DNA from: Nipponacmea schrenckii
Taxonomy: Eukaryota > Mollusca > Gastropoda > Lottiidae
Direction of reading: 5' to 3'
DNA length: 64,000 nucleotides
Assembly (NCBI GenBank): GCA_030562195.1
Contig: CM060199.1
Coordinates: 26,246,338 to 26,310,337 of the forward strand
The number at the start of each line of letters is the position of its first letter. Within the stretch, counting starts at the first letter, position 1. The notes under the pieces are model-generated. The model did not search any database and was not told where the DNA came from. It worked only from the letters and a program-made list of their open reading frames with translations. Shown piece after piece: positions 1 to 64,000 of the stretch. A program made the translations under genes and the position numbers.

Positions 1-62
1 CTACACCTCAGTACTCTAAACGTGTCCAAAAGCTCTTCCAAATTCAGTCAACAATCCAGTAG

Positions 63-656
63 AAAACAAGAATATTATCCAAAAACTTAATCATTGGTTC
101 TTCATTACTGAAATATATTCAAACTAGGAGGTTAGATCCATCTGGAGATTGCGCAGTCAAGACCCTTCGAGGTGCTAAAATTGAAGATCTCATTCAGTAT
201 ATTGGAAACTGTTCTTCGAGTACAGCTGTTAAAAATGTAGTATTTTTGATAGGATCAAATAGTTCATCACTGAGATCTTTTAAACTAGAAGAATGTGAGC
301 TACAATATAACTGTTTGATTGATATAACCAGAAATAAATTTAAATCGGCCAAAATTAGTTTCATAGAACCTTTACCACGACAATCCGATTACGATTCAGC
401 CAATATCAAGTCACTAAACTCAGCCTTACAACAAATTTGTATATTAAGGGGTTGTATTTTTGTTAAATCTGGCCATGTTTTCATGATTCGAAATGAGATA
501 AAGAAATATCTTTTTGAGGACCAGACACATGTCAACCTAAAAGGATCTGGTTTGTTAGCAAGGCTGATAAAATCATCACTGAATCTCTACAATTCTTCTA
601 CATCACGAAACAGATACCAACCTGAAGACAGAATAAACCCTTCTTATCGCAGATAA
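63..656 (+). pseudogene. CR1-A1 ORF1, C-terminal SGNH esterase domain (partial)
   Basis: C-terminal part of a retrotransposon ORF1 protein. Seen: a block-I-like LIIGSSLLKYI (about 87-119), a block with GAKIEDLIQYIGN, a hydrophobic strand ending LIGSNSS (about 231-260), and a closing FEDQTHVNLKGSGLLA with the Asp-x-x-His pair of the SGNH catalytic triad. In this family the domain is a small lipase/esterase that accompanies CR1-type ORF1. The usual Asp of the GDS signature is Ser here, while the presumed nucleophile Ser follows as expected. A stop at 60-62 lies upstream in this frame and the reading seems to continue in another frame, so a frameshift near 60-85 is likely. The true start lies before the window. 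Family assignment is good; activity is unknown. Confidence 0.7.
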
Positions 657-999
657 AGCCAATGTCAGAGTGTTTAACGACTTTAACGATTGACTTTAAC
701 TTATATTGAATTGAATTATGCTTTTCAGATATAACACCAAATACACTTATTACAATGTTGCATCTACGAACTGTTATTTCTGATATAGTGCGTGTATCAA
801 ATTCTTTATTCATATAGCATAGTATGACAACTTTGTAACAGAATATGGTCATTTCTCATTTTCTTTCTTATTTCTCCACATTACCACTGTTTCGATCCTC
901 TAGACAGTTTAATTTCTCTAGAAATTAGCCTTGATCCAAATAACTATATTATATTGTTTGAATTTTGTTGCGTATTAAGTTTGTTGTTACTTTTATATA

Positions 1000-3824
1000 A
1001 TGAATTTGAAGCCTTTACTATTTAAAAGGGGATTGCATTTTGGTCATATAAATGTAAGACATATTATTAACAAAATGGATGAATTATCTAGTTTAATCTC
1101 TATGTTTGATATCTTTGGTATAACTGAAACGCATCTGGATGTTACTGATATAAATGAGTCTGATATTGGAATTAAGGGTTTTCATCCACCATTAAGGCGA
1201 GATAGTTGTAGTGTTAGTAACTCTGGTATCATTTTTTATATAAATGAAAATATTAATTTTAAAAGGCGATATGATCTTGAAAAAACTGACATTGAATGTA
1301 TTTGGCTTGAATTGCCTTTAGTGAATCAATCGCCTATTCTAGTCTGTTGTGTATATCGGAACCCTAACAAATGCTCTAAAACTACATGGTTAAAATCATT
1401 TGAAAATATGATAGAAGGAATTTGGCATCTAGGTTTAGAAACACTAATAATGGGCGATATAAACATTGATGTTTTTAACTCTAATAATCCGCATTTTACT
1501 GATTTATTAAATTCATATAATTTAACTCAAATCATTGATCAGCCAACTCGAGTAACACCAAATACTTCAACTATTATTGATCATATTATTGTTTCTCATA
1601 CTGAACATGTAATTGAATCTATAGTTCCAAATTATTCTATATCTGATCATTATCCTATTTGTTTTACCTGGAATAGGAAAGGGGTTCATATTCCTAAGTC
1701 TGAGCATATACAGATCAGTTACAGATGTTTTAAAAATTTTAACAAAGATGAATTCATTGAAGACCTAAAATTAGCTAACTTCGATATTATATATGATGAA
1801 AATGACCCTAACACAGCTTTACAGATATGGTATAATATTCTGAATGAAATATTAGATAAGCATGCTCCGATTAGAATCAAACGTGTTAAATCTTTGACCA
1901 AACCTCCTTGGCTAACTAAAGATATTGTTAAATTAATCAGAATTAGAGATGATCTCAAAAAGAATTTGTACAAATTTTATAGGAACAAAATCAAAACTGA
2001 AATTAGAAAATCCAAACAAAATTATTATAAATCTTTATTGACTGATCAATCGTCGTCGAAAGAAATCTGGAAAGTAATAAATTCTGCTTGTAATAAAACC
2101 AAATCCTCAAGTTCTTCTATTCCTTTACAATCTGATACTATTAATAAACATTTTTGTAACATTGCTTCCCAACTTCTTCAAAATTGTTATGGGGAAAATA
2201 TACCAGAAGATCTATCTGTGTCTAACTGTCAAATTATAAATGATTTTGTGTCAAAAAATTTAACTGCGCCCTCCTTTTATGATATCCCCTACATAAGAGT
2301 GAATGAAGTTTTTAAATACTTGAATTCTTTACAAGAAAACAAAAGTTCAGGATTAGATAATATTAACCCTTCTTTAATAAAAATGGGAGCAAGTGTTTTA
2401 TCTCCAACATTAACTCATATTTATAATTTATGCATTGATCAACATATCTTTCCTAATGTCTTCAAAATAGCAAAAGTTTTACCTTTGCATAAATCTGGCT
2501 CAAAAACTGACCCTAATAACTATCGTCCGATTTCACTTTTACCGGTGTTGTCGAAACCACTTGAAAAACATATTTCGAAATCTCTGAATGGTTTCCTTTT
2601 AGATAATAATCTTTTATATTCAAATCAGTCTGGTTTCAGAACTCATTATTCATGTTTAACTTCGTTAACAAAATTCACAGGAATTGTTTATGACGCTATT
2701 AATAACAAGGATCTTTGTGGAGCAGTATTTTTTGACCTGCAGAAAGCTTTTGACTTGGTCAGTCATAAAATATTACTTAAAAAATTTAAACTGTATCATA
2801 TTTCAGATCGATCTATTTGTATGTTTGAATCTTACCTACAGCATAGAAAACAGAGATCTTTTATTAATGGTCAAATGTCAAACTTGCATTCTGTCATGTA
2901 TGGTGTTCCTCAAGGCTCTATATTAGGACCTTTATTCTTTAATATTTTTATAAATGATCTTCCGCTACATTTGAAATCAAATGTTGATCTTTTCGCCGAT
3001 GATACCACTGTATATTCTGTAGGTAATAGTTTAGATATTGTCCAATCTCAGCTTCAAGAAGATACTGATTCTATTATGAACTGGTGTACATCTAATTTGA
3101 TGAAAGTAAATATTTCGAAAACAAAATGTATGTTAATAACAACTTATCAAAACCGTCAGCTACTACCCGTCAACAAATTAGACATAATGATAAATAATGA
3201 AAAGATAGAAAATGTCTCTAATTTCAAATTGCTAGGAGTTGTTGTAAATCAAGATATGAACTGGAAATTCCATATCAAACATATTTCTAGAATTTTAAGT
3301 ACAAAATTGTTTCAACTTCGTAAAATTCAAAAACTCTTTCCAGAAAATCTTCGAGCCTTGTATTTCAAAGGACATATTCAACCTTATTTAGATTATTGTT
3401 CACCAATTTGGGATAGTTCTAGTGTGAAATCAAAAACATTAAAACGTCAAGAAAAACGCTCATAAATTAATACTGAATACTAATAACTATATCTCTAACA
3501 ATTATAAAAATCAGCTTAGATCCATGAATATTATTGACTATACTATAGGCCATAAGTTTAATTCTGTTGTATTTACATTTAAGATACGTAATAATTTATG
3601 TCCGAGATACCTTTCTAATATGTTTTTATCCTACAAAACATCTTATTCGTCAATTAATAAAAAAGTTAACGTTTACTAAACCTAGAATAGACCTTTATAA
3701 ACACAGTTTAAAATATAAAGGTGTAAAATTGTGGAATAATCTATCAGTTAAAATAAGAGAAGCCAAATCACTCCATTCTTTTAAGAAATTGTCTAAACTT
3801 CATTTTTATGGAGATTTAAAATGA
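1000..3824 (+). pseudogene. CR1-A1 ORF2: AP endonuclease plus reverse transcriptase, two frameshifts
   Basis: ORF2 of a CR1-like retrotransposon, starting at the ATG at 1000. The N-terminal endonuclease/exonuclease/phosphatase fold shows HINVRH, ITETHLD, CVYRNPN, MGDINID, IIDHIIVS and SDHYPI. The reverse transcriptase shows [38 protein letters not shown] and the catalytic LFADDTT, then KLLGV and the thumb. The main frame is open to 3465. There an extra A in the run 3452-3456, compared with the copy at 46960, shifts the frame. A second extra A lies in the run 3659-3664. The last part ends at 3824. With two one-base corrections it would be about 940 codons, full length for the family, so this is a young copy or one with consensus errors. 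Confidence 0.85.
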
Positions 3825-4044
3825 GCATAATACAGCACAATATTATACAATTCTCCCACTCCATTTCTACAGTAATTATAGGCTGATTATAGGTGTACGT
3901 ATGTTTTTTTTTTTTTTTTTTTTTTTCTTATCGCCTTGTATAAGTGTTATTTGTAGTTTTTGTATTTTTTACGGGCTCGATGTTAGAAAGGCTTAGTCCT
4001 AATTGATAACCCAATAAAAGAATTATTATTATTATTATTATTAT

Positions 4045-4520
4045 CATACACTAGATAATACAGAAATTGGTCTATAATTATAAGGGTCAGATTTAGCGCC
4101 GGATGTATACAGTGGTAAAATTTTTGCTTCTTTGAATTTATCAGGATATATATTTGCATCAATGCATAGATTATATAATATATTTGTCAAGGTACCACTT
4201 AACGTAAAAGCACTATATTTGAGAAATAGGGGATTTAATTTATCTAAACCAGCACTTTTGGTTGCATTTAACGAAGACAACTGTTTAAAAACTTCATATT
4301 TGTTGAAGTGGGGAATCGAACATTCTTCATTAGAACTTCTAGTTTATTTACGTAATGACTTTTATCAATATTTCTATGAATATACGTTTGATTAATCAAT
4401 TTTGATGCAGTATTTGAAAAATGATCATTGACTACCTCTGGCTCTAAAGGAATCAGATTAGTTGAAGAATTAGCCTTATTAGTTAAAGAGTTGATAACTT
4501 TCTAGAACTTTAAAAAGTTT
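4045..4520 (-). pseudogene. CR1-B1 ORF2 remnant: start codons fused to RT fingers
   Basis: Minus-strand reverse transcriptase finger region with SSLNATKSAGLDKLNP, KEAKILPLY and NYRPISVLSSV, the conserved run in front of the catalytic core. It is cut at 4045 before the catalytic motifs. At its upstream end the deletion joins the start of ORF2 to the codons for KVINSL, and a TAG stands at the joint (4511-4520 region, CTAGAAC on the plus strand). The endonuclease is absent. It cannot encode an active enzyme. Confidence 0.7.
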
Positions 4521-4599
4521 AACATATTATATGATTTAAAACAATTAGTAAAATAGACGTCTGGCTGTTGATGAAAGTGAATTTAAAATGCAATTTAAT

Positions 4600-5962
4600 G
4601 CCCGTGGGTATATCTTAAAGGATAAATAAAAGGATTGAATTATTTAAAGGAATACCATCTTGCACTAAAACTTCACGTGGGGACCTACAAATGAAAGAAT
4701 CGTAAATATTAATATGACACTTATTGTCATGACAAAACTGCCGTAGAAAATAGTTAAATTTTTGTCACCTCATCCGGAAATTCAAAGGGTTAATTCGAGG
4801 GATAACAGAACATACAAAATATTAATATCGTTATAGTTAGTAAGTAGTTCCTTCAATAAATTCTTATAGTCATTTACACATTGTTGTAAAGTTGCTAATT
4901 TCTTGCTTATGTCATTTCCCCCGACTGAGAGTACAATGTTTTTAATAGACGTAGCTTCACCGAGTAATTGTAATAGTCTTGGTTTAAGTTCGCTGATCGT
5001 CGATCCACTGTTGGTATCAATGACACATAATTGTCTGATAGTCGTAAGGAAGAAAGGGACTTCACGAGGTTGCGGCACACGCGATGGATCTTTGAATGGG
5101 CCGATTTGTAAAATTATGGGTTGACTAAGTTGCTTTAGTTGACTTCTTAAGGTTTTGCTTCTTTATAAGTTCATTTACTTTATCAAAATTTATAGGTTGA
5201 GTAGGTTTAACAGTGGGAACTGGAACAGGTATCGGAGCTGAGACCGCCGACAGTTTCATGGTTAACTCATTGATTTGATCCGAGAGTCGCAAAATTTCCA
5301 TTGATATTTTCTCTATGGCGGCTTCACACTTTGATTTTTCAGTTGAACTACAGAAAGGAAAATCAGTTTGTACACTTACACTAGTATTTAGTTCACAATT
5401 TTGAGTTCCGACAATAAAAAACTTTTGGCTTACACTAGGCACATAAATCTTGTCCAGATTGTCACTTTTTTCAGGATTAGATGGAATAAATTAGAAAACA
5501 CAATCTCGATCCATCTGGAACAGTCTGTACCCTGAACATGGAGTTTATTTTTCTTGTTGTAAAATGTTAACGTACTTAATTGATTAGAAGGAGACAAGGA
5601 CGAATCAAAAGTTTTGAAAATTTGGCCATTTAAAAAGTCATCCTTCAATAAGGAATACCGGTTCGAACAAAACTGAAGTATAAGTTTCTTCCTTATTAAA
5701 TGAAATAACTATAGATTTCGTGTAATGTGTATAGTCTGCAATGTCAAAATTAAAATCTGGATGGTTCAAAATAAAGTTTTTCCTTTTCAAGACTTAAAAT
5801 GTTGGTCGATGTTGATAAAGTCTTGGTCGGTCGAGATGGAGTTGAATAGTTTGATCTTGTAGAATTTAGATGTGGAAAGTCTATTTCCCTGTCCCTGTCA
5901 AAGTCAGAGTCTGAGAAATTACTAGGGAAAACGTTCAGTTCCTTCGAAATACTGTCATTCAT
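4600..5962 (-). pseudogene. CR1-B1 ORF1 (Ser-rich N-terminus, linker, SGNH esterase), broken
   Basis: ORF1 protein of the B family in several frames. The N-terminal piece (5962-5750) is rich in Ser, Asp and Glu. The middle piece (5648-5130) contains a conserved WIEIVF stretch followed by a helical segment with DQINELTMKLS and a proline-rich linker. The C-terminal piece (5078-4782) carries SGNH-fold blocks, including SELKPRLLQLLGEA and NIVLSVGGND. In CR1-type elements ORF1 is thought to bind RNA and may have esterase activity. Frameshifts and stops between the pieces make it a pseudogene. Assignment rests on repetition of the same arrangement at 22096-23489 and 34600-36054. Confidence 0.65.
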
Positions 5963-5965
5963 TGT

Positions 5966-6312
5966 TGTTTAGAATGTCGGGTCGTGGAAAGGAACGTTGT
6001 TCGAACACATCGAATAGTTTCCATTAACCTTCTGCGCGACAATCTGACACTTCCGTCTGCTGGGTGAAGGTCAGTTTTCATCAAGCACGCTTCCACTTAA
6101 CATCGTCATGTAGATTTTTATCTCATTTTTGTATCGTCCTGCATCGAATAAATGTATAGTTTCACAGAGTTTTAATTTACATCGACACATCGCCTGAACA
6201 TTTTGGTAGCCAGAGCCGTGGTTTGTAGCCCGGATTCGATTTCGATTATGGTTGTTTTTGATGTTTGAAAATGATGGCCATTTAGAAAAATTAGATGTGG
6301 TGAAACGTCATC
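5966..6312. other. Stretch without recognised gene
   Basis: Sequence between element B1 and the next LINE. It does not match the 5' leaders of the other B copies (compare 23490-23570 and 36055-36120). A short ATG TCG GGT CGT GGA AAG start resembles histone tails by chance only. No gene or repeat was recognised. Confidence 0.5.
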
Positions 6313-7341
6313 ATGATTGATAACCCGGAAGTGGAAGGCCAACAGACAACATTTAATTATCTTGGAGTTTTGTTTAATTTTAACGGGAAATTTCTTAAGA
6401 CGCAACAACACATAGCTGACCAAGGTAGAAAAGCATTAGGGGCTACTACGAAAGTATGCAAAGAAAACTATTTTAACATAGAAACCAGGTTTTCAGTTTT
6501 TGATTCATATATACTAAGTATTTTAAATTATGGTGCAGAAGTATGGGGATTTCACGCAGCTAAAGACATTGAAAAATTACATTTAAACTTTTTAAAAAGA
6601 ACAATTGATACCAGAATCAGTACCAACTCTAGTATGATTTATTATGAAACGGGGCGATATCCTCTTTTGATCATAAGAAAATTAAGAATATTTAAGTATT
6701 GGACAAAGCTTTTGCATGCGGAAAATAAAATCTTACAAAGCTGTTATACTGAAATGATAAAAAATAATGACTGCTGGATTATAAGCGTAAAATCAGAATT
6801 ATATAAGATAGGCCTTGGTTCTATTTGGGAAAACCCTTTTACTCCTTCAACTAAAATAAATTATTGCAGGATTAAGTTTAGAATTTTTGATATTTTTAGA
6901 CAAAAAACATATACTGATATTTGTATCTCCAGTAAAGGTTTTATTTTCCAACATTTGATTTTAAACAAATTCCAACTCCAATCTTATTTCAGTAAGAATA
7001 TTTTAAACAAATATCGTCGTGAAATTACTCGTTTTAGATTATCTAGTCATGACCTAAACATTGAGAAGGGTCGTTACTCGAATATTGAAAAAGAATATAG
7101 ACTATGTCTCTGCTGTAGTAAAAATGAAGTCGAGGACGAATTCCATTTTCTTTTTATATGCCCACTTTATATTGATTTACGGACAAACCTTTTTAAAAAA
7201 TACTTTCGTATCAGACCAAGTATGTACAAGCTGATCCAATTTTTGTCGAGTGAAAACACTTCTGAACTAAATAGTCTTGGTAAATATATATATTTAGCAA
7301 TTAAAAGAAGAAAAGACTACCTTAAATCAATTTTAAAATAA
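6313..7341 (+). pseudogene. LINE-C reverse transcriptase C-terminus with CCHC zinc knuckle (partial)
   Basis: 342 codons open without a stop. It begins with the RT thumb region (FNYLGVLFNFNGKF), then YILSILNYGAEVWG, the segment that follows the catalytic core in many LINE ORF2 proteins. The C-terminus carries CLCCSKNEVEDEFHFLFICP, a Cys-x2-Cys-x7-His-x4-Cys knuckle that binds template RNA or DNA in these enzymes. The catalytic domain is missing because of 5' truncation. The start is not a true initiation codon of the family. Related pieces lie at 13703-13850 and 50740-51450. Confidence 0.8.
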
Positions 7342-7597
7342 TTATTATATTTATAATCTCAACATTTTTCAGTTTGGTATATTATGTATATTCTTATCTT
7401 TCCTAGCTATGTTGTTTTCAATTTAATTGGTCCTTATATACCAACATACCTATATTCATATTTTGTTCCATATTTGTATTTCGCTCTCCTTTCTTTGTAT
7501 ATCACACTTTTCTGTACATTTGTGTATTATGTATATATTCTGTATATATCTGATGAACCAGTGGTTCAAAGAAATAAAGAATTGAATTGAATTGAGC
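6313..7597 (+). mobile_element. LINE-C, 5'-truncated, with GAATT tail
   Basis: 3' part of a non-LTR retrotransposon of a different lineage from the CR1-like elements. It comprises the C-terminal half of the ORF2 protein (6313-7341), an AT-rich 3' UTR, and an end formed by a GAATT tandem (about 7578-7597). Directly behind the tail begins BEL/Pao gag coding sequence. The LINE therefore either inserted upstream of or into that element, or was joined to it. Confidence 0.75.
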
Positions 7598-9161
7598 CTG
7601 CAGTCGCCCAGTCTGAAGCAGATATTCAGCCAGATTTACGAAGAAGGGAACGAATCTGTAAATCACAGTTGACGAAAGCGAAGCTGTATTTGACGAGTTT
7701 GCTATGTTCCAGTGCAAGAGACATTGATGGCATCAGATCAGCAGTTGATAGTATTCTGCGATACCAGGAAGAGGTAATAGACATTTTAAATCATCTTTGT
7801 GATATTTCTGCCGACTATGAGAATGAATTTGAGACTGTTCAATCTGACAGTAGTGTAGCCGAAGTTTTGAGTAAAGCCACAGACTGGCTGGGTCAGGCAT
7901 CAAGTATGACTCCTCAGATCACCTCACATCGTTTTGCTAATTTACAACAGGGAGCACAGACCACACAAGATGATTCCTCTTTAGATAATTCTGGTAGTAT
8001 CTTGCAGAATGGTAATGGTAATTTTAAGTATTCAACAACCGTCAAATTTCAGTCAGATTGATAGAGATTTGCATCGACAACTTAGAAAGGTTTCCATCAA
8101 CAAATTTAATGGTAACAAACGTGAATATCAGGTATTCAAAGATGCATTCATGGAGTGTGTTGACAAGTCATCTTGTTCGAAGGCATATAAAATGCTTCAG
8201 CTGCGTCAGCACTTGACTGGTGACGCTTTGAAATGCATAGAAGGGTTTCCGGCATCTGAATTGGGTTACGATTCAGCACTCAAACGTTTGCATGATAAAT
8301 TTGGTGGGCAACGTCGTCAAACTCTTATCCACTTGGACACCATTCGAATGATGAAGCCTGTAAGCTTTAACGATTTAAAACGATTTGAACAATTCGTTGA
8401 TGCACTTGAACTATGTATTTTGTCACTGCAAGAAAATGGTCGCAACGAGGAATTCGAAGTAGACTCTATGTTCGTTTGTGTCACTAGGTCGAAACTCACA
8501 TCTTCGTGTCTATTGCAATTTAAACGTTGGGCAGCTAGCTCTAAAAAGAACGAGTCACTTGTAACCCTACATGAATGGCTTGCCCATGAAGTTCGTTATA
8601 GGATTGAATCCAACGAAGAAATTGAAGGATTTTCTTCAGTCTCGAATGACTCAAAAACACTATCTAGCAATCAAAGACCCCATTTTCGCAGTGATAGACA
8701 TTCTAAAACGTATGCAACAAATTCAATAGATTCAAAATTATGTGTTGTGTGTTTGAAAACACATGATCAGGGAGTCAGTAACTGTTTCTATTTTAGATCC
8801 CTTCCAGTTTCGCAACGATGGAGAGTTGCTAAGGAAAAGCGCCTGTGCTTGCGTTGCTTAGGTAATAGCCACATTGGTAATCGCTGTACAGCTGCACAGC
8901 AGTGCTCTATAGGTGAATGTACTCGTACGCACCACTTCCTCCTCCACGGAGGGGGATCTGGCAACTTTCGAAATTATGAAGCTCCAGATTTACGTTCCAG
9001 TGCTCCTTTAGATCAAGCCTCAGAGAAATTTGCTAAGTCGCATCCACGTTCTGTTCAGCCACTGACCGTTTGTGATGAATTTACATCGCAAAAACAAACT
9101 CATGCACAGATTAACAACAGAGCTTCCTTCGTAATGCGAATAGTTCCTATAATTATTCGTA
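7597..9161 (+). pseudogene. BEL/Pao LTR retrotransposon gag (DUF1759-type), frameshifted and cut by gap
   Basis: Gag of a BEL/Pao element. The N-terminal part (7597-8060) is helical and opens without a visible start, because the LINE-C tail precedes it. Near 8010-8060 the frame shifts by one, and the main part runs from about 8060 to the gap. It contains the capsid-like DUF1759 region (VSINKFNGNKREYQVFKDAF, then ALKRLHDKFGG) and two zinc-binding modules near the end: CVVCLKTHD and CLRCLGNSHIGNRC followed by a CSIGECTRTHHFLLH type motif. Such gag proteins package the element RNA. Protease, RT, RNase H, integrase and both LTRs are not visible; the sequence goes into Ns. Confidence 0.85.
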
Positions 9162-9661
9162 NNNNNNNNNNNNNNNNNNNNNNNNNNNNNNNNNNNNNNN
9201 NNNNNNNNNNNNNNNNNNNNNNNNNNNNNNNNNNNNNNNNNNNNNNNNNNNNNNNNNNNNNNNNNNNNNNNNNNNNNNNNNNNNNNNNNNNNNNNNNNNN
9301 NNNNNNNNNNNNNNNNNNNNNNNNNNNNNNNNNNNNNNNNNNNNNNNNNNNNNNNNNNNNNNNNNNNNNNNNNNNNNNNNNNNNNNNNNNNNNNNNNNNN
9401 NNNNNNNNNNNNNNNNNNNNNNNNNNNNNNNNNNNNNNNNNNNNNNNNNNNNNNNNNNNNNNNNNNNNNNNNNNNNNNNNNNNNNNNNNNNNNNNNNNNN
9501 NNNNNNNNNNNNNNNNNNNNNNNNNNNNNNNNNNNNNNNNNNNNNNNNNNNNNNNNNNNNNNNNNNNNNNNNNNNNNNNNNNNNNNNNNNNNNNNNNNNN
9601 NNNNNNNNNNNNNNNNNNNNNNNNNNNNNNNNNNNNNNNNNNNNNNNNNNNNNNNNNNNNN
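9162..9661. other. Assembly gap of exactly 500 N
   Basis: Run of 500 Ns, a fixed placeholder length, so its true size is unknown. Left of it is BEL/Pao gag; right of it is the end of a DNA transposon in mid-intron. Nothing links the two sides. Confidence 0.99.
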
Positions 9662-10269
9662 TATCGTGGTCAGCGACAATAATAGTGTTTTACAATGTCT
9701 GAAGATTAGATTAGACCTGCCTGGTTCATTCATGCTTCCAGGAATTTCCAGTCTAAGGTCAGGAAGTAGGATATCCTAAATAGGCGTACGAATCTTACCT
9801 TTTTGCAAATCCCAGTTCATATGCGGTTATGTTGTCAAAACATTCCTTCTCAAAATGTTGTAGACAAGAACGCTCGATGCCGATGGCTGCCAAGAATCGG
9901 CACGCTTCTGTCTCACAAATACGGCCCATTTTCTAGCTCGTTTATGATCCTTTGGCCACTCAAATAATTGTCTGTCCTGGTGACAACAATGCATAGCCAC
10001 ACATCGCCGTGGCATGATGAATAAGATTACGCACTATGGGAAATTATCATGGCGGCCTGTCGGGTCGTTCTAGGCTTGACGTCATTATACGAAAATTACC
10101 GATGATTACCGAAGATTTTCATCTTCGTTACTAGGGTGTTGCTATGGGCTTACGGTAGGGTTACGGTGGATTTTTTAAAAAAAAAACATTTTTGGAATAT
10201 GTTTTTATTCATTTACTAAATATGTACAATGAAAAATATCAAAAAAAAATTTTGCTTGACATAACGTCT
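9662..10269 (-). mobile_element. Kolobok-like DNA transposon, right end only (copy 1)
   Basis: About 608 bp matching 56579-57185, the right end of the complete transposon, with scattered substitutions and small indels. It contains part of intron 1, the THAP exon, the promoter region and the terminal inverted repeat. The element ends in ACGTCT at 10269 and is followed by TTAA (10270-10273). To the left it is cut by the gap. The flank to the right is the 3' end of a CR1-B element, and the TTAA equals the intact empty site at 18160-18163. Confidence 0.85.
9799..10015 (-). pseudogene. THAP-domain exon 1 of transposase, copy 1
   Basis: First coding exon of the transposase, reading from the ATG at 10015 to a GTAAG donor at 9798. 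It encodes the first Cys pair of a THAP C2CH zinc finger (RRCVAMHC), the conserved Pro (FEWPKD) and the conserved Trp (ARKWAV). A one-base loss near 9865 relative to copy 2 then shifts the frame, so the last Cys-x2-His pair is lost. The reading after that point (NITAYELGFAK) is intact here, whereas copy 2 has a two-base insertion there. THAP domains bind DNA; in transposases of this class they recognise the element ends. Confidence 0.75.
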
Positions 10270-10273
10270 TTAA

Positions 10274-13022
10274 ATCATTAAATCATGGAGAAAACAATTG
10301 TTAAGATAGCCATCAGCAAGTAGGCATATAGTTGGGGGAAAAAATACCCGTGTAACAGGAAGTATGCTTATGTTAATGAAAGATTACCAAGAATCATCCT
10401 TCGAAAAGTCTTAAAATCTGATGCTGATTTAAAATTTTCGTCTAGACCATTCCATAAAATTGATCCTTTGTATTTAATACTTTGTTTAATCAAATTGATT
10501 CGTGGTTTTTGCACCACAAGTTTTAAAATTTATGCTAGAATAAGGCGTCTGTTTATAGCTAAAGAGGCTTGAAAGGTAGGAAGGAGACAAGTTGTTCAGA
10601 GTTTTAAACATAAATTTATACGAATTAAAATTATGCTTGGTTTTAATGTAAAAAATATTAAGCCTTTTAAGATTCAGTGACAAATCAGTTTTTTTAGAAC
10701 CAAGAATTAATTTAAAAGCAATTTTTTGTTGCCTGTGTAAAATATCGGCCGATGCCATGTCGTGCGGATCCCCAATAATCCAAATATGGTTGAAAGTGAC
10801 ATTTATAAAAAATAGATCTATATTTTTCAGGCATGATCTTTCTTAACTGTCGCAGTTGAAATAACTTAGTATTTAAAATTTTAGCAACCAACTTTACGTG
10901 CGGAGTCCCTGAGAGATTTTGATTCACAGTAACACCTAGTAATTTAAAGTTTTCAACTTGTTCAATAAATTGATTATTAAGTTCAATTGATAAATCTGAT
11001 GAATATTTTCTTTTTTTGAGAATTGTAATTAACATACATTTGGTCTTATTTTCATTTAAAATCATGACATTAAAGGAACACCTGTTTAAGATTGCATCAG
11101 TATCTTCTTGCAATTTTAATTGTATGTCAGTAACCGATTAACCAGAAGTATAAATCGTAGTATCATCCGCAAAAAGATCACAGTTAGAGTTAATATGAAA
11201 TGGCAAATCATTAATATAAAGATTAAACAACAAGGGACCTAAAATTGATCCTTGTGGTACTCCATACTTTATACTGCGAGAAGACAAAGAGTTCCATTGA
11301 CGTAACAACGCTGAGTAGTACGATTCGACAAGTAACAATTTATGAAGGTTATTAATGCATTCGAAAAATTGTATAGTTTTAGTTTTTCAATAATTATCTC
11401 ATGGGAAATCAAATCAAATGTTTTTGTAAAATAAAAAAAAAAATATAGAACCAACCATAAGATTATTATTTACTGCATCATAAACGTTTTCAATTATGTT
11501 AGTCAGAGCTGTTTGACAAGAACTATTAGACCAAAAACCCAGATTGGTGCGAATACAATAACTTATTATTTTTTAAAGAAATTATTTATGTTTTTTGAAT
11601 AATGTCTTTCAAGTGGTTTAGATACACTAGATAATACAGAAATTGGTCTATAATTATTAGGATCAGATTTAGCGCCGGATTTATAGAGTGGTAAAACTTT
11701 TGCTTCTTTGAATTTATCAGGAAATATATTTGCATAAAAGCATAGATTATATATATGTGTCAAAGGACCACTTAACGTAAAAGCACCATATTTGAGAAAT
11801 GGGGATTTAATTTATCTAAACCAGCATTTTTGGTTGCATTTAACAAAGACAACTGTTTAAAAACTTCATATTTGTTAATGTAGGGAATCGAACATTCTTC
11901 ATTAGAATTTAACTTAGAAGTGACAAATTCTTCTATTTTATTTACGTAATAATTTTTATCAATATTTCTATGAACATGCTTTTGATTAATCAATTTGGAT
12001 GCAATATTTGAAAAATGATCATTGACTACCTCGGGTTCTAAAGGAATCAGATTAGTTGAATTATTAGCCTTATTAGTTAAGGAGTTGATAACTTTCCAGA
12101 TATGTTTTGAGTTTTTCTGATCTGAAGCGAGTTTTATGTTAAACTGCTTTTTGGCTTTATCGATCATTTTAATGACCAAATTTCTACACTTCCGATATTC
12201 ATCATCTTTGCCTTTCTTTTTCAAACCGTCTCTTATGCGCATTAATTTTAAAATTTCAGAGTCTAACAATGGTGACTGTATTTCATTTTTGACACGTTTT
12301 AATTTTAATGGTGCATGGGTATCAATTATTGGCTGGATAATATTATACCAAGATTCTAACGCAATATTGGTGTCAGATTTAGTATAAATTTTATCAAAAG
12401 GGGCTGTTGCAAGATCATTATTAAACAAACCTACATCAAAAAGTTTCATACTCCGGTAGTAAATATAAAAAGCTAAGGTTTTGGAATATGTGCGCCTTTT
12501 TTATTCCAGGTAATACAAGTTGGGTAGTGATCAGATAAACCATATACCGGGACATTTTCTTCAGTTGTATTACTTTCATTCGAAACGATACATGATCAAT
12601 GATAGTGGAAAATGTTTAAGTTACTCGAGTAGGAACTTTTATAATTTGTTTTAAACTATATAGAGACAGTAAATTATTCCAATTTTAATTTTTTTTCCCT
12701 TTGACACATCAATATTAATATCACCTAACACAATAATTTCTTTTTTTTCGTTCCAAACCTTTTCAGTCATTTTAGCAAATGAGTCAACCAGCATTTATTA
12801 GAATTCGGGTGCCTTAAAAAAATATTAATAAGGGTTTATGTTTAGTGAGATTTATTTCAATCCAAATTGCTTCTATATCATTCGATTCTAAATCGTCCCG
12901 TCTCCTACAATTTAAATGTTCTTTAACAAAAAGTAGAAGTCCAGCTGAACTATTATTAAACTTATTTTTTTGAAATGGCAAGTGAAAACCTGAAGTACTG
13001 AAATATTTAGTTGGTACAAACA
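10274..13022 (-). mobile_element. CR1-like element B2, 5'-truncated
   Basis: Minus-strand CR1-B copy in the left arm. It begins within the endonuclease domain at 13022 and runs to the 3' UTR, where a TTAA at 10270 is occupied by the Kolobok-like copy. The last 50 or so bases of the element (compare 18164-18208) are missing here. Matching sequence is found beside the complete transposon at 49446-49505. Confidence 0.85.
10368..13022 (-). pseudogene. CR1-B2 ORF2: endonuclease end plus reverse transcriptase, many frameshifts
   Basis: ORF2 in at least six frame segments. Endonuclease remnants lie at 13022-12450, the linker and fingers at 12449-11772, NYRPISVLSSVSKPLERHYS at 11763-11566, the FDLISHEI palm at 11454-11269, [20 protein letters not shown] plus catalytic FADDTT at 11338-11138, and the thumb at 11113-10486. 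The terminal stop is at 10368-10370. Frame breaks include extra A/T bases in homopolymers. No intact product is possible. Confidence 0.8.
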
Positions 13023-13389
13023 TGGGAAATGTATATTGACTGGAACGCCAAGTCAGGTCTACTTCCGCTTCAATTTATGGTTAGGAGAATTTGACACTCC
13101 ACATGCATGACTTACTTCCGGTGTAGTATAAATAGATAGCGCTAAACAATAACAACAGCGATAAATCGATATTCATCAATGAAAATTAACATCTGCAACT
13201 TTTAAAATTGTGTCACGGTTTTCTATAATATGTTTTTTTTTAAATATGGTGTTTTTTTTATAAAATATAAGTGATATAATTATGAAGAGAAGTTGGGTTG
13301 GTAATCTACTGATACTAGATAGGCCTACGTCCACTGTCTACTGTCACTACTGAGTGTCTGATGAATCTGAACTAACACAAATAGAAAAT

Positions 13390-13516
13390 ATGGGTTGTGA
13401 TAATTGCTGTATAATTGGTTGTTCAGCAAGTCGTATAAGACATAAAGGGTTTTAAATTTTTTCCACCCATCAAATGTCCAAAACATCCTGAATGGCTTAA
13501 AGAATTTTGTAAATTG
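13390..13516 (+). pseudogene. THAP-like exon, left arm
   Basis: Short exon-like ORF beginning ATG GGT TGT. It encodes CCIIGCSASRIRHKG, the first Cys pair of a THAP-type finger, then after a break the stretch KFFPPIKCPKHPEWLKEFC with the Pro and Trp expected of the fold. One extra T in a TTTT run near 13453 shifts the frame. In the mirror copy the exon ends at a GTAAGA donor; here the identity stops exactly there and a few codons later a TGA appears. It could be the first exon of a THAP gene or of another THAP transposon; the rest is not visible. Confidence 0.5.
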
Positions 13517-13702
13517 ATGAAAGCCTTGTATTGATGTTATGCATCAGTTTATATTTTCTTTTTTAAGTTGCAGTTATTGTTTAGTTAAGCCAAAGTCTCC
13601 ATAGCCATGATATATTGTATGCCTGGTATTCTTTTGTTGGTGATATTTTTTTTAGAAATATTGGTTTTAAAAAAAGATGGTAACATATATTTACACAAAT
13701 TT

Positions 13703-13850
13703 TAGAAAAACTTTCACTAGATTGTGTGCTCATAAATTAGAAGTTGAAACAGGAAGGTACAGGCAAATTAACTATAAAGAAAGAGTTTGTTCATGTGATG
13801 ATACTAAAAATTCATCAAGCAAAGCAATTTCCCAAATAAAAAATCTTGTT
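13703..13850 (+). pseudogene. LINE fragment, ORF2 C-terminus with zinc knuckle start
   Basis: A short plus-strand reading with FRKTFTRLCAHKLEVETGRY followed by ERVCSCDDT, the region just before and into the C-terminal zinc knuckle of LINE ORF2 proteins such as the one at 7025-7170. No more of the element is recognisable. It lies in the spacer of the inverted repeat. Confidence 0.5.
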
Positions 13851-14087
13851 TGAAGTCAGGAGCAAAAAAGTATAGTAGTGGACTCATGTGAGAGGACCAT
13901 GGTTTATCATGTGCAACAAAGTTATTATTCAAATAATATTCCTTGTTTCCTTTCAATTCTGTACATCTTATTGATAATATATTTAAAAAAACCTTCATTG
14001 TTTATATCATTTAACATCAAATGAATTGCTCTTCTAATAATTAATAAATTACTTACAGAATTATAAAGTATTGTGTTATTTCATTAT

Positions 14088-14610
14088 ATACGCCCACATT
14101 ATAAGGTTTGAATGAAACATTTCTGTGATCATTTATATTAATGAGATCTTGGACAAGTTTGATAGTGATGATTTTTGGTAAACATTTTTGGATTTTTTTG
14201 CCCTTGACTTGGTCGAAATCCATCAGAATAGACTTTTGAACACAATAGAGACAACAGTTTTCATCTGATTGAATGGAATTTGGTTGTGGTCGTTGAAGTC
14301 AGAACGAGGCGAAATTGGCTTGTGATTGCGATACACAATGCAGTTTTCATCTGATTTGAGTGATATTTGATGTGATCATTTATCGATGAACTATTTTGAG
14401 TTATTGCCCTTGACTTAGTTCAAACACATGATAATTAGCTAGTAACTGCAATAGAGACTAGGTTTCATCTGATTTGAATTAAATTTGGTGTGAACAATTA
14501 TATTGATGATTGGATTAGACCTAGATAATGTTAGGTTAGAGTTTATGCTGTGTTAAAACAGACATAAAGAAGGCATATCTTGCTAGGCAACCGCTTGTTT
14601 TTTTCTGAAA
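14088..14610 (+). repeat. Degenerate 160-bp tandem-repeat element (pearl-like)
   Basis: Opens with TATACGCCCACAT, the hairpin start of the elements at 24388, 36961 and 42985. It continues with three or so degenerate units containing the phrases GTTTTCATCTGATT and GAGTTATTGCCCTTGACTT. It ends near a degenerate CTTGCTAGGCAA. It is an older, short member of that family, in the inverted-repeat spacer. Confidence 0.6.
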
Positions 14611-14878
14611 ATTTTACAATACAACTGAAATAAATGAACCAATAACAGAATATTTTTCCCCAAGCCCTATGTTTCTACAAATTATTAAACATAAATTCAC
14701 CATGTCTGGAAACACATTTCTATTCTGGAAAGAAAAAGTGAAAAGCAATATCTGAGAAAACAATTATCTTACTACTTACTACTATCTGCTGTAATAGGCC
14801 TAAGGCATTCTGGAGTAAAATGCCTTGAGAAAACTGTCAGTTTCTCCAATTTTAATTCATCTTTCCTGGTGGATCTTA

Positions 14879-17800
14879 CAATTTACATAATTCTTTAAGC
14901 CATTCAGGATGTTTTGGACATTTGATAGGTGGAAAAAACTTAAACCTTTATGTCTTATACGACTTGCTGAACAACCAATTATACAGCAATTATCACAACC
15001 CATATTTTCTATTTGTGTTAGTTCAGATTCATCAGACACTCAGTAGTGACAGTAGACAGTGGACGTAGGCCTATCTAGTATCAGTAGATTACCAAGCCCA
15101 AGTTCATCTTCATAATTATATCACTTATATTTTATAAAAAAACACCATATTTATAAGTTTAATAATAACATATTATAGAAAACCGTGACACAATTTTAAA
15201 AGTTGCAGATGTTAATTTTCATTGATGAATATCGATTTATCGCTGTTGTTATTGTTTAGCGCTATCTATTTATACTACACCGGAAGTAAGTCATGCATGT
15301 GGAGTGTCAAATTCTCCTAACCATAAATTGAAGCGGAAGTAGACCTGACTTGGCGTTCCAGTCAATATACAGTTCCATGTTTGTACCAACTAAATATTTC
15401 AGTACTTCAGGTTTTCACTTGCCATTCAAAAAATAAGTTTAATAATAGTTCAGCTGGACTTCTACTTTTTGTTAAAGAACATTTAATTTGTAGGAGACGG
15501 GACGATTTAGAATCGAATGATATAGAAGCAATTTGGATTGAAATAAATCTCACTAAACATAAACCCTTATTAATATGTTGCATTTATAGGCACCCGAATT
15601 CTAATAAATGCTGGTTAGACTCATTTGCTTAAATGACTGAAAAGGTTTGGAACGAAAATAAAGAAATTATTGTGTTAGGTGATATTAATACTGATGTGTC
15701 AAATGGAAAAAATTAAAATTGGAATAATTTACTGTCTCTATATAGTTTTAAAACAAATTATAAAAGTTCCTACTCGAGTAACTTAAACATTTTCCACTAT
15801 CATTGATCATGTTATCGTTTCGAATGAAAGTAATATAACTGAAGTTAATGTCCCGGTATATGGTTTATCTGATCACTACCCAACTTGTATTACCTGGAAT
15901 TAAAAAAAGGCGCACATATTCCAAAACAAAAGCATGTTTATATTTACTACCGGAGTATGAAACATTTTGATGTAGGTTTGTTTAATAATGATCTTGCAAC
16001 AGCCCCCTTTTGATAAAAATTTATACTAAATCTGACCCCAATATTGCGTTAGAATCTTGGTATAATATTATCCAGCCAATAATTGATACCCATGCACCAT
16101 TAAAGTTAAAAACGTGTCAAAAATGAAATAAAGTCACCATGGTTAGGACTCTGAAATTTTAAAATTAATGCGCATAAGAGACGGTTTGAAAAAGAAAGGC
16201 AAAGATGATGAATATCGGACATGTAGAAATTTGGTCATTAAAATGATCGATAAAGCCAAAAAGCAGTTTAACATAAAACTCGCTTTAGATCAGAAAAAAC
16301 TCAAAACATATCTGGAAAGTTATCAACTCCTTAACTAATAAGGCTAATAATTCAACTAATCTGATTCCTTTAGAACCCGAGGTAGTCAATGATCATTTTT
16401 CAAATATTGCATCCAAATTGATTAATCAAAAGCATGTTCATAGAAATATTGATAAAAGTTATTACGTAAATAAAATAGAAGAATTTGTCACTTCTAAGTT
16501 AAATTCTAATGAAGAATGTTCGATTCCCTACATTAACAAATATGAAGTTTTTTAAACAGTTGTCTTCGTTAAATGCAACCAAAAGTGCTGGTTTAGATAA
16601 AATTAAATCCCCTATTTCTCAAATATGGTGCTTTTACGTTAAGTGGTCCTTTGACACATATATATAAATCTGTGCATTGATGCAAATATATTTCCTGATA
16701 AATTCAAAGAAGCAAAAGTTTTACCACTCTATAAATCCGGCGCTAAATCTGATCCTAATAATTATAGACCAATTTTCTGTATTATCTAGTGTATCTAAAC
16801 CACTTGAAAGACATTATTCAAAACATATAAATAATTTCTTAAATAATAATAAGTTATTGTATTCGCACCAATCTGGTTTTAGGTCTAATAGTTCTTGTCA
16901 AACAGCTCTGACTAACATAATTGAAAACGTTTATGATGCAGTAAATAATAATCTTATGGTTGGTTCTATTTTTTTTTTTTTTTTTGATTTTACAAAAACA
17001 TTTGATTTGATTTCCCATGAGATAATTATTGAAAAACTAAAACTATACAATTTTTCGAATGCATTAATAACCTTCATAAATTGTTACTTGTCGAATCGTA
17101 CGTTGTTACTCAGCGTTGTTACGTCAATGGAACTCTTTCGTCTTCTTGCAGTATAAAGTATGGAGTACCACAAGGATCAATTTTAGGTCCCTTGTTGTTT
17201 AATCTTTATATTAATGATTTGCCATTGCATATTAACTCTAACTGTGATCTTTTTGCGGATGATACTACGATTTATACTTCTGGTAAATCGGTTACTGACA
17301 TACAATTAAAATTGCAAGAAGATACTGATGCAATCTTAAACAGGTGTTCCTTTAATGTCATGATTTTAAATGAAAATAAGACCAAATGTATGTTAATTAC
17401 AACTTCTCAAAAAAAGAAAATATTCATCAGATTTATCAATTGAACTTAATAATCAATTTATTGAACAAGTTGAAAACTTTAAATTACTAGGAGTTACTGT
17501 GAATCTCTCATGGACTTCGCACGTAAAGTTGGTTGCTAAAATTTTAAATACTAAGTTATTTCAACTGCGACAGTTAAGAAAGATCATGCCTGAAAAATAT
17601 AGATCTATTTTTTATAAATGTCACTTTCAACCATATTTGGATTATTGTTCAACTATTTGGGATTCGCACGACATTGCATCGGCCGATATTTTACACAGGC
17701 AACAAAAATTGCTTTTAAATTAATTCTTGGTTCTAAGTATAATACTGATTTGTCACTGAATCTTAAAAGGCTTAATATTTTTGACATTAAAACCAAGCAT

Positions 17801-18159
17801 AATTTTAATTCGTATAAATTTATGTTTAAAACTCTGAACAACTTGTCTCCTTCCTACCTTTCAAGCCTCTTTAGCTATAAACAGACGCCTTATTCTAGCA
17901 TAAATTCAAAACTTGTGGTGCAAAAACCACGAATCAATTTGATTAAACAAAGTATTAAATACAAAGGATCAATTTTATGGAATGGTCTAGACGAAAATTT
18001 TAAATCAGCATCAGATTTTAAGACTTTTCGAAGGATGATTCTTGGTAATCTTTCATTAACATAAGCATACTTCCTGTTACACGGGTATTCTTTTCACCAA
18101 CTATAGGCTTACTTGCTGATGGCTATCTTAACAATTGTGTTTCTCCATGATTTAATGAT
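14879..18159. repeat. Right arm of large inverted repeat
   Basis: 3.28-kb arm mirroring 10274-13516. It keeps CR1-B3 with its full 3' end; beyond TTAA at 18160-18163 the homology continues on the far side into 18164-18615, which pairs with 49085-49505. This arm therefore represents the locus before transposon insertion. Confidence 0.9.
14880..15003 (-). pseudogene. THAP-like exon, right arm, with splice donor
   Basis: Mirror copy of the exon at 13390-13516: ATG at 15003, a CCIIGCSASRIRHKG stretch, then the Pro/Trp region, ending at a GTAAGA donor (14879-14874). One G is missing from a GGG run near 14943, so the frame breaks at the same place as in the left arm but by the opposite kind of indel. 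A functional ancestor with an intact frame is easy to infer. No downstream exon is seen in the spacer. Confidence 0.5.
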
Positions 18160-18208
18160 TTAAGTAATTTATTAATTTTATTTTTCCCTTTCTCACAGGT
18201 ATATCACC
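15376..18208 (+). mobile_element. CR1-like element B3, 5'-truncated, complete 3' end
   Basis: Plus-strand CR1-B copy. It has the same 5' truncation as B2 because the pair arose by inverted duplication. ORF2 pieces: endonuclease from 15376, RT fingers 16560-16860, palm with [10 protein letters not shown] and FADDTT at 17157-17270, thumb 17499-17723, and a final segment ending at the stop 18062-18064. The 3' UTR contains TGATTTAATGATTTAAG and ends about 18208 with CTCACAGGTATATCAC, the point after which B3 and B4 flanks differ. Numerous frameshifts. Confidence 0.8.
18160..18163. other. Empty TTAA target site
   Basis: TTAA in the 3' UTR of CR1-B3. Its left side (ATGATTTAATGAT) equals, on the other strand, the sequence right of the transposon end at 10269. 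Its right side (GTAATTTATTAATTT) equals the sequence left of the transposon start at 49506. It is the unoccupied version of the site hit by the Kolobok-like element. Confidence 0.85.
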
Positions 18209-18615
18209 ACCAACAATTCTATTTTGGCCTAACTTGAACCATTTTGCAAATCTAAAATATTACTGTCGGGGGATGAGTAAACATCCTTAAAGCTGGTCTT
18301 GAGCATGGACAAATCCTACCTCCCCCTCCATAGAAAATAAGAACATAGTAGTGTTGTTCAATTAGTCGAAAAACAGTACACTTCTGTGTTTAACGAGATT
18401 TATACACCTTTATTATCATAAAATTTTTAATTTTATTTTAATTCTAAATTTTAAAATTTAAAACCCAAATTTTAGGGGATTTATTTTAGAAATTTCTACC
18501 CCAATTTTAGGGGTTCCATCGTTCAAAGATAAATCCCGATTTCCCTATCCCCTATTAACCCTAATTTTATGCAAAATTGGGGGGTGAAAGGGATTCAAAG
18601 ATGCATGCCGCAGTT
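18209..18615 (+). repeat. Flank shared in inverse orientation with 49085-49446
   Basis: AT-rich non-coding sequence downstream of CR1-B3. Its reverse complement, with moderate divergence, lies at 49085-49446 next to the complete DNA transposon. Shared landmarks are the CTACCTCCCCCTCC block and a region of short phrases about TTTTA with GGGG. It contains no ORF and is the outer part of the inverted-repeat arm. Confidence 0.8.
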
Positions 18616-19379
18616 TAACTGTTTAATAATAAACCTCCTCATCAACAGAAAAACAAAAATACTATATCAGGCAAAATTGGGGCTGGCGTAGCCTTATGCA
18701 AGTGTCACAAGAATTCTTTTCGTTTTAACACACAGTAGTTTCGAACCATGGTTTTGTTTGTGTAGTCCTTTTGGGTTTTTGATTTGGATTAATTTTCACT
18801 GTTTTGCTGATATTGACTGATCTGGCACTGTTTCGCCAATTTCTGTACAAATGTCAGCGACAATTTTTGGTTTATGTAAAATGAATCAAGCAGTTCCAGT
18901 TTGGATTTCACAGGTAATATGTTTATTCCATCACTAAACGATGTAGCCAGTTTTGGATCCCAAGTAGTTTTCGTGTATGTATTGTTTGTTGCATCGTCTT
19001 CTTTCACTTAGACGTTTCGTCGCATTTGTTTTAAAGTGAATGCTATTCCATTGTGCTTATCAGATAATAATGGGTCGTAATCACATACTGAGAAATGCTG
19101 TATATCACAAATTACAGTAGGATTGACAATCACATAATCATATCCGCCCCACAGCGACCGTTAGCTAGGCATATTCCAACGTTTTTAAAATAGTTCAATA
19201 TGACGTTTGCCATATTTATTTACGGTGAAACAATATGTGATATACCTGTGAGAAAGGGGAAACTAAAATGAATAAATAACTTGAATCATTAAATCACGGA
19301 GAAACACAATTGTTAGGTTATTAGTAAGTAAGCCTATAGTTGGTGAACAGAATACCTGTGTAACAGGAAGTATGCTTAT

Positions 19380-22025
19380 GTTAAGGAAAGATTACCATTC
19401 CCCCAAATTTAAAATTGATCCAAAATTTTTTAAATTTAAAAAAACCTTTTTTTTGTTTAATCAAATTGATTTGTGGTTTTTGCACCACAAGTTTTGAATT
19501 TATGCTAGAATAATTTATACGAATTAAAATTATGCCTGGTTTTAATGTCAAAAATATTAAGCCTTTTAAGATTCAGTGACAAATCAGTATCGTACTTAGA
19601 ACCAAGAATTAATTTAAAAGCACTTTTTTGTTGCCTATGTAAAATATCGGCCGATGCAATGTCGTGCGAATCCCAAATAGTTGAACAATAATCCAAATAT
19701 GGTTGAAAGTGACATTTATAAAAAATAGATCTATATTTTTCAGGCATGATCTTTCTTAACTGTCGCAGTTGAAATAACTTAGTATTTAAATTTTAGCAAC
19801 GAACTTTACGTGCGGAGTCCATGAGAGATTTTGATTCACAGTAACTCCTAGTAATTTAAAGTTTTCAACTTGTTCAATAAATTGATTATTTAGTTCAATT
19901 GATAAATCTGCTGAATATCTTCTTTTTTGAGCAGTTGTAATTGACATACATTTGGTTTTATTTTCATTTGAAATTATGACATTAAAAGAACACCATCAGT
20001 ATCTTCTTGCAATTTTAATTGTATGTGCGTAACCGATTTACCAATAGTATAAATCGTACTACATGTATCATCCACAAAAAGATCACAGTTAGAGATAATA
20101 TGCAACGGTAAATCAATTTAAAATAAAGATTAAACAACAAGCGACCTAAAATTGATCCTTATGGTACTCCATTCTTTATACTGCGAGAAGACGAAAGCGT
20201 CCATTGACGTAACAACGCTGGGTATGATTCGATAAGTAACAATTTATGATGGTTATTAATGCATTCGAAAAATTGTATAGTTTTACTTTTTCAATAATTA
20301 TCTCATGGGAAATCAAATCAAATGCTTTTGTAAAATCAAAGAAAATAGAACTAACCATAAGATTATTATTTACTGCATCAGAAACGTTATAAATTATGTT
20401 AGTCAGAGCTGTTTGACAAGAACTATTAGACCTAAAACCAGATTGGTGCGAATACAATAACTTATTATTATTTAAGAAATTATTTATATGTTTTGAATAA
20501 TGTCTTTCAAGCGGTTTAGATACACTAGAAAATACAGAAATTGGTCTATAATTATAAGGGTCAGATTAAGCGCCAGATTGAAACAGTGGTAAAATTTTTG
20601 CTTCTTTAAATTTATCAGGAAATATATTTGCATCGATGCATAGATTATATAATATATGTGTCAAGGGACCACTTAACGTAAAAGCACTATATTTGAGAAA
20701 TAGGGGATTTAATTTATGCAAACAAGCACTTTTGGTTGCATTTAACGAAGACAACTGTTTAAAAACTTCATATTTGTTGAAGTGGGGAATCGAACATTCT
20801 TCATAAGAACTTCTAGTTTATTTACGCATTAACTTTTATCAATATTTCTATTAACATGCTTTTGATTAATCAATTTGGATGCAATATTTGAAAAATGATC
20901 ATTGACTACCTCGGGTTCTAAAGGAATCAGATAAGTTGAATTATTAGCCTTATTAGTTAAGGAGTTGATAACTTTCCAGATATGTTTTGAGTTTTTCTGA
21001 TCTGAAGCAAGTTTTATGTTTAACTGTTTTTGGCTTTATCGATCATTTTAATGACCAAATTCCTACACTTTCGATATTCCTCATCTTTGCCTTTCTTTTT
21101 CAAACCGTCTCTAATGTGCATTAAATTTAAAATTTCAGAGTCTAACCAGGGTGACTTTATTTCATTTTTGACACGTTTTAACTTTAATGGAGCATGGGTA
21201 TCAATTATTGGCTGGATAATATTATACCAAGATTCTAACGCAATATTGGGGTCAGATTTAGTATAAATTTTATCAAAAGGGGCTGTTGCAAGATCATTAT
21301 TAAATAAACCCCAATGTGTCATACTCCGGTAGTAAATATAAACATGTTTAGGTTTTGGAATATGTGCGCCTTTTTTATTCCAGGTAATACAAGTTAGGTA
21401 GTGATCAGAAAAACCATATACCGGGACATTAACTTCAGTTATATTACTTTCATTCGAAACGATAACATGATCAATGATAGTGGAAGATGTTTTAGTTACT
21501 CGAGTAGGAAGTTTTATAATTTGTTTTAAACTATATAAAGACAGTAAATTATTCCAATTTGAATTTTTTCCATTAGACACATCCATTTTAAAATCACCTA
21601 ACACAATAATTTCTTTATTTTCGTTCCACACCTTTTCAGTCATTTGAGTCTAACCAGCATTTATTAGAATTCGGGTGCCTATAAATGCAACATATTAATA
21701 AGGGTTTATGTTAAGTGAGATTTATTTCAATCCAAATTGCTTCTATACCAAGAGATTCTAAATATTCCCGCCTCCTACAATTTAAATGTTCTTTAACAAA
21801 AAGTTAAGCTGAACTATTATTACACTTATTTTTTAGAAATGACAAGTGAAAACCTGGAGTACTGAAATATTTAGTTGGTACAAACGAATTGAGTGAGTGA
21901 GTTTCAGATAAACCAAAATTGTCAAAATTTGAAATAAGTTTGCAAATTTGAGTCTTTTTATTTACCACATGGCAAACATTTAAGTGGCCAATATGAAGAC
22001 CCCGCTCTTTTAAAAAGTTATACAT
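19380..22025 (-). pseudogene. CR1-B4 ORF2: endonuclease plus reverse transcriptase, broken
   Basis: Endonuclease: ERGLHIGHLNVCHVVNK near the start, then VLGDFKMDVSN (21615), IIDHVIVSNES and FSDHYLTCITWNKKG; in the third motif an Asp-Ile of the family has become Asp-Phe. RT: fingers at 20754-20566, NYRPIS about 20550, NQSGFR-like SHQSGFRSNSS and FFDFTKAFDLISHEI at 20457-20176, then [11 protein letters not shown] and catalytic codons in other frames around 20050-20170, and thumb at 19747-19505. It has several frameshifts and an internal stop. Confidence 0.75.
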
Positions 22026-22095
22026 ATTATATGGTTTAAAACAAATTAGTAAGATAGACGTCTGGCTGTTGCTGAAAGTGAATTTAAAATGCAAT

Positions 22096-23489
22096 TCAAT
22101 GCCTGTGGGTATATTTTAAAGGATAAATAAAAGGACTAGATTTTCTGTTCTGTCTGACAACCGAATCTACAACGACATGAGATAAAATATTAGTTCCAAA
22201 ATTATTTAAAGGAATACCATCTTGCACTAAAACATCACGTGGGGACCTACAAATGAAAGAATCGTAAATATTAATGACATCTATTGTCATGACAAAACTG
22301 CCGTAGAAAATAGTTAAATTTGTGGCACCGTATCTGGAAATTAAAAGGGTTAATTCGAGGGATTACAGAACATACAAAAATATTAATATCGTTATAGTTA
22401 GTTAGTAGTTTCTTCAATAAATTCTTATAGTCATTTACATATTGTTGAAAAGTTGCTAATTTCTTGCTTATGTCATAAGCTGATTGTCGCTGATTGTCGT
22501 TCCACTGTGTTGGTATCGATGACACATAATTGTCCTAAGTTGTCTGATAGTCGTAACGAAGAAAGGGACTTCACGAGAGAACTTTCAATTACTAAGGTTT
22601 CGGCACACGCGATGGATCTTTGAATGGGCCGAGTTGTAAAATTATGGGTTGACTTGGTTGCTTTAGTTGACTTCTTAAGGTTTTGCTTCTTTATAAGTTC
22701 ATTTACTTTATCAAAATTTATAGGTGGAGTAGGTTTAACAGTGGGAACTGGAACAGGTATCGGAGCTGAGACCGCAGACAGTTTTTTGGTTAACTCATTG
22801 ATTTGATCCGAGAGTCGTAAAAATTTCCATTGAAATCTTCTCTATGGCGGCTTCGCACTTTGATTTTCAGTTGAACTACAGAAAGGAAAATCAGTTTGTA
22901 CACTTACACAGGTATTTAGTTCACAAGTTTGAGTTCCGGCAGTAGAAAACCTTTGGCTTACACTAGGCACAGAAATCTTGTCCAGATCGTAACTTTTTTC
23001 AAGATTAGATGGAATAAACTTAGAAAACACAATCTCGATCCATCTGGAACAGTCTGTACCCTGAACATGGAGTTTATTTTTCTTTTTGTAAAATGTTAAC
23101 GTACTTAATTGATTAGAAGGAGACAAAGACGAATCAAAAGTTGGCCATTTAAAAAGTCATCCTTAAATAAGGAATACCGGTCCGAACAAAACTGAAGTAT
23201 AAGTCTGTACGTTTCGTCCTTATTAAATGAAATAACTATAGATTTAGTATAATGTGTCTAGTCTGCAATGTCAAAATTAAAATCTGGATGTTTCAAAATA
23301 AAGTTTTTCCTTTTCAAGACTTAAAATGCTGGTTGATGTTGTTAAGGTCTTGGTCTGTTGAGATGGAGTTGAATAGTTTGATCTTGTAGAATTTAGATGT
23401 GGAAAGTCTATTTCACTTTCCCTGTCAAAGTCAGAGTCTGAGAAATTACTTAGGAAAATGTTCAGTTCCTTCGAAATACTGTCATCCAT
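22096..23489 (-). pseudogene. CR1-B4 ORF1
   Basis: ORF1 of the B family from the ATG at 23489: acidic Ser-rich N-terminus, a conserved block with GTDCSRWIEIVFS (23126-22842), a helical and proline-rich region, and the esterase end (22525-22271). Part of the SGNH core, including the SVGGND block kept in B1, has been lost near 22480-22500. Frames are broken by an in-frame TAG after FDIAD and by small indels. Confidence 0.65.
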
Positions 23490-23569
23490 TGTGAAAATTT
23501 GAAGTAAAAAATAACAAAGTACATAATGTTAACGACGTCGTCACCAAACAAGGCCATCTATGAAAAAAA

Positions 23570-24287
23570 AATTGAAACTTAAAAATCCTTTGAATAATCA
23601 CTGTATAGATGTTGATTACATTTCCTCCTTATCCTTGAATGTATTGAAAAAACACTGGTTATAAAAATCTTACCATATTCTCTACTTTTCGTAAATAAAA
23701 TAACAGATAGGTTATCCAGCTTAAAATTAGGAGAACGACACCTGAAATTTGGGATTCATAAGAAGAAACAGAGGTTATGATATTTGTTATTCGTTCTTTT
23801 GTAAGAACCAAGAGGTGGATATTCACTATTCGTTTTCGCTATTCGTTATTCTTTATATTGTAGCACTTCTAGATGTTTAAATGACGTCACGTTGTGTTTT
23901 ATATTGTTTTATTAGGTATAGATCTTGTAAAAGGTAGTGAAAGAGTCCGTACATAATAAGCAGCAGGTTTAAAATGATTTTGATGGTGCAAACAATGTCA
24001 TTAAAAACATATTCAATGAATCTGTTATGAGTTATTGCCCAATTCATTATTCAAATTCAATGCTGCAGTGGGAGTATATTATCTTGCCTGGCAAGCTATC
24101 TTTACAATACAAATAAAAGTGCTAGAAATTGAATGATCTACCAAAGACTGTTGTGATAGATATAACACCTTAACTACCTCTATCACCCAGTCCATCTTTA
24201 TCTAGCTACACACATCGTTGACGAATGTGTAAAATCTTATTCGGCTTTCTTATGCTCTGTGTAATAGCTTATTTGAATCATTTTTAG
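23570..24287. repeat. Duplicated non-coding stretch with TTCGTTATTC motifs and a repeat-element 3' end
   Basis: Shared with 36120-36860. It includes the phrase AATTAGGAGAACGACACCTGA, also found at 41835 inside a Penelope-like remnant, and three or more copies of ATTCGTTATTC. There is a truncated copy of the TTATTAG-GTATAGAT exon-like unit (about 23918-23950), and a 3' end of the 161-bp element family with CTTGCCTGGCAAG at about 24093. No gene seen. Confidence 0.6.
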
Positions 24288-24332
24288 AATCAGATAGTGA
24301 AAGAGGCGTTAATTTAGAAGAGCCCAAACAAG
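24288..24332 (+). other. 45-bp exon-like cassette, copy 1
   Basis: Preceded by a pyrimidine-rich tract ending CATTTTTAG and followed by GTAAGTTTT, a good acceptor/donor pair. The 45 bases are divisible by three. In one phase they read SDSERGVNLEEPKQ without a stop. Related cassettes lie at 36861-36905 and 42502-42546. No neighbouring exons of a host gene could be joined with confidence. Confidence 0.4.
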
Positions 24333-24387
24333 GTAAGTTTTACCTCTTTATTATTTTTTATTGTCAATTTCATTTTGCTATTTTATT

Positions 24388-25403
24388 ATACGCCCACATG
24401 GAAATGTGGACGTATATTGCCGTCGCCCCTGTCCGTCCGTCCGTCCGTCCCTCGGTCCGTCCACAGTTGTTGTATCCACGATAGAGGCTACAGTTTTTAT
24501 CCGATCTTAATGAAACTTGGTATACATGTATATATTGATGATATCTCGGTCAAGTTCGAAAATGGAAATTATCGCATGAACGGTTTTTGAGTTATTGCAC
24601 TTGACTTAGTAAAAACGCGTCAAATTTGGGTTGTATCCACAATAAAGGCTACAGTTTTTATCCGATCTTAATGAAACTTAATAAACATGTATATATTGAT
24701 GATATTTCGGTCAAGTTCGAAAATGGAAATTTAAGCATGAACGGTTTTTGAGTCATTGCACTTGACTTAGCAAAAACGCATCAAATTTGGGTTGTATCCA
24801 CAATAGAGGCTACAGTTTTTATCCGATCTTTATGAAACTTGGTATACATGTATATATTGATGATATCTCGGTATATTTCGAACATTGAAATTATCGAATG
24901 AACGGATTTTGAGTTATTGCCCTTGACTTAGTAAAAACGCGTCAAATTTGGGTTGTATCCACAATAGAGGCTACAGTTTTTATCCGATCTTAATGAAACT
25001 TAGTATACATGTATATATTGATGATATCTCGGTCAAGTTCGAAAATGGTAATTATCGCATGAACGGTTTTTGAGTTATTGCACTTGACTTAGTAAAAACG
25101 CGTCAAATTTGGGTTGTATCCACAATAGAGGCTACAGTTTTTATCCGATCTCGATGAAACTTGGAATACATGTATATATTGATGATATCTCGGTCAAGTT
25201 CGAAAATGGTATTTATTGAATGAACGTTTTTTTGAGTTATTGCACTTGACTTAGTAAAAACGCGTCAAATTTGGGTTGTACCCACAATAGAGGCTACAGT
25301 TTTTATCTGATCTTAATGAAACTTGGTATACATGTATATATTGATGATATCTCTGTCAAGGTCAAAAATGGAAATCATTGCATGAACGTATTTTGAGTTA
25401 TCA
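24388..25403 (+). mobile_element. 161-bp tandem-repeat element (pearl/HINE-like), copy P1
   Basis: Begins with a 12-bp-arm hairpin (ATACGCCCACAT, loop GGAA, ATGTGGACGTAT), then a GTCC-rich microsatellite, then about six tandem units of 161 bp, with phase points at 24471, 24632, 24793, 24954, 25115 and 25277. Each unit contains ACAGTTTTTATCCGATCTTA and TGCACTTGACTTAGT. The array is cut at 25403, where the LTR element begins. The layout (terminal hairpin, microsatellite, 160-bp core) resembles the molluscan 'pearl' and Helitron-derived elements. It has no coding capacity. Confidence 0.7.
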
Positions 25404-27129
25404 TATCAACTATCCACTGCTACATGGTGGCATGTCTGGTCAGAACAGCAGTTAACTCCCATCTCCCTAACTCTGACCAGTTCTATACTTATATCTCTCT
25501 ATCTGGCGAACACCACTCACCTCTCATGCTGACCGGTGGAGAGTACATCAGTAACTGATCGGTGCCAAATATATTAGTAGTTACTGATAGTGAACGGATC
25601 AGGTTACATATCTTCCTCCCCCAGAAACAAAATTAATGATGCAATAATTAATTTTGTATAAAACATCAATTTGAAATAAAATAAGGACAGATGAGAGTGA
25701 ATACATGGAAGAAATAAGTAGAAGAGATATAGGCATAGTAGACAACTGTATTCATAAGAACACTAACATCTTATGTATTGGTAGAAATAAATAAGAAGAA
25801 ATTATAATGTAAAACATTGACAGTACAGTTATAAACAACAATTTTGGTATTGGTAGCTACTGTAAGTACTAAGTGGTCAGTGTATATATGCAAAACAAAA
25901 AATCTGGTACTGACCCATAAGTTAACCTGGAGTTGAACTCAGATCAGGTTCCAAAGAAAACATCTCTTCAATAACAGTTACAGTTGTACACATAGTAGAT
26001 ATGATATATTAGAATACAATAAATAACAGAAATCAAAAATAGAATCTAACATTCAAGGAAATACATATTTGTTTGTAATACAAAGTATGCCAATTTTGAG
26101 TGAATATTAAGGACGAAATGAAGGAAAATCTTGCCATTCACATTGAAATACCCATAAAATATCCATAAACACAATTTGCAGATATCCATTATAAAAATAT
26201 AACAATAAACAAAACCGTTTTATACCGGAACTAAAAATAAATAGACTTTCTCATAATTAAACACAAAATGCGTGATAGTTTTGCTGGTGACTGGCCAACC
26301 ACCATATACAATTTAAATATAGTTTTATCTAAATTACTGTGATCAAATAAATGCTTGATTGTAGGGACAATCATAAATAGCAAAATTAAACACAGATAAC
26401 AAAACCACCATCTTGATATAACATTTGGTATTTCATATATTACTCTCATGGTTCTGACTCTTATCAAGTCAGCTATAATACGGCAAGTCACAAAAAGTGA
26501 ATAGCAAAACCGAAGCATGGAAAACAAGAGAAATCCGTTTGTTAAATGTTTTGACTATTCTTTAGCAAAATTAGCGCATGGATTTTAGAGAAAATCTGTT
26601 CAGAAATTATTTTACTAAAATGTTTTCCTTCATTTAGCCCTATCAATAGATTTTTTTCAAAAAAAATTTTGGATGCCAATAGAAGATTAAATATTTCATG
26701 AAGGTAAAAATAGAATTAAATAACAAAAAACAACTGTAATCGATCACTATTTGACGATTCATGTTTGAATCTTAACAAGCAAGACAAAATTTGGTCATTC
26801 AACTTGTGAGTATTACAAACCTACTGAATATAAAAAATAAATCTTGCTTGGTTATTTATACCTTCAAAAATCAATTTAAATCTTGAAAATGAAAAAAAAG
26901 TTCAATTACTAACATACCGAAATAAAGTAATTTTGTTTTCTTGAATGTATTGACCTAGACGTTGAAAAGGAGAAAAATCATCACAATATTGTAACCAGTA
27001 TGTCCAAAAAGTTCAAATACACCAAGACACTCTTTCTTTAGTTCCGAAATAAAACACCAAAAGATGAACGGCTGGAACGAAAATAACGGATGGTGACCAG
27101 TGTACGGCAACTGAACTGCAATTTTAAAG
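25404..27129 (-). mobile_element. LTR-element remnant, unit 1 copy
   Basis: Matches 38366-40086, the non-autonomous LTR element of unit 2, but is cut at both sides. The left LTR starts inside at ATCATATCAACTATCC and the right LTR is gone. It contains the same 98-codon minus-strand reading (26527-26231), identical to that at 39479-39183, which is probably not a gene. The polypurine stretch next to the LTR reads on the minus strand. Confidence 0.7.
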
Positions 27130-27389
27130 GTCTGGATAGAAGCTACAGCTTTCAAGGGATTTTAATGTTGGCATGAACATTGGAATTGATAAGGCGGTGG
27201 TCATGTCCGAATTTGACTATATTTCGAATAACGAAAAGCGGAAAACCCAAAACGAAAGAATGTTATTCATTCTTACAAAGAGGTGAATGTTTATTCAGCT
27301 TAGGATTAGGAGAACGACGCCTGAAAATTGGACTGCAAAAAGGTTACCAGGAGCTATTCTTTTATATAAAAAAAGAAAGAATTAAAAAT

Positions 27390-27600
27390 TGAATAATAAT
27401 AATAATAATAATAAACTCTTCATGTTTCATGGGTCAAAATTAGGCCCAATACAAAAGGACATGGCCCTGTCTCACATTCAGTCCATGGATACAAGCATAG
27501 ACTCTTTATTTTACATGGATCAGAATTAGATCCAATACACAAGGACATGGTCCTGTCTCACATTTAGCCCATGGGGCAATACATTCCAGAAAAAAAAAAT
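27390..27600. other. AAT microsatellite and duplicated spacer
   Basis: An AAT microsatellite near 27392-27413, then two related phrases CAATACAAAAGGACATGG / CAATACACAAGGACATGG. Both also occur at 43880-44060. No gene. Confidence 0.6.
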
Positions 27601-28262
27601 CGAAAATACATTATATCTCAACATACAATTCGTCTAAAAATACACAAGTACAAGTGCATCAAATGGACATATCTATGTTCCGGCGATCAAGTACATGACC
27701 ACAATATAAATATACAATACTCCACGTACAATTTGTTTAAAAATACACAAGTACATGTGCATTAAATGGACAGATTTTCAACGTACAATTTGTTTATAAA
27801 ACGGATATAATATTTCCCGCGGCCATGCAGCAAAACAGCCAAAAAAAAAAAAAAAAAATGCACCCGCGCATCTTTAACAAACCCCACATCGAAATGCCGT
27901 ACACCTTCCACAGCCATGCACCCGAACGCAAGAAAACAAATATCATCTATTCTCCGGCGATCAAGACCACTACCGCAAAGAAACCCACAAAAAAACCCAC
28001 AACACTCCAATGCGCAACCCGACCAAAACACACAAGCACACGTGCATAAAACGGACAAACCTGACCCCCGGCGACCAAACACACGACATCGAAAACCATA
28101 TATTATTTCAACGTACAATTTTTTAAAAATACACAGGTACATGTGTATAAAATGGACAGATTTATCCTCCGGCGATCAAGTACATGACAGCAAAAACCAT
28201 GTATCATTCCAACGTACAATTCGTTTTAAAATACACAAGTACATCTGTATAAGTACATACAT
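27601..28262 (+). repeat. ~102-bp satellite array with C-rich variant unit, copy 1
   Basis: Units begin ACGTACAATT (27621, 27724, 27781 short, 28111, 28212; spacing about 101-103) and contain AAATACACAAGTACA and CCGGCGATCAAGTACATGAC. The middle (27820-28090) is made of C/A-rich units that differ from the others mostly by T to C and G to A. Long open frames on both strands here come from this composition and are not genes. Confidence 0.75.
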
Positions 28263-28339
28263 GCCCACAAAAACCAAGGAATAGACTAGTACACGTTCAT
28301 GAGACGATCAGACATCAAAACATACATATACATTCAAAA

Positions 28340-30250
28340 TAAAAAAAAAGTAGAATCCTTGGTGATATATATTATTCAGATCTCATAGAGACATATGAAA
28401 AATATAATACATAAAACACAGATATCTATACAGTCAGTATTAAATAAAATTTACACAAGTTCAGAGATTAGTTGAAGCTTTTCAGTATTAGATTTATAAA
28501 TTTACACAAGTGTTCTAATTCTTTACCGCTTGAGTTGAATAAATAAGACATATTGAAGGTTAAAGGAGTTTGTAAGGCTTGATATACAAAGGTCTTTCTT
28601 TTATCAAAATATTTACACATAAAAATATAATGATATTCATCACCTATTTCATGTGAATTACAATATTTACAAGAGTGATTTTCCTTTTCAATATTTGCAA
28701 AAATACCAGCTTCTTCAGGCAAGCGATTACTCCTATGATGAAAGGGAGCTGTTATAGCAGAAAATTTTTATTACCCGTGTCACCCGAAAAGAACTTCGAT
28801 CGACTCGACCTCCCGCTATTTTAAATATATGGAGTATGACGGTTTTTGGAATAAAAATTGTAGCCTATTTCATTAATATGCGAATAAAATTATTTAAATA
28901 TCCTATAATTCTGGCATTTGCTTGAATTAAAAACAACAGAATCCCAGTCTTGAATGTACTGGTCTTTGAGTCTTTGTAATAAAGACTGTTTCAGCCATTT
29001 TCTATTTAAACTATAAGGCGTATCCCAGATAAACGATAAACCTGAATTATTTAAGGTATTCTTAATACAATTTGGCCATGGATTGGAATTTGGATGATTG
29101 TTAATAAAATTGGAGGGATATTTTACATTGATTGCTTGTTACAATAGAGTGCTAGAGTGGAAAGACACCTAGTTCGCCATACACCATAACATTGGGGGTT
29201 GTAGATTTAACGCCCAACAGACTTTTGCAAAATCTCAGTTGGAGTCTTTCTAAGAGTCCCCTAATTTCACATCCGTACAGAGCAATAGGCACCACAAGAC
29301 AATTAAACACATGCAACTGTGTATCAATATCAAGATTCAGTTTACGACCTTTTCGCAGAATAGAAATACCCAAATACACTACACATATTCATTAACACAT
29401 TCAATTTTAAAATCTCCATACCTAATTATGAGTTTATTTCTTATTAGCCCCTTTGAGAAAACCATTGTTTTAGTTTTTGATGTATTGATATCAAGTGACC
29501 AGGTTCTACAATATTCTAACATACAGTTAAAAGCGGAATGTAGTTCCTTTTTATATTCCGCTAGCAGACTTGTGTCATCAGCATAGAGTAGGCAGAATAA
29601 TTTCATATAAACTCCAATATCATGCACATCTGATTCATAGATACATAACCCATTGTAATGAGCTGACGGGAACGAAGATAAATTAAGGTTTTCTCCTTGT
29701 CTCACTCCTATGGAGAATTAAATGTTGGTGACATTTTTTTTGGTTCAGACAAACACAAGATTTAGCATTTTTATATAAGTTATGGATAACACAGAATATC
29801 TTTCCTGAAACACCGTGGTATCGTGTCAAATGCCTAGAGCTAATCAATAAATCCACAGTAGAGCCGTTTATGTTTACCTATGTACAAATCAATCAGACAT
29901 TTCAGTGCGAAGATATGATCTAACATCGAATGATGTTTACGGAAACCTGCTTTTTCAGGACCAATCTTGAAATTAGTCTCTATAAAATTATGTGAACAAT
30001 TTGCAGAAACAGCTCAATAAAGTTATATTACGATAATTACTCACATCTGTTTTACTGCCTTTGTTTTTATTGATAGGAAGAATCATTCCAGCGGCCCACT
30101 CGTTTGGTACTATACCTGTTTCAAGAATCTAATTGAATTATGACACATTTATAGATAACATAATAGTTTTAGTGCTTTTGATGTACTCATTTAAAATTAT
30201 ATCCGACCCATAAGCTTTGTTTGTTTTTAATTTGTCTATACAATCGCTTA
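28340..30250 (-). mobile_element. LINE-D1, 5'-truncated
   Basis: Minus-strand LINE of a third lineage, cut at its upstream side where CR1-A2 starts (about 30255). Broken ORF2 with RT and zinc knuckle. Its twin is at 44840-46434, with further upstream sequence at 47517-47700. Confidence 0.8.
28440..30245 (-). pseudogene. LINE-D1 ORF2: reverse transcriptase and C-terminal zinc knuckle, broken
   Basis: Reading from right to left: finger motif KTNKAYGSD (about 30220), NEWAAGMILPI, RKHHSMLDHIFALKCLI, DYSKAFDT, then GVRQGENLNLSSF and the catalytic LLYADDTSLLAE with KTKTMVFSKG (29705-29379), then LYGCEI and the connection domain (29379-29152). The C-terminal knuckle CKYCNSHEIGDEYHYIFMC is at 28722-28468. 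The family makes the cDNA at the insertion target. Several frameshifts and a deletion relative to D2. Confidence 0.75.
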
Positions 30251-30261
30251 ATAACCACTTA

Positions 30262-30960
30262 TCAAACTCGTCAGCTACTACCCGTCAACAAATTAGACAT
30301 AATGATAAATAATGAAAAGATAGAAAATGTCTCTAATTTCAAATTGCTAGGAGTTGTTGTAAATCAAGATATGAACTGGAAATTCCATATCAAACATATT
30401 TCTAGAATTTTAAATACAAAATTGTTTCGACTTCGTGAAATTCAAAAATTTCTTCCTGAAAATCTTCGAGCCTTGTATTTCAAAGGACATATTTAACCTT
30501 ATTTAGATTATTGTTCACCAATTTGGGATAGTTCTATTGTGAAATCAAAAATATTAAAACGTCCAGAAAAACGCTCATAAATTAATACTGAATACTAATA
30601 ACTATATCTCTAACAATTATAAAAATCAGCTTAGATCCATGAATATTATTGACTATACTATAGGCCATCAGTTTAATTCTGTTGTATTTATATTTAAGAT
30701 ACGTAATAATTTATGTCCGAGATACCTTTCTAATACAAAACATCTTATTCGTCCATTAATAAAAAGTTAACGTTTACTAAACCTAGAATAGACCTTTATA
30801 AACACAGTTTAAAATATAAAGGTGTAAAATTGTGGAATAATCTATCAGTTAAAATAAGAGAAGCCAAATCACTCAATTCTTTTAAGAAATTGTCCTAACT
30901 CCATTTTTATGGAGATTTAAAATGAGCATAATACAGCACAATATTATACAATTCTCCCAC
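30262..30960 (+). mobile_element. CR1-A2 fragment
   Basis: Corresponds to about 3150-3850 of A1: RT thumb (KLLGVVVNQDMNWKFHI) to the 3' UTR. It has a stop in place of Gln before PYLDY (30494-30496), the same extra A in GAAAAACGC as A1, and a short deletion near 30737. The 3' end is cut at TTCTCCCACTTCAC and fused to the exon-like unit that follows. Confidence 0.8.
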
Positions 30961-30997
30961 TTCACGACTTCACGTTGTGTTTTAATATATTTATTAG

Positions 30998-31134
30998 GTA
31001 TAGACCTTGTTAAAGGTGGTGAGAGAGAGATATCGGAGATTGGTGGCGGCGAATCCTCCTCTGTTCTGGCTCCCGGTCCAGGCTTGACAGGCTCTCTTAT
31101 ACCACGACCTGGACCCTGGATGCCCAACATGCAG
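30998..31134 (+). other. Exon-like repeated unit 'IDLVKGG', copy 1
   Basis: Follows TTTATTAG and stays open in one frame: IDLVKGGEREISEIGGGES, then a Pro/Gly-rich stretch ending PRPGPWMPNMQ. The same unit, with few changes, is at 42027-42157 and 48896-49031, and its first 30 or so bases are at 23918 and 36488. The upstream sequence (CACGTTGTGTTTTA) is repeated with it. Keeping the frame in three copies suggests it was coding in its source, but no full gene can be built. It could equally be a piece of an unknown element. Confidence 0.4.
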
Positions 31135-32067
31135 GCTATTGGCTGGCGTAGCTTTATGCAAGCTGTTCACTTCAAACATGCATGCACAGTCAGCATTAAT
31201 CTAGTTTAATAATCCAGGACACTCTCTCATCACCTTTACAGTGAAAACAATTATACAATATATTTACATTAGCTATTGTTTTTCTCCATTGGACTAATGT
31301 TAATACGTGTTAATGTAAATAAACATGGCCGTCGCGCTATTAACGTCGATCATCTTCACGCTTGATCGTAAAATTCCAATTTTAATGTTGAATTCTAATA
31401 TGTAATAAAATTTCGCCTAACCAAAAGCCAATCTAATACTCCAAGTCTCATACAAAGTTAATTGGCAAATGCGATAGAACTCAATCGAATTAGGTCTGAG
31501 TGTACTGGCCATAGCCGTAGACCCATTTGACCTAGTTACTCGCTTCAGTTTGAGAGCCTAAAAGTGCAAGTTTATGGGTTGTTTAATATTAAGTTTCAAA
31601 ATACTATACCTTTGCTGAAAATTAACTGAATTGAGTGTAAACTGTGGTCACCTATCAACATGTGGAGCGGGCCTTCTTCTAGATTGGTCTTTATAGTTTC
31701 TTTCATTTTCTCAACTTTCCTACTTACATGCGGTCAGGTCTAGCCGAATCACCTCTCCGTTGTTCAATTGTATCCGCGTTCATTAAATTTCACGATTTTG
31801 TTGCTTTTCATCGTTAAAGTCGTAATTCATACCAAAATGTTTTATATTTATTGATAAATGAATTGATTTATAAAGATTAAACATAAAATTGAGATAAACA
31901 CTGTTTTTTCTTACATTTTGAGAGCTTTCCCCCGCGAACTATATTCTGACGAAAAGAAAATGGCTATTCCATCAACAAGATCAACTCCAGCGACAAAGTC
32001 GCGTAATATGAAATTTTCACGCGAAGAGTAGAATTTGTACTGGTGACAGGTATTGAAAATGTAAATA
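31135..32067. other. Spacer between duplication units, no gene seen
   Basis: About 930 bp of AT-rich sequence between the two segmental-duplication units. A short piece (GGCTGGCGTAGC) is also at 18680. No coding potential or known repeat was recognised. Confidence 0.5.
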
Positions 32068-32176
32068 TAAGCAATAAACGGTCACCCTATGGCTAACGCG
32101 CATTCATTCAATTTTCCATCCAACCTTTGTCCTGATATACGACCATAACCGCCATAGGGTGACCGTTTATTGCTTA
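32068..32176. repeat. Perfect 26-bp inverted repeat, 57-bp loop
   Basis: Arm 32068-32093 (begins TAAGCAATAAACGG) and arm 32151-32176 (ends CCGTTTATTGCTTA) are exact reverse complements. The 109-bp unit could be a tiny foldback element or a transcribed hairpin. Nothing like it is seen elsewhere in the window. Confidence 0.85.
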
Positions 32177-33637
32177 AATATCAAATAAATTGTAGCTAAA
32201 TTAAAGGGACTACATCAGAACCTATAAAGTGTCACAAGAATTCTTTTCGTTTTAACACAGTAGTTCCGAACCATGGTTTTGTCTGTGTAGTCCTTTTGGG
32301 TTTTTGATTTGGATTAATTTTCGCTGTTTTGCTGATATTGACTGATCTGGCACTGTTTCGGAAACAATCGCCAATTTCTGTACAAATGTCAGCGACAATT
32401 TTCTGGTTTATGTAAAAAAGAATCAAGCAGTTCCAGTTTGGATTTCACAGGTAATATGTTTATTCCATCACTAAACGATGTAGCCAGTTTTGGATCCCAA
32501 GTAGTTTTCGTGTATGTATTGTTTGTTGCATCATCTTCTTTCACTTAGACGTTTCGTCGCATTTGTTTTAAAGTGAATGCTATTCCATTGTGCTTATCAG
32601 ATAATAATGGGTCGTAATCACATACTGAGAAATGCTGTATATCACAAATTACAGTAGGATTGCCAATCACATAATCATATCCGCCCCACAGCGACCGTTA
32701 GCTAGGTATATTCCAACGTTTTTAAAATAGTTCAATATGACGTTTGCCATATTTATTTACGGTGAAACAATATGTGATATACCTGTGAGAAAGGGGAAAC
32801 TAAAATTAATAAATAACTTGAATCATTAAATCACGGAGAAACACAATTGTTAGGTTATTAGTAAGTAAGCCTATAGTTGGTGAACAGAATACCTGTGTAA
32901 CAGGAAGTATGCTTATGCTAAGGAAAGATTACTAAGAATCATCCTTCGAAAAGTCAAAAAAATCTGATGCTGATTTAAAATTTTCGTCTAGTCCATTCCA
33001 TAAAATTGATCCTTTGTATTTAATACTTTGTTTAATCAAATTGATTCGTGATTTTTGCACCACAAGTTTTGAATTTATGCTAGACTAATTTATACGAATT
33101 AAAATTATGCCGGGTTTTTAAATGTCAAAAATATTAAGCCTTTTAAGATTCAGTGACAAATCAGTATCGTACTTAGAACCAAGAATTAATTCAAAAGCAA
33201 TTTTTTGTTGCCTGTGTAAAATAGCGGCCGATGCAATGTCGTGCGAATCCCAAATAGTTGAACAATAACTTAAATTTAAATTTTAGCAACGAACTTTACG
33301 TGTGGACTGTCGCAGTTGAAATAACTTAGTATTTAAATTTTAGCAACGAACTTTACGTGTGGAGTCCATGAGAGATTTTGATATACACAATAACACCTAG
33401 TAATTTAAAGTTTTCAACTTGTTCAATAAATTGATTATTTAGTTCAATTGATAAATCTGCTGAATATCTTCTTTTTTTAGCATTTTTAATTGACATACAT
33501 TTGGTTTTATTTTCATTTGAAATTATGACATTAAAAGAACACCATCAGTATCTTCTTGCAATTTTAATTGTATGTCCGTAACCGATTTACCAATAGTATA
33601 AATCGTACTACATGTATCATCCACAAAAAGATCACAG

Positions 33638-34303
33638 TTAAGAGATAATATGCAACGGTAAATCAATAATATAAAGATTAAACAACAAGCGACCTAAAAT
33701 TGATCCTTGTGGTACTCCATTCTTTATACTGCGAGAAAACGAAAGCGTTCCATTGACGTTACAACGCTGGGTAGGATTCGATAAGTAACAATTTATGATG
33801 GTTATTAATGCATTCGAAGAATTGTATAGTTTTACTTTTTTAATAATTATCTCATGGGAAATCAAATCAAATGCTTTTGTAAAATCAAAGAAAATAGAAC
33901 CAACCATAAGATTATTATTTACTGCATCAGAAACGTTATAAATTATGTTAGTCAGAGCTGTTTGACAAGAACTATTAGATCTAAAACGAGATTGGTGCGA
34001 ATACAATAACTTATTATTATTTAAGAAATTATTGATATGTTTTGAATAATGTCTTTCAAGTGGTTTAGATACACTAGATAATACAGAAATTGGTCTATAA
34101 TTATAAGGGTCAGATTTAGCGCCGGATGTATACAGTGGTAAAACTTTTGCTTCTTTGAATTTATCAGCATATATATTTGCATCAATGCATAGATTATATA
34201 ATATATTTGTCAAGGTATCACTTAACGTAAAAGCACTATATTTGAGAAATAGGGGATTTAATTTATCTAAACCAGCACTTTTGGTTGCATTTAACGAAGA
34301 CAA
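33638..34303 (-). pseudogene. CR1-B5 reverse transcriptase fragment, open for 221 codons
   Basis: The longest unbroken RT reading of the B family here: SSLNATKSAGLDKLNP, NYRPISVLSSVSKPLERHYS, FFDFTKAFDLISHEI and [17 protein letters not shown]. It stops just before the catalytic Asp-Asp, where a one-base change shifts the frame; DDTC-like codons follow at about 33610. In the usual [10 protein letters not shown] the Pro is Arg. Confidence 0.75.
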
Positions 34304-34599
34304 CTGTTTAAAAACTTCATATTTGTTGAAGTGGGGAATCGAATATTCTTCATTAGAACTTCTAGTTTATTTACGTAATGACTTTTATCAATATTTCTAT
34401 TAACATGCTTTTGATTAATCAATTTTGATGCAGTATTTGAAAAATGATCATTGACTACCTCGGGTTCTAAAGGAATCAGATTAGTTGAAGAATTAGTCTT
34501 ATTAGTTAAAGAGTTGATAACTTTCTAGAACTTTAAAAAGTTAAACATATTATATGGTTTAAAACAATTAGTAAAATAGACGTCTGGCTGTTGATGAAA

Positions 34600-36054
34600 G
34601 TGAATTTAAAATGCAATTTAATGCCCGTGGGTATATCTTAAAGGATAAATAAAAGGATTGGATTTTATGTTTTGTCTGACAACCGAATCTACAATAATAT
34701 GATATAAAATATTAGTTCCAAAATTATTTAAATGAATACCATCTTGCACTAAAACTTCACGTGGGGACCTACAAATGAAAGAATCGTAAATATTAATATG
34801 ACACTTATTGTCATGACAAAACTGCCGTAGAAAATAGTTAAATTTTTGTCACCTCATCCGGAAATTCAAAGGGTTAATTCGAGGGATTACAGAACATACA
34901 AAAAAATTAATATCGTTATAGTTAGTTAGTAGTACCTTCAATAAATTATTATAGTCATTTACATATTGTTGAAAAGTTGCTAATTTCTTATGTCATTTCC
35001 CCCGACAGAGAGCACTATGTTTTTTATAGACGTAGCTTCACCAAGTAACTGTAATAGTCTTGGTTTAAGTTCACTGATCGTCGATCCACTGTTGGTATCA
35101 ATGACACATAATTGTCCTAGATTGTCTGATAGCCGTAAGGAAGAAAGGGACTTCACGAGGTTTCGGCACACGCGATGGATCTTTGAATAGGCCGAGTTGT
35201 AAAATTATGGGTTGACTTAGTTGCTTTAGTTGACTTCTTAAGGTTTTACTTCTTTATAAGTTCATTTATTTTATCAAAATTTATAGGTTGAGTAGGTTTA
35301 ACAGTGGGAACTGGAACAGGTAACGGAGCTGAGACCGCAGACAGTTTTTCTTGGTTAACTCATTGATTTGATCCGAGAGTCGCAAAATTTCCATTGATAT
35401 TTTCTCTATGGCGGCTTCACACTTTGATTTTTCAGTTGAACTACAGAAAGGGAAAAACAGTTTTTACACTTACACTGGTATTTAGTTCACAATTTTGAGT
35501 TCCGACAGTAAAAAACTTTTGGCTTACACTAGGCACAGAAATCTTGTCCAGATTGTCACTTTTTTCAGGATTAGATGGAATAAACTTAGAAAACACAATC
35601 TCGATCCATCTGGAACAGTCTGTACCCTGAACATGGAGTTTATTTTTCTTTTTGTAAAATGTTAACGTACTTAATTGATTAGAAGGAGACAAAGACGAAT
35701 CAAAAGTTGGCCATTTAAAAAGTCATCCTTAAATAAGGAATACCAGTTCGAACAAAAATGAAGTATAAGTCTGTACGTTTCCTTCTTATTAAATGAAATA
35801 ACTATAGATTTAGTATAATGTGTCTAGTCTGCAATGTCAAAATTAAAATCTGGATGGTTCAAAATAAAATTTTCCTTTTCAAAACTTAAAATGCTGGTTG
35901 ATGTTGATAAGGTCTTGGTCTGTTGAGATGGAGTTGAATAGTTTGATCTTTTGGAATTTAGATGTGGAAAGTCTATTTCACTTTCCCTGTCAAAGTCATA
36001 GTCTGAGAAATCACTAGGGAAAACGTCCAGTTCCTTCGAAATACTGTCATTCAT
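34600..36054 (-). pseudogene. CR1-B5 ORF1, broken
   Basis: Starts at the ATG at 36054 with an acidic Ser-rich N-terminus (NDSISKELDVFPSD), then the GTDCSRWIEIVFSKFIPS block at 35692-35441. The esterase end has SELKPRLLQLLGEA and NIVLSVGGND (35171-34980). It is better preserved than in B4 but still interrupted. Confidence 0.65.
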
Positions 36055-36860
36055 TGTGAAAATTTGAAGTAAAAATCACAAAGTACAAAATGAAACCAAA
36101 CAAGGCCATCTTAAAAAAAAAGCCTTTGCTGGCATACCACAAATTGAAACTTAAGAATCCTTTGAATAATCACTGTATAGATGTTGATTACATTTCCTCC
36201 TTATCCTTGAATGTATTGAAAAAACACTGGTTATAAAAATCTTACCATATTCTCTACTTTTCGTAAATAAAATAACAGATAGGTTATCCAGCTTAAAATT
36301 AGGAGAACGACACCTGAAAATTGGGATTCATAAGAAGAAACAGAGGTTATGATATTTGTTATTCGTTCTTTTGTAAGAACCAAGAGGGGGATATTCACTA
36401 TTCGTTTTCGCTATTCGTTATTCTTTATATTGTAGCACTTCTAGATGTTTAAATGACGTCACGTTGTGTTTTATATTGTTTTATTAGGTATAGATCTTGT
36501 AAAAGGTAGTGAAAGAGTCCGTACATAATAAGCAGCAGGTTTAAAATGATTTTGATGGTGCAAACAATGTCATTAAAAACATATTCAATGAATCTGTTAT
36601 GAGTTATTGCCCAATTCATTATTTAAATTCAATGCTGCAGTGGGAGTATATTATCTTGCCTGGCAAGCTATCTTTACAATACAAATAAAAGTGTTAGAAA
36701 TTGAATGATCTACCAAAGACTGTTGCGATAGATATAACACCTTAACTACCTCTATCATCCAGTCCATCTTTATCTAGCTACACACATCGTTGACGAATGT
36801 GTAAAATCTTATTCGGCTTTTTTATGCTCTGTGTAATAAGCTTATTTGAATCATTTTTAG

Positions 36861-36905
36861 AATCAGATAGTGAAAGAGGCGTTAATTTAGAAGAACCCAA
36901 ACAAG
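36861..36905 (+). other. 45-bp exon-like cassette, copy 2
   Basis: Same as 24288-24332 with one silent difference (GAGCCC to GAACCC), again between CATTTTTAG and GTAAGTTTT. Its reading SDSERGVNLEEPKQ is unchanged. Confidence 0.4.
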
Positions 36906-36960
36906 GTAAGTTTTACCTCTTTATTATTTATTATTGTCAATTTCATTTTGGTATTTTATT

Positions 36961-38113
36961 ATACGCCCACATGGAAATGTGGACGTATATTGCCGTCGCC
37001 CCTGTCCGTCCGTCCGTCCATCGGTCCGTCCACATTTGTTGTATCCACGATAGAGGCTACAGTTTTTATCCGATCTTAATGAAACTTGGAATACATGTAT
37101 ATATTGATGATATCTCGGTCAAGTTCGAAAATGGAAATTATCGCATGCACGTTTTTTGAGTTATTGCACTTGACTTAGTAAAAACGCGTCAAATTTGGGT
37201 TGTATCCACAATAGAGGCTACAGTTTTTATCTGATCTTAATGAAACTTGGTATACATGTATATATTGATGACATCTCTGTCAAGGTCAAAAATGGAAATC
37301 ATTGCATGAACGTATTTTGAGTTATTGCCTTGACTTAGTAAAAACGCATCAAACTAGGGTTGTATCCACGAAAGAGGCTACAGTTTTTATCCGATCTTAA
37401 TGAAACTTGGTATACAAGTATATATTGATGATATCTCGGTCAAGTTCCAAAATGGAAATTATCGAATGAACAGATTTTGAGTTATTGCCCTTGACTTAGT
37501 AAAAACGCGTTAAATTTGGGTTATATCCACGATATAGGCAACAGTTTTTTATCAGAAATTCAAATTTGACGATTTTTTTGATGACTAGTTTATGAGTAAT
37601 TGCCCTTGACTAAGTAAAATTGCGTAAAAATTCATTTTCTGTAGACACTATAGAAGCTACAATTATCTATGAATTTTAATGAAACTTGGTATGAGCATTG
37701 GAATTGATAAGAGGGCGGTCAAGTTCGATTTGGACGATTTTGCGATAAACAGTTTTGGAGTTATTGCCCCTGCCTCTATATTTGTTGTAGACAAAATAGA
37801 AGCTACAATTTTCAATGTATTAAATGAAACTTGGTGTGAATTGATAAGACAACAGTCAAGTTCGAATTTGAAGATTTTGCGATGAACAGTTTTTTAGTTA
37901 TTGGCCTTGACTTAGTAAGATTGTGTCAAAATTTTATTGTGGGTTCAATAGAAGCTACAATTTTCAATGGATTTTGATGAAACTTGGTGTTTTTGAGTTT
38001 TTGCCCTTGACTTCAATATCCATTTAGTGAATGTTTTTGAGTCATTGCTCTATTTATTTTTCAAATTCAATGCTGCCAGTGGGCGTATGTTACCTTGCCT
38101 GGCAAGCTATCTT
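36961..38113 (+). mobile_element. 161-bp tandem-repeat element, copy P2, both ends present
   Basis: The most complete member. It opens with hairpin ATACGCCCACAT-GGAA-ATGTGGACGTAT, then a short GTCC run, about three well-kept 161-bp units (37041, 37200, 37361) and several degenerate units to about 38030. The right end is GCCAGTGGGCGTATGTTACC followed by hairpin CTTGCC-T-GGCAAG. The right end contains the reverse of ATACGCCCAC, so the element has subterminal inverted repeats. It is non-coding. Confidence 0.75.
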
Positions 38114-38195
38114 TTGAAATAATATACGCTGAATAATTATAAAAAATAAAAAGGTCGATTTAATGTAAAGGCCTTTGATTGACTGTATTTGCCAG

Positions 38196-38559
38196 TGTAA
38201 CGTTTCTGGTCATTTGTAACATTTGTTTACTGTATTTTAACGTTTCTTGTTGGTATTGATAGACAGACGGGTCTCTGGAGGTTCAGGAAAATACAACACA
38301 GGTACATTGACATCTATATATATATTTAAACAATAGGAACACTTCTAAAACTAGCAAAACAGAATCATATCAACTATCCACTGCTACATGGTGGCATGTC
38401 TGGTCAGAACAGCAGTTAACTCCCATCTCCCTAACTCTGACCAGTTCTATACTTATATCTCTCTATCTGGCGAACACCACTGACCGGTGGAGAGTACATC
38501 AGTAACTGATCGGTGCCAAATATATTAGTAGTTACTGATAGTGAACGGATCAGGTTACA
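38196..38559 (-). repeat. 3' LTR
   Basis: Full-length LTR of the element; TG...CA ends and preceded on the minus strand by the polypurine tract at 38574-38560. Confidence 0.8.
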
Positions 38560-40207
38560 TATCTTCCTCCCCCAGAAACAAAATTAATGATGCAATAATT
38601 AATTTTGTATAAAACATCAATTTGAAATAAAATAAGGACAGGTGAGAGTGAATACATGGAAGAAATAATTAGAAGAGATATAGGCATAGTAGACAACTGT
38701 AGCCATAGGAACAATAACATATTATGCATGGTGAAAAATAAATAAGAAGAAATTATAATATAAAACATTGGCAGTACAGGTATAAAGAAAACATTTGGTA
38801 TTGGTAGCTACTGTAAGTACTAAGTGGTCAGTGTATATATGCAAAACAAAAAATCTGGTACTGACCCATAAGTTAACCTGGAGTTGAACTCAGATCAGGT
38901 TCCAAAGAAAACATCTCTTCAATAACAGTTACAGTTGTACACATAGTAGATATGATATATTAGAATACAATAAATAACAGAAATCAAAAATAGAATCTAA
39001 CATTCAAGGAAATACATATTTGTTTGTAATACAAAGTATGCCAATTTTGAGTGGAATATTAAGAACGAAATGAAGGAAAATCTTGCCATTCACATTGAAA
39101 TACCCATAAAATATCCATAAACACAATTTGCAGATATCCATTATAAAAATATAACAATAAACAAAACCGTTTTATACCGGAACTAAAAATAAATAGACTT
39201 TCTCATAATTAAACACAAAATGCGTGATAGTTTTGCTGGTGACTGGCCAACCACCATATACAATTTAAATATAGTTTTATCTAAATTACTGTGATCAAAT
39301 AAATGCTTGATTGTAGGGACAATCATAAATAGCAAAATTAAACACAGATAACAAAACCACCATCTTGATATAACATTTGGTATTTCATATATTACTCTCA
39401 TGGTTCTGACTCTTATCAAGTCAGCTATAATACGGCAAGTCACAAAAAGTGAATAGCAAAACCGAAGCATGGAAAACAAGAGAAATCCGTTTGTTAAATG
39501 TTTTGACTATTCTTTAGCAAAATTAGCCCATGGATTTTAGAGAAAATCTGTTCAGAAATTATTTTACTAAAATGTTTTCCTTCATTTAGCCCTATCAATA
39601 GATTTTTTTCAAAAAAATTTTTGGATGCCAATAGAAGATTAAATATTTCATGAAAGTAAAAATAGAATTAAATAACAAAAAACAACTGTAATCGATCACT
39701 ATTTGACGATTCATGTTTGAATCTTAACAAGCAAGACAAAATTTGGTCATTCAACTTGTGAGTATTACAAACCTACTGAATATAAAAAATAAATCTTGCT
39801 TGGTTATTTATACCTTCAAAAATCAATTTAAATCTTGAAAATGAAAAAAAAGTTCAATTACTAACATACCGAAATAAAGTAATTTTGTTTTCTTGAATGT
39901 ATTGACCTAGACGTTGAAAAGGAGAAAAATCATCACAATATTGTAACCAGTATGTCCAAAAAGTTCAAATACACCAAGACACTCTTTCTTTAGTTCCGAA
40001 ATAAAACACCAAAAGATGAACGGCTGGAACGAAAATAACGGATGGTGATCAGTGTACGGCAACTGAACTGCAATTTTAAAGGTCTGGAACTGCTGGAAAG
40101 CTGTAACAATGGAACGTCTTGAACACGCTGGAACGGTTGGAAACTGGAACACTGGAACTTAAAACGGATGAGACTTGAACGTTCACGTTGTGTAGTGATG
40201 ACTTTGG

Positions 40208-40327
40208 TGTAACGTTTCTGTTCATTTGTAACATGTCCAATTTAGGCTGACCGGTGGAGAGTACATCAGTAACTGATCGGTGCCAAATATATTAGTAGTT
40301 ACTAATAGTTGAACGGATCAGGTTACA
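40208..40327 (-). repeat. 5' LTR, shortened
   Basis: Same two ends as the other LTR (TGTAACGTTTCTG and GATCAGGTTACA) but lacks about 240 internal bases. No clear tRNA primer-binding site was recognised beside it. Confidence 0.75.
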
Positions 40328-40331
40328 CCAG

Positions 40332-40790
40332 CGCCAGTAAAATTGTCACATTTTCAAACTAATCCAAGTAAGATAGGTGGTGGCCATTGAAGTCAAGGTA
40401 TATGACGAAATTCGCAATAGCTTCCATTGTGGTGCCCGTCTGTCTATTAGTGTGACCGTCCATCGATCTGTCGGTCAGTCAACATTTGTTGAAGATACTA
40501 TAAAAGATAGATTTTAATGAAATTTGGTATGAGCATGGGAATTGATACGAAGGTGGTCAAGTTCGATTATGGCAAGTTTTAGATAAACGGTTTTTTACTT
40601 CTTTACCCTGCCTCTATATTTGTTGTAGACACAATATAAGCTATAACTTTCAATGGATTTTAATGGAACTGGGTATGAGCTTTCGAATTGATAAGGCAGT
40701 GGTCTTATTCGAATGTGATGATTATTTGATGAACAGTTTATGAGTTATTGCACTTGACTTGGTTACATCTGGTTGACAAACACGGGGCAC
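40332..40790 (+). repeat. Degenerate tandem-repeat element tail, paralogous to 42728-43370
   Basis: Shares long stretches with 42728-43370, for example TGTAGACACAATA(T/G)AAGCTATAAC and GAACAGTTTATGAGTTATTGC. It lacks the opening hairpin found at 42985. No gene. Confidence 0.6.
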
Positions 40791-40879
40791 TTAAGCCTAG
40801 AGGTACTTCGGCATAAAGTCTATTTTTAGCTGCTATCTGTGCTAAGGTGGAATTTTTTTATGTTTCGTAAAAATCGTTT

Positions 40880-41922
40880 AGAGTATCCACGCTCTTTCAG
40901 TTTTGAGAAAAACAATCGTACAGGCTTGGTTGAACTCAGAAGACCTTGTGCGAATTCGGTGAATTCGTAAAACTTGTGACCTAATTATTCCAGAAAAAGT
41001 ATGTTTTGGATGAAATGAACTCTTATGAAAAAGTTGATGAGTGTCGGTTTCTTTGGAATATACTTTAATATCTAATTTATTAGTCTCTGCTATGGAATCT
41101 CCTTTAAAGACAGTGGTATCGAGGAAATCTATGCTTTTGTGGCTGACGTTGGCCGTTAGTTTGATGGACGGGTGGTGGTTGTTGAGAATTTAAAAATATT
41201 GCTAAAATTGTTCCATGGAGTAAATGTCATCTAAAAAGCGTCCATAAAAATTGGGTCAAATGGACAGAGGGGTAATACCTCACGTTCCTACTCTGTCATG
41301 AAAAGGTTTGCGTATGAGGGGGTGAATCGTTTACCCATGGCTGTACGTGAGGTTTGTAAATATGTTTTACCATTAAATGTGAATTCATTGCGGCTAAGAC
41401 AAAAATCTCTAAAAGCTGTAGAATTGCATCGTCGGGTCTGTCTGGATCTGGGTTTCTATTGAAAGCTTTGCGAACTGCCATCCAGTAGTGTTGTCGATAT
41501 TGGTGTACATAAAAGTTACGTCGATAGAAATTAAAATAGCATTTGGAGGGACTTAGAGGTTTTTTTATGTTATTGACAAAGTCAGTTGTGTCCTTAAGGT
41601 ATGCTCGATGTTGACATGCTAGTGGTAGTAAGAAATGATCAATGTATTCTGGCACTGCATACGACTCACTACTACAGTCAGAGATAATCGGGTGGCCTTT
41701 AGGGATTCTATTAGGCATAAACCAATCCTTGGTAGGATTCTTAAGAATTTTAGGCAAAGTGTATAAGTGTCTCTCACGGCAATCAGGTTTGGCAGACTTC
41801 GTTTTTACAAAGAGGTTAGTGTTTATCCAGCTTAGGATTAGGAGAACGACACCTGAAAATTGGGATTCATAAGAAGAAACAGAGGTTATGATATTTGTTA
41901 TTCGTTCTTTTATAAGAACCAA
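40880..41922 (-). pseudogene. Penelope-like element reverse transcriptase, decayed
   Basis: Minus-strand RT remnant of the Penelope-like class: HLYTLPKILKNPTKDWF, GHPIISDCSSESYAVPEYID, DHFLLPLACQHRAYLKDT, AVRKAFNRNPDPDRPDDAI, then AANEF..FNGK and TAMGKRFTPSYANLF after frame changes. A catalytic FLDDIYSMEQF-like string follows near 41250, itself interrupted, and then the C-terminal domain to about 40900. No GIY-YIG endonuclease could be recognised. Many frameshifts and stops. The family copies itself by target-primed reverse transcription. Confidence 0.75.
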
Positions 41923-42026
41923 GAGGTGGATATTCGGTATTCGTTTTCGCTATTCGTTATTCTTTATATTGTAGCACTTCTAGATGTTTAAATGACGTCA
42001 CGTTGTGTTTTATATTGTTTTATTAG

Positions 42027-42157
42027 GTATAGATATTCTTAAAGGTTGTGAGAGAGAGATACCGGGGATTGGTGGCGGCGAATCCTCCTCTGTTCTGGTT
42101 CTCGGTCCAGGCTTGACAGGCTCTCTTATACCACAACTTGAACCCTTGATGCCAAAC
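42027..42157 (+). other. Exon-like repeated unit 'IDLVKGG', copy 2
   Basis: Diverged copy of 30998-31134, preceded by TTTTATTAG. Differences near its end (PQLEPLMPNL) leave the frame open to a stop at about 42191. Confidence 0.35.
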
Positions 42158-42501
42158 TTGAACACAATAATACAATATATCAAATTGAAGTAAATTTAAA
42201 GGGATTACGTCAGAACCTATAAAGTGTCACATTATTTGTTTTTATTTATATAGGATAACATGTGAAGTTTGTTCGTTATTCGTTGTTGTTCGTTATTCAC
42301 GAATAACGAATAACAAACTAACTCCACACTGAACCCGTACATAATAAGCTGCAGATTTAAAATGATAAAATATAGCACCATAACTACCTTTATCACCCAG
42401 TCCCTATTTATCTACCTACATACATCTTTGACGAATGTGTAAAATCTTATTCGGCTTTCTTATGTGCAAAATCTCATATGAATCATTTATAACATTTTTA
42501 G

Positions 42502-42546
42502 AATCAGATAATGAAAAAGATGTTAATTCAGAAGAGCTGAAACAAG
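42502..42546 (+). other. 45-bp exon-like cassette, copy 3 (diverged)
   Basis: Again 45 bases between AACATTTTTAG and GTAAGTTTTA. It reads SDNEKDVNSEELKQ: five replacements relative to copies 1 and 2 but no stop or indel. Confidence 0.4.
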
Positions 42547-42984
42547 GTAAGTTTTATATCTATATTGAACATTTTATTTTGTTATGAATAAAAATAGAAC
42601 AAATTAAAGGTAGATTTGATCCTTTAATGGAATTTAGCGATTTGACTTGTTTCTAAGCCAGTGAATACAGCCAATCAGAACCCTAGACAGAAAGAGGGTG
42701 GGGCCTTTGATTGGCTGTATTTACCAGCGCAGGATAAAATTGTCTTTATTACAATTAATGTAAATTTCATTTTGCTTTTATATTTGAAATGATAAGCGTT
42801 CAATAATTATAAAACAATATAGGTCGATTTAATATAAAATATTTTCCAGCGCAAAATAAAATGTTCACATTTTACAACTAATATAACTAATCTAAGTAAG
42901 ATAAGTGGTCATTGAAGTCACGGTATAAGACGAAATTCGTAATAGCTTCGCATTGTGGTGTTTTTTATGTTCGTGGTGATTTTG

Positions 42985-43680
42985 ATACGCCCATGTGAAT
43001 ATGTGGACGTATATTTTCGAAGCCCCTGTCCGTCTGTCCATTGGTGTGGCCGTCCATCGATCCGTCGGTCCGTCAACATTTGTTGCAAATACTATAAAAG
43101 GTAGATTTTAATGAAATTTGGTATGAGCATGGGAATTGATACGAAGGTGGTCAAGTTCGATTATGACAAGTTTTAGATAAACGGTTTTTTACTTCTTTAC
43201 CCTGCCTCTATATTTGTTGTAGACACAATAGAAGCTATAACTTTCAATGGATTTTAATGGAACTTGGTATGAGCTTTGGAATTGACAAGGCGGTGGTCTT
43301 ATTCGAATGTGACGATTATTTGATGAACAGTTTATGAGTTATTGCCCTTGACTTAGTTACATCAAATCAAAATTTACTGTTGATGCAATAGAAGCTACAG
43401 CTTTCAAGGGATTTTAATTTTGGCATGAACATTGGAATTGATAAGGCGGTGGTCATGTCTGAATTTGACTATATTTCGATCAACACCTTATGAGTAATTT
43501 CCCTTGGCTAATTAAATTGTGTAGAAATTTTTATTGTGGGTGCAATAGAAGATACAATTTTCAAAAGATTTTTCAACGAACCTTTTTTGAGTTATTGGCC
43601 TTGAAGTTTATTGTGGTTGCAATAAAAAGCTTCACTTTTCAAAGGATTTCGATGAAACTTGGTTTAAGAATTTGGTTCCT
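42985..43680 (+). mobile_element. 161-bp family element, copy P3, 3' end missing
   Basis: Opens with ATACGCCCATGTGAATATGTGGACGTAT (28 bp, written here as its two hairpin arms ATACGCCCATGT and ATGTGGACGTAT). A GTCC-like run and degenerate units with GTTATTGCCCTTGACTTAG follow. It ends without the CTTGCCTGGCAAG hairpin and passes into a TTCGTTATTC palindrome at 43683-43712. Confidence 0.6.
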
Positions 43681-44080
43681 TATTCGTTATTCGTTTTTGA
43701 CGAATAATAAATAACGAAAAGCGGAAAACCCAAAACGAAAGAATGTTATTCATTCTTACAAAGAGGTGAATGTTTATTCAGCTTAGGATTAGGAGAACGA
43801 CGCCTGAAAATTGGACTGCAAAAAGGTTAACAGGAGCTATTCTTTTATATAAAAAAAGAAAGAATTAAAAATTGAATAATAATAATAATAAACTCTTCAT
43901 GTTCCATGGGTCAAAATTAGGCCCAATACAAAAGGACATGGTCCTGTCTCACATTCAGCCCGTGGATACAAGCATAGACTCTTTATTTTACATGGATCAG
44001 AATTAGATCCAATACACAAGGACATGGTCCTGTCTCACATTCAGCCCATGGGGCAATACATTCCAGAAAAAAACAAATCG

Positions 44081-44735
44081 AAAATACATTATATCTCAAC
44101 ATACAATTCGTCTAAAAATACTAAAAATACACAAGTACAAGTGCATCAAATTTACATATCTATGTTCCGGCGATCAAGTACATGACCACAATATAAATAT
44201 ACAATACTCCACGTACAATTTGTTTAAAAATACACAAGTACACGTGCATTAAATGGACAGATTTTCAACGTACAATTTGTTTATAAAACGGATATAATAT
44301 TTCCCGCGGCCATGCAGCAAAACAGCCAAAAAAAAAAAATGCACCCGCGCATCTTTAACAAACCCCACATCGAAATGCCGTACACCTTCCACAGCCATGC
44401 ACCCGAACGCAAGAACAAATATCATCTATTCTCCGGCGATCAAGACCACTACCGCAAAAAAACCCACAACACTCCAATGCGCAACCCGACCAAAACACAC
44501 AAGCACACGTGCATAAAACGGACAAACCTGACCCCCGGCGACCAAACACTCGACATCGAAAACCATATATTATTTCAACGTACAATTTTTTAAAAATACA
44601 CAGGTACATGTGTATAAAATGGACAGATTTATCTTCCGGCCGGCGATCAAGTACATGACAGCAAAAACCATGTATCAATCCAACGTACAATTCGTTTTAA
44701 AATACACAAGTACATCTGTATAAGTACATACATGC
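44081..44735 (+). repeat. ~102-bp satellite array, copy 2
   Basis: Unit-2 counterpart of 27601-28262, with the same order of normal and C-rich units; the C-rich middle is shorter here by small deletions in A runs and in one CCCACAAAAAAA segment. Confidence 0.75.
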
Positions 44736-44839
44736 CCACAAAAACCAAGGAATAGACTAGTACACGTTCATGAGACGATCAGACATCAAAACATACATAT
44801 ACATTCAAAATGAAAAAAAAATGGAATCCTTGGTGATAT

Positions 44840-46434
44840 ATATTATTCAGATCTCATAGAGACATATGAAAAATAGAATACATAAAACACAGATATCTAT
44901 ACAGTCAGTATTAAATAAAATTTACACAAGTTCAGAGATTAGTTGAAGCTTTTCAGTATTAGATTTATAAATTTACACAAGTGTTCTAATTCTTTACCGC
45001 TTGAGTTGAATAAATAAGACATATTGAAGGTTGAAGGAGTTCGTTTGTAAGGCTTGATATACAACAGTCTTTCTTTTATCAAAATATTTACACATAAAAA
45101 TATAATGATATTCATCACCTATTTCATGTGAATTACAATATTTACAAGAGCGATTTTCCTTTTCAATATTTGCAAAAATACCAGCTTCTTCAGGCAAGCG
45201 ATTACTCCTATGATGAAAGGGGGCTGTTATAGCAGAAAATTTTTATTACCCGTGTCACCCGAAAAGAACTTCGAACGACTCGACCTCCCGCTATTTTAAA
45301 TATATGGAGTATGACGGTTTTTGGAATAAAAATCGTAGCCTATTTCATTAATATGCGAATAAAATTATTTAAATATCCTGTAATTCTGGCATTTGCTTGA
45401 ATTAAAAACAACAGAATCCCAGTCTTGAATGTACTGGTCTTTGAGTCTTTGTAATAAAGACTGTTTCAGCCATTTTCTATTTACACTATAAGGCGTATCC
45501 CAGATAAACGATAAACCTGAATTATTTAAGGTATTCTTAATACAATTTGGCCATAGATTGGGAATTTGGATGATTGATATACAATTGGAGGGATATTTTT
45601 TTAGTTGTTTTAGTTTTTGATGTATTGATATCAAGTGACCAGGTACTACAATATTCTAACATACAGTTAAAAGCGGATTGTAGTTCCTTTTCATTTTCCG
45701 CTAGCAGAATTGTGTCATCAGCATAGAGTAGGCAGAATAATTTCATATAAACTCCAATATCATGCACATCTGATTCATAGATACATAACCCATTGTAATG
45801 AGCTGACGGGAACGAAGATAAATTAAGGTTTTCTCCTTGTCTCACTCCTATGGAACAATTAAATGTTGGTGACATTTTTTTGTTCAGACAAACACAAGAT
45901 TAAGCATTTTTATATAAGTTATGGATAACACGGAATATCTTTCCTGAAACACCAGTATTCAATACCCTCTGCCAGAGGGAAAGTCTTGGGATCGTGTCAA
46001 ATCCCGAGCGCTAATCAATAAATCCACAGTAGAGCCGTTTATGTTTACCTATGTACAAATCAATCAGACATTTCAGTGCGAAGATATGATCTAACGTCGA
46101 ATGATGTTTACGGAAACCTGCTTGTTCAGGACCAATCTTGAAATTAGTCTCTATAAAATTATGTGAACAATTTGCAGAAACAGCTCAATAAAGTTATACC
46201 ACGATAATTACTCACATCTGTTTTACCGCCTTTGTTTTTATAGATAGGAAGAATCATTCTAGCTGCCCAGTCTCGCTTGGTACTATACCTGTTTCAAGAA
46301 TCAAATTGAATAATGACACATATATAGGTAACATAATAGTTTTAGTGCTTTTGATGTACTCATTTAAAATTTCATCCGACCCATAAGCTTTGTTTGTTTT
46401 TAATTTGTCTATACAATCGCTTAATAACCACTTA
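44840..46434 (-). mobile_element. LINE-D2, 3' part
   Basis: Twin of LINE-D1 with RT motifs MSPTFNCSIGVRQGENLN, LLYADDTILLAENEKELQ and a zinc knuckle CKYCNSHEIGDEYHYIFMC. About 230 bp between the palm and the connection domain, kept in D1, is missing near 45600. The upstream continuation of the same element is at 47517-47700, beyond an inserted CR1-A copy. It encodes no intact ORF. Confidence 0.8.
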
Positions 46435-47516
46435 TCAAACCCGTCAGCTACTACCCGTCAACAAATTAGACATAATGATAAATAATTAAAAGATAGAAAA
46501 TGTCTCTAATTTCAAATTGCTAGGAGTTGTAGGTAATAGTTTAGATATTGTCCAATCTCAGCTTCAAGAAGATACTGATTCTATTATGAACTGGTGTACA
46601 TCTAATTTGATGAAAGTAAATATTTCGAAAACAAAATGTATGTTAATAACAACTTATCAAAACCGTCAGCTACTACCCGTCAACAAATTAGACATAATGA
46701 TAAATAATGAAAAGATAGAAAATGTCTCTAATTTCAAATTGCTAGGAGTTGTTGTAAATCAAGATATGAACTGGAAATTCCATATCAAACATATTTCTAA
46801 AATTTTAAATAAAAAAATTATTTCGACTTCGTAAAATTCAAAAATTTCTTCCTGAAAATCTTCGAGCCTTGTATTTCAAAGGACATATTCAACCTTATTT
46901 AGATTATTGTTCACCAATTTGGGATAGTTCTAGTGTGAAATCAAAAACATTAAAACGTCAAGAAAACGCTCATAAATTAATACTGAATACTAATAACTAT
47001 ATCTCTAACAATTATAAAAATCAGCTTAGATCCATGAATATTATTGACTATACTATAGGCCATAAGTTTAATTCTGTTGTATTTATATTTAAGATACGTA
47101 ATAATTTATGTCCGAGATACCTTTCTAATATGTTTTTATCCTACAAAACATCTTATTCGTCTATTAATAAAAAGTTAACGTTTACTAAACCTAGAATAGA
47201 CCTTTATAAACACAGTTTAAATATAAAGGTGTAAAATTGTGGAATAATCTATCAGTTAAAATAAGAGAAGCCAAATCACTCCATTCTTTTAAGAAATTGT
47301 CTAAACTCCATTTTTATGGAGATTTAAAATGAGCATAATACAGCACAATATTATACAATTCTCCCACTCCATTTCTACAGTAATTATATGCTGATTATAA
47401 ACTGTACATATGTTTTTTATCGCCTTGTATATGTGTTATTTGTATTTTAACGGGCTCGATGTTAGAAAGGCTTAGTCCTAATTGATAACCCAATAAAGAA
47501 ATTATTATTATTATTT
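46435..47516 (+). mobile_element. CR1-A3, 5'-truncated insertion inside LINE-D2
   Basis: Begins with about 85 bp equal to 3157-3240 of A1, then jumps back to the equivalent of 3022 and reads on to the 3' end with an ATT tail, so a stretch of about 215 bp is partly repeated in tandem. RT thumb and C-terminus: KLLGVVVNQDMNWKFHI, then PYLDYCSPIWDSS and SINKKLTFTKPRIDLYKH. The run GAAAACGC here has four A, which keeps the frame that A1 and A2 lose. A different indel (AATAAAAAAATT) at 46810 and a lost A near 47222 break it. Confidence 0.8.
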
Positions 47517-47700
47517 CTTTCTCATTGAACGGTTCATTTATTCCAAAATTATCATTTTCTGATATTTCACATAAGTCACGATCATCAGTATTGCTAGTAG
47601 TGCTGTTTATTTGATTTAGTTTTTTTTTTAAATGTTCATATAAAGTGTTCATAGAAAGATTCTATGTGAACATCAGAATTTTTCCCATACTTTTGCTTTT
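47517..47700 (-). pseudogene. LINE-D2, upstream ORF2 piece
   Basis: Minus-strand reading with FYEHFKK-like codons, NTDDRDLCEISENDNFGIN and EPFNEKEI, the finger segment that in LINEs directly precedes the KTNKAYGSD region found at 46390-46420. The element was contiguous before CR1-A3 inserted. Confidence 0.65.
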
Positions 47701-48840
47701 GTGTAAGCATCTTTCATTACTTTTTAGGATCAGATATTGTCATGTTTTTCAATTCACTGTTGAAGTTTCGGTTGTAACTTGTTGTGACTTCAGAATCATC
47801 CCAACGAAGACCCAATAATAAGAGACGTATTAATTAACAAATTTACTAAGCCGGCAACAACACATAAACATATACAATTTAACAAAAGTAAACATAAAAA
47901 TAGACATAAACTATACAAAACCACCCCCAAATTTCAGTTCATATAAATCTTCTCTTCTGCCATCTTACAGTTACTCCACCATAATAACATTATAGTTCGC
48001 TCACAAGATTAACGAGATTTAATAACCATCATAAGTATAATCACCTCACAATATCAGTTGCTGGCACATCCGTTTACACATTTACAGATATTAACACACA
48101 GCATAGGTTATATATATAACATCATAACCATACATAAAGATTACATATTACACCATAGCCAAATATAACAAAAGTTGGTCGTCTGTAGTCATGTCACCAG
48201 TATGTTAGATAGACAAAGAAATGTCACCCAGACAACATTTCCCACACCATTAGATGAATACTAACTTTTAAGCGTCACCCAGACATTAGTACCATTTTAA
48301 AAGTTACCATAGAACTTCAACATATCAGCTATTAACTATCGACCATTTTCATGTCACCAGACTAGTCGAAGCCTACATTACAAAGTAGAGCTGTGGAAAC
48401 TAATGGATTTCTATCAAAGACATCTACGACTACTTTATTACGACGAGACCAACGACACAACTCTGATTACATCATAATGAGCCCCCCAACTGAATATTCG
48501 CGAACCTTTTATATCCTGCGATATCAATGCACGTGCTAAGCATGCCATGTAACTAATAAACATCCACGTCAATGCATTCAAGATCAACCAGAACCTACAA
48601 GTATGCATATAAATATACACTATGATAACCTAGTCTACACAAACATCACAAACAAACTTTAAAGATACATTATCTCTTATTAAGAGAGGGTACACCCAAA
48701 AGTATAATTTTAACACGACTTTGTGACATTGTTAAATGCGATTTTCAGGTGTTTCTTGTAGTCAAGGCTGGTCTTTTTCAGTTTAATACGGTTATTCTCA
48801 TTTGGGTATGCTTTAAAGATATTTTTAACAGCGAAGAATG
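47701..48840. other. Non-coding stretch, no gene recognised
   Basis: About 1.1 kb, AT-rich. It contains several GTCACC(C)AG phrases (48195-48365) without regular spacing. No open frame of note and no known element. Confidence 0.5.
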
Positions 48841-48895
48841 TAGTACTTCTAGATGTTGAAATGACTTCACGTTGTGTTTTAATATATTTATTAAG

Positions 48896-49031
48896 TATAG
48901 ACCTTGTTAAAGGTGGTGAGAGAGAGATATCGGAGATTGGTGGCGGCGAATCCTCCTCTGTTCTGGCTCCCGGTCCAGGCTTGAAAGGCTTTCTTATACC
49001 ACGACCTGGACCCTGGATGCACAACATGCAG
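48896..49031 (+). other. Exon-like repeated unit 'IDLVKGG', copy 3
   Basis: Closest to copy 1. It is preceded by TTTATTAAG and ends ACATGCAGTGAGTAG, so that a splice donor (GTGAGT) follows at once, unlike in copy 1. The upstream GTACTTCTAGATGTT...CACGTTGTGTTTTA is also repeated. Confidence 0.4.
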
Positions 49032-49084
49032 TGAGTAGTATAAGTTAGGCTGTTCTGAGGCGGTTTTTACTATAGACAGTCTAT

Positions 49085-49505
49085 AGCGGCATTCATCTTT
49101 GATCTTTCACGCATTAACATAAAATTAGCATATTAGGGATAGAAATCACATAAAATGAACGATGGAACCCATAAAATTGGTGTTTATTTCTCCTAAATCC
49201 GTATTGAGGTAATTAAAGTGTAGAAATCACATTAAAATATTAATCATGATAATAAAGGTGTATAAATCTCGTTAAACACAGAAGTGTACTGTTTTTCGAC
49301 TAATTGAACAACACTACTATGTTCTTATTTTCTATGGAGGGGGAGGTAGGATTTGTCCATGCTCAAGACCAGCTTTAAGGATGTTTACTCATCCCCCGAC
49401 AGTAATATTTTAGATTTGCAAAATGGTTCAAGTTAGGCCAAAATAGAATTGTTGGTGGTGATATACCTGTGGGAAAGGGAAAAATAAAATTAATAAATTA
49501 CTTAA
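49085..49505 (-). repeat. Left flank of transposon: inverse copy of 18160-18615 with CR1-B 3' tip
   Basis: Bases 49446-49505 equal, on the opposite strand, the last 45-60 bases of CR1-B3 (GGTATATCACC to TTAA). Bases 49085-49445 equal the sequence beyond that element. This is the missing outer part of the left inverted-repeat arm. Confidence 0.85.
49502..49505. other. TTAA target-site duplication, left
   Basis: TTAA directly before the transposon end AGATGATATGTCAAG; the same four bases follow the other end at 57186-57189. Confidence 0.85.
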
Positions 49506-49525
49506 AGATGATATGTCAAGTAAAT
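49506..49525 (+). repeat. Left terminal inverted repeat
   Basis: AGATGATATGTCAAGTAAAT; pairs with 57166-57185. Confidence 0.8.
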
Positions 49526-49639
49526 AGAAAAAGTTCCAATTTGGAATTTCTGGCTATGAATGATAACCAATGTGACTTATAATAAATATTCCATAATTTT
49601 ATTTTGATAAAAACATTCATTTTTGATGGAATAATGACT

Positions 49640-49727
49640 ATTTTCCGAAGTTGACTTCAAAATTCCCCTAATATTGAGTGGCCCGGATGTGTTACGTCAT
49701 TCCTAGAACCCGCTTCTAGAAACAAAC
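49640..49727 (+). promoter_or_regulatory. Probable promoter of the P2X7-like gene, shared motif with the other end
   Basis: Contains TTACGTCATTCCTAGAAC (49691-49708). The promoter region of the transposase reads GACGTCCAGCCTAGAAC at the matching distance before its ATG (about 57004-56988, minus strand). The ACGTCA core resembles CREB/ATF sites. Inference only. Confidence 0.35.
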
Positions 49728-50583
49728 ATGGCTACCAGTTCTGATTCTGAGTGCAGTTCTCCGTCTTATTTCTCCACTAATGATGATGTTGACGAGTTAC
49801 AAGTGCTAGAGGACGATAATGAAGAGGAAGTGGAACATTTAGAATATGTTGGGCCGTATATGCATGAGCCAGATGCAGATGACTGCGAAGAACTTGTGCC
49901 CGAAATCGAGGACCGACAGTGGTGGAGGCTCGATGGAGGGAGATTGAATGAGTGGTAAGCATTATTTTTACCAAGATTTACAACTTTGGAATCTTCCTTA
50001 AATGGTCATATGTTCAAATAAGGTGTCAATAGATAGGCCTGGCTGTACAGACAGGATAGCCATAATAAAATTACAACTAAAAGCCAGTGTAGGTAGGCCC
50101 ACATGTATTGTGACATTGTGTGCAGAGACCAGTAGGGGCCTACTAGTAGACTGTGTGTATGGTTTTATGTGGTTGGTTTATTTGACATATAAATTAAAAG
50201 TACTGTACTATGAAACTTATAAATTTCTCTTCTCGTTATGTAGGTGCTCGTGTGGCAATTGCCAGCCAATGGCTTCCGCAGCAGAATGTGTGTGCTGCAA
50301 AGAGTTGGACAAGACTGCTGATAAAATAGCCGAGGGTGAAGAGTTTCATGCGATAAAGCTAAAGTGTATTTGTGATCATCCAGGCATCAACAGTGTGTGC
50401 TTGGATCCTTATGTGCTTCAAGTGGCATGGCTGAACTACAAACAGCAGTATGGGGGCAAGGCTTTCGAAGGGCCTCAAGACGTGAAATACAGACATATTG
50501 GATATCGCCAACTGGTACGATGGTGCTGGGATTATCTTGGTAGGGAAAACAGAGTGGTTTTGCCCGCATGTGCAGTGTCATGA
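49728..50583 (+). CDS. P2X7 C-terminal ('ballast')-like domain protein, two exons, early TGA
   Basis: Exon 1 is 49728-49954 (donor GTAAGC) and exon 2 is 50244-50583 (acceptor TTATGTAG). The 76-residue acidic start (SSDSECSS, DDNEEEVEHLEYVG, DRQWWRL) leads into WCSCGNCQPMASAAECVCC, then CICDHPGINSVCLDPYVLQ, RHIGYRQLVRWCW and NRVVLPAC. These Cys clusters and the RW-W/LG-RVV order are those of the intracellular zinc- and nucleotide-binding domain of vertebrate P2X7 receptors. The domain also occurs alone in many invertebrate proteins. There is no channel part. A TGA (50581-50583) interrupts conserved sequence: the frame goes on with IRAHFPPPGNEEDYNFKGF to TAA at 50674-50676. Role in the transposon is unknown; accessory or regulatory is a guess. 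Confidence 0.8.
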
Positions 50584-50739
50584 ATACGTGCACATTTCCC
50601 TCCTCCTGGAAATGAAGAGGATTATAATTTCAAGGGATTCAGACAAATAGTGCGTAGACTACCTCACTTAAGATAAACTTTATGCTTTCTCAATTCATCA
50701 GTATAAACATCCAAAGCTGTACGATGTTATTTATTGAAT

Positions 50740-51450
50740 TAAGCGTATTTTGAATGATTTAATACAGATGCAAGATACAAGATTGCCAAAATTATGTTAT
50801 CAAATGCTTTATAATCTAGATGTAAATGGTCGTACAAAGTGGTGTACATATGTACGTAATATTTTATTTAAGTATGGTTTTGGTCATGTATGGATAAACC
50901 AGGGCGTTGCTGATGTTAATATATTTATGAACTGTGTTTTAAACAGCATGTAAGAGTGGCATGATTTTTATCACTAACTCATCAAAATGTAGATTCTTTA
51001 GTAAATGAAAATCTAATTATATACTGTGAAACATTTAAACAGCACCCTTTCGCACAGACGTTTTGCATTGTCAAATTTCAAAAGTTCAAGACATAATCTC
51101 GAAATAGAACAAGGTCTTTAAAATAAAATCCCAATGAATGAATGAATATATATATATATATGTAAAGTATGCAAAACAAAACAAATTAATCACGAGGTTC
51201 ATTTTATAATAGACTGTCCAATTTTAAGAGATCTGAGGCAAAGTTGCCTTCCACCATGGCTCATAAAACCTCTGTAACCTAAACCTAAACCTAAAGTAAT
51301 TTAATTCTATTATTTGATTCAAATGACCTTTATGTAATTTGTAACCTATCGATGTATATAACTAATGAATAGAAGTAAGAAATAAAATTGTAATTTTTAT
51401 CAATATGATTTTAAAAACTTTCCAATTTATTAAACAGCAATGAACTATTT
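50740..51450 (+). pseudogene. LINE fragment inside the transposon
   Basis: C-terminal LINE ORF2 codons in several frames: RLPKLCYQMLYNLDVNGRTK, KYGFGHVWINQGV, a FKSSRHNLEIEQG-like stretch, then CKVCKTKQINHEVHFIIDCP (zinc knuckle, 51160-51220). An AACCTA short repeat and AT-rich 3' UTR follow to about 51450. It is an insertion between the two transposon genes. Confidence 0.65.
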
Positions 51451-51582
51451 TATATTTGTATTTTATATGGTAAATTCACTTGATATTGTTCGTATTAGAA
51501 GTGTAGGTCTGTGCCTTATAGTTGTAATTAAAGACGTTTTGATTGTTTTAAAATTTATATCAATAAATAGTTGTAAATATTG

Positions 51583-54500
51583 TCAGTTCTTTTTGAACCG
51601 GGAGCAGTGTGTCCCTATAGCCTCACTTTTGTCAGGCCTTTCAAATTGTGATGCCAAGCTGTCTGGTTCCTTCATCGAGAACTCGTTCCAGTCTTTGCGC
51701 TTCAGCTTGGCAATCCTTATCACTTCTGAAAAACATTCCTCTGCATATCCTAAAAATTGAAGTGAGAATTTATTATGATAGTTGCATTCAACGGTATACT
51801 TGTCACATAAGAGATTATCAAAATGAAATGACTGGAGTTTTACATCCTACTCCTCTGCACCTTATGAGCAACACCATGCAGTGTGCAATGAGGGAATTTG
51901 CCAAAACAGCGGCATTACTCTGGTCTGTTTAGATTTCCAACTGTCGAGGGATCTTTAAAGTGCAAAGTCTGTAGCACTCTGGGCTGCGACTTGCATCACT
52001 GACCAGGGGAAACGGCTGAAAAAAAACCCTGAAGGTTCATCTCGACCTTTGTCGGTATTTAACCTGGGACCCTAAATAACATAAATATTTAGAACTTACC
52101 ATACGTGGCTTCAACCAGGACTTTCCTCAAAGAATAGCCACCATTCTTATATTTAGGAAAGGCAATGCTGTAACAATTTTCTCCTTCTTTGGTCACTGCC
52201 TGGGGACGTCCAGCATTCTCATTATAATGCATGGCAGCAAGGATAATCCTGATAAATGATGTAGAAATTGATTAGTATAATTGATAACCCCTGCAATCAT
52301 TAATTAAATTAATCCGACAGCCCATTAATCCCACAAGGCACAACCTGAAGTTGGACACGAGTAACTCTTGTTTTACAACCGTATTTCTAACAGCTAATAA
52401 AATGGCATCAGTGCTCTTGATAACAAAATTATTTTCCTGATTGAAGACTTCTCCCCAAAAAACTATATTTGTTACAGTACCTGCTGCACATGCCTTGGTG
52501 TGACAACTTGTACATTTTTGGTGCAAAGTGATTTACCACACTATGGTAAGACTCCACCCCACTTGTTTGGCCCAGTGATGACATCTTTGATACATCATTG
52601 ACAAACATTGTCTTTGTAAGAAGATCAACGACGACAACATTCACCTCAGTTCCTGTGAAAAAAAGAATATAGTACATGTATGTAAATAGTGATGAATGTC
52701 ACTAGTCAGGATATTCAAAATCTATACATTGTGTACACTCCAACTTGAAGTGTGAAAATAAGACTCACCTGGTTTCAGCCATTTCTTGTTCTTGACAATG
52801 GGAGGATGGTTGCAATTGTCCTGTACATTTTGTATGTGCTCTGTACATGCAAGCCATTTTGTCTTGATTTCTTCACCATTCTTTGAAGAAAGGGCACACC
52901 AATACAGATGACATTTTATGCTCTGCACCCAGTCTTTTAAAATTACCATATTCTTTTTCTTTGCGAGTGCGTCTAGCTTTTTGGTCAAACCTGAAAAAAA
53001 AAGTTTGTCAAAAAAAGAATTCTGAGATTATTGCTAAACATAACATGTCCCCTAACAGCCTCAACTGTAAGTCCTTTAATTAGGCAAAAATTGTCCAATT
53101 TTGTCTATATCCGAACTTGATCAAAGCAAATCCATATACCAAATTCCAGGTCAATATCTGAAAGGACAACTGAGAAATGTCCGAAAAAATAAGTTGATGG
53201 ACGGACAAGACAGGTTGCCAGAACAAGCCTATATCCCAACTTGATCTGTATAACATCAAAGCAAACCCATATACCCAATTCAAAGTCAATATATCCAAGG
53301 ACCACTGACAAAATTCCAGAAAATTAAGTTGAGGGACAGGGAGACTAAGGGGGCATAGGAATAATATAATTTATTTACCCTTCACTATGTGCCAGCAGTC
53401 GAAGAAATGAGGAACTTTCCAATTCTCCCTTATCCATTTAGAAATTTGCCGATGCCGATCCGTTACAACTGCCTTTATATTGAATCCTTTGACCTCTTCT
53501 ATACATCTTTTAAGGCCCTCTAACTCCATTCCGTAACTCCCATTTGTCTCATTACTCTGCAAAATTAGGATGTAAAATAGAACAAGCATGACCACAAATT
53601 AAAGTCCCATAACTCTGATAAAAAATTAAGAATTTCGTCTAAATTAGAACTTTTTCTTTATAACTTCAAAACAAAAACATATTCCAAATTGCAGGTCAAT
53701 GACAACAGAGAAAAGTCTCAAAACTAAGTGGATGGACTGACAAACAGACAGATGGATAGATGGACAGGGTCCCTATTCGAACTTGATTTGAATTACATCA
53801 AAACAGACCTATATACCAAGACATGACAGCTTAATCGTTATGTTATGAAACCTCACCTGAACTAATTGAACTGTAAGGATTTTATTTACATTCAGCTCCA
53901 TCAAGCAGTAACTCCCAAACTTAGCACTGTGACCCATAGAGTCACAGTGGGCATCTCCTCCGAGCACCAATTCTTCATCCTTCAAAGAGTTCAGTTGGTT
54001 GTCCTGCTTTCTTTTCCATGTAGCTTGGACAGCTTGGTGCAAGTATTGTCTTTGGTGACGGAAATATGATCTCAATTGCTGACACTGGATATTGAGAAAG
54101 CTGAAACCATGAATGATAGTAATGTAGTTTGAATTTTATTGTATTCTCAATTCTAATGGGTTTCTAATCTGCTGAACTGATTGAAACGATAATTTTAACC
54201 ATGCATTCTCCCTTAGATTGACAAAATACCCTAATCCTAGACAGTATTCGTCCATTCTGTCATTCCATGAATCTTGTCAATTTATCAATCTTTTCAATCT
54301 GTTCAGCAGAATAGAAACTCCCATTCTAGAAAATTGAAAATACTCTGTAGCATTGCTGTTATAGAATGACAATAGGTATGATCATATGTCAGTAGAAAGT
54401 AAGACATTCCACACACTTGTATTATGATCGCAACTTGGCTGAGTATGTACAAGGTTAGTCGTAACTATCCCTCACTTCATGCACAATCAGTATTTTATTA

Positions 54501-56934
54501 CCAGTCTCTTGTGAAATGTATACAGTAGGTTGCACTTGTATGATAGTTCATTTGGGATGTTTCATAACAATTAACGATTAAACAGTACCCTATAACATGA
54601 GGATGTTTCGCCTCAATCTTTGATTTTCATTTCATAACACATGCTACATACCTCAATACCCTGAAGACCTTACTAGGCAAGCTACCAGTAAACAGGATGG
54701 CTGAGCTCAGCAACAAGTTCATCACTGGCATATTCTTTATTAATGGTTGGTTGCGCCATTCCCCCTTCTGTCCACATTTCTGACAGGCCGTTTTAACTTG
54801 GAGCAGAGTGCCTTTTACATATTTGGTGCAGGTATTTTGCCCCCCACACTTCGAACAGAGGGACAATAACACAAACAAAGCTGATTCAAATACGATGTAT
54901 TTTGGTTGTTTATGGTAATCGTCATCCTGGCAATCCCTAAAATAAAGATTTAAGAATGCAAATTCTCAATTATGACAAGACCTGTAATTAATAATTATCA
55001 ACTATTTTTTTTTTTAATTCAATTCAATAAAAGTTAAACTTAAAAAGCACTCACTTCATTTCTTGAAACCTGATGTTTTCTTCAGGCTCCGCATCGTCTG
55101 AACTTGGACTATAGTCGGCATCTCTCGGATCTTCTTCTGGAATAGACTCGTCATCTTCAGATATGTCAGAGTAGTCTGATTCTTCTTCCTCATCATCAAT
55201 TGCTTCTGTCAGAGGCTTTGCAGTTTTTCTCCTTTTCGGTTCACACGGCGCTGGTAGTTCGACCTCTATTTGCACTGGATGGCAATGGATCGGCGTCTTG
55301 ATTGTCCAGGGGTTGGAGGTTTCCACTGCAAGGTTTGAGTCTCTATGAATAGAAAAATATAAATACCGTTACACAATCACAATAATATTGCAAATTCTCG
55401 ACTCGCCTGACTGCTGCCACGCGTTCAACTTGTATTCGTGTGTCGCATGATACTATTAATAACTCAGTGACCCAGATTCCATCCGAATTTTTTAATAACA
55501 ATCCAGCTTTATTCAATTGTTCATTCACATTTTTATCAGAATTTTAACGCCTTTATCATAATCTAAGTTACTTATTAATAGGATTTGTCAAAATAAGTAC
55601 CAGCGATAAACATGTGCTTAATTTCTATTAGCGTGTTTCTTCTATTTTCCGAATCATGATCCAAGACATTTGATGCAATGACCTTGATCTTAAATAAGGT
55701 CATGTGCGGTGATTAATCATAAAATTTAGTTCAGATTTCTTTTTGTCTTCGTGTGACACTATGCAATCAAAAAAGCTGTTATCTAAAATTACTAATTATA
55801 TAGTTGGATTCAGTATATCAAACCATTTCAACACAAAACTGGCCTAATATAGATAGGAATGAGAAACAAAACATTCGGTTACGATGATAATATGCTACTT
55901 GACCAACGGTTGTTAACCCCTCGTGATTATCACAAGCAGTAAAATCAACTATTCTATCGTACAGATTAACTCGGATTAGGTTGTGCCCAACCTAGTCATG
56001 TATACTTACTTTTGTTCTCTTTGGGAGGTGGCTCTTCTATCGGCTCGTCACTAGGCCTAGACTGATTGACATCTTCTTGCTTGTCAAGATTCATAGGCAC
56101 ATCATCAGTGTCTGTGGCGGTGTTGACAACTTGAAGATCTTCTGGTGGGTGAGGTTGACATCCGTCTACTGAACCCCTGTTAAGAGTCTTTGCCGTTCAC
56201 GTTTGGCGTATGCAGAACGTGGTCTTTTTGGTGTGTCTAACAAATGCGATCCAGGTTGTTGTCGGTCTTGTGCTGTATGTTCCTTTGGTGCAGTTAGATG
56301 GATAGTTGGCACTGCATCAGACTTCGGCATTAGCCTAAAAGAGGAAAATGGCAGTGGTAGTAGTAAATAGAACAGTCTCGTAAATGACGAGTGCTGTTAC
56401 TTGTAGTAGTGTTGGCCCTTAGTTTGGCGAGGTCTTGAAGTAAGTTGTACATTTGAAAGAACTAAACTCATTCTAGGTTAGTGAGGAGTAGGCCTTAGGC
56501 CGCTAGGCATGGGCCCCACAAACTCAGTGACTGACATGATGAGTAGGCACAGGCACTGTCTCGGTCTTAGATTATAATATCGTGGTCAGCGACAATAATA
56601 GTGTTTTACAATGTCTGAAGATTAGATTAGACCTGCCTGGTTCATTCATGCTTCCAGGAATTTCCAGTCTAAGGTCAGGAAGTAGGATATCCTAAATAGG
56701 CGTACGAATCTTACCTCTTTGCAAATCCCAGTTCATATGCGGTTATATGTTGTCAAAACATTCCTTCTCAAAATGTTGTAGACACAGAACGCTCGATGCC
56801 GATGGCTGACAAGAATCGGCACGCTTCTGTCTCACAAATACGGCGCATTTTCGAGCTCGTTTATGATCCTTTGGCCACTCAAATAATTATCTGTCCTGGT
56901 GACAACAATGCATAGCCACACATCGCCGTGGCAT
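51583..56934 (-). pseudogene. THAP plus DDE-type transposase gene (Kolobok-like), ten exons
   Basis: Coding exons (minus): 56934-56715, 56334-56010, 55325-55055, 54936-54652, 54100-53857, 53556-53379, 52990-52769, 52652-52481, 52248-52100, 51749-51583; every intron is GT-AG and phases fit. Exon 1: THAP C2CH finger. Exon 2: ends the THAP domain with DAVPTIH. Exon 3: acidic, low complexity. Exon 4: zinc ribbon (CSKCGG..., CQKCGQ) and NLLLSSAILFTGSLPSK. Exon 5: GGDAHCDSMGHSAKFGSY with the first catalytic Asp. Exon 6: VTDRHRQI with the second Asp, then FFDCWHIVKG. Exons 7-9: KKWLKPG, GVESYHSVV (probable Glu), AAMHYNENAGRPQA. Lesions are only in exons 1-2: TAA at codon 16 (56889-56887), two extra bases near 56745-56748, Trp to Cys in the THAP domain, and one base short in the C run 56174-56177. 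After correcting the two indels the length is 743 codons. Confidence 0.85.
53090..53345 (-). repeat. Intronic tandem repeat of about 115-120 bp
   Basis: In the intron between exons 6 and 7, two units share TTGATC, CATCAAAGCAAA(C/T)CCATATACC, AAGTTGA(T/G)GGAC. Further related units lie at 53640-53830 in the next intron. This is a dispersed family common in introns; no coding role. Confidence 0.6.
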
Positions 56935-57165
56935 GATGAATAAGATTACGCACTATGGGAAATTATCATGGCGGCCTGTCGGGTCGTTCTAGGCTGGACG
57001 TCATTATACGAAAATTACCGATGATTACCGAAGATTTTCATCTTCGTTACTAGGGTGTTGCTATGGGCTTAAAAGTAGGGTTACGGTGGATATTTTAAAA
57101 AAACATTTTTGGAATATGTTTTTATTCATATACTAAATATGTACAATGAAAAATATCAAAAAATA
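56935..57165 (-). promoter_or_regulatory. Probable promoter region of the transposase gene
   Basis: About 230 bp between the THAP start codon and the terminal repeat. It holds TGACGTCCAGCC, CCTAGAACGACCCG and a small hairpin GAAGAT-TTTC-ATCTTC (57029-57044). The same stretch at 10016-10249 is well kept. Confidence 0.4.
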
Positions 57166-57185
57166 ATTTGCTTGACATAATGTCT
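57166..57185 (-). repeat. Right terminal inverted repeat
   Basis: On the minus strand AGACATTATGTCAAGCAAAT; matches the left end in 16 of 20 bases. Confidence 0.8.
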
Positions 57186-57189
57186 TTAA
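57186..57189. other. TTAA target-site duplication, right
   Basis: TTAA after the element end. The sequence beyond (TAAGAAAAGTTCGAGCG) is not the expected continuation of the left flank; that continuation is found at 10274 instead. Confidence 0.8.
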
Positions 57190-57965
57190 TAAGAAAAGTT
57201 CGAGCGAAATTCGATTTGAAATAGAGCTGTTATTTGAGAAAAAACTAAAAAACTTTGAGATGTTATACGTCATTTCCGGTTTGGCAAAATTGCGTCATTT
57301 TACATTTAAATAACAATGAGCACTAGTTTATGTTAGAATATCTCGTCAGATTATGTGAGACATTTACAGTTATAGCTGGGGAGCGTGACCAGAAAGCGAA
57401 AAACAAAGCAGTGCGTTCGAAGAACGGCACTGAAGCAGTGTGTTGCATCCAGGGATTCGTTAGTTCGTTAAATTCGGGTCAGAAATGTGTGCTATGAATT
57501 TCAAATTTTTTTTTAATGCTATCATATTAGATATTCGAGCAAGATTATAAAATTGAAAATCCGATCGAAATTTAAGCAAAAACGCGCCATCAATGACCAA
57601 TTTTTTGTTTTTTGAACAGTTTTTCATTTTGCACTTCCGGTTTAGCAAAAACGTTCCAATTTATATTCATTCAGTAATAGACCAAAAATGAATATCTAGG
57701 GCATTGAAAATGTTGTTGTAACTATTATAGTTGCTGAAGACTACTCGTTACAAAATCATAATTGCAAAAAACTGCAAAAAACATTTCGAAAACAAAGCAG
57801 TGCGTTCTTCGAACGCACTGCAATAAGATTAAAGTCGTCAATACATACAGCTTTTTGTTAATTACATTCTTGAATGAATTAACAAAATAATGCGTCATAC
57901 CAACTGTTTCATTTACAGTAACAAAGCTGCCAGTGGGTGTATGTTTCCTTGCCTGGCAAGCCATG
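57190..57965. repeat. Hairpin-bearing repeat ending in a pearl-like 3' terminus
   Basis: Contains two copies of AACAAAGCAGTGCGTTC, each followed by its inverse: near-perfect at 57408-57431, perfect at 57797-57821 (11-bp arms, loop TTC). There are two copies of a TTCCGGTTT(A/G)GCAAAA phrase (57283, 57639; a third at 60226). It ends with GCCAGTGGGTGTATGTTTCC and CTTGCCTGGCAAG (57928-57961), the 3' end of the 161-bp element family. No coding frame. Confidence 0.55.
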
Positions 57966-58900
57966 GTTTTAATTGCAATTAATATTTGATGATATTAATT
58001 CAAATGAAAAGAAAAACTCATTATAATTAGTGATTAATACCATATCTCATTTGATTAGACTTTTATTGCCATTGTAGGCTTAATTACCTTTCAGAGATGG
58101 GTTTATTAAAGAGAGTGTAAAAAGTAATTATGTGTTATTACGTGACACTGATACAGATAGCATCGATGTGCACTACGATTTTCAATCAGACGTCCGTGAT
58201 TTTTGTGAAGTCTTTTCAAAGGTCCTTATCTCATTCTCAACAGCTTTTACGATAGTGACGAATCGCAGGAATCAAAGACGTCTGATTGACTATTGAAAAA
58301 CATTTAAAAACTTGAAACCTAAAAACCGGGCCTTTACCAAATTAACATGTAAAATAAACATGGAAAAGATCGCAGCCAAAACCGATCTCTAATTATGTTC
58401 TTGATAATCTAATAAAACAGTACTTCACCTGTAACCGTTAGATGAAGTTACAAATAATCGGCGCATGTTCATATAGTGACCAGTTGAAACGATTTACTGG
58501 ATTATTTTCGGTTCCAAACTAATGCTAAGCAAATTCATCTATTGTTGTATTTCTTTATCGAAACTCGTAGAGTGCAGAAGAGAAACACGTAAAACTCCAT
58601 TCATTTCATTTCATTTCATTCCTCGAAACTCGTAGAAGAGAGACAACAGATCAAAAAGTTACTGTAGGTTTGTTTAATCCAATAATGAATGCACAACGAA
58701 GCAACAATAATCCAAATATAAGCACAATATATTAAACACAAGGTATAATACACAAATCATTCATACAGTATGTAAGCACTTTAATTGAATCCCCATAAGC
58801 CTTAGCTACTAGCCTATTTATATAAAAACCTATATTATTAGAACAATCAAGAAGCCACTTTAACAATCCACAAGTGATACATTAATTAAATTTTATTGTA
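57966..58900. other. Non-coding stretch with a short inverted repeat and TTCAT microsatellite
   Basis: A 13-bp perfect inverted repeat (TCAATCAGACGTC, 58182-58194; GACGTCTGATTGA, 58277-58289) and a TTCAT microsatellite at about 58600-58621. The phrase TCGAAACTCGTAGA occurs twice (58558, 58624). No gene. Confidence 0.5.
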
Positions 58901-58904
58901 TTAT

Positions 58905-59315
58905 CACCTGGATGAAATTATTTTTCACCTGAGTGGTTTTTCAAGTTTTTAATTCAAAATTCTAGAAGTCACCATGGTGGAATGTAAAGACTTTAAATAA
59001 AAACTACAGGACTTTTTACCCCGTTTTCACATAGTTGAAAATACTTTTCACCATGATGGAAAATAAAGTATTTAAATAAAAACTACCACACTTTTCACCA
59101 TTGTGGAAAATAAAGTTTTGAAATAAAAACTACCAGACTTTGTACCTACTTTTCACCTAGGTGAAAACACTTTTCACCATGGTGGAAAATAAAGTTTTTC
59201 TAAATAAAAACTACCAGACTTTTCACCCACGTTTTACCTAAGTGAAAACGCTTTTCACCATTGTGGAAAATAAAGTTCTTAAATGAAAACTACCGGACTT
59301 TTCACCTAAGTGAAA
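58905..59315 (+). repeat. Tandem array of palindromic TTTTCACC units
   Basis: Five or so units of variable length (about 60-100 bp), each with one or two palindromes such as TTTTCACCTAGGTGAAAA or TTTTCACCATGGTGGAAAA and the linker AATAAAAACTACCAGAC. Each unit can fold on itself. Confidence 0.75.
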
Positions 59316-60394
59316 AAAAAACTAGAGCTACTTGTGGCACAGATTGGGACTTTGCTAACGTTGCAAATTGCAACAAACAGGCCGAAACATCTGATTTCCT
59401 GGGATCACCTGACCAAAGCAATGAGGTATCTGTGTGCAACTTATTTTTTTTAAAAAGCGTTATTTCCTACAGACGTAATTCGCTGACAGATATAAATGGT
59501 AAATTGGAAGTTTACCCGAAAGTGCCACGCCCATCTCATTTTTTTACGTGAATCTGATCACATTTAAAATTTATATTCACTGTACAAATTTGAAGCTTGT
59601 ACATCTAATGGATCATGAGATAAATACACATACATTTCAAAAAGCGAAAATACTGCAAAATGTACTTTTATTTTCAAAAATCAAAAAATTTAATTTTCAT
59701 TTTAAACTTTTGTTATATATCGTTGGAAAGTGTACAAAAGGTACCTTAATAATCTGAAAAAAATAACCCTCTAAATTAATTAGGTCACGCTCTAGAGCAG
59801 TCTAAAGTTGTGAATTTTGCTGTTTTCGGGCAGCTATAAAACCGAAAGTAGACGTCGGAGGTCAAAGTATCAACTGATAGCCAGGGTCAATGACCTTTGA
59901 CCTACTAAAAGTTGAGGTCTCCAAAGGTAAAGGTCACGAGAAATACGCCCTCAACCCTTGAAAAAATTCAACCGGATGTTGCAAAAATGCGAAAGCGAAA
60001 TCGGCTCACACAGTTTTCTTCGTAATCTATTGATTCTACAAGAAATGTAAACTTAACTCAAATCGCACTTAACCCAGAGGCCCCATTTTGAGATCTACAA
60101 AAAGTGACATTTCAAGATGGCGACCAAAGTATCTTTGCACCAAAAATCGAAAATCGGCAAAAAATTTCTGCTACGAACTTCTAAAGCTAATTTTCCACTT
60201 TTTAGACATGTTGCGATGTAGCACTTCCGGTTTTGCAAAAATGTTATATTAAATTTTTATGTCTATGCACAACGTTGCCATTACATTAGAAAAATTGAAT
60301 CGTTGTTTTAACTATTGTAGTCTAAGCGCAGTGAGGTGTGTAATTAATGTAATTAAGTAATTAATGAACCGAATGATTACCCTTTTTTTCTCCC
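59316..60394. other. Non-coding stretch upstream of the trefoil gene
   Basis: About 1.1 kb. Includes two short open frames (59261-59551 and 59548-59757) without known motifs, a GGTCA/TGACC-rich section (59855-59935) and the phrase CACTTCCGGTTTTGCAAAA (60224) shared with 57632. No element could be delimited. Confidence 0.45.
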
Positions 60395-60401
60395 TATATA
60401 A
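60395..60401 (+). promoter_or_regulatory. TATA box of the trefoil gene
   Basis: TATATAA about 25-30 bases before the likely transcription start in front of the untranslated first exon. Confidence 0.6.
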
Positions 60402-60420
60402 AGTTGTTTTCAGGAATATA

Positions 60421-62401
60421 ACAGTCATTGGTGAAATACAGCGATTATTGTTATCACAGGTAACTTTATATTTATTAATCTATCGTTTCGAAATACCGAT
60501 TTTTTAGTCTCACTATCCAAACACTGGTACAGGACATGCGCATTTTGTAACACCAAAAGCAGCTAGATGATTTAATAAATCTTTGGCAAACGTAAAGCCA
60601 TTTTATTATGGATGGGCATTGTACTATCTACATTACATTAGTGAATCAGACATTTCTGTAGGGTTTAAACGTAGGCCACTTATGCCCTTCCCTACTTCAT
60701 TGTCACCCACGTTGAGCAGTTAGGACACTTTCCGGTGTTACGAGACTTCGTGCTGCTGGTTGTAGGCTAATGCTACTGTCCTTAATTAATGCATTGCATG
60801 TAGAAGAGTAGGACGTAAAACTCCTTCATTTGAGTGTTATTCAGTTGAACGGACAAACAATTTTCAGTTTAGATTAAACTACAATGGGCACTTAACACAC
60901 ATTATGGGCCGAATTGTTTAAAAGGCGTTATGTGTATTATGTGGTTGTAATGTTATTTACCAGCATTTTCTTTTAGATAAAGTATAAGAACAGCACAATG
61001 AAACTTATTCTGGCTTTGACTTTCTTGGCGTTGGCCGCAGTAAATATTCATGCAAGTTCAGGTAAGAAGGAATTATAATTGAAAGGCCACATTTGTATTT
61101 TTAAAAAGACTAGGCAATATCATGCAAGTCGGAGGGGGGGGGGGTACCAGTACATTGACGTGAACTTACCCTTTCTAATTCTGACTGTTTTCTGATGTAT
61201 CTTGCTCCATCTGAAGGATTCGACGCCCCTTCTACCTGCATCACAAGGGATTTTTAAAGGCATAGTGTGGGTTAAGCTGAAAAATCAGTCTTCTTAATCT
61301 AAAGAATGGTATATCGATAATAGTAAGAATATCATAGACGAAAATATTATTTACTTTACTATTTTTTCCAGTAATGACAGATTCAAATTGATATTGTATT
61401 GTCTAATGACATCACAACTTGGTGTAAATAACAAAAACTAATAAGAATTGACAAAGTAACTACTAGCAACCGAACTAATACAAAAATATGGCATTCTATT
61501 TTTACTATTTCTATCTATTCGAGCCTTTCACGATCTGTATTTTTTATTAAAGATTGTGAAGTAGAACCAGCAGATCGTGTTGATTGTGGCTATCCAGGAA
61601 TCAGTAAAGATACGTGTGAAGCTAAAGGTTGTTGTTTTGACAGTAGTATACATGGTGTCATTTGGTGTTTCAATAAACGTGAGTAGTTTTATTTCTTATA
61701 ACGCACTTGCCCAATAAATTTGGCTTTCTCCAGCACTCGTACACATATGGATACGCATGAGGTTTGGGCTCGTTATAGAAGGCCTTTGTAAGTCCTTATG
61801 TTTTGCACCTAATTGGGGCAAAGTCGTTCAATGTGTATTACTTGGAGCTAGTTTGAAAAAAGTATATATGCAATGCTAAACCATTAATCAAGACATTACC
61901 TTACATTTCATCAATGCCCCTTTGTCATACAACGTTCCTCAAGTTTTCAATAACACGCGGAAATGCTCCAACCGACCAGCATTGCTAGCAAAGCCAAAGT
62001 TAGTAAAAAATAATATTTATTGACCTCAACTGGGATGGTGAGCACGCCTTTTTTGTATTTTAGCAACTTGTGAAGTAGAACCAGCAGATCGTGTTGATTG
62101 TGGCTATCCAGGAATAAGTAAAGCAAAATGTGAAGCTAAAGGTTGTTGTTTTAACAATAGTAAACATGGAGTCATTTGGTGTTTTAATCACGGATTCTAA
62201 ATTTGACCACCAAGACGAACACAATTCTGGATTTTAAGATTAAAATGATTGAATATCATCCATAGTTTGTTGTATTCCACATTAAGCCGCTTTGTAATTT
62301 ACGGTGGGGGTGAGAACAGTTCTAGTATTAGTTTGTTACAATAAACCCCATTTAGTTCCTCCGATGTTTTTCATCGTTACTGTGGTACCAAGCAAAATAA
62401 A
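60421..62401 (+). CDS. Secreted peptide with two trefoil (P-type) domains, four exons
   Basis: Exon 1 (about 60421-60459) is untranslated and ends CACAG/GTAACT. Coding exons: 60998-61061, 61553-61678, 62064-62200 (stop TAA); all introns GT-AG. Product 108 residues. Exon 2 is a signal peptide (MKLILALTFLALAAVNIHA). Exons 3 and 4 each encode one trefoil domain of about 42 residues with the six Cys in family order: DCEVEPADRVDCGYPGIS, then DTCEAKGCCFDSS and VIWCFN in the first; the second differs at few positions (KAKCEAKGCCFNNS) and ends NHGF. Trefoil peptides are compact secreted proteins of mucus and epithelia in vertebrates, and occur in other animals. Two tandem domains recall TFF2 in layout; orthology is not implied. 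AATAAA at 62340-62345 and 62396-62401. Frames are intact. Confidence 0.9.
62340..62401 (+). terminator. Polyadenylation signals of the trefoil gene
   Basis: AATAAA at 62340-62345 and again at 62396-62401, 140 and 196 bases after the stop codon. Confidence 0.65.
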
Positions 62402-62419
62402 TGATGCGTTTATATCAGA

Positions 62420-62701
62420 TACTGTGCGATTCTATATCCGTCATATGACGTAATCTTAAGAGATCCCATGAGATGCGCACGCAGCCTCATACTTCATTCG
62501 CACGCCAGCTTCGGGAGGGAAAGCATCGAAAACCTATTCAGCTAGATTTTTCACTTCTAAGAAAAACTTTCATAGGTTTTGTGGGTGTTTACTTCTGAGG
62601 AAGTTTACCAAGGCTTTCCCAAATACTCATTTCATTACTAGAGTAAATTTTTTACTAAATTTCAACTCATAATCGTGAACTTTCGAAAGCGAAAGTAAGA
62701 T
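62420..62701 (+). other. Probable 5' terminal region of the DIRS-like element
   Basis: Sequence upstream of the gag-like ORF. DIRS elements carry a terminal repeat here, but the partner is outside the window, so the boundary is not proven. No ORF. Confidence 0.35.
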
Positions 62702-64000
62702 TTGGATTTTAGTAGGAAAATGGCGGAAACCCCCATCGCTACTAGTTCAAATTCGTCATCGAAGGAGGGAGAATTTGATTTTTCTTCGATCCTATTTGAC
62801 AACAAAATGTCAAGTAACAAATGTAATAAGGAAAAACGAAAGAGGACGGCTAGTAAAGGAGTCAAAGAACCCATTCTAACCGTAACATCGGTATCATGTC
62901 TTGAGACAAGTCAGAAAATGGACTGAACAAAAGAAGCGAGTACGGCATCAGTTCCCGAGGCTAACAATAATAAAGCCATGACGGATACGAATTCAAATAA
63001 AAACGAAACCGTATCAATGGGATTTTTCAAAAATGAATTACAGAAGATGCGTACCGAATTGAAAGATATTATAATTGATTCGATCCAAGACTCACGCAGG
63101 GAAATCACACACGAAGTTATAAGTGATGAATTTCAAGTCAATGCTGACAAATATGTAGGCAAACGCAAACGATTAGCAAAACAAGTTGATGACGCGAGGT
63201 CTATCCATGACTTATCGTCTTCCGATGATGACTTCTCAGAACTCACTCACAAGAGGTATAAAATACCAAAAATATCACATCAGTACAAAAATGATGGTTC
63301 AGAAAACAGTGATAATGTGATAAGTCAAATAGATGAACTTCTGCATGATAAACATATGTCAGATAAAGACTCAGACTTTGAGGAAAATTTAGAACAAGAA
63401 TACAATTTAAAAGATAAAGTTGGAGCAGAGATTAATATCCAAAAGTGGCTAGTATTGTGACTAATTTATTTATTAACAGTAAGTCAAAAGAAAATATCAC
63501 AGACATTTTTGACAAGTACCTTAGACCTGGCGATCTAGAAATACAATTACCAGATGTCAATGGCGAAATATGGGCTTTCATGAAGTCTGGAACCTGTACC
63601 AAAGATATTAAATTCCAAAAAAAAATAAAATCGTCAAATGTACTTATGCCATTACAAACTTGACAGATCAATTATTGCAAGTCAAAAAGAAATTTCCTTA
63701 TGTTAATCAGGATATGACGGAGGTTGTTATGGACTCTTTGACTTTATTAGGCAGTATATTCAAAGACCTAAATCAAAAGAGACATGACTCCATCAAACTT
63801 GATTTAAATCAAAGAATAAAACCATTAGCCTATCCATCAAATAATGTGAATAATGGTACTTCTAAGAATTTATTTGGTGATGATCTAGGAAGAAAACTTA
63901 AGAGATTTAAAAGATACAAACCAAGCATTAAGTGGTCCATCATATGGTACTCCAGCAAATAATTTTGGATTCAAGCCAAGTCAGTCAAGATATGGAAATT
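62702..64000 (+). pseudogene. DIRS-like retroelement gag (ORF1), broken and running off the window
   Basis: Reading from about 62720 (ATG GCG GAA). The N-terminus is basic and Ser-rich, a helix follows (NELQKMRTELKDII), then an acidic stretch. The conserved part is SIVTNLFINSKSKE, FDKYLRPGDLEIQLPDVNGE and IWAFMKS, then DLNQKRHDSIKLDLNQRIKP and LFGDDLGRKLK, seen in ORF1 of DIRS-like tyrosine-recombinase retroelements. Lesions: in-frame TGA at 62924-62926, one-base losses in A runs near 63437 and 63653, and a shift near 63925, after which the frame continues GPSYGTPANNFGF to the window end. RT and recombinase would lie beyond. Confidence 0.65.

What the first reader, a model, noticed from the sequence alone, without database searches (positions are those of the whole stretch)
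49506..57185. A Kolobok-like transposon carries a P2X7 'ballast'-domain gene as a second, convergent gene
Seen: a 7.68-kb unit bounded by matching ends (16/20) and TTAA holds exactly two structured genes: a ten-exon THAP/zinc-ribbon/DDE transposase and a two-exon protein with the Cys-rich domain known from the P2X7 receptor tail. The latter starts about 220 bp from the left end, the former about 250 bp from the right end, and both upstream regions share ACGTC...CCTAGAAC. Known: Kolobok transposases have THAP domains and use TTAA; P2X7-tail-like domains occur as stand-alone proteins in many invertebrates. Inference: the ballast-domain family may be a transposon-borne accessory protein, which would explain its spread and suggest a transposon source for the domain in vertebrate P2X7.
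Basis: partly seen in the sequence, partly recalled or inferred. Interest (0 to 1): 0.9.

Follow-up and report, generated by a model that had tools for sequence, protein, structure and literature searches.

The report
Kolobok transposon carrying P2X7-tail-like gene

Summary
Window 49506-57185 is one Kolobok DNA transposon: AG...CT ends, TTAA on both sides, a ten-exon THAP-DDE transposase on the minus strand and a two-exon P2X7 'ballast' gene on the plus strand, convergent. Other copies in the same genome fix the ends: 5 left and 5 right ends stop at TTAA with unrelated flanks, and both two-ended copies hold the ballast gene. Of 8 further ballast-gene places outside this family, 7 have Kolobok transposase or THAP sequence facing them within 1.5 kb. 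Ballast and transposase relatedness run in parallel. The predicted fold of a relative matches P2X7 and nothing else clearly. The window copy is broken in both genes.

Kojima & Bao 2022 (PMC9587614) name this protein KolX, place it in the two-protein Kol0 lineage, and conclude that P2X7 arose by fusion with it. So this is a new member of a known kind. Small additions: deletion derivatives that keep KolX and THAP, and a CRE-like box upstream of the transposase gene in three families (of both genes in one). What KolX does in transposition is unknown; I think it is an accessory subunit.

The parts
49502..49505 (.). left TTAA target-site duplication
   Evidence: same TTAA at four other left ends with different flanks
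49506..49525 (+). left terminal inverted repeat, begins AG
49694..49709 (+). shared upstream motif ACGTCNNNCCTAGAAC (CRE-like box plus CCTAGAAC), 19-34 bp before the KolX ATG
49728..49954 (+). KolX (ballast-domain) gene exon 1, acidic N-terminus
   Evidence: donor GT at 49955
50244..50583 (+). KolX exon 2: ballast domain (P2RX7_C), ending at an in-frame TGA at 50581-50583 not seen in the three other copies that hold this stretch; the frame stays open beyond it to a stop at 50674-50676, as in relatives
56715..56934 (-). transposase exon 1: THAP DNA-binding domain, broken by one stop and one frameshift in this copy
   Evidence: THAP E=0.012, below cut-off; 61% identity to the THAP of P0019
56010..56334 (-). 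transposase exon 2: AVPTIH box at the end of THAP, then linker; apparent frameshift near 56170-56200 in this copy
55055..55340 (-). transposase exon 3, acidic linker
54652..54936 (-). transposase exon 4 with CxxC pairs (zinc-ribbon-like, by eye)
53857..54100 (-). transposase exon 5, first catalytic D (GGDAHCD; assigned by eye from the known signature)
53379..53556 (-). transposase exon 6, second D (TDRH) and DxxH signature (DCWH); Pfam MULE match below cut-off
52769..52990 (-). transposase exon 7, H2CH-like region (by eye)
52481..52652 (-). transposase exon 8, catalytic E (GVESYH; by eye)
52100..52248 (-). transposase exon 9
51583..51749 (-). transposase exon 10 and stop
56986..57001 (-). shared upstream motif ACGTCNNNCCTAGAAC, 52-67 bp before the transposase ATG
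57166..57185 (-). right terminal inverted repeat, ends CT
57186..57189 (.). right TTAA target-site duplication
9662..10273 (+). second copy in the window: right end only (608 bp, 96.7% identical, same orientation) plus TTAA at 10270-10273; what lay to its left is lost in a 500-N assembly gap (9162-9661)

Best explanation
The unit is a member of the Kolobok superfamily of cut-and-paste DNA transposons, of the two-protein kind called Kol0. It moves when its transposase binds the ends through the THAP domain, cuts at TTAA and rejoins the element at another TTAA (mechanism inferred from the family; the ends and duplications are shown). The second gene encodes KolX, a small zinc-binding protein with the P2X7 ballast fold, made from its own promoter at the opposite end. 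KolX is an accessory subunit that the element needs for transposition, most likely by assisting assembly or nuclear or chromatin handling of the transpososome (inferred; I know of no assay). This copy inserted recently, then decayed: both genes are now interrupted, though copies with both KolX exons open (L090, L093) and with an open THAP exon (L091, L104) exist in the same genome.
Against: No test of function. Within this family the copies are too alike to show selection on KolX: 23 of 3273 coding against 25 of 2738 noncoding cells differ from the majority (p=0.39); the tiny p printed came from one copy (L093) with an unrelated 5' flank. In the mirror test five of the nine partners were simply a listed hit of the species (for one Branchiostoma pair even of another record), not proven neighbours. 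One KolX place of 8 (L112) shows no transposase in the DNA held, and end stubs without KolX exist (L096, L105, L106). The whole-genome search for transposases without KolX never ran (tool busy), so how often Kolobok here lacks KolX is unknown.
Confidence: 0.93

Rival explanations
1. A Kolobok element captured or landed next to an unrelated host ballast-domain gene, and the pairing is an accident of this place.
For: Stand-alone ballast proteins are described in many animals without mention of transposons (PMC7016195, passages; 0 occurrences of 'transpos'). One of 8 KolX places outside this family (L112) has no transposase in the 1.5-kb flanks held.
Against: The same arrangement recurs: 5 of 5 exact left-end copies of this family and 7 of 8 other KolX places, in three more families; consecutive gene numbers in a fish and a scallop; parallel divergence. 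Control: 1 of 15 tiles of the window outside the unit gives a transposase hit, and that one is the second copy of this element.
Confidence: 0.02
2. KolX is a passenger, or acts against the host (for instance as a decoy or sensor), rather than being a part of the transposition machinery.
For: No function is known; deletion derivatives without the DDE core in the DNA held keep KolX (L091; L116; L114, L118 and L119), which would fit a product useful by itself.
Against: Internal deletions spare whatever lies near the ends, and these places were found by a KolX query, so keeping KolX needs no selection; long co-divergence of KolX with the transposase fits a working partnership.
Confidence: 0.2
3. 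The KolX stop, at a position where relatives have cysteine, is a read selenocysteine codon rather than damage.
For: The frame stays open for 30 codons after it and matches relatives.
Against: L090, L091 and L093, the three other copies that hold this stretch, have no stop there. No selenocysteine element is among the 8 Rfam matches up to E=10. The transposase of the same copy is broken too.
Confidence: 0.01

Closest known systems
Kolobok Kol0 lineage with KolX (Kolobok-1_XT type; Kojima & Bao 2022, PMC9587614, text parts 1-5 of 6 read)
   Same: DDE transposase plus a second protein with the P2X7 ballast fold; TTAA duplications; 5'-RR...YY-3' ends. The paper states that P2X7 originated by fusion of a P2X4-like gene with KolX, and that zebrafish Nanor is likely a domesticated KolX.
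   Different: A new family in an unnamed animal genome. Lineage membership by a tree with Repbase elements was not tested.
Xenopus XKol elements (PMC6004289, passages)
   Same: AG ends, TTAA, THAP with AVPTIF box, H2CH and DDE; 6.8-13.9 kb; one subfamily has ends with the same TGTCAA core.
   Different: KolX and P2X do not occur in that paper's main text (0 occurrences).
Stand-alone ZCD/ballast proteins and NANOR (Rump et al. 2020, PMC7016195, passages)
   Same: Same protein family; same conserved cysteines; R546 and R578 of the guanosine site kept, H547 in part (here R 70, R 67 and H 50 of 71).
   Different: That paper does not mention transposons (0 occurrences).
P element and its deletion derivatives such as KP (PMC7776569, passages)
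   Same: THAP plus RNase H-type transposase; internally deleted copies; KP is a short protein from such a copy.
   Different: P-element transposase has a GTP-binding insertion domain of its own; it has no ballast protein (recalled).

Membership tests
Kolobok superfamily | TTAA 4-bp target-site duplication | tested here: met
   both sides of the unit and of copy L091; 5 left and 5 right ends in all
Kolobok superfamily | 5'-RR and YY-3' termini | tested here: met
   AG...CT; feature as defined in PMC9587614
Kolobok superfamily | DDE transposase with C/DxxH signature | tested here: met
   GGDAHCD, TDRH, DCWH, GVESYH in order in the open 567-aa frame, assigned by eye; Pfam MULE only below cut-off
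Kolobok superfamily | THAP domain with AVPTIF-like box | tested here: met
   broken in the window copy (Pfam THAP E=0.012, below cut-off) but 61-63% identical to the THAP of P0019 and open in copies L091 and L104; AVPTIH in exon 2
Kolobok superfamily | sequence match to named Repbase Kolobok transposases | not tested
   Repbase is not held here
Kol0 lineage | second protein KolX with ballast fold and seven cysteines | tested here: met
   the fold was predicted for relative P0002, not for the window protein
Kol0 lineage | transposase groups with Kolobok-1_XT in a tree | not tested
   reference sequences not held
KolobokP | long terminal direct repeats | tested here: not met
   no direct repeat above 22 bp between the two 800-bp ends; ends are short inverted repeats
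KolobokP | His-Me finger nuclease | tested here: inconclusive
   none among the ORFs and proteins scanned with Pfam; not every ORF of the unit was scanned
piggyBac (also TTAA) | piggyBac-type transposase | tested here: not met
   the transposase is THAP-DDE with DxxH; no piggyBac match among the pieces scanned

The most novel reading that the evidence does not exclude
KolX is the guanine-nucleotide subunit of the Kolobok transpososome. P-element transposase needs GTP, bound by an insertion domain of its own (PMC7776569, passages). The P2X7 ballast binds guanosine nucleotides (PMC7016195, passages), and KolX keeps two or three of the five contact residues (R546 in 70 of 71, R578 in 67 of 71, H547 in 50 of 71; R574 in 0 of 71 and K583 in 2 of 71, residues mapped by me from the alignment). 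Kolobok could thus carry in a separate protein what P carries in its transposase, and P2X7 would have inherited a nucleotide sensor made for transposition.
Probability: 0.06. Interest if true: 0.7.

Novelty: new member of a known kind. Interest (0 to 1): 0.2.

Why it matters
It is an independent confirmation, in another genome, that the ballast domain of the P2X7 receptor belongs to a transposon protein family, with copies, ends and linkage shown. Ballast genes annotated as 'P2X purinoceptor 7-like' in invertebrates and fish (several) should be checked for being transposon genes before any purinergic role is assigned. The one open question of weight is what KolX does for the transposon.

Tried and rejected
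Rejected: chance pairing of ends (fixed by other copies); host gene beside the element by accident (linkage recurs); selenocysteine reading of the KolX stop (absent from the other copies); KolobokP and piggyBac as homes. Led nowhere: a single-sequence PDB search with KolX exon 2 (0 matches up to E=1) before the profile search; Rfam (8 matches up to E=10, all below their gathering scores); viral contigs (81 pattern stretches, not followed up; 8 stretches matched a peptide pattern but none encodes a relative); the first AlphaFold job with 17 rows (pLDDT 54.4); selection test between copies (the printed p is an artefact of L093's unrelated flank; corrected, p=0.39); search for TTAA-flanked inverted ends in L112-L119 (no convincing pair in about 3.4 kb each); look for the transposase exon 2 frame in L104 and L091 (one search printed nothing for them). 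In one search three of the cysteine positions were off by one; the correct tally is. In the fold search no protein other than P2X7 stood out; that absence shows nothing.

The census of transposases without KolX, and of all end strings, was wanted and never ran: the genome search was busy, and answered only.
Full report
What is there. The unit 49506-57185 lies between TTAA at 49502-49505 and 57186-57189. Its ends are AGATGATATGTCAAGTAAAT and, inverted, AGACATTATGTCAAGCAAAT (16 of 20). On the plus strand a two-exon gene (ATG 49728; exons 49728-49954 and 50244-50583) encodes an acidic leader and a cysteine-rich domain that scores as P2RX7_C (E=7.5e-8, above cut-off). On the minus strand, starting at 56934, lie a THAP exon, an exon with the AVPTIH box, and eight further exons that join at GT/AG sites into one open frame of 567 aa with the DDE and DxxH signatures. 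The genes face each other and end about 0.9-1.0 kb apart.

Is it more than chance. The end match alone is weak: 85 TTAA pairs in the window reach 16 of 20, most of them inside a large inverted repeat. The copies decide. The end string TTAAAGANNNTATGTCAAG occurs three times in the window without mismatch, each time at an end of this element. The window's genome (G000, 399 Mb) holds more copies: L090, L091, L092 and L094 share the left end; L091, L104, L105 and the place at window 10269 share the right end; each has other DNA outside the TTAA. L091 is bounded by TTAA at both ends, has an internal deletion (4366 bp left) and keeps KolX, with a 13-bp gap in exon 1. Identity between copies is mostly 96-99%, so the family moved recently (inference); one fragment pair (L095) is older at 83-85%. 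L093 has KolX without the left end, and L104 has the right end and transposase without KolX; both appear truncated. Short end-like stubs without other element DNA also exist: L096 (51 bp, left), L105 and L106 (84 and 74 bp, right), and a 48-bp match on C247.

State of this copy. The KolX frame has a stop at 50581-50583 that the three other copies holding that stretch lack (L090, L091, L093). L090 and L093 have both KolX exons without stop or gap; L092 has stops of its own and L092 and L094 lack much of exon 2. Transposase exon 1 has a stop and a frameshift and exon 2 an apparent frameshift, while the THAP exon is open in L091 and L104. The window element is therefore dead or dependent on others; a copy with everything open was not sought.

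Linkage elsewhere. A search of the same genome with KolX protein P0002 gave 69 exon matches; the best 12 became loci. Four belong to this family. Of the other 8, with about 1.5 kb held on each side, 7 have Kolobok transposase or THAP sequence in convergent orientation (E<=1e-4 against 10 transposases): L113, L115 and L116 are one family (98% alike), L114, L118 and L119 another (92-98%), L117 a third; L112 has none. The other 57 of 69 matches were not tested for a transposase neighbour, apart from those that lie in copies of the window's family. As a control, 15 tiles of 3.4 kb from the window outside the unit gave one hit, which is the second copy of this element near 9.9 kb. The L114/L118/L119 type shows THAP and KolX but no DDE sequence between them, so it looks like a deletion derivative that itself multiplied, much as internally deleted P elements do.

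Other species. KolX has 17 relatives in a single-sequence search and 230 in a profile search; the transposase has 231 (120 listed in each of the larger two). The best for both are the hemichordate Ptychodera flava and the pipefish Corythoichthys intestinalis, at 57-59%. In the pipefish the two genes bear consecutive numbers (LOC130927604/605), as do two in the scallop Ylistrum (LOC132563537/538). On nine pairs the distance matrices correlate (r 0.74, p 0.0034, 5000 permutations), and window, Ptychodera and Corythoichthys form one clade in both trees. The p value is only indicative. A pipefish grouping with a hemichordate suggests horizontal spread, but I did not test this.

Promoters. It contains a CRE-like box (one base off the perfect TGACGTCA at both genes of the window copy; perfect in the second copy at 10077). 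A perfect box also lies 79, 94 and 95 bp upstream of the THAP ATG in L116, L114 and L119 (two other families). L112 has one upstream of its KolX exon 2, and L113 has three in a stretch rich in GACGTCAAC repeats, but their KolX exon 1 was not identified; L115, L117 and L118 have none in the DNA held. Background: 4 in the 64-kb window, one of them in the second copy, and 7 in 107 kb of other loci, some of which hold element DNA. I read it as a promoter box that drives both genes together; a transposase-binding site is the alternative.

What is known. PMC9587614 (parts 1-5 of 6 of the text) states that KolX, the second protein of the Kol0 lineage, has the cytoplasmic ballast fold, that stand-alone ballast proteins had not been recognised as transposon parts, and that P2X7 arose by fusion of a P2X4-like gene with KolX. 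Searches for KolX with Kolobok (1 paper), Kolobok with P2X7 (2 papers; the second, PMC9319628, holds each word once and was seen as a listing only), P2X7/domesticated/transposon/ballast (5 papers) and nanor/P2X7/transposon (10 listed of 551) showed no other paper on it in their listings; only the open-licence library was searched.

How it works. Shown: one mobile unit, two genes, TTAA ends, near-identical copies, long association of the two proteins. Inferred from the family: cut-and-paste by the THAP-DDE transposase. Inferred with less certainty: KolX is an accessory subunit of the transposition complex. The bold version, that KolX brings a guanine nucleotide as the P-element transposase does by itself, is compatible with the conserved arginines but has no direct support.

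Verdict. Observation confirmed, interpretation supported, novelty low: a new family of a known kind.

Noticed in passing
window 49692-49709 and 56986-57003; L114, L116, L119: A CRE-like box (TGACGTCA or one base off) lies upstream of both genes in this family and upstream of the THAP start in two further Kolobok families; the two promoters of one element look alike.
   Followed up: partly
L114, L118, L119; L116; L091: Deletion derivatives that keep KolX and THAP but lack the DDE core in the DNA held; the first three are copies of one another, so the derivative itself multiplied.
   Followed up: partly
protein P0164 (Saccostrea cucullata): One predicted protein holds both a THAP and a P2RX7_C domain; it could be a fusion gene or a gene-model error.
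   Followed up: no
G000, short places (for instance C3:17484969, C2:2282204, C4:946602): Many further short KolX-like exon matches, probably other families or host genes; not examined.
   Followed up: no
window 979-3462 (+), 33641-34366 (-), 21023-21649 (-): Reverse transcriptase and endonuclease pieces of LINE type (RVT_1, Exo_endo_phos; the last below cut-off).
   Followed up: no
window 7985-9160 (+): ORF with DUF1759 (E=1.4e-16), which I recall from BEL/Pao-type retroelements; it ends at the 500-N gap at 9162.
   Followed up: no
window about 10.2-22 kb, with related stretches near 4.2 kb and 33 kb: Large inverted repeats, with many exact 20-base matches spread over kilobases.
   Followed up: no
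window 54141-54190 and 54288-54343; 53120-53202 and 53255-53337: Short inverted and direct repeats inside introns of the transposase gene.
   Followed up: no
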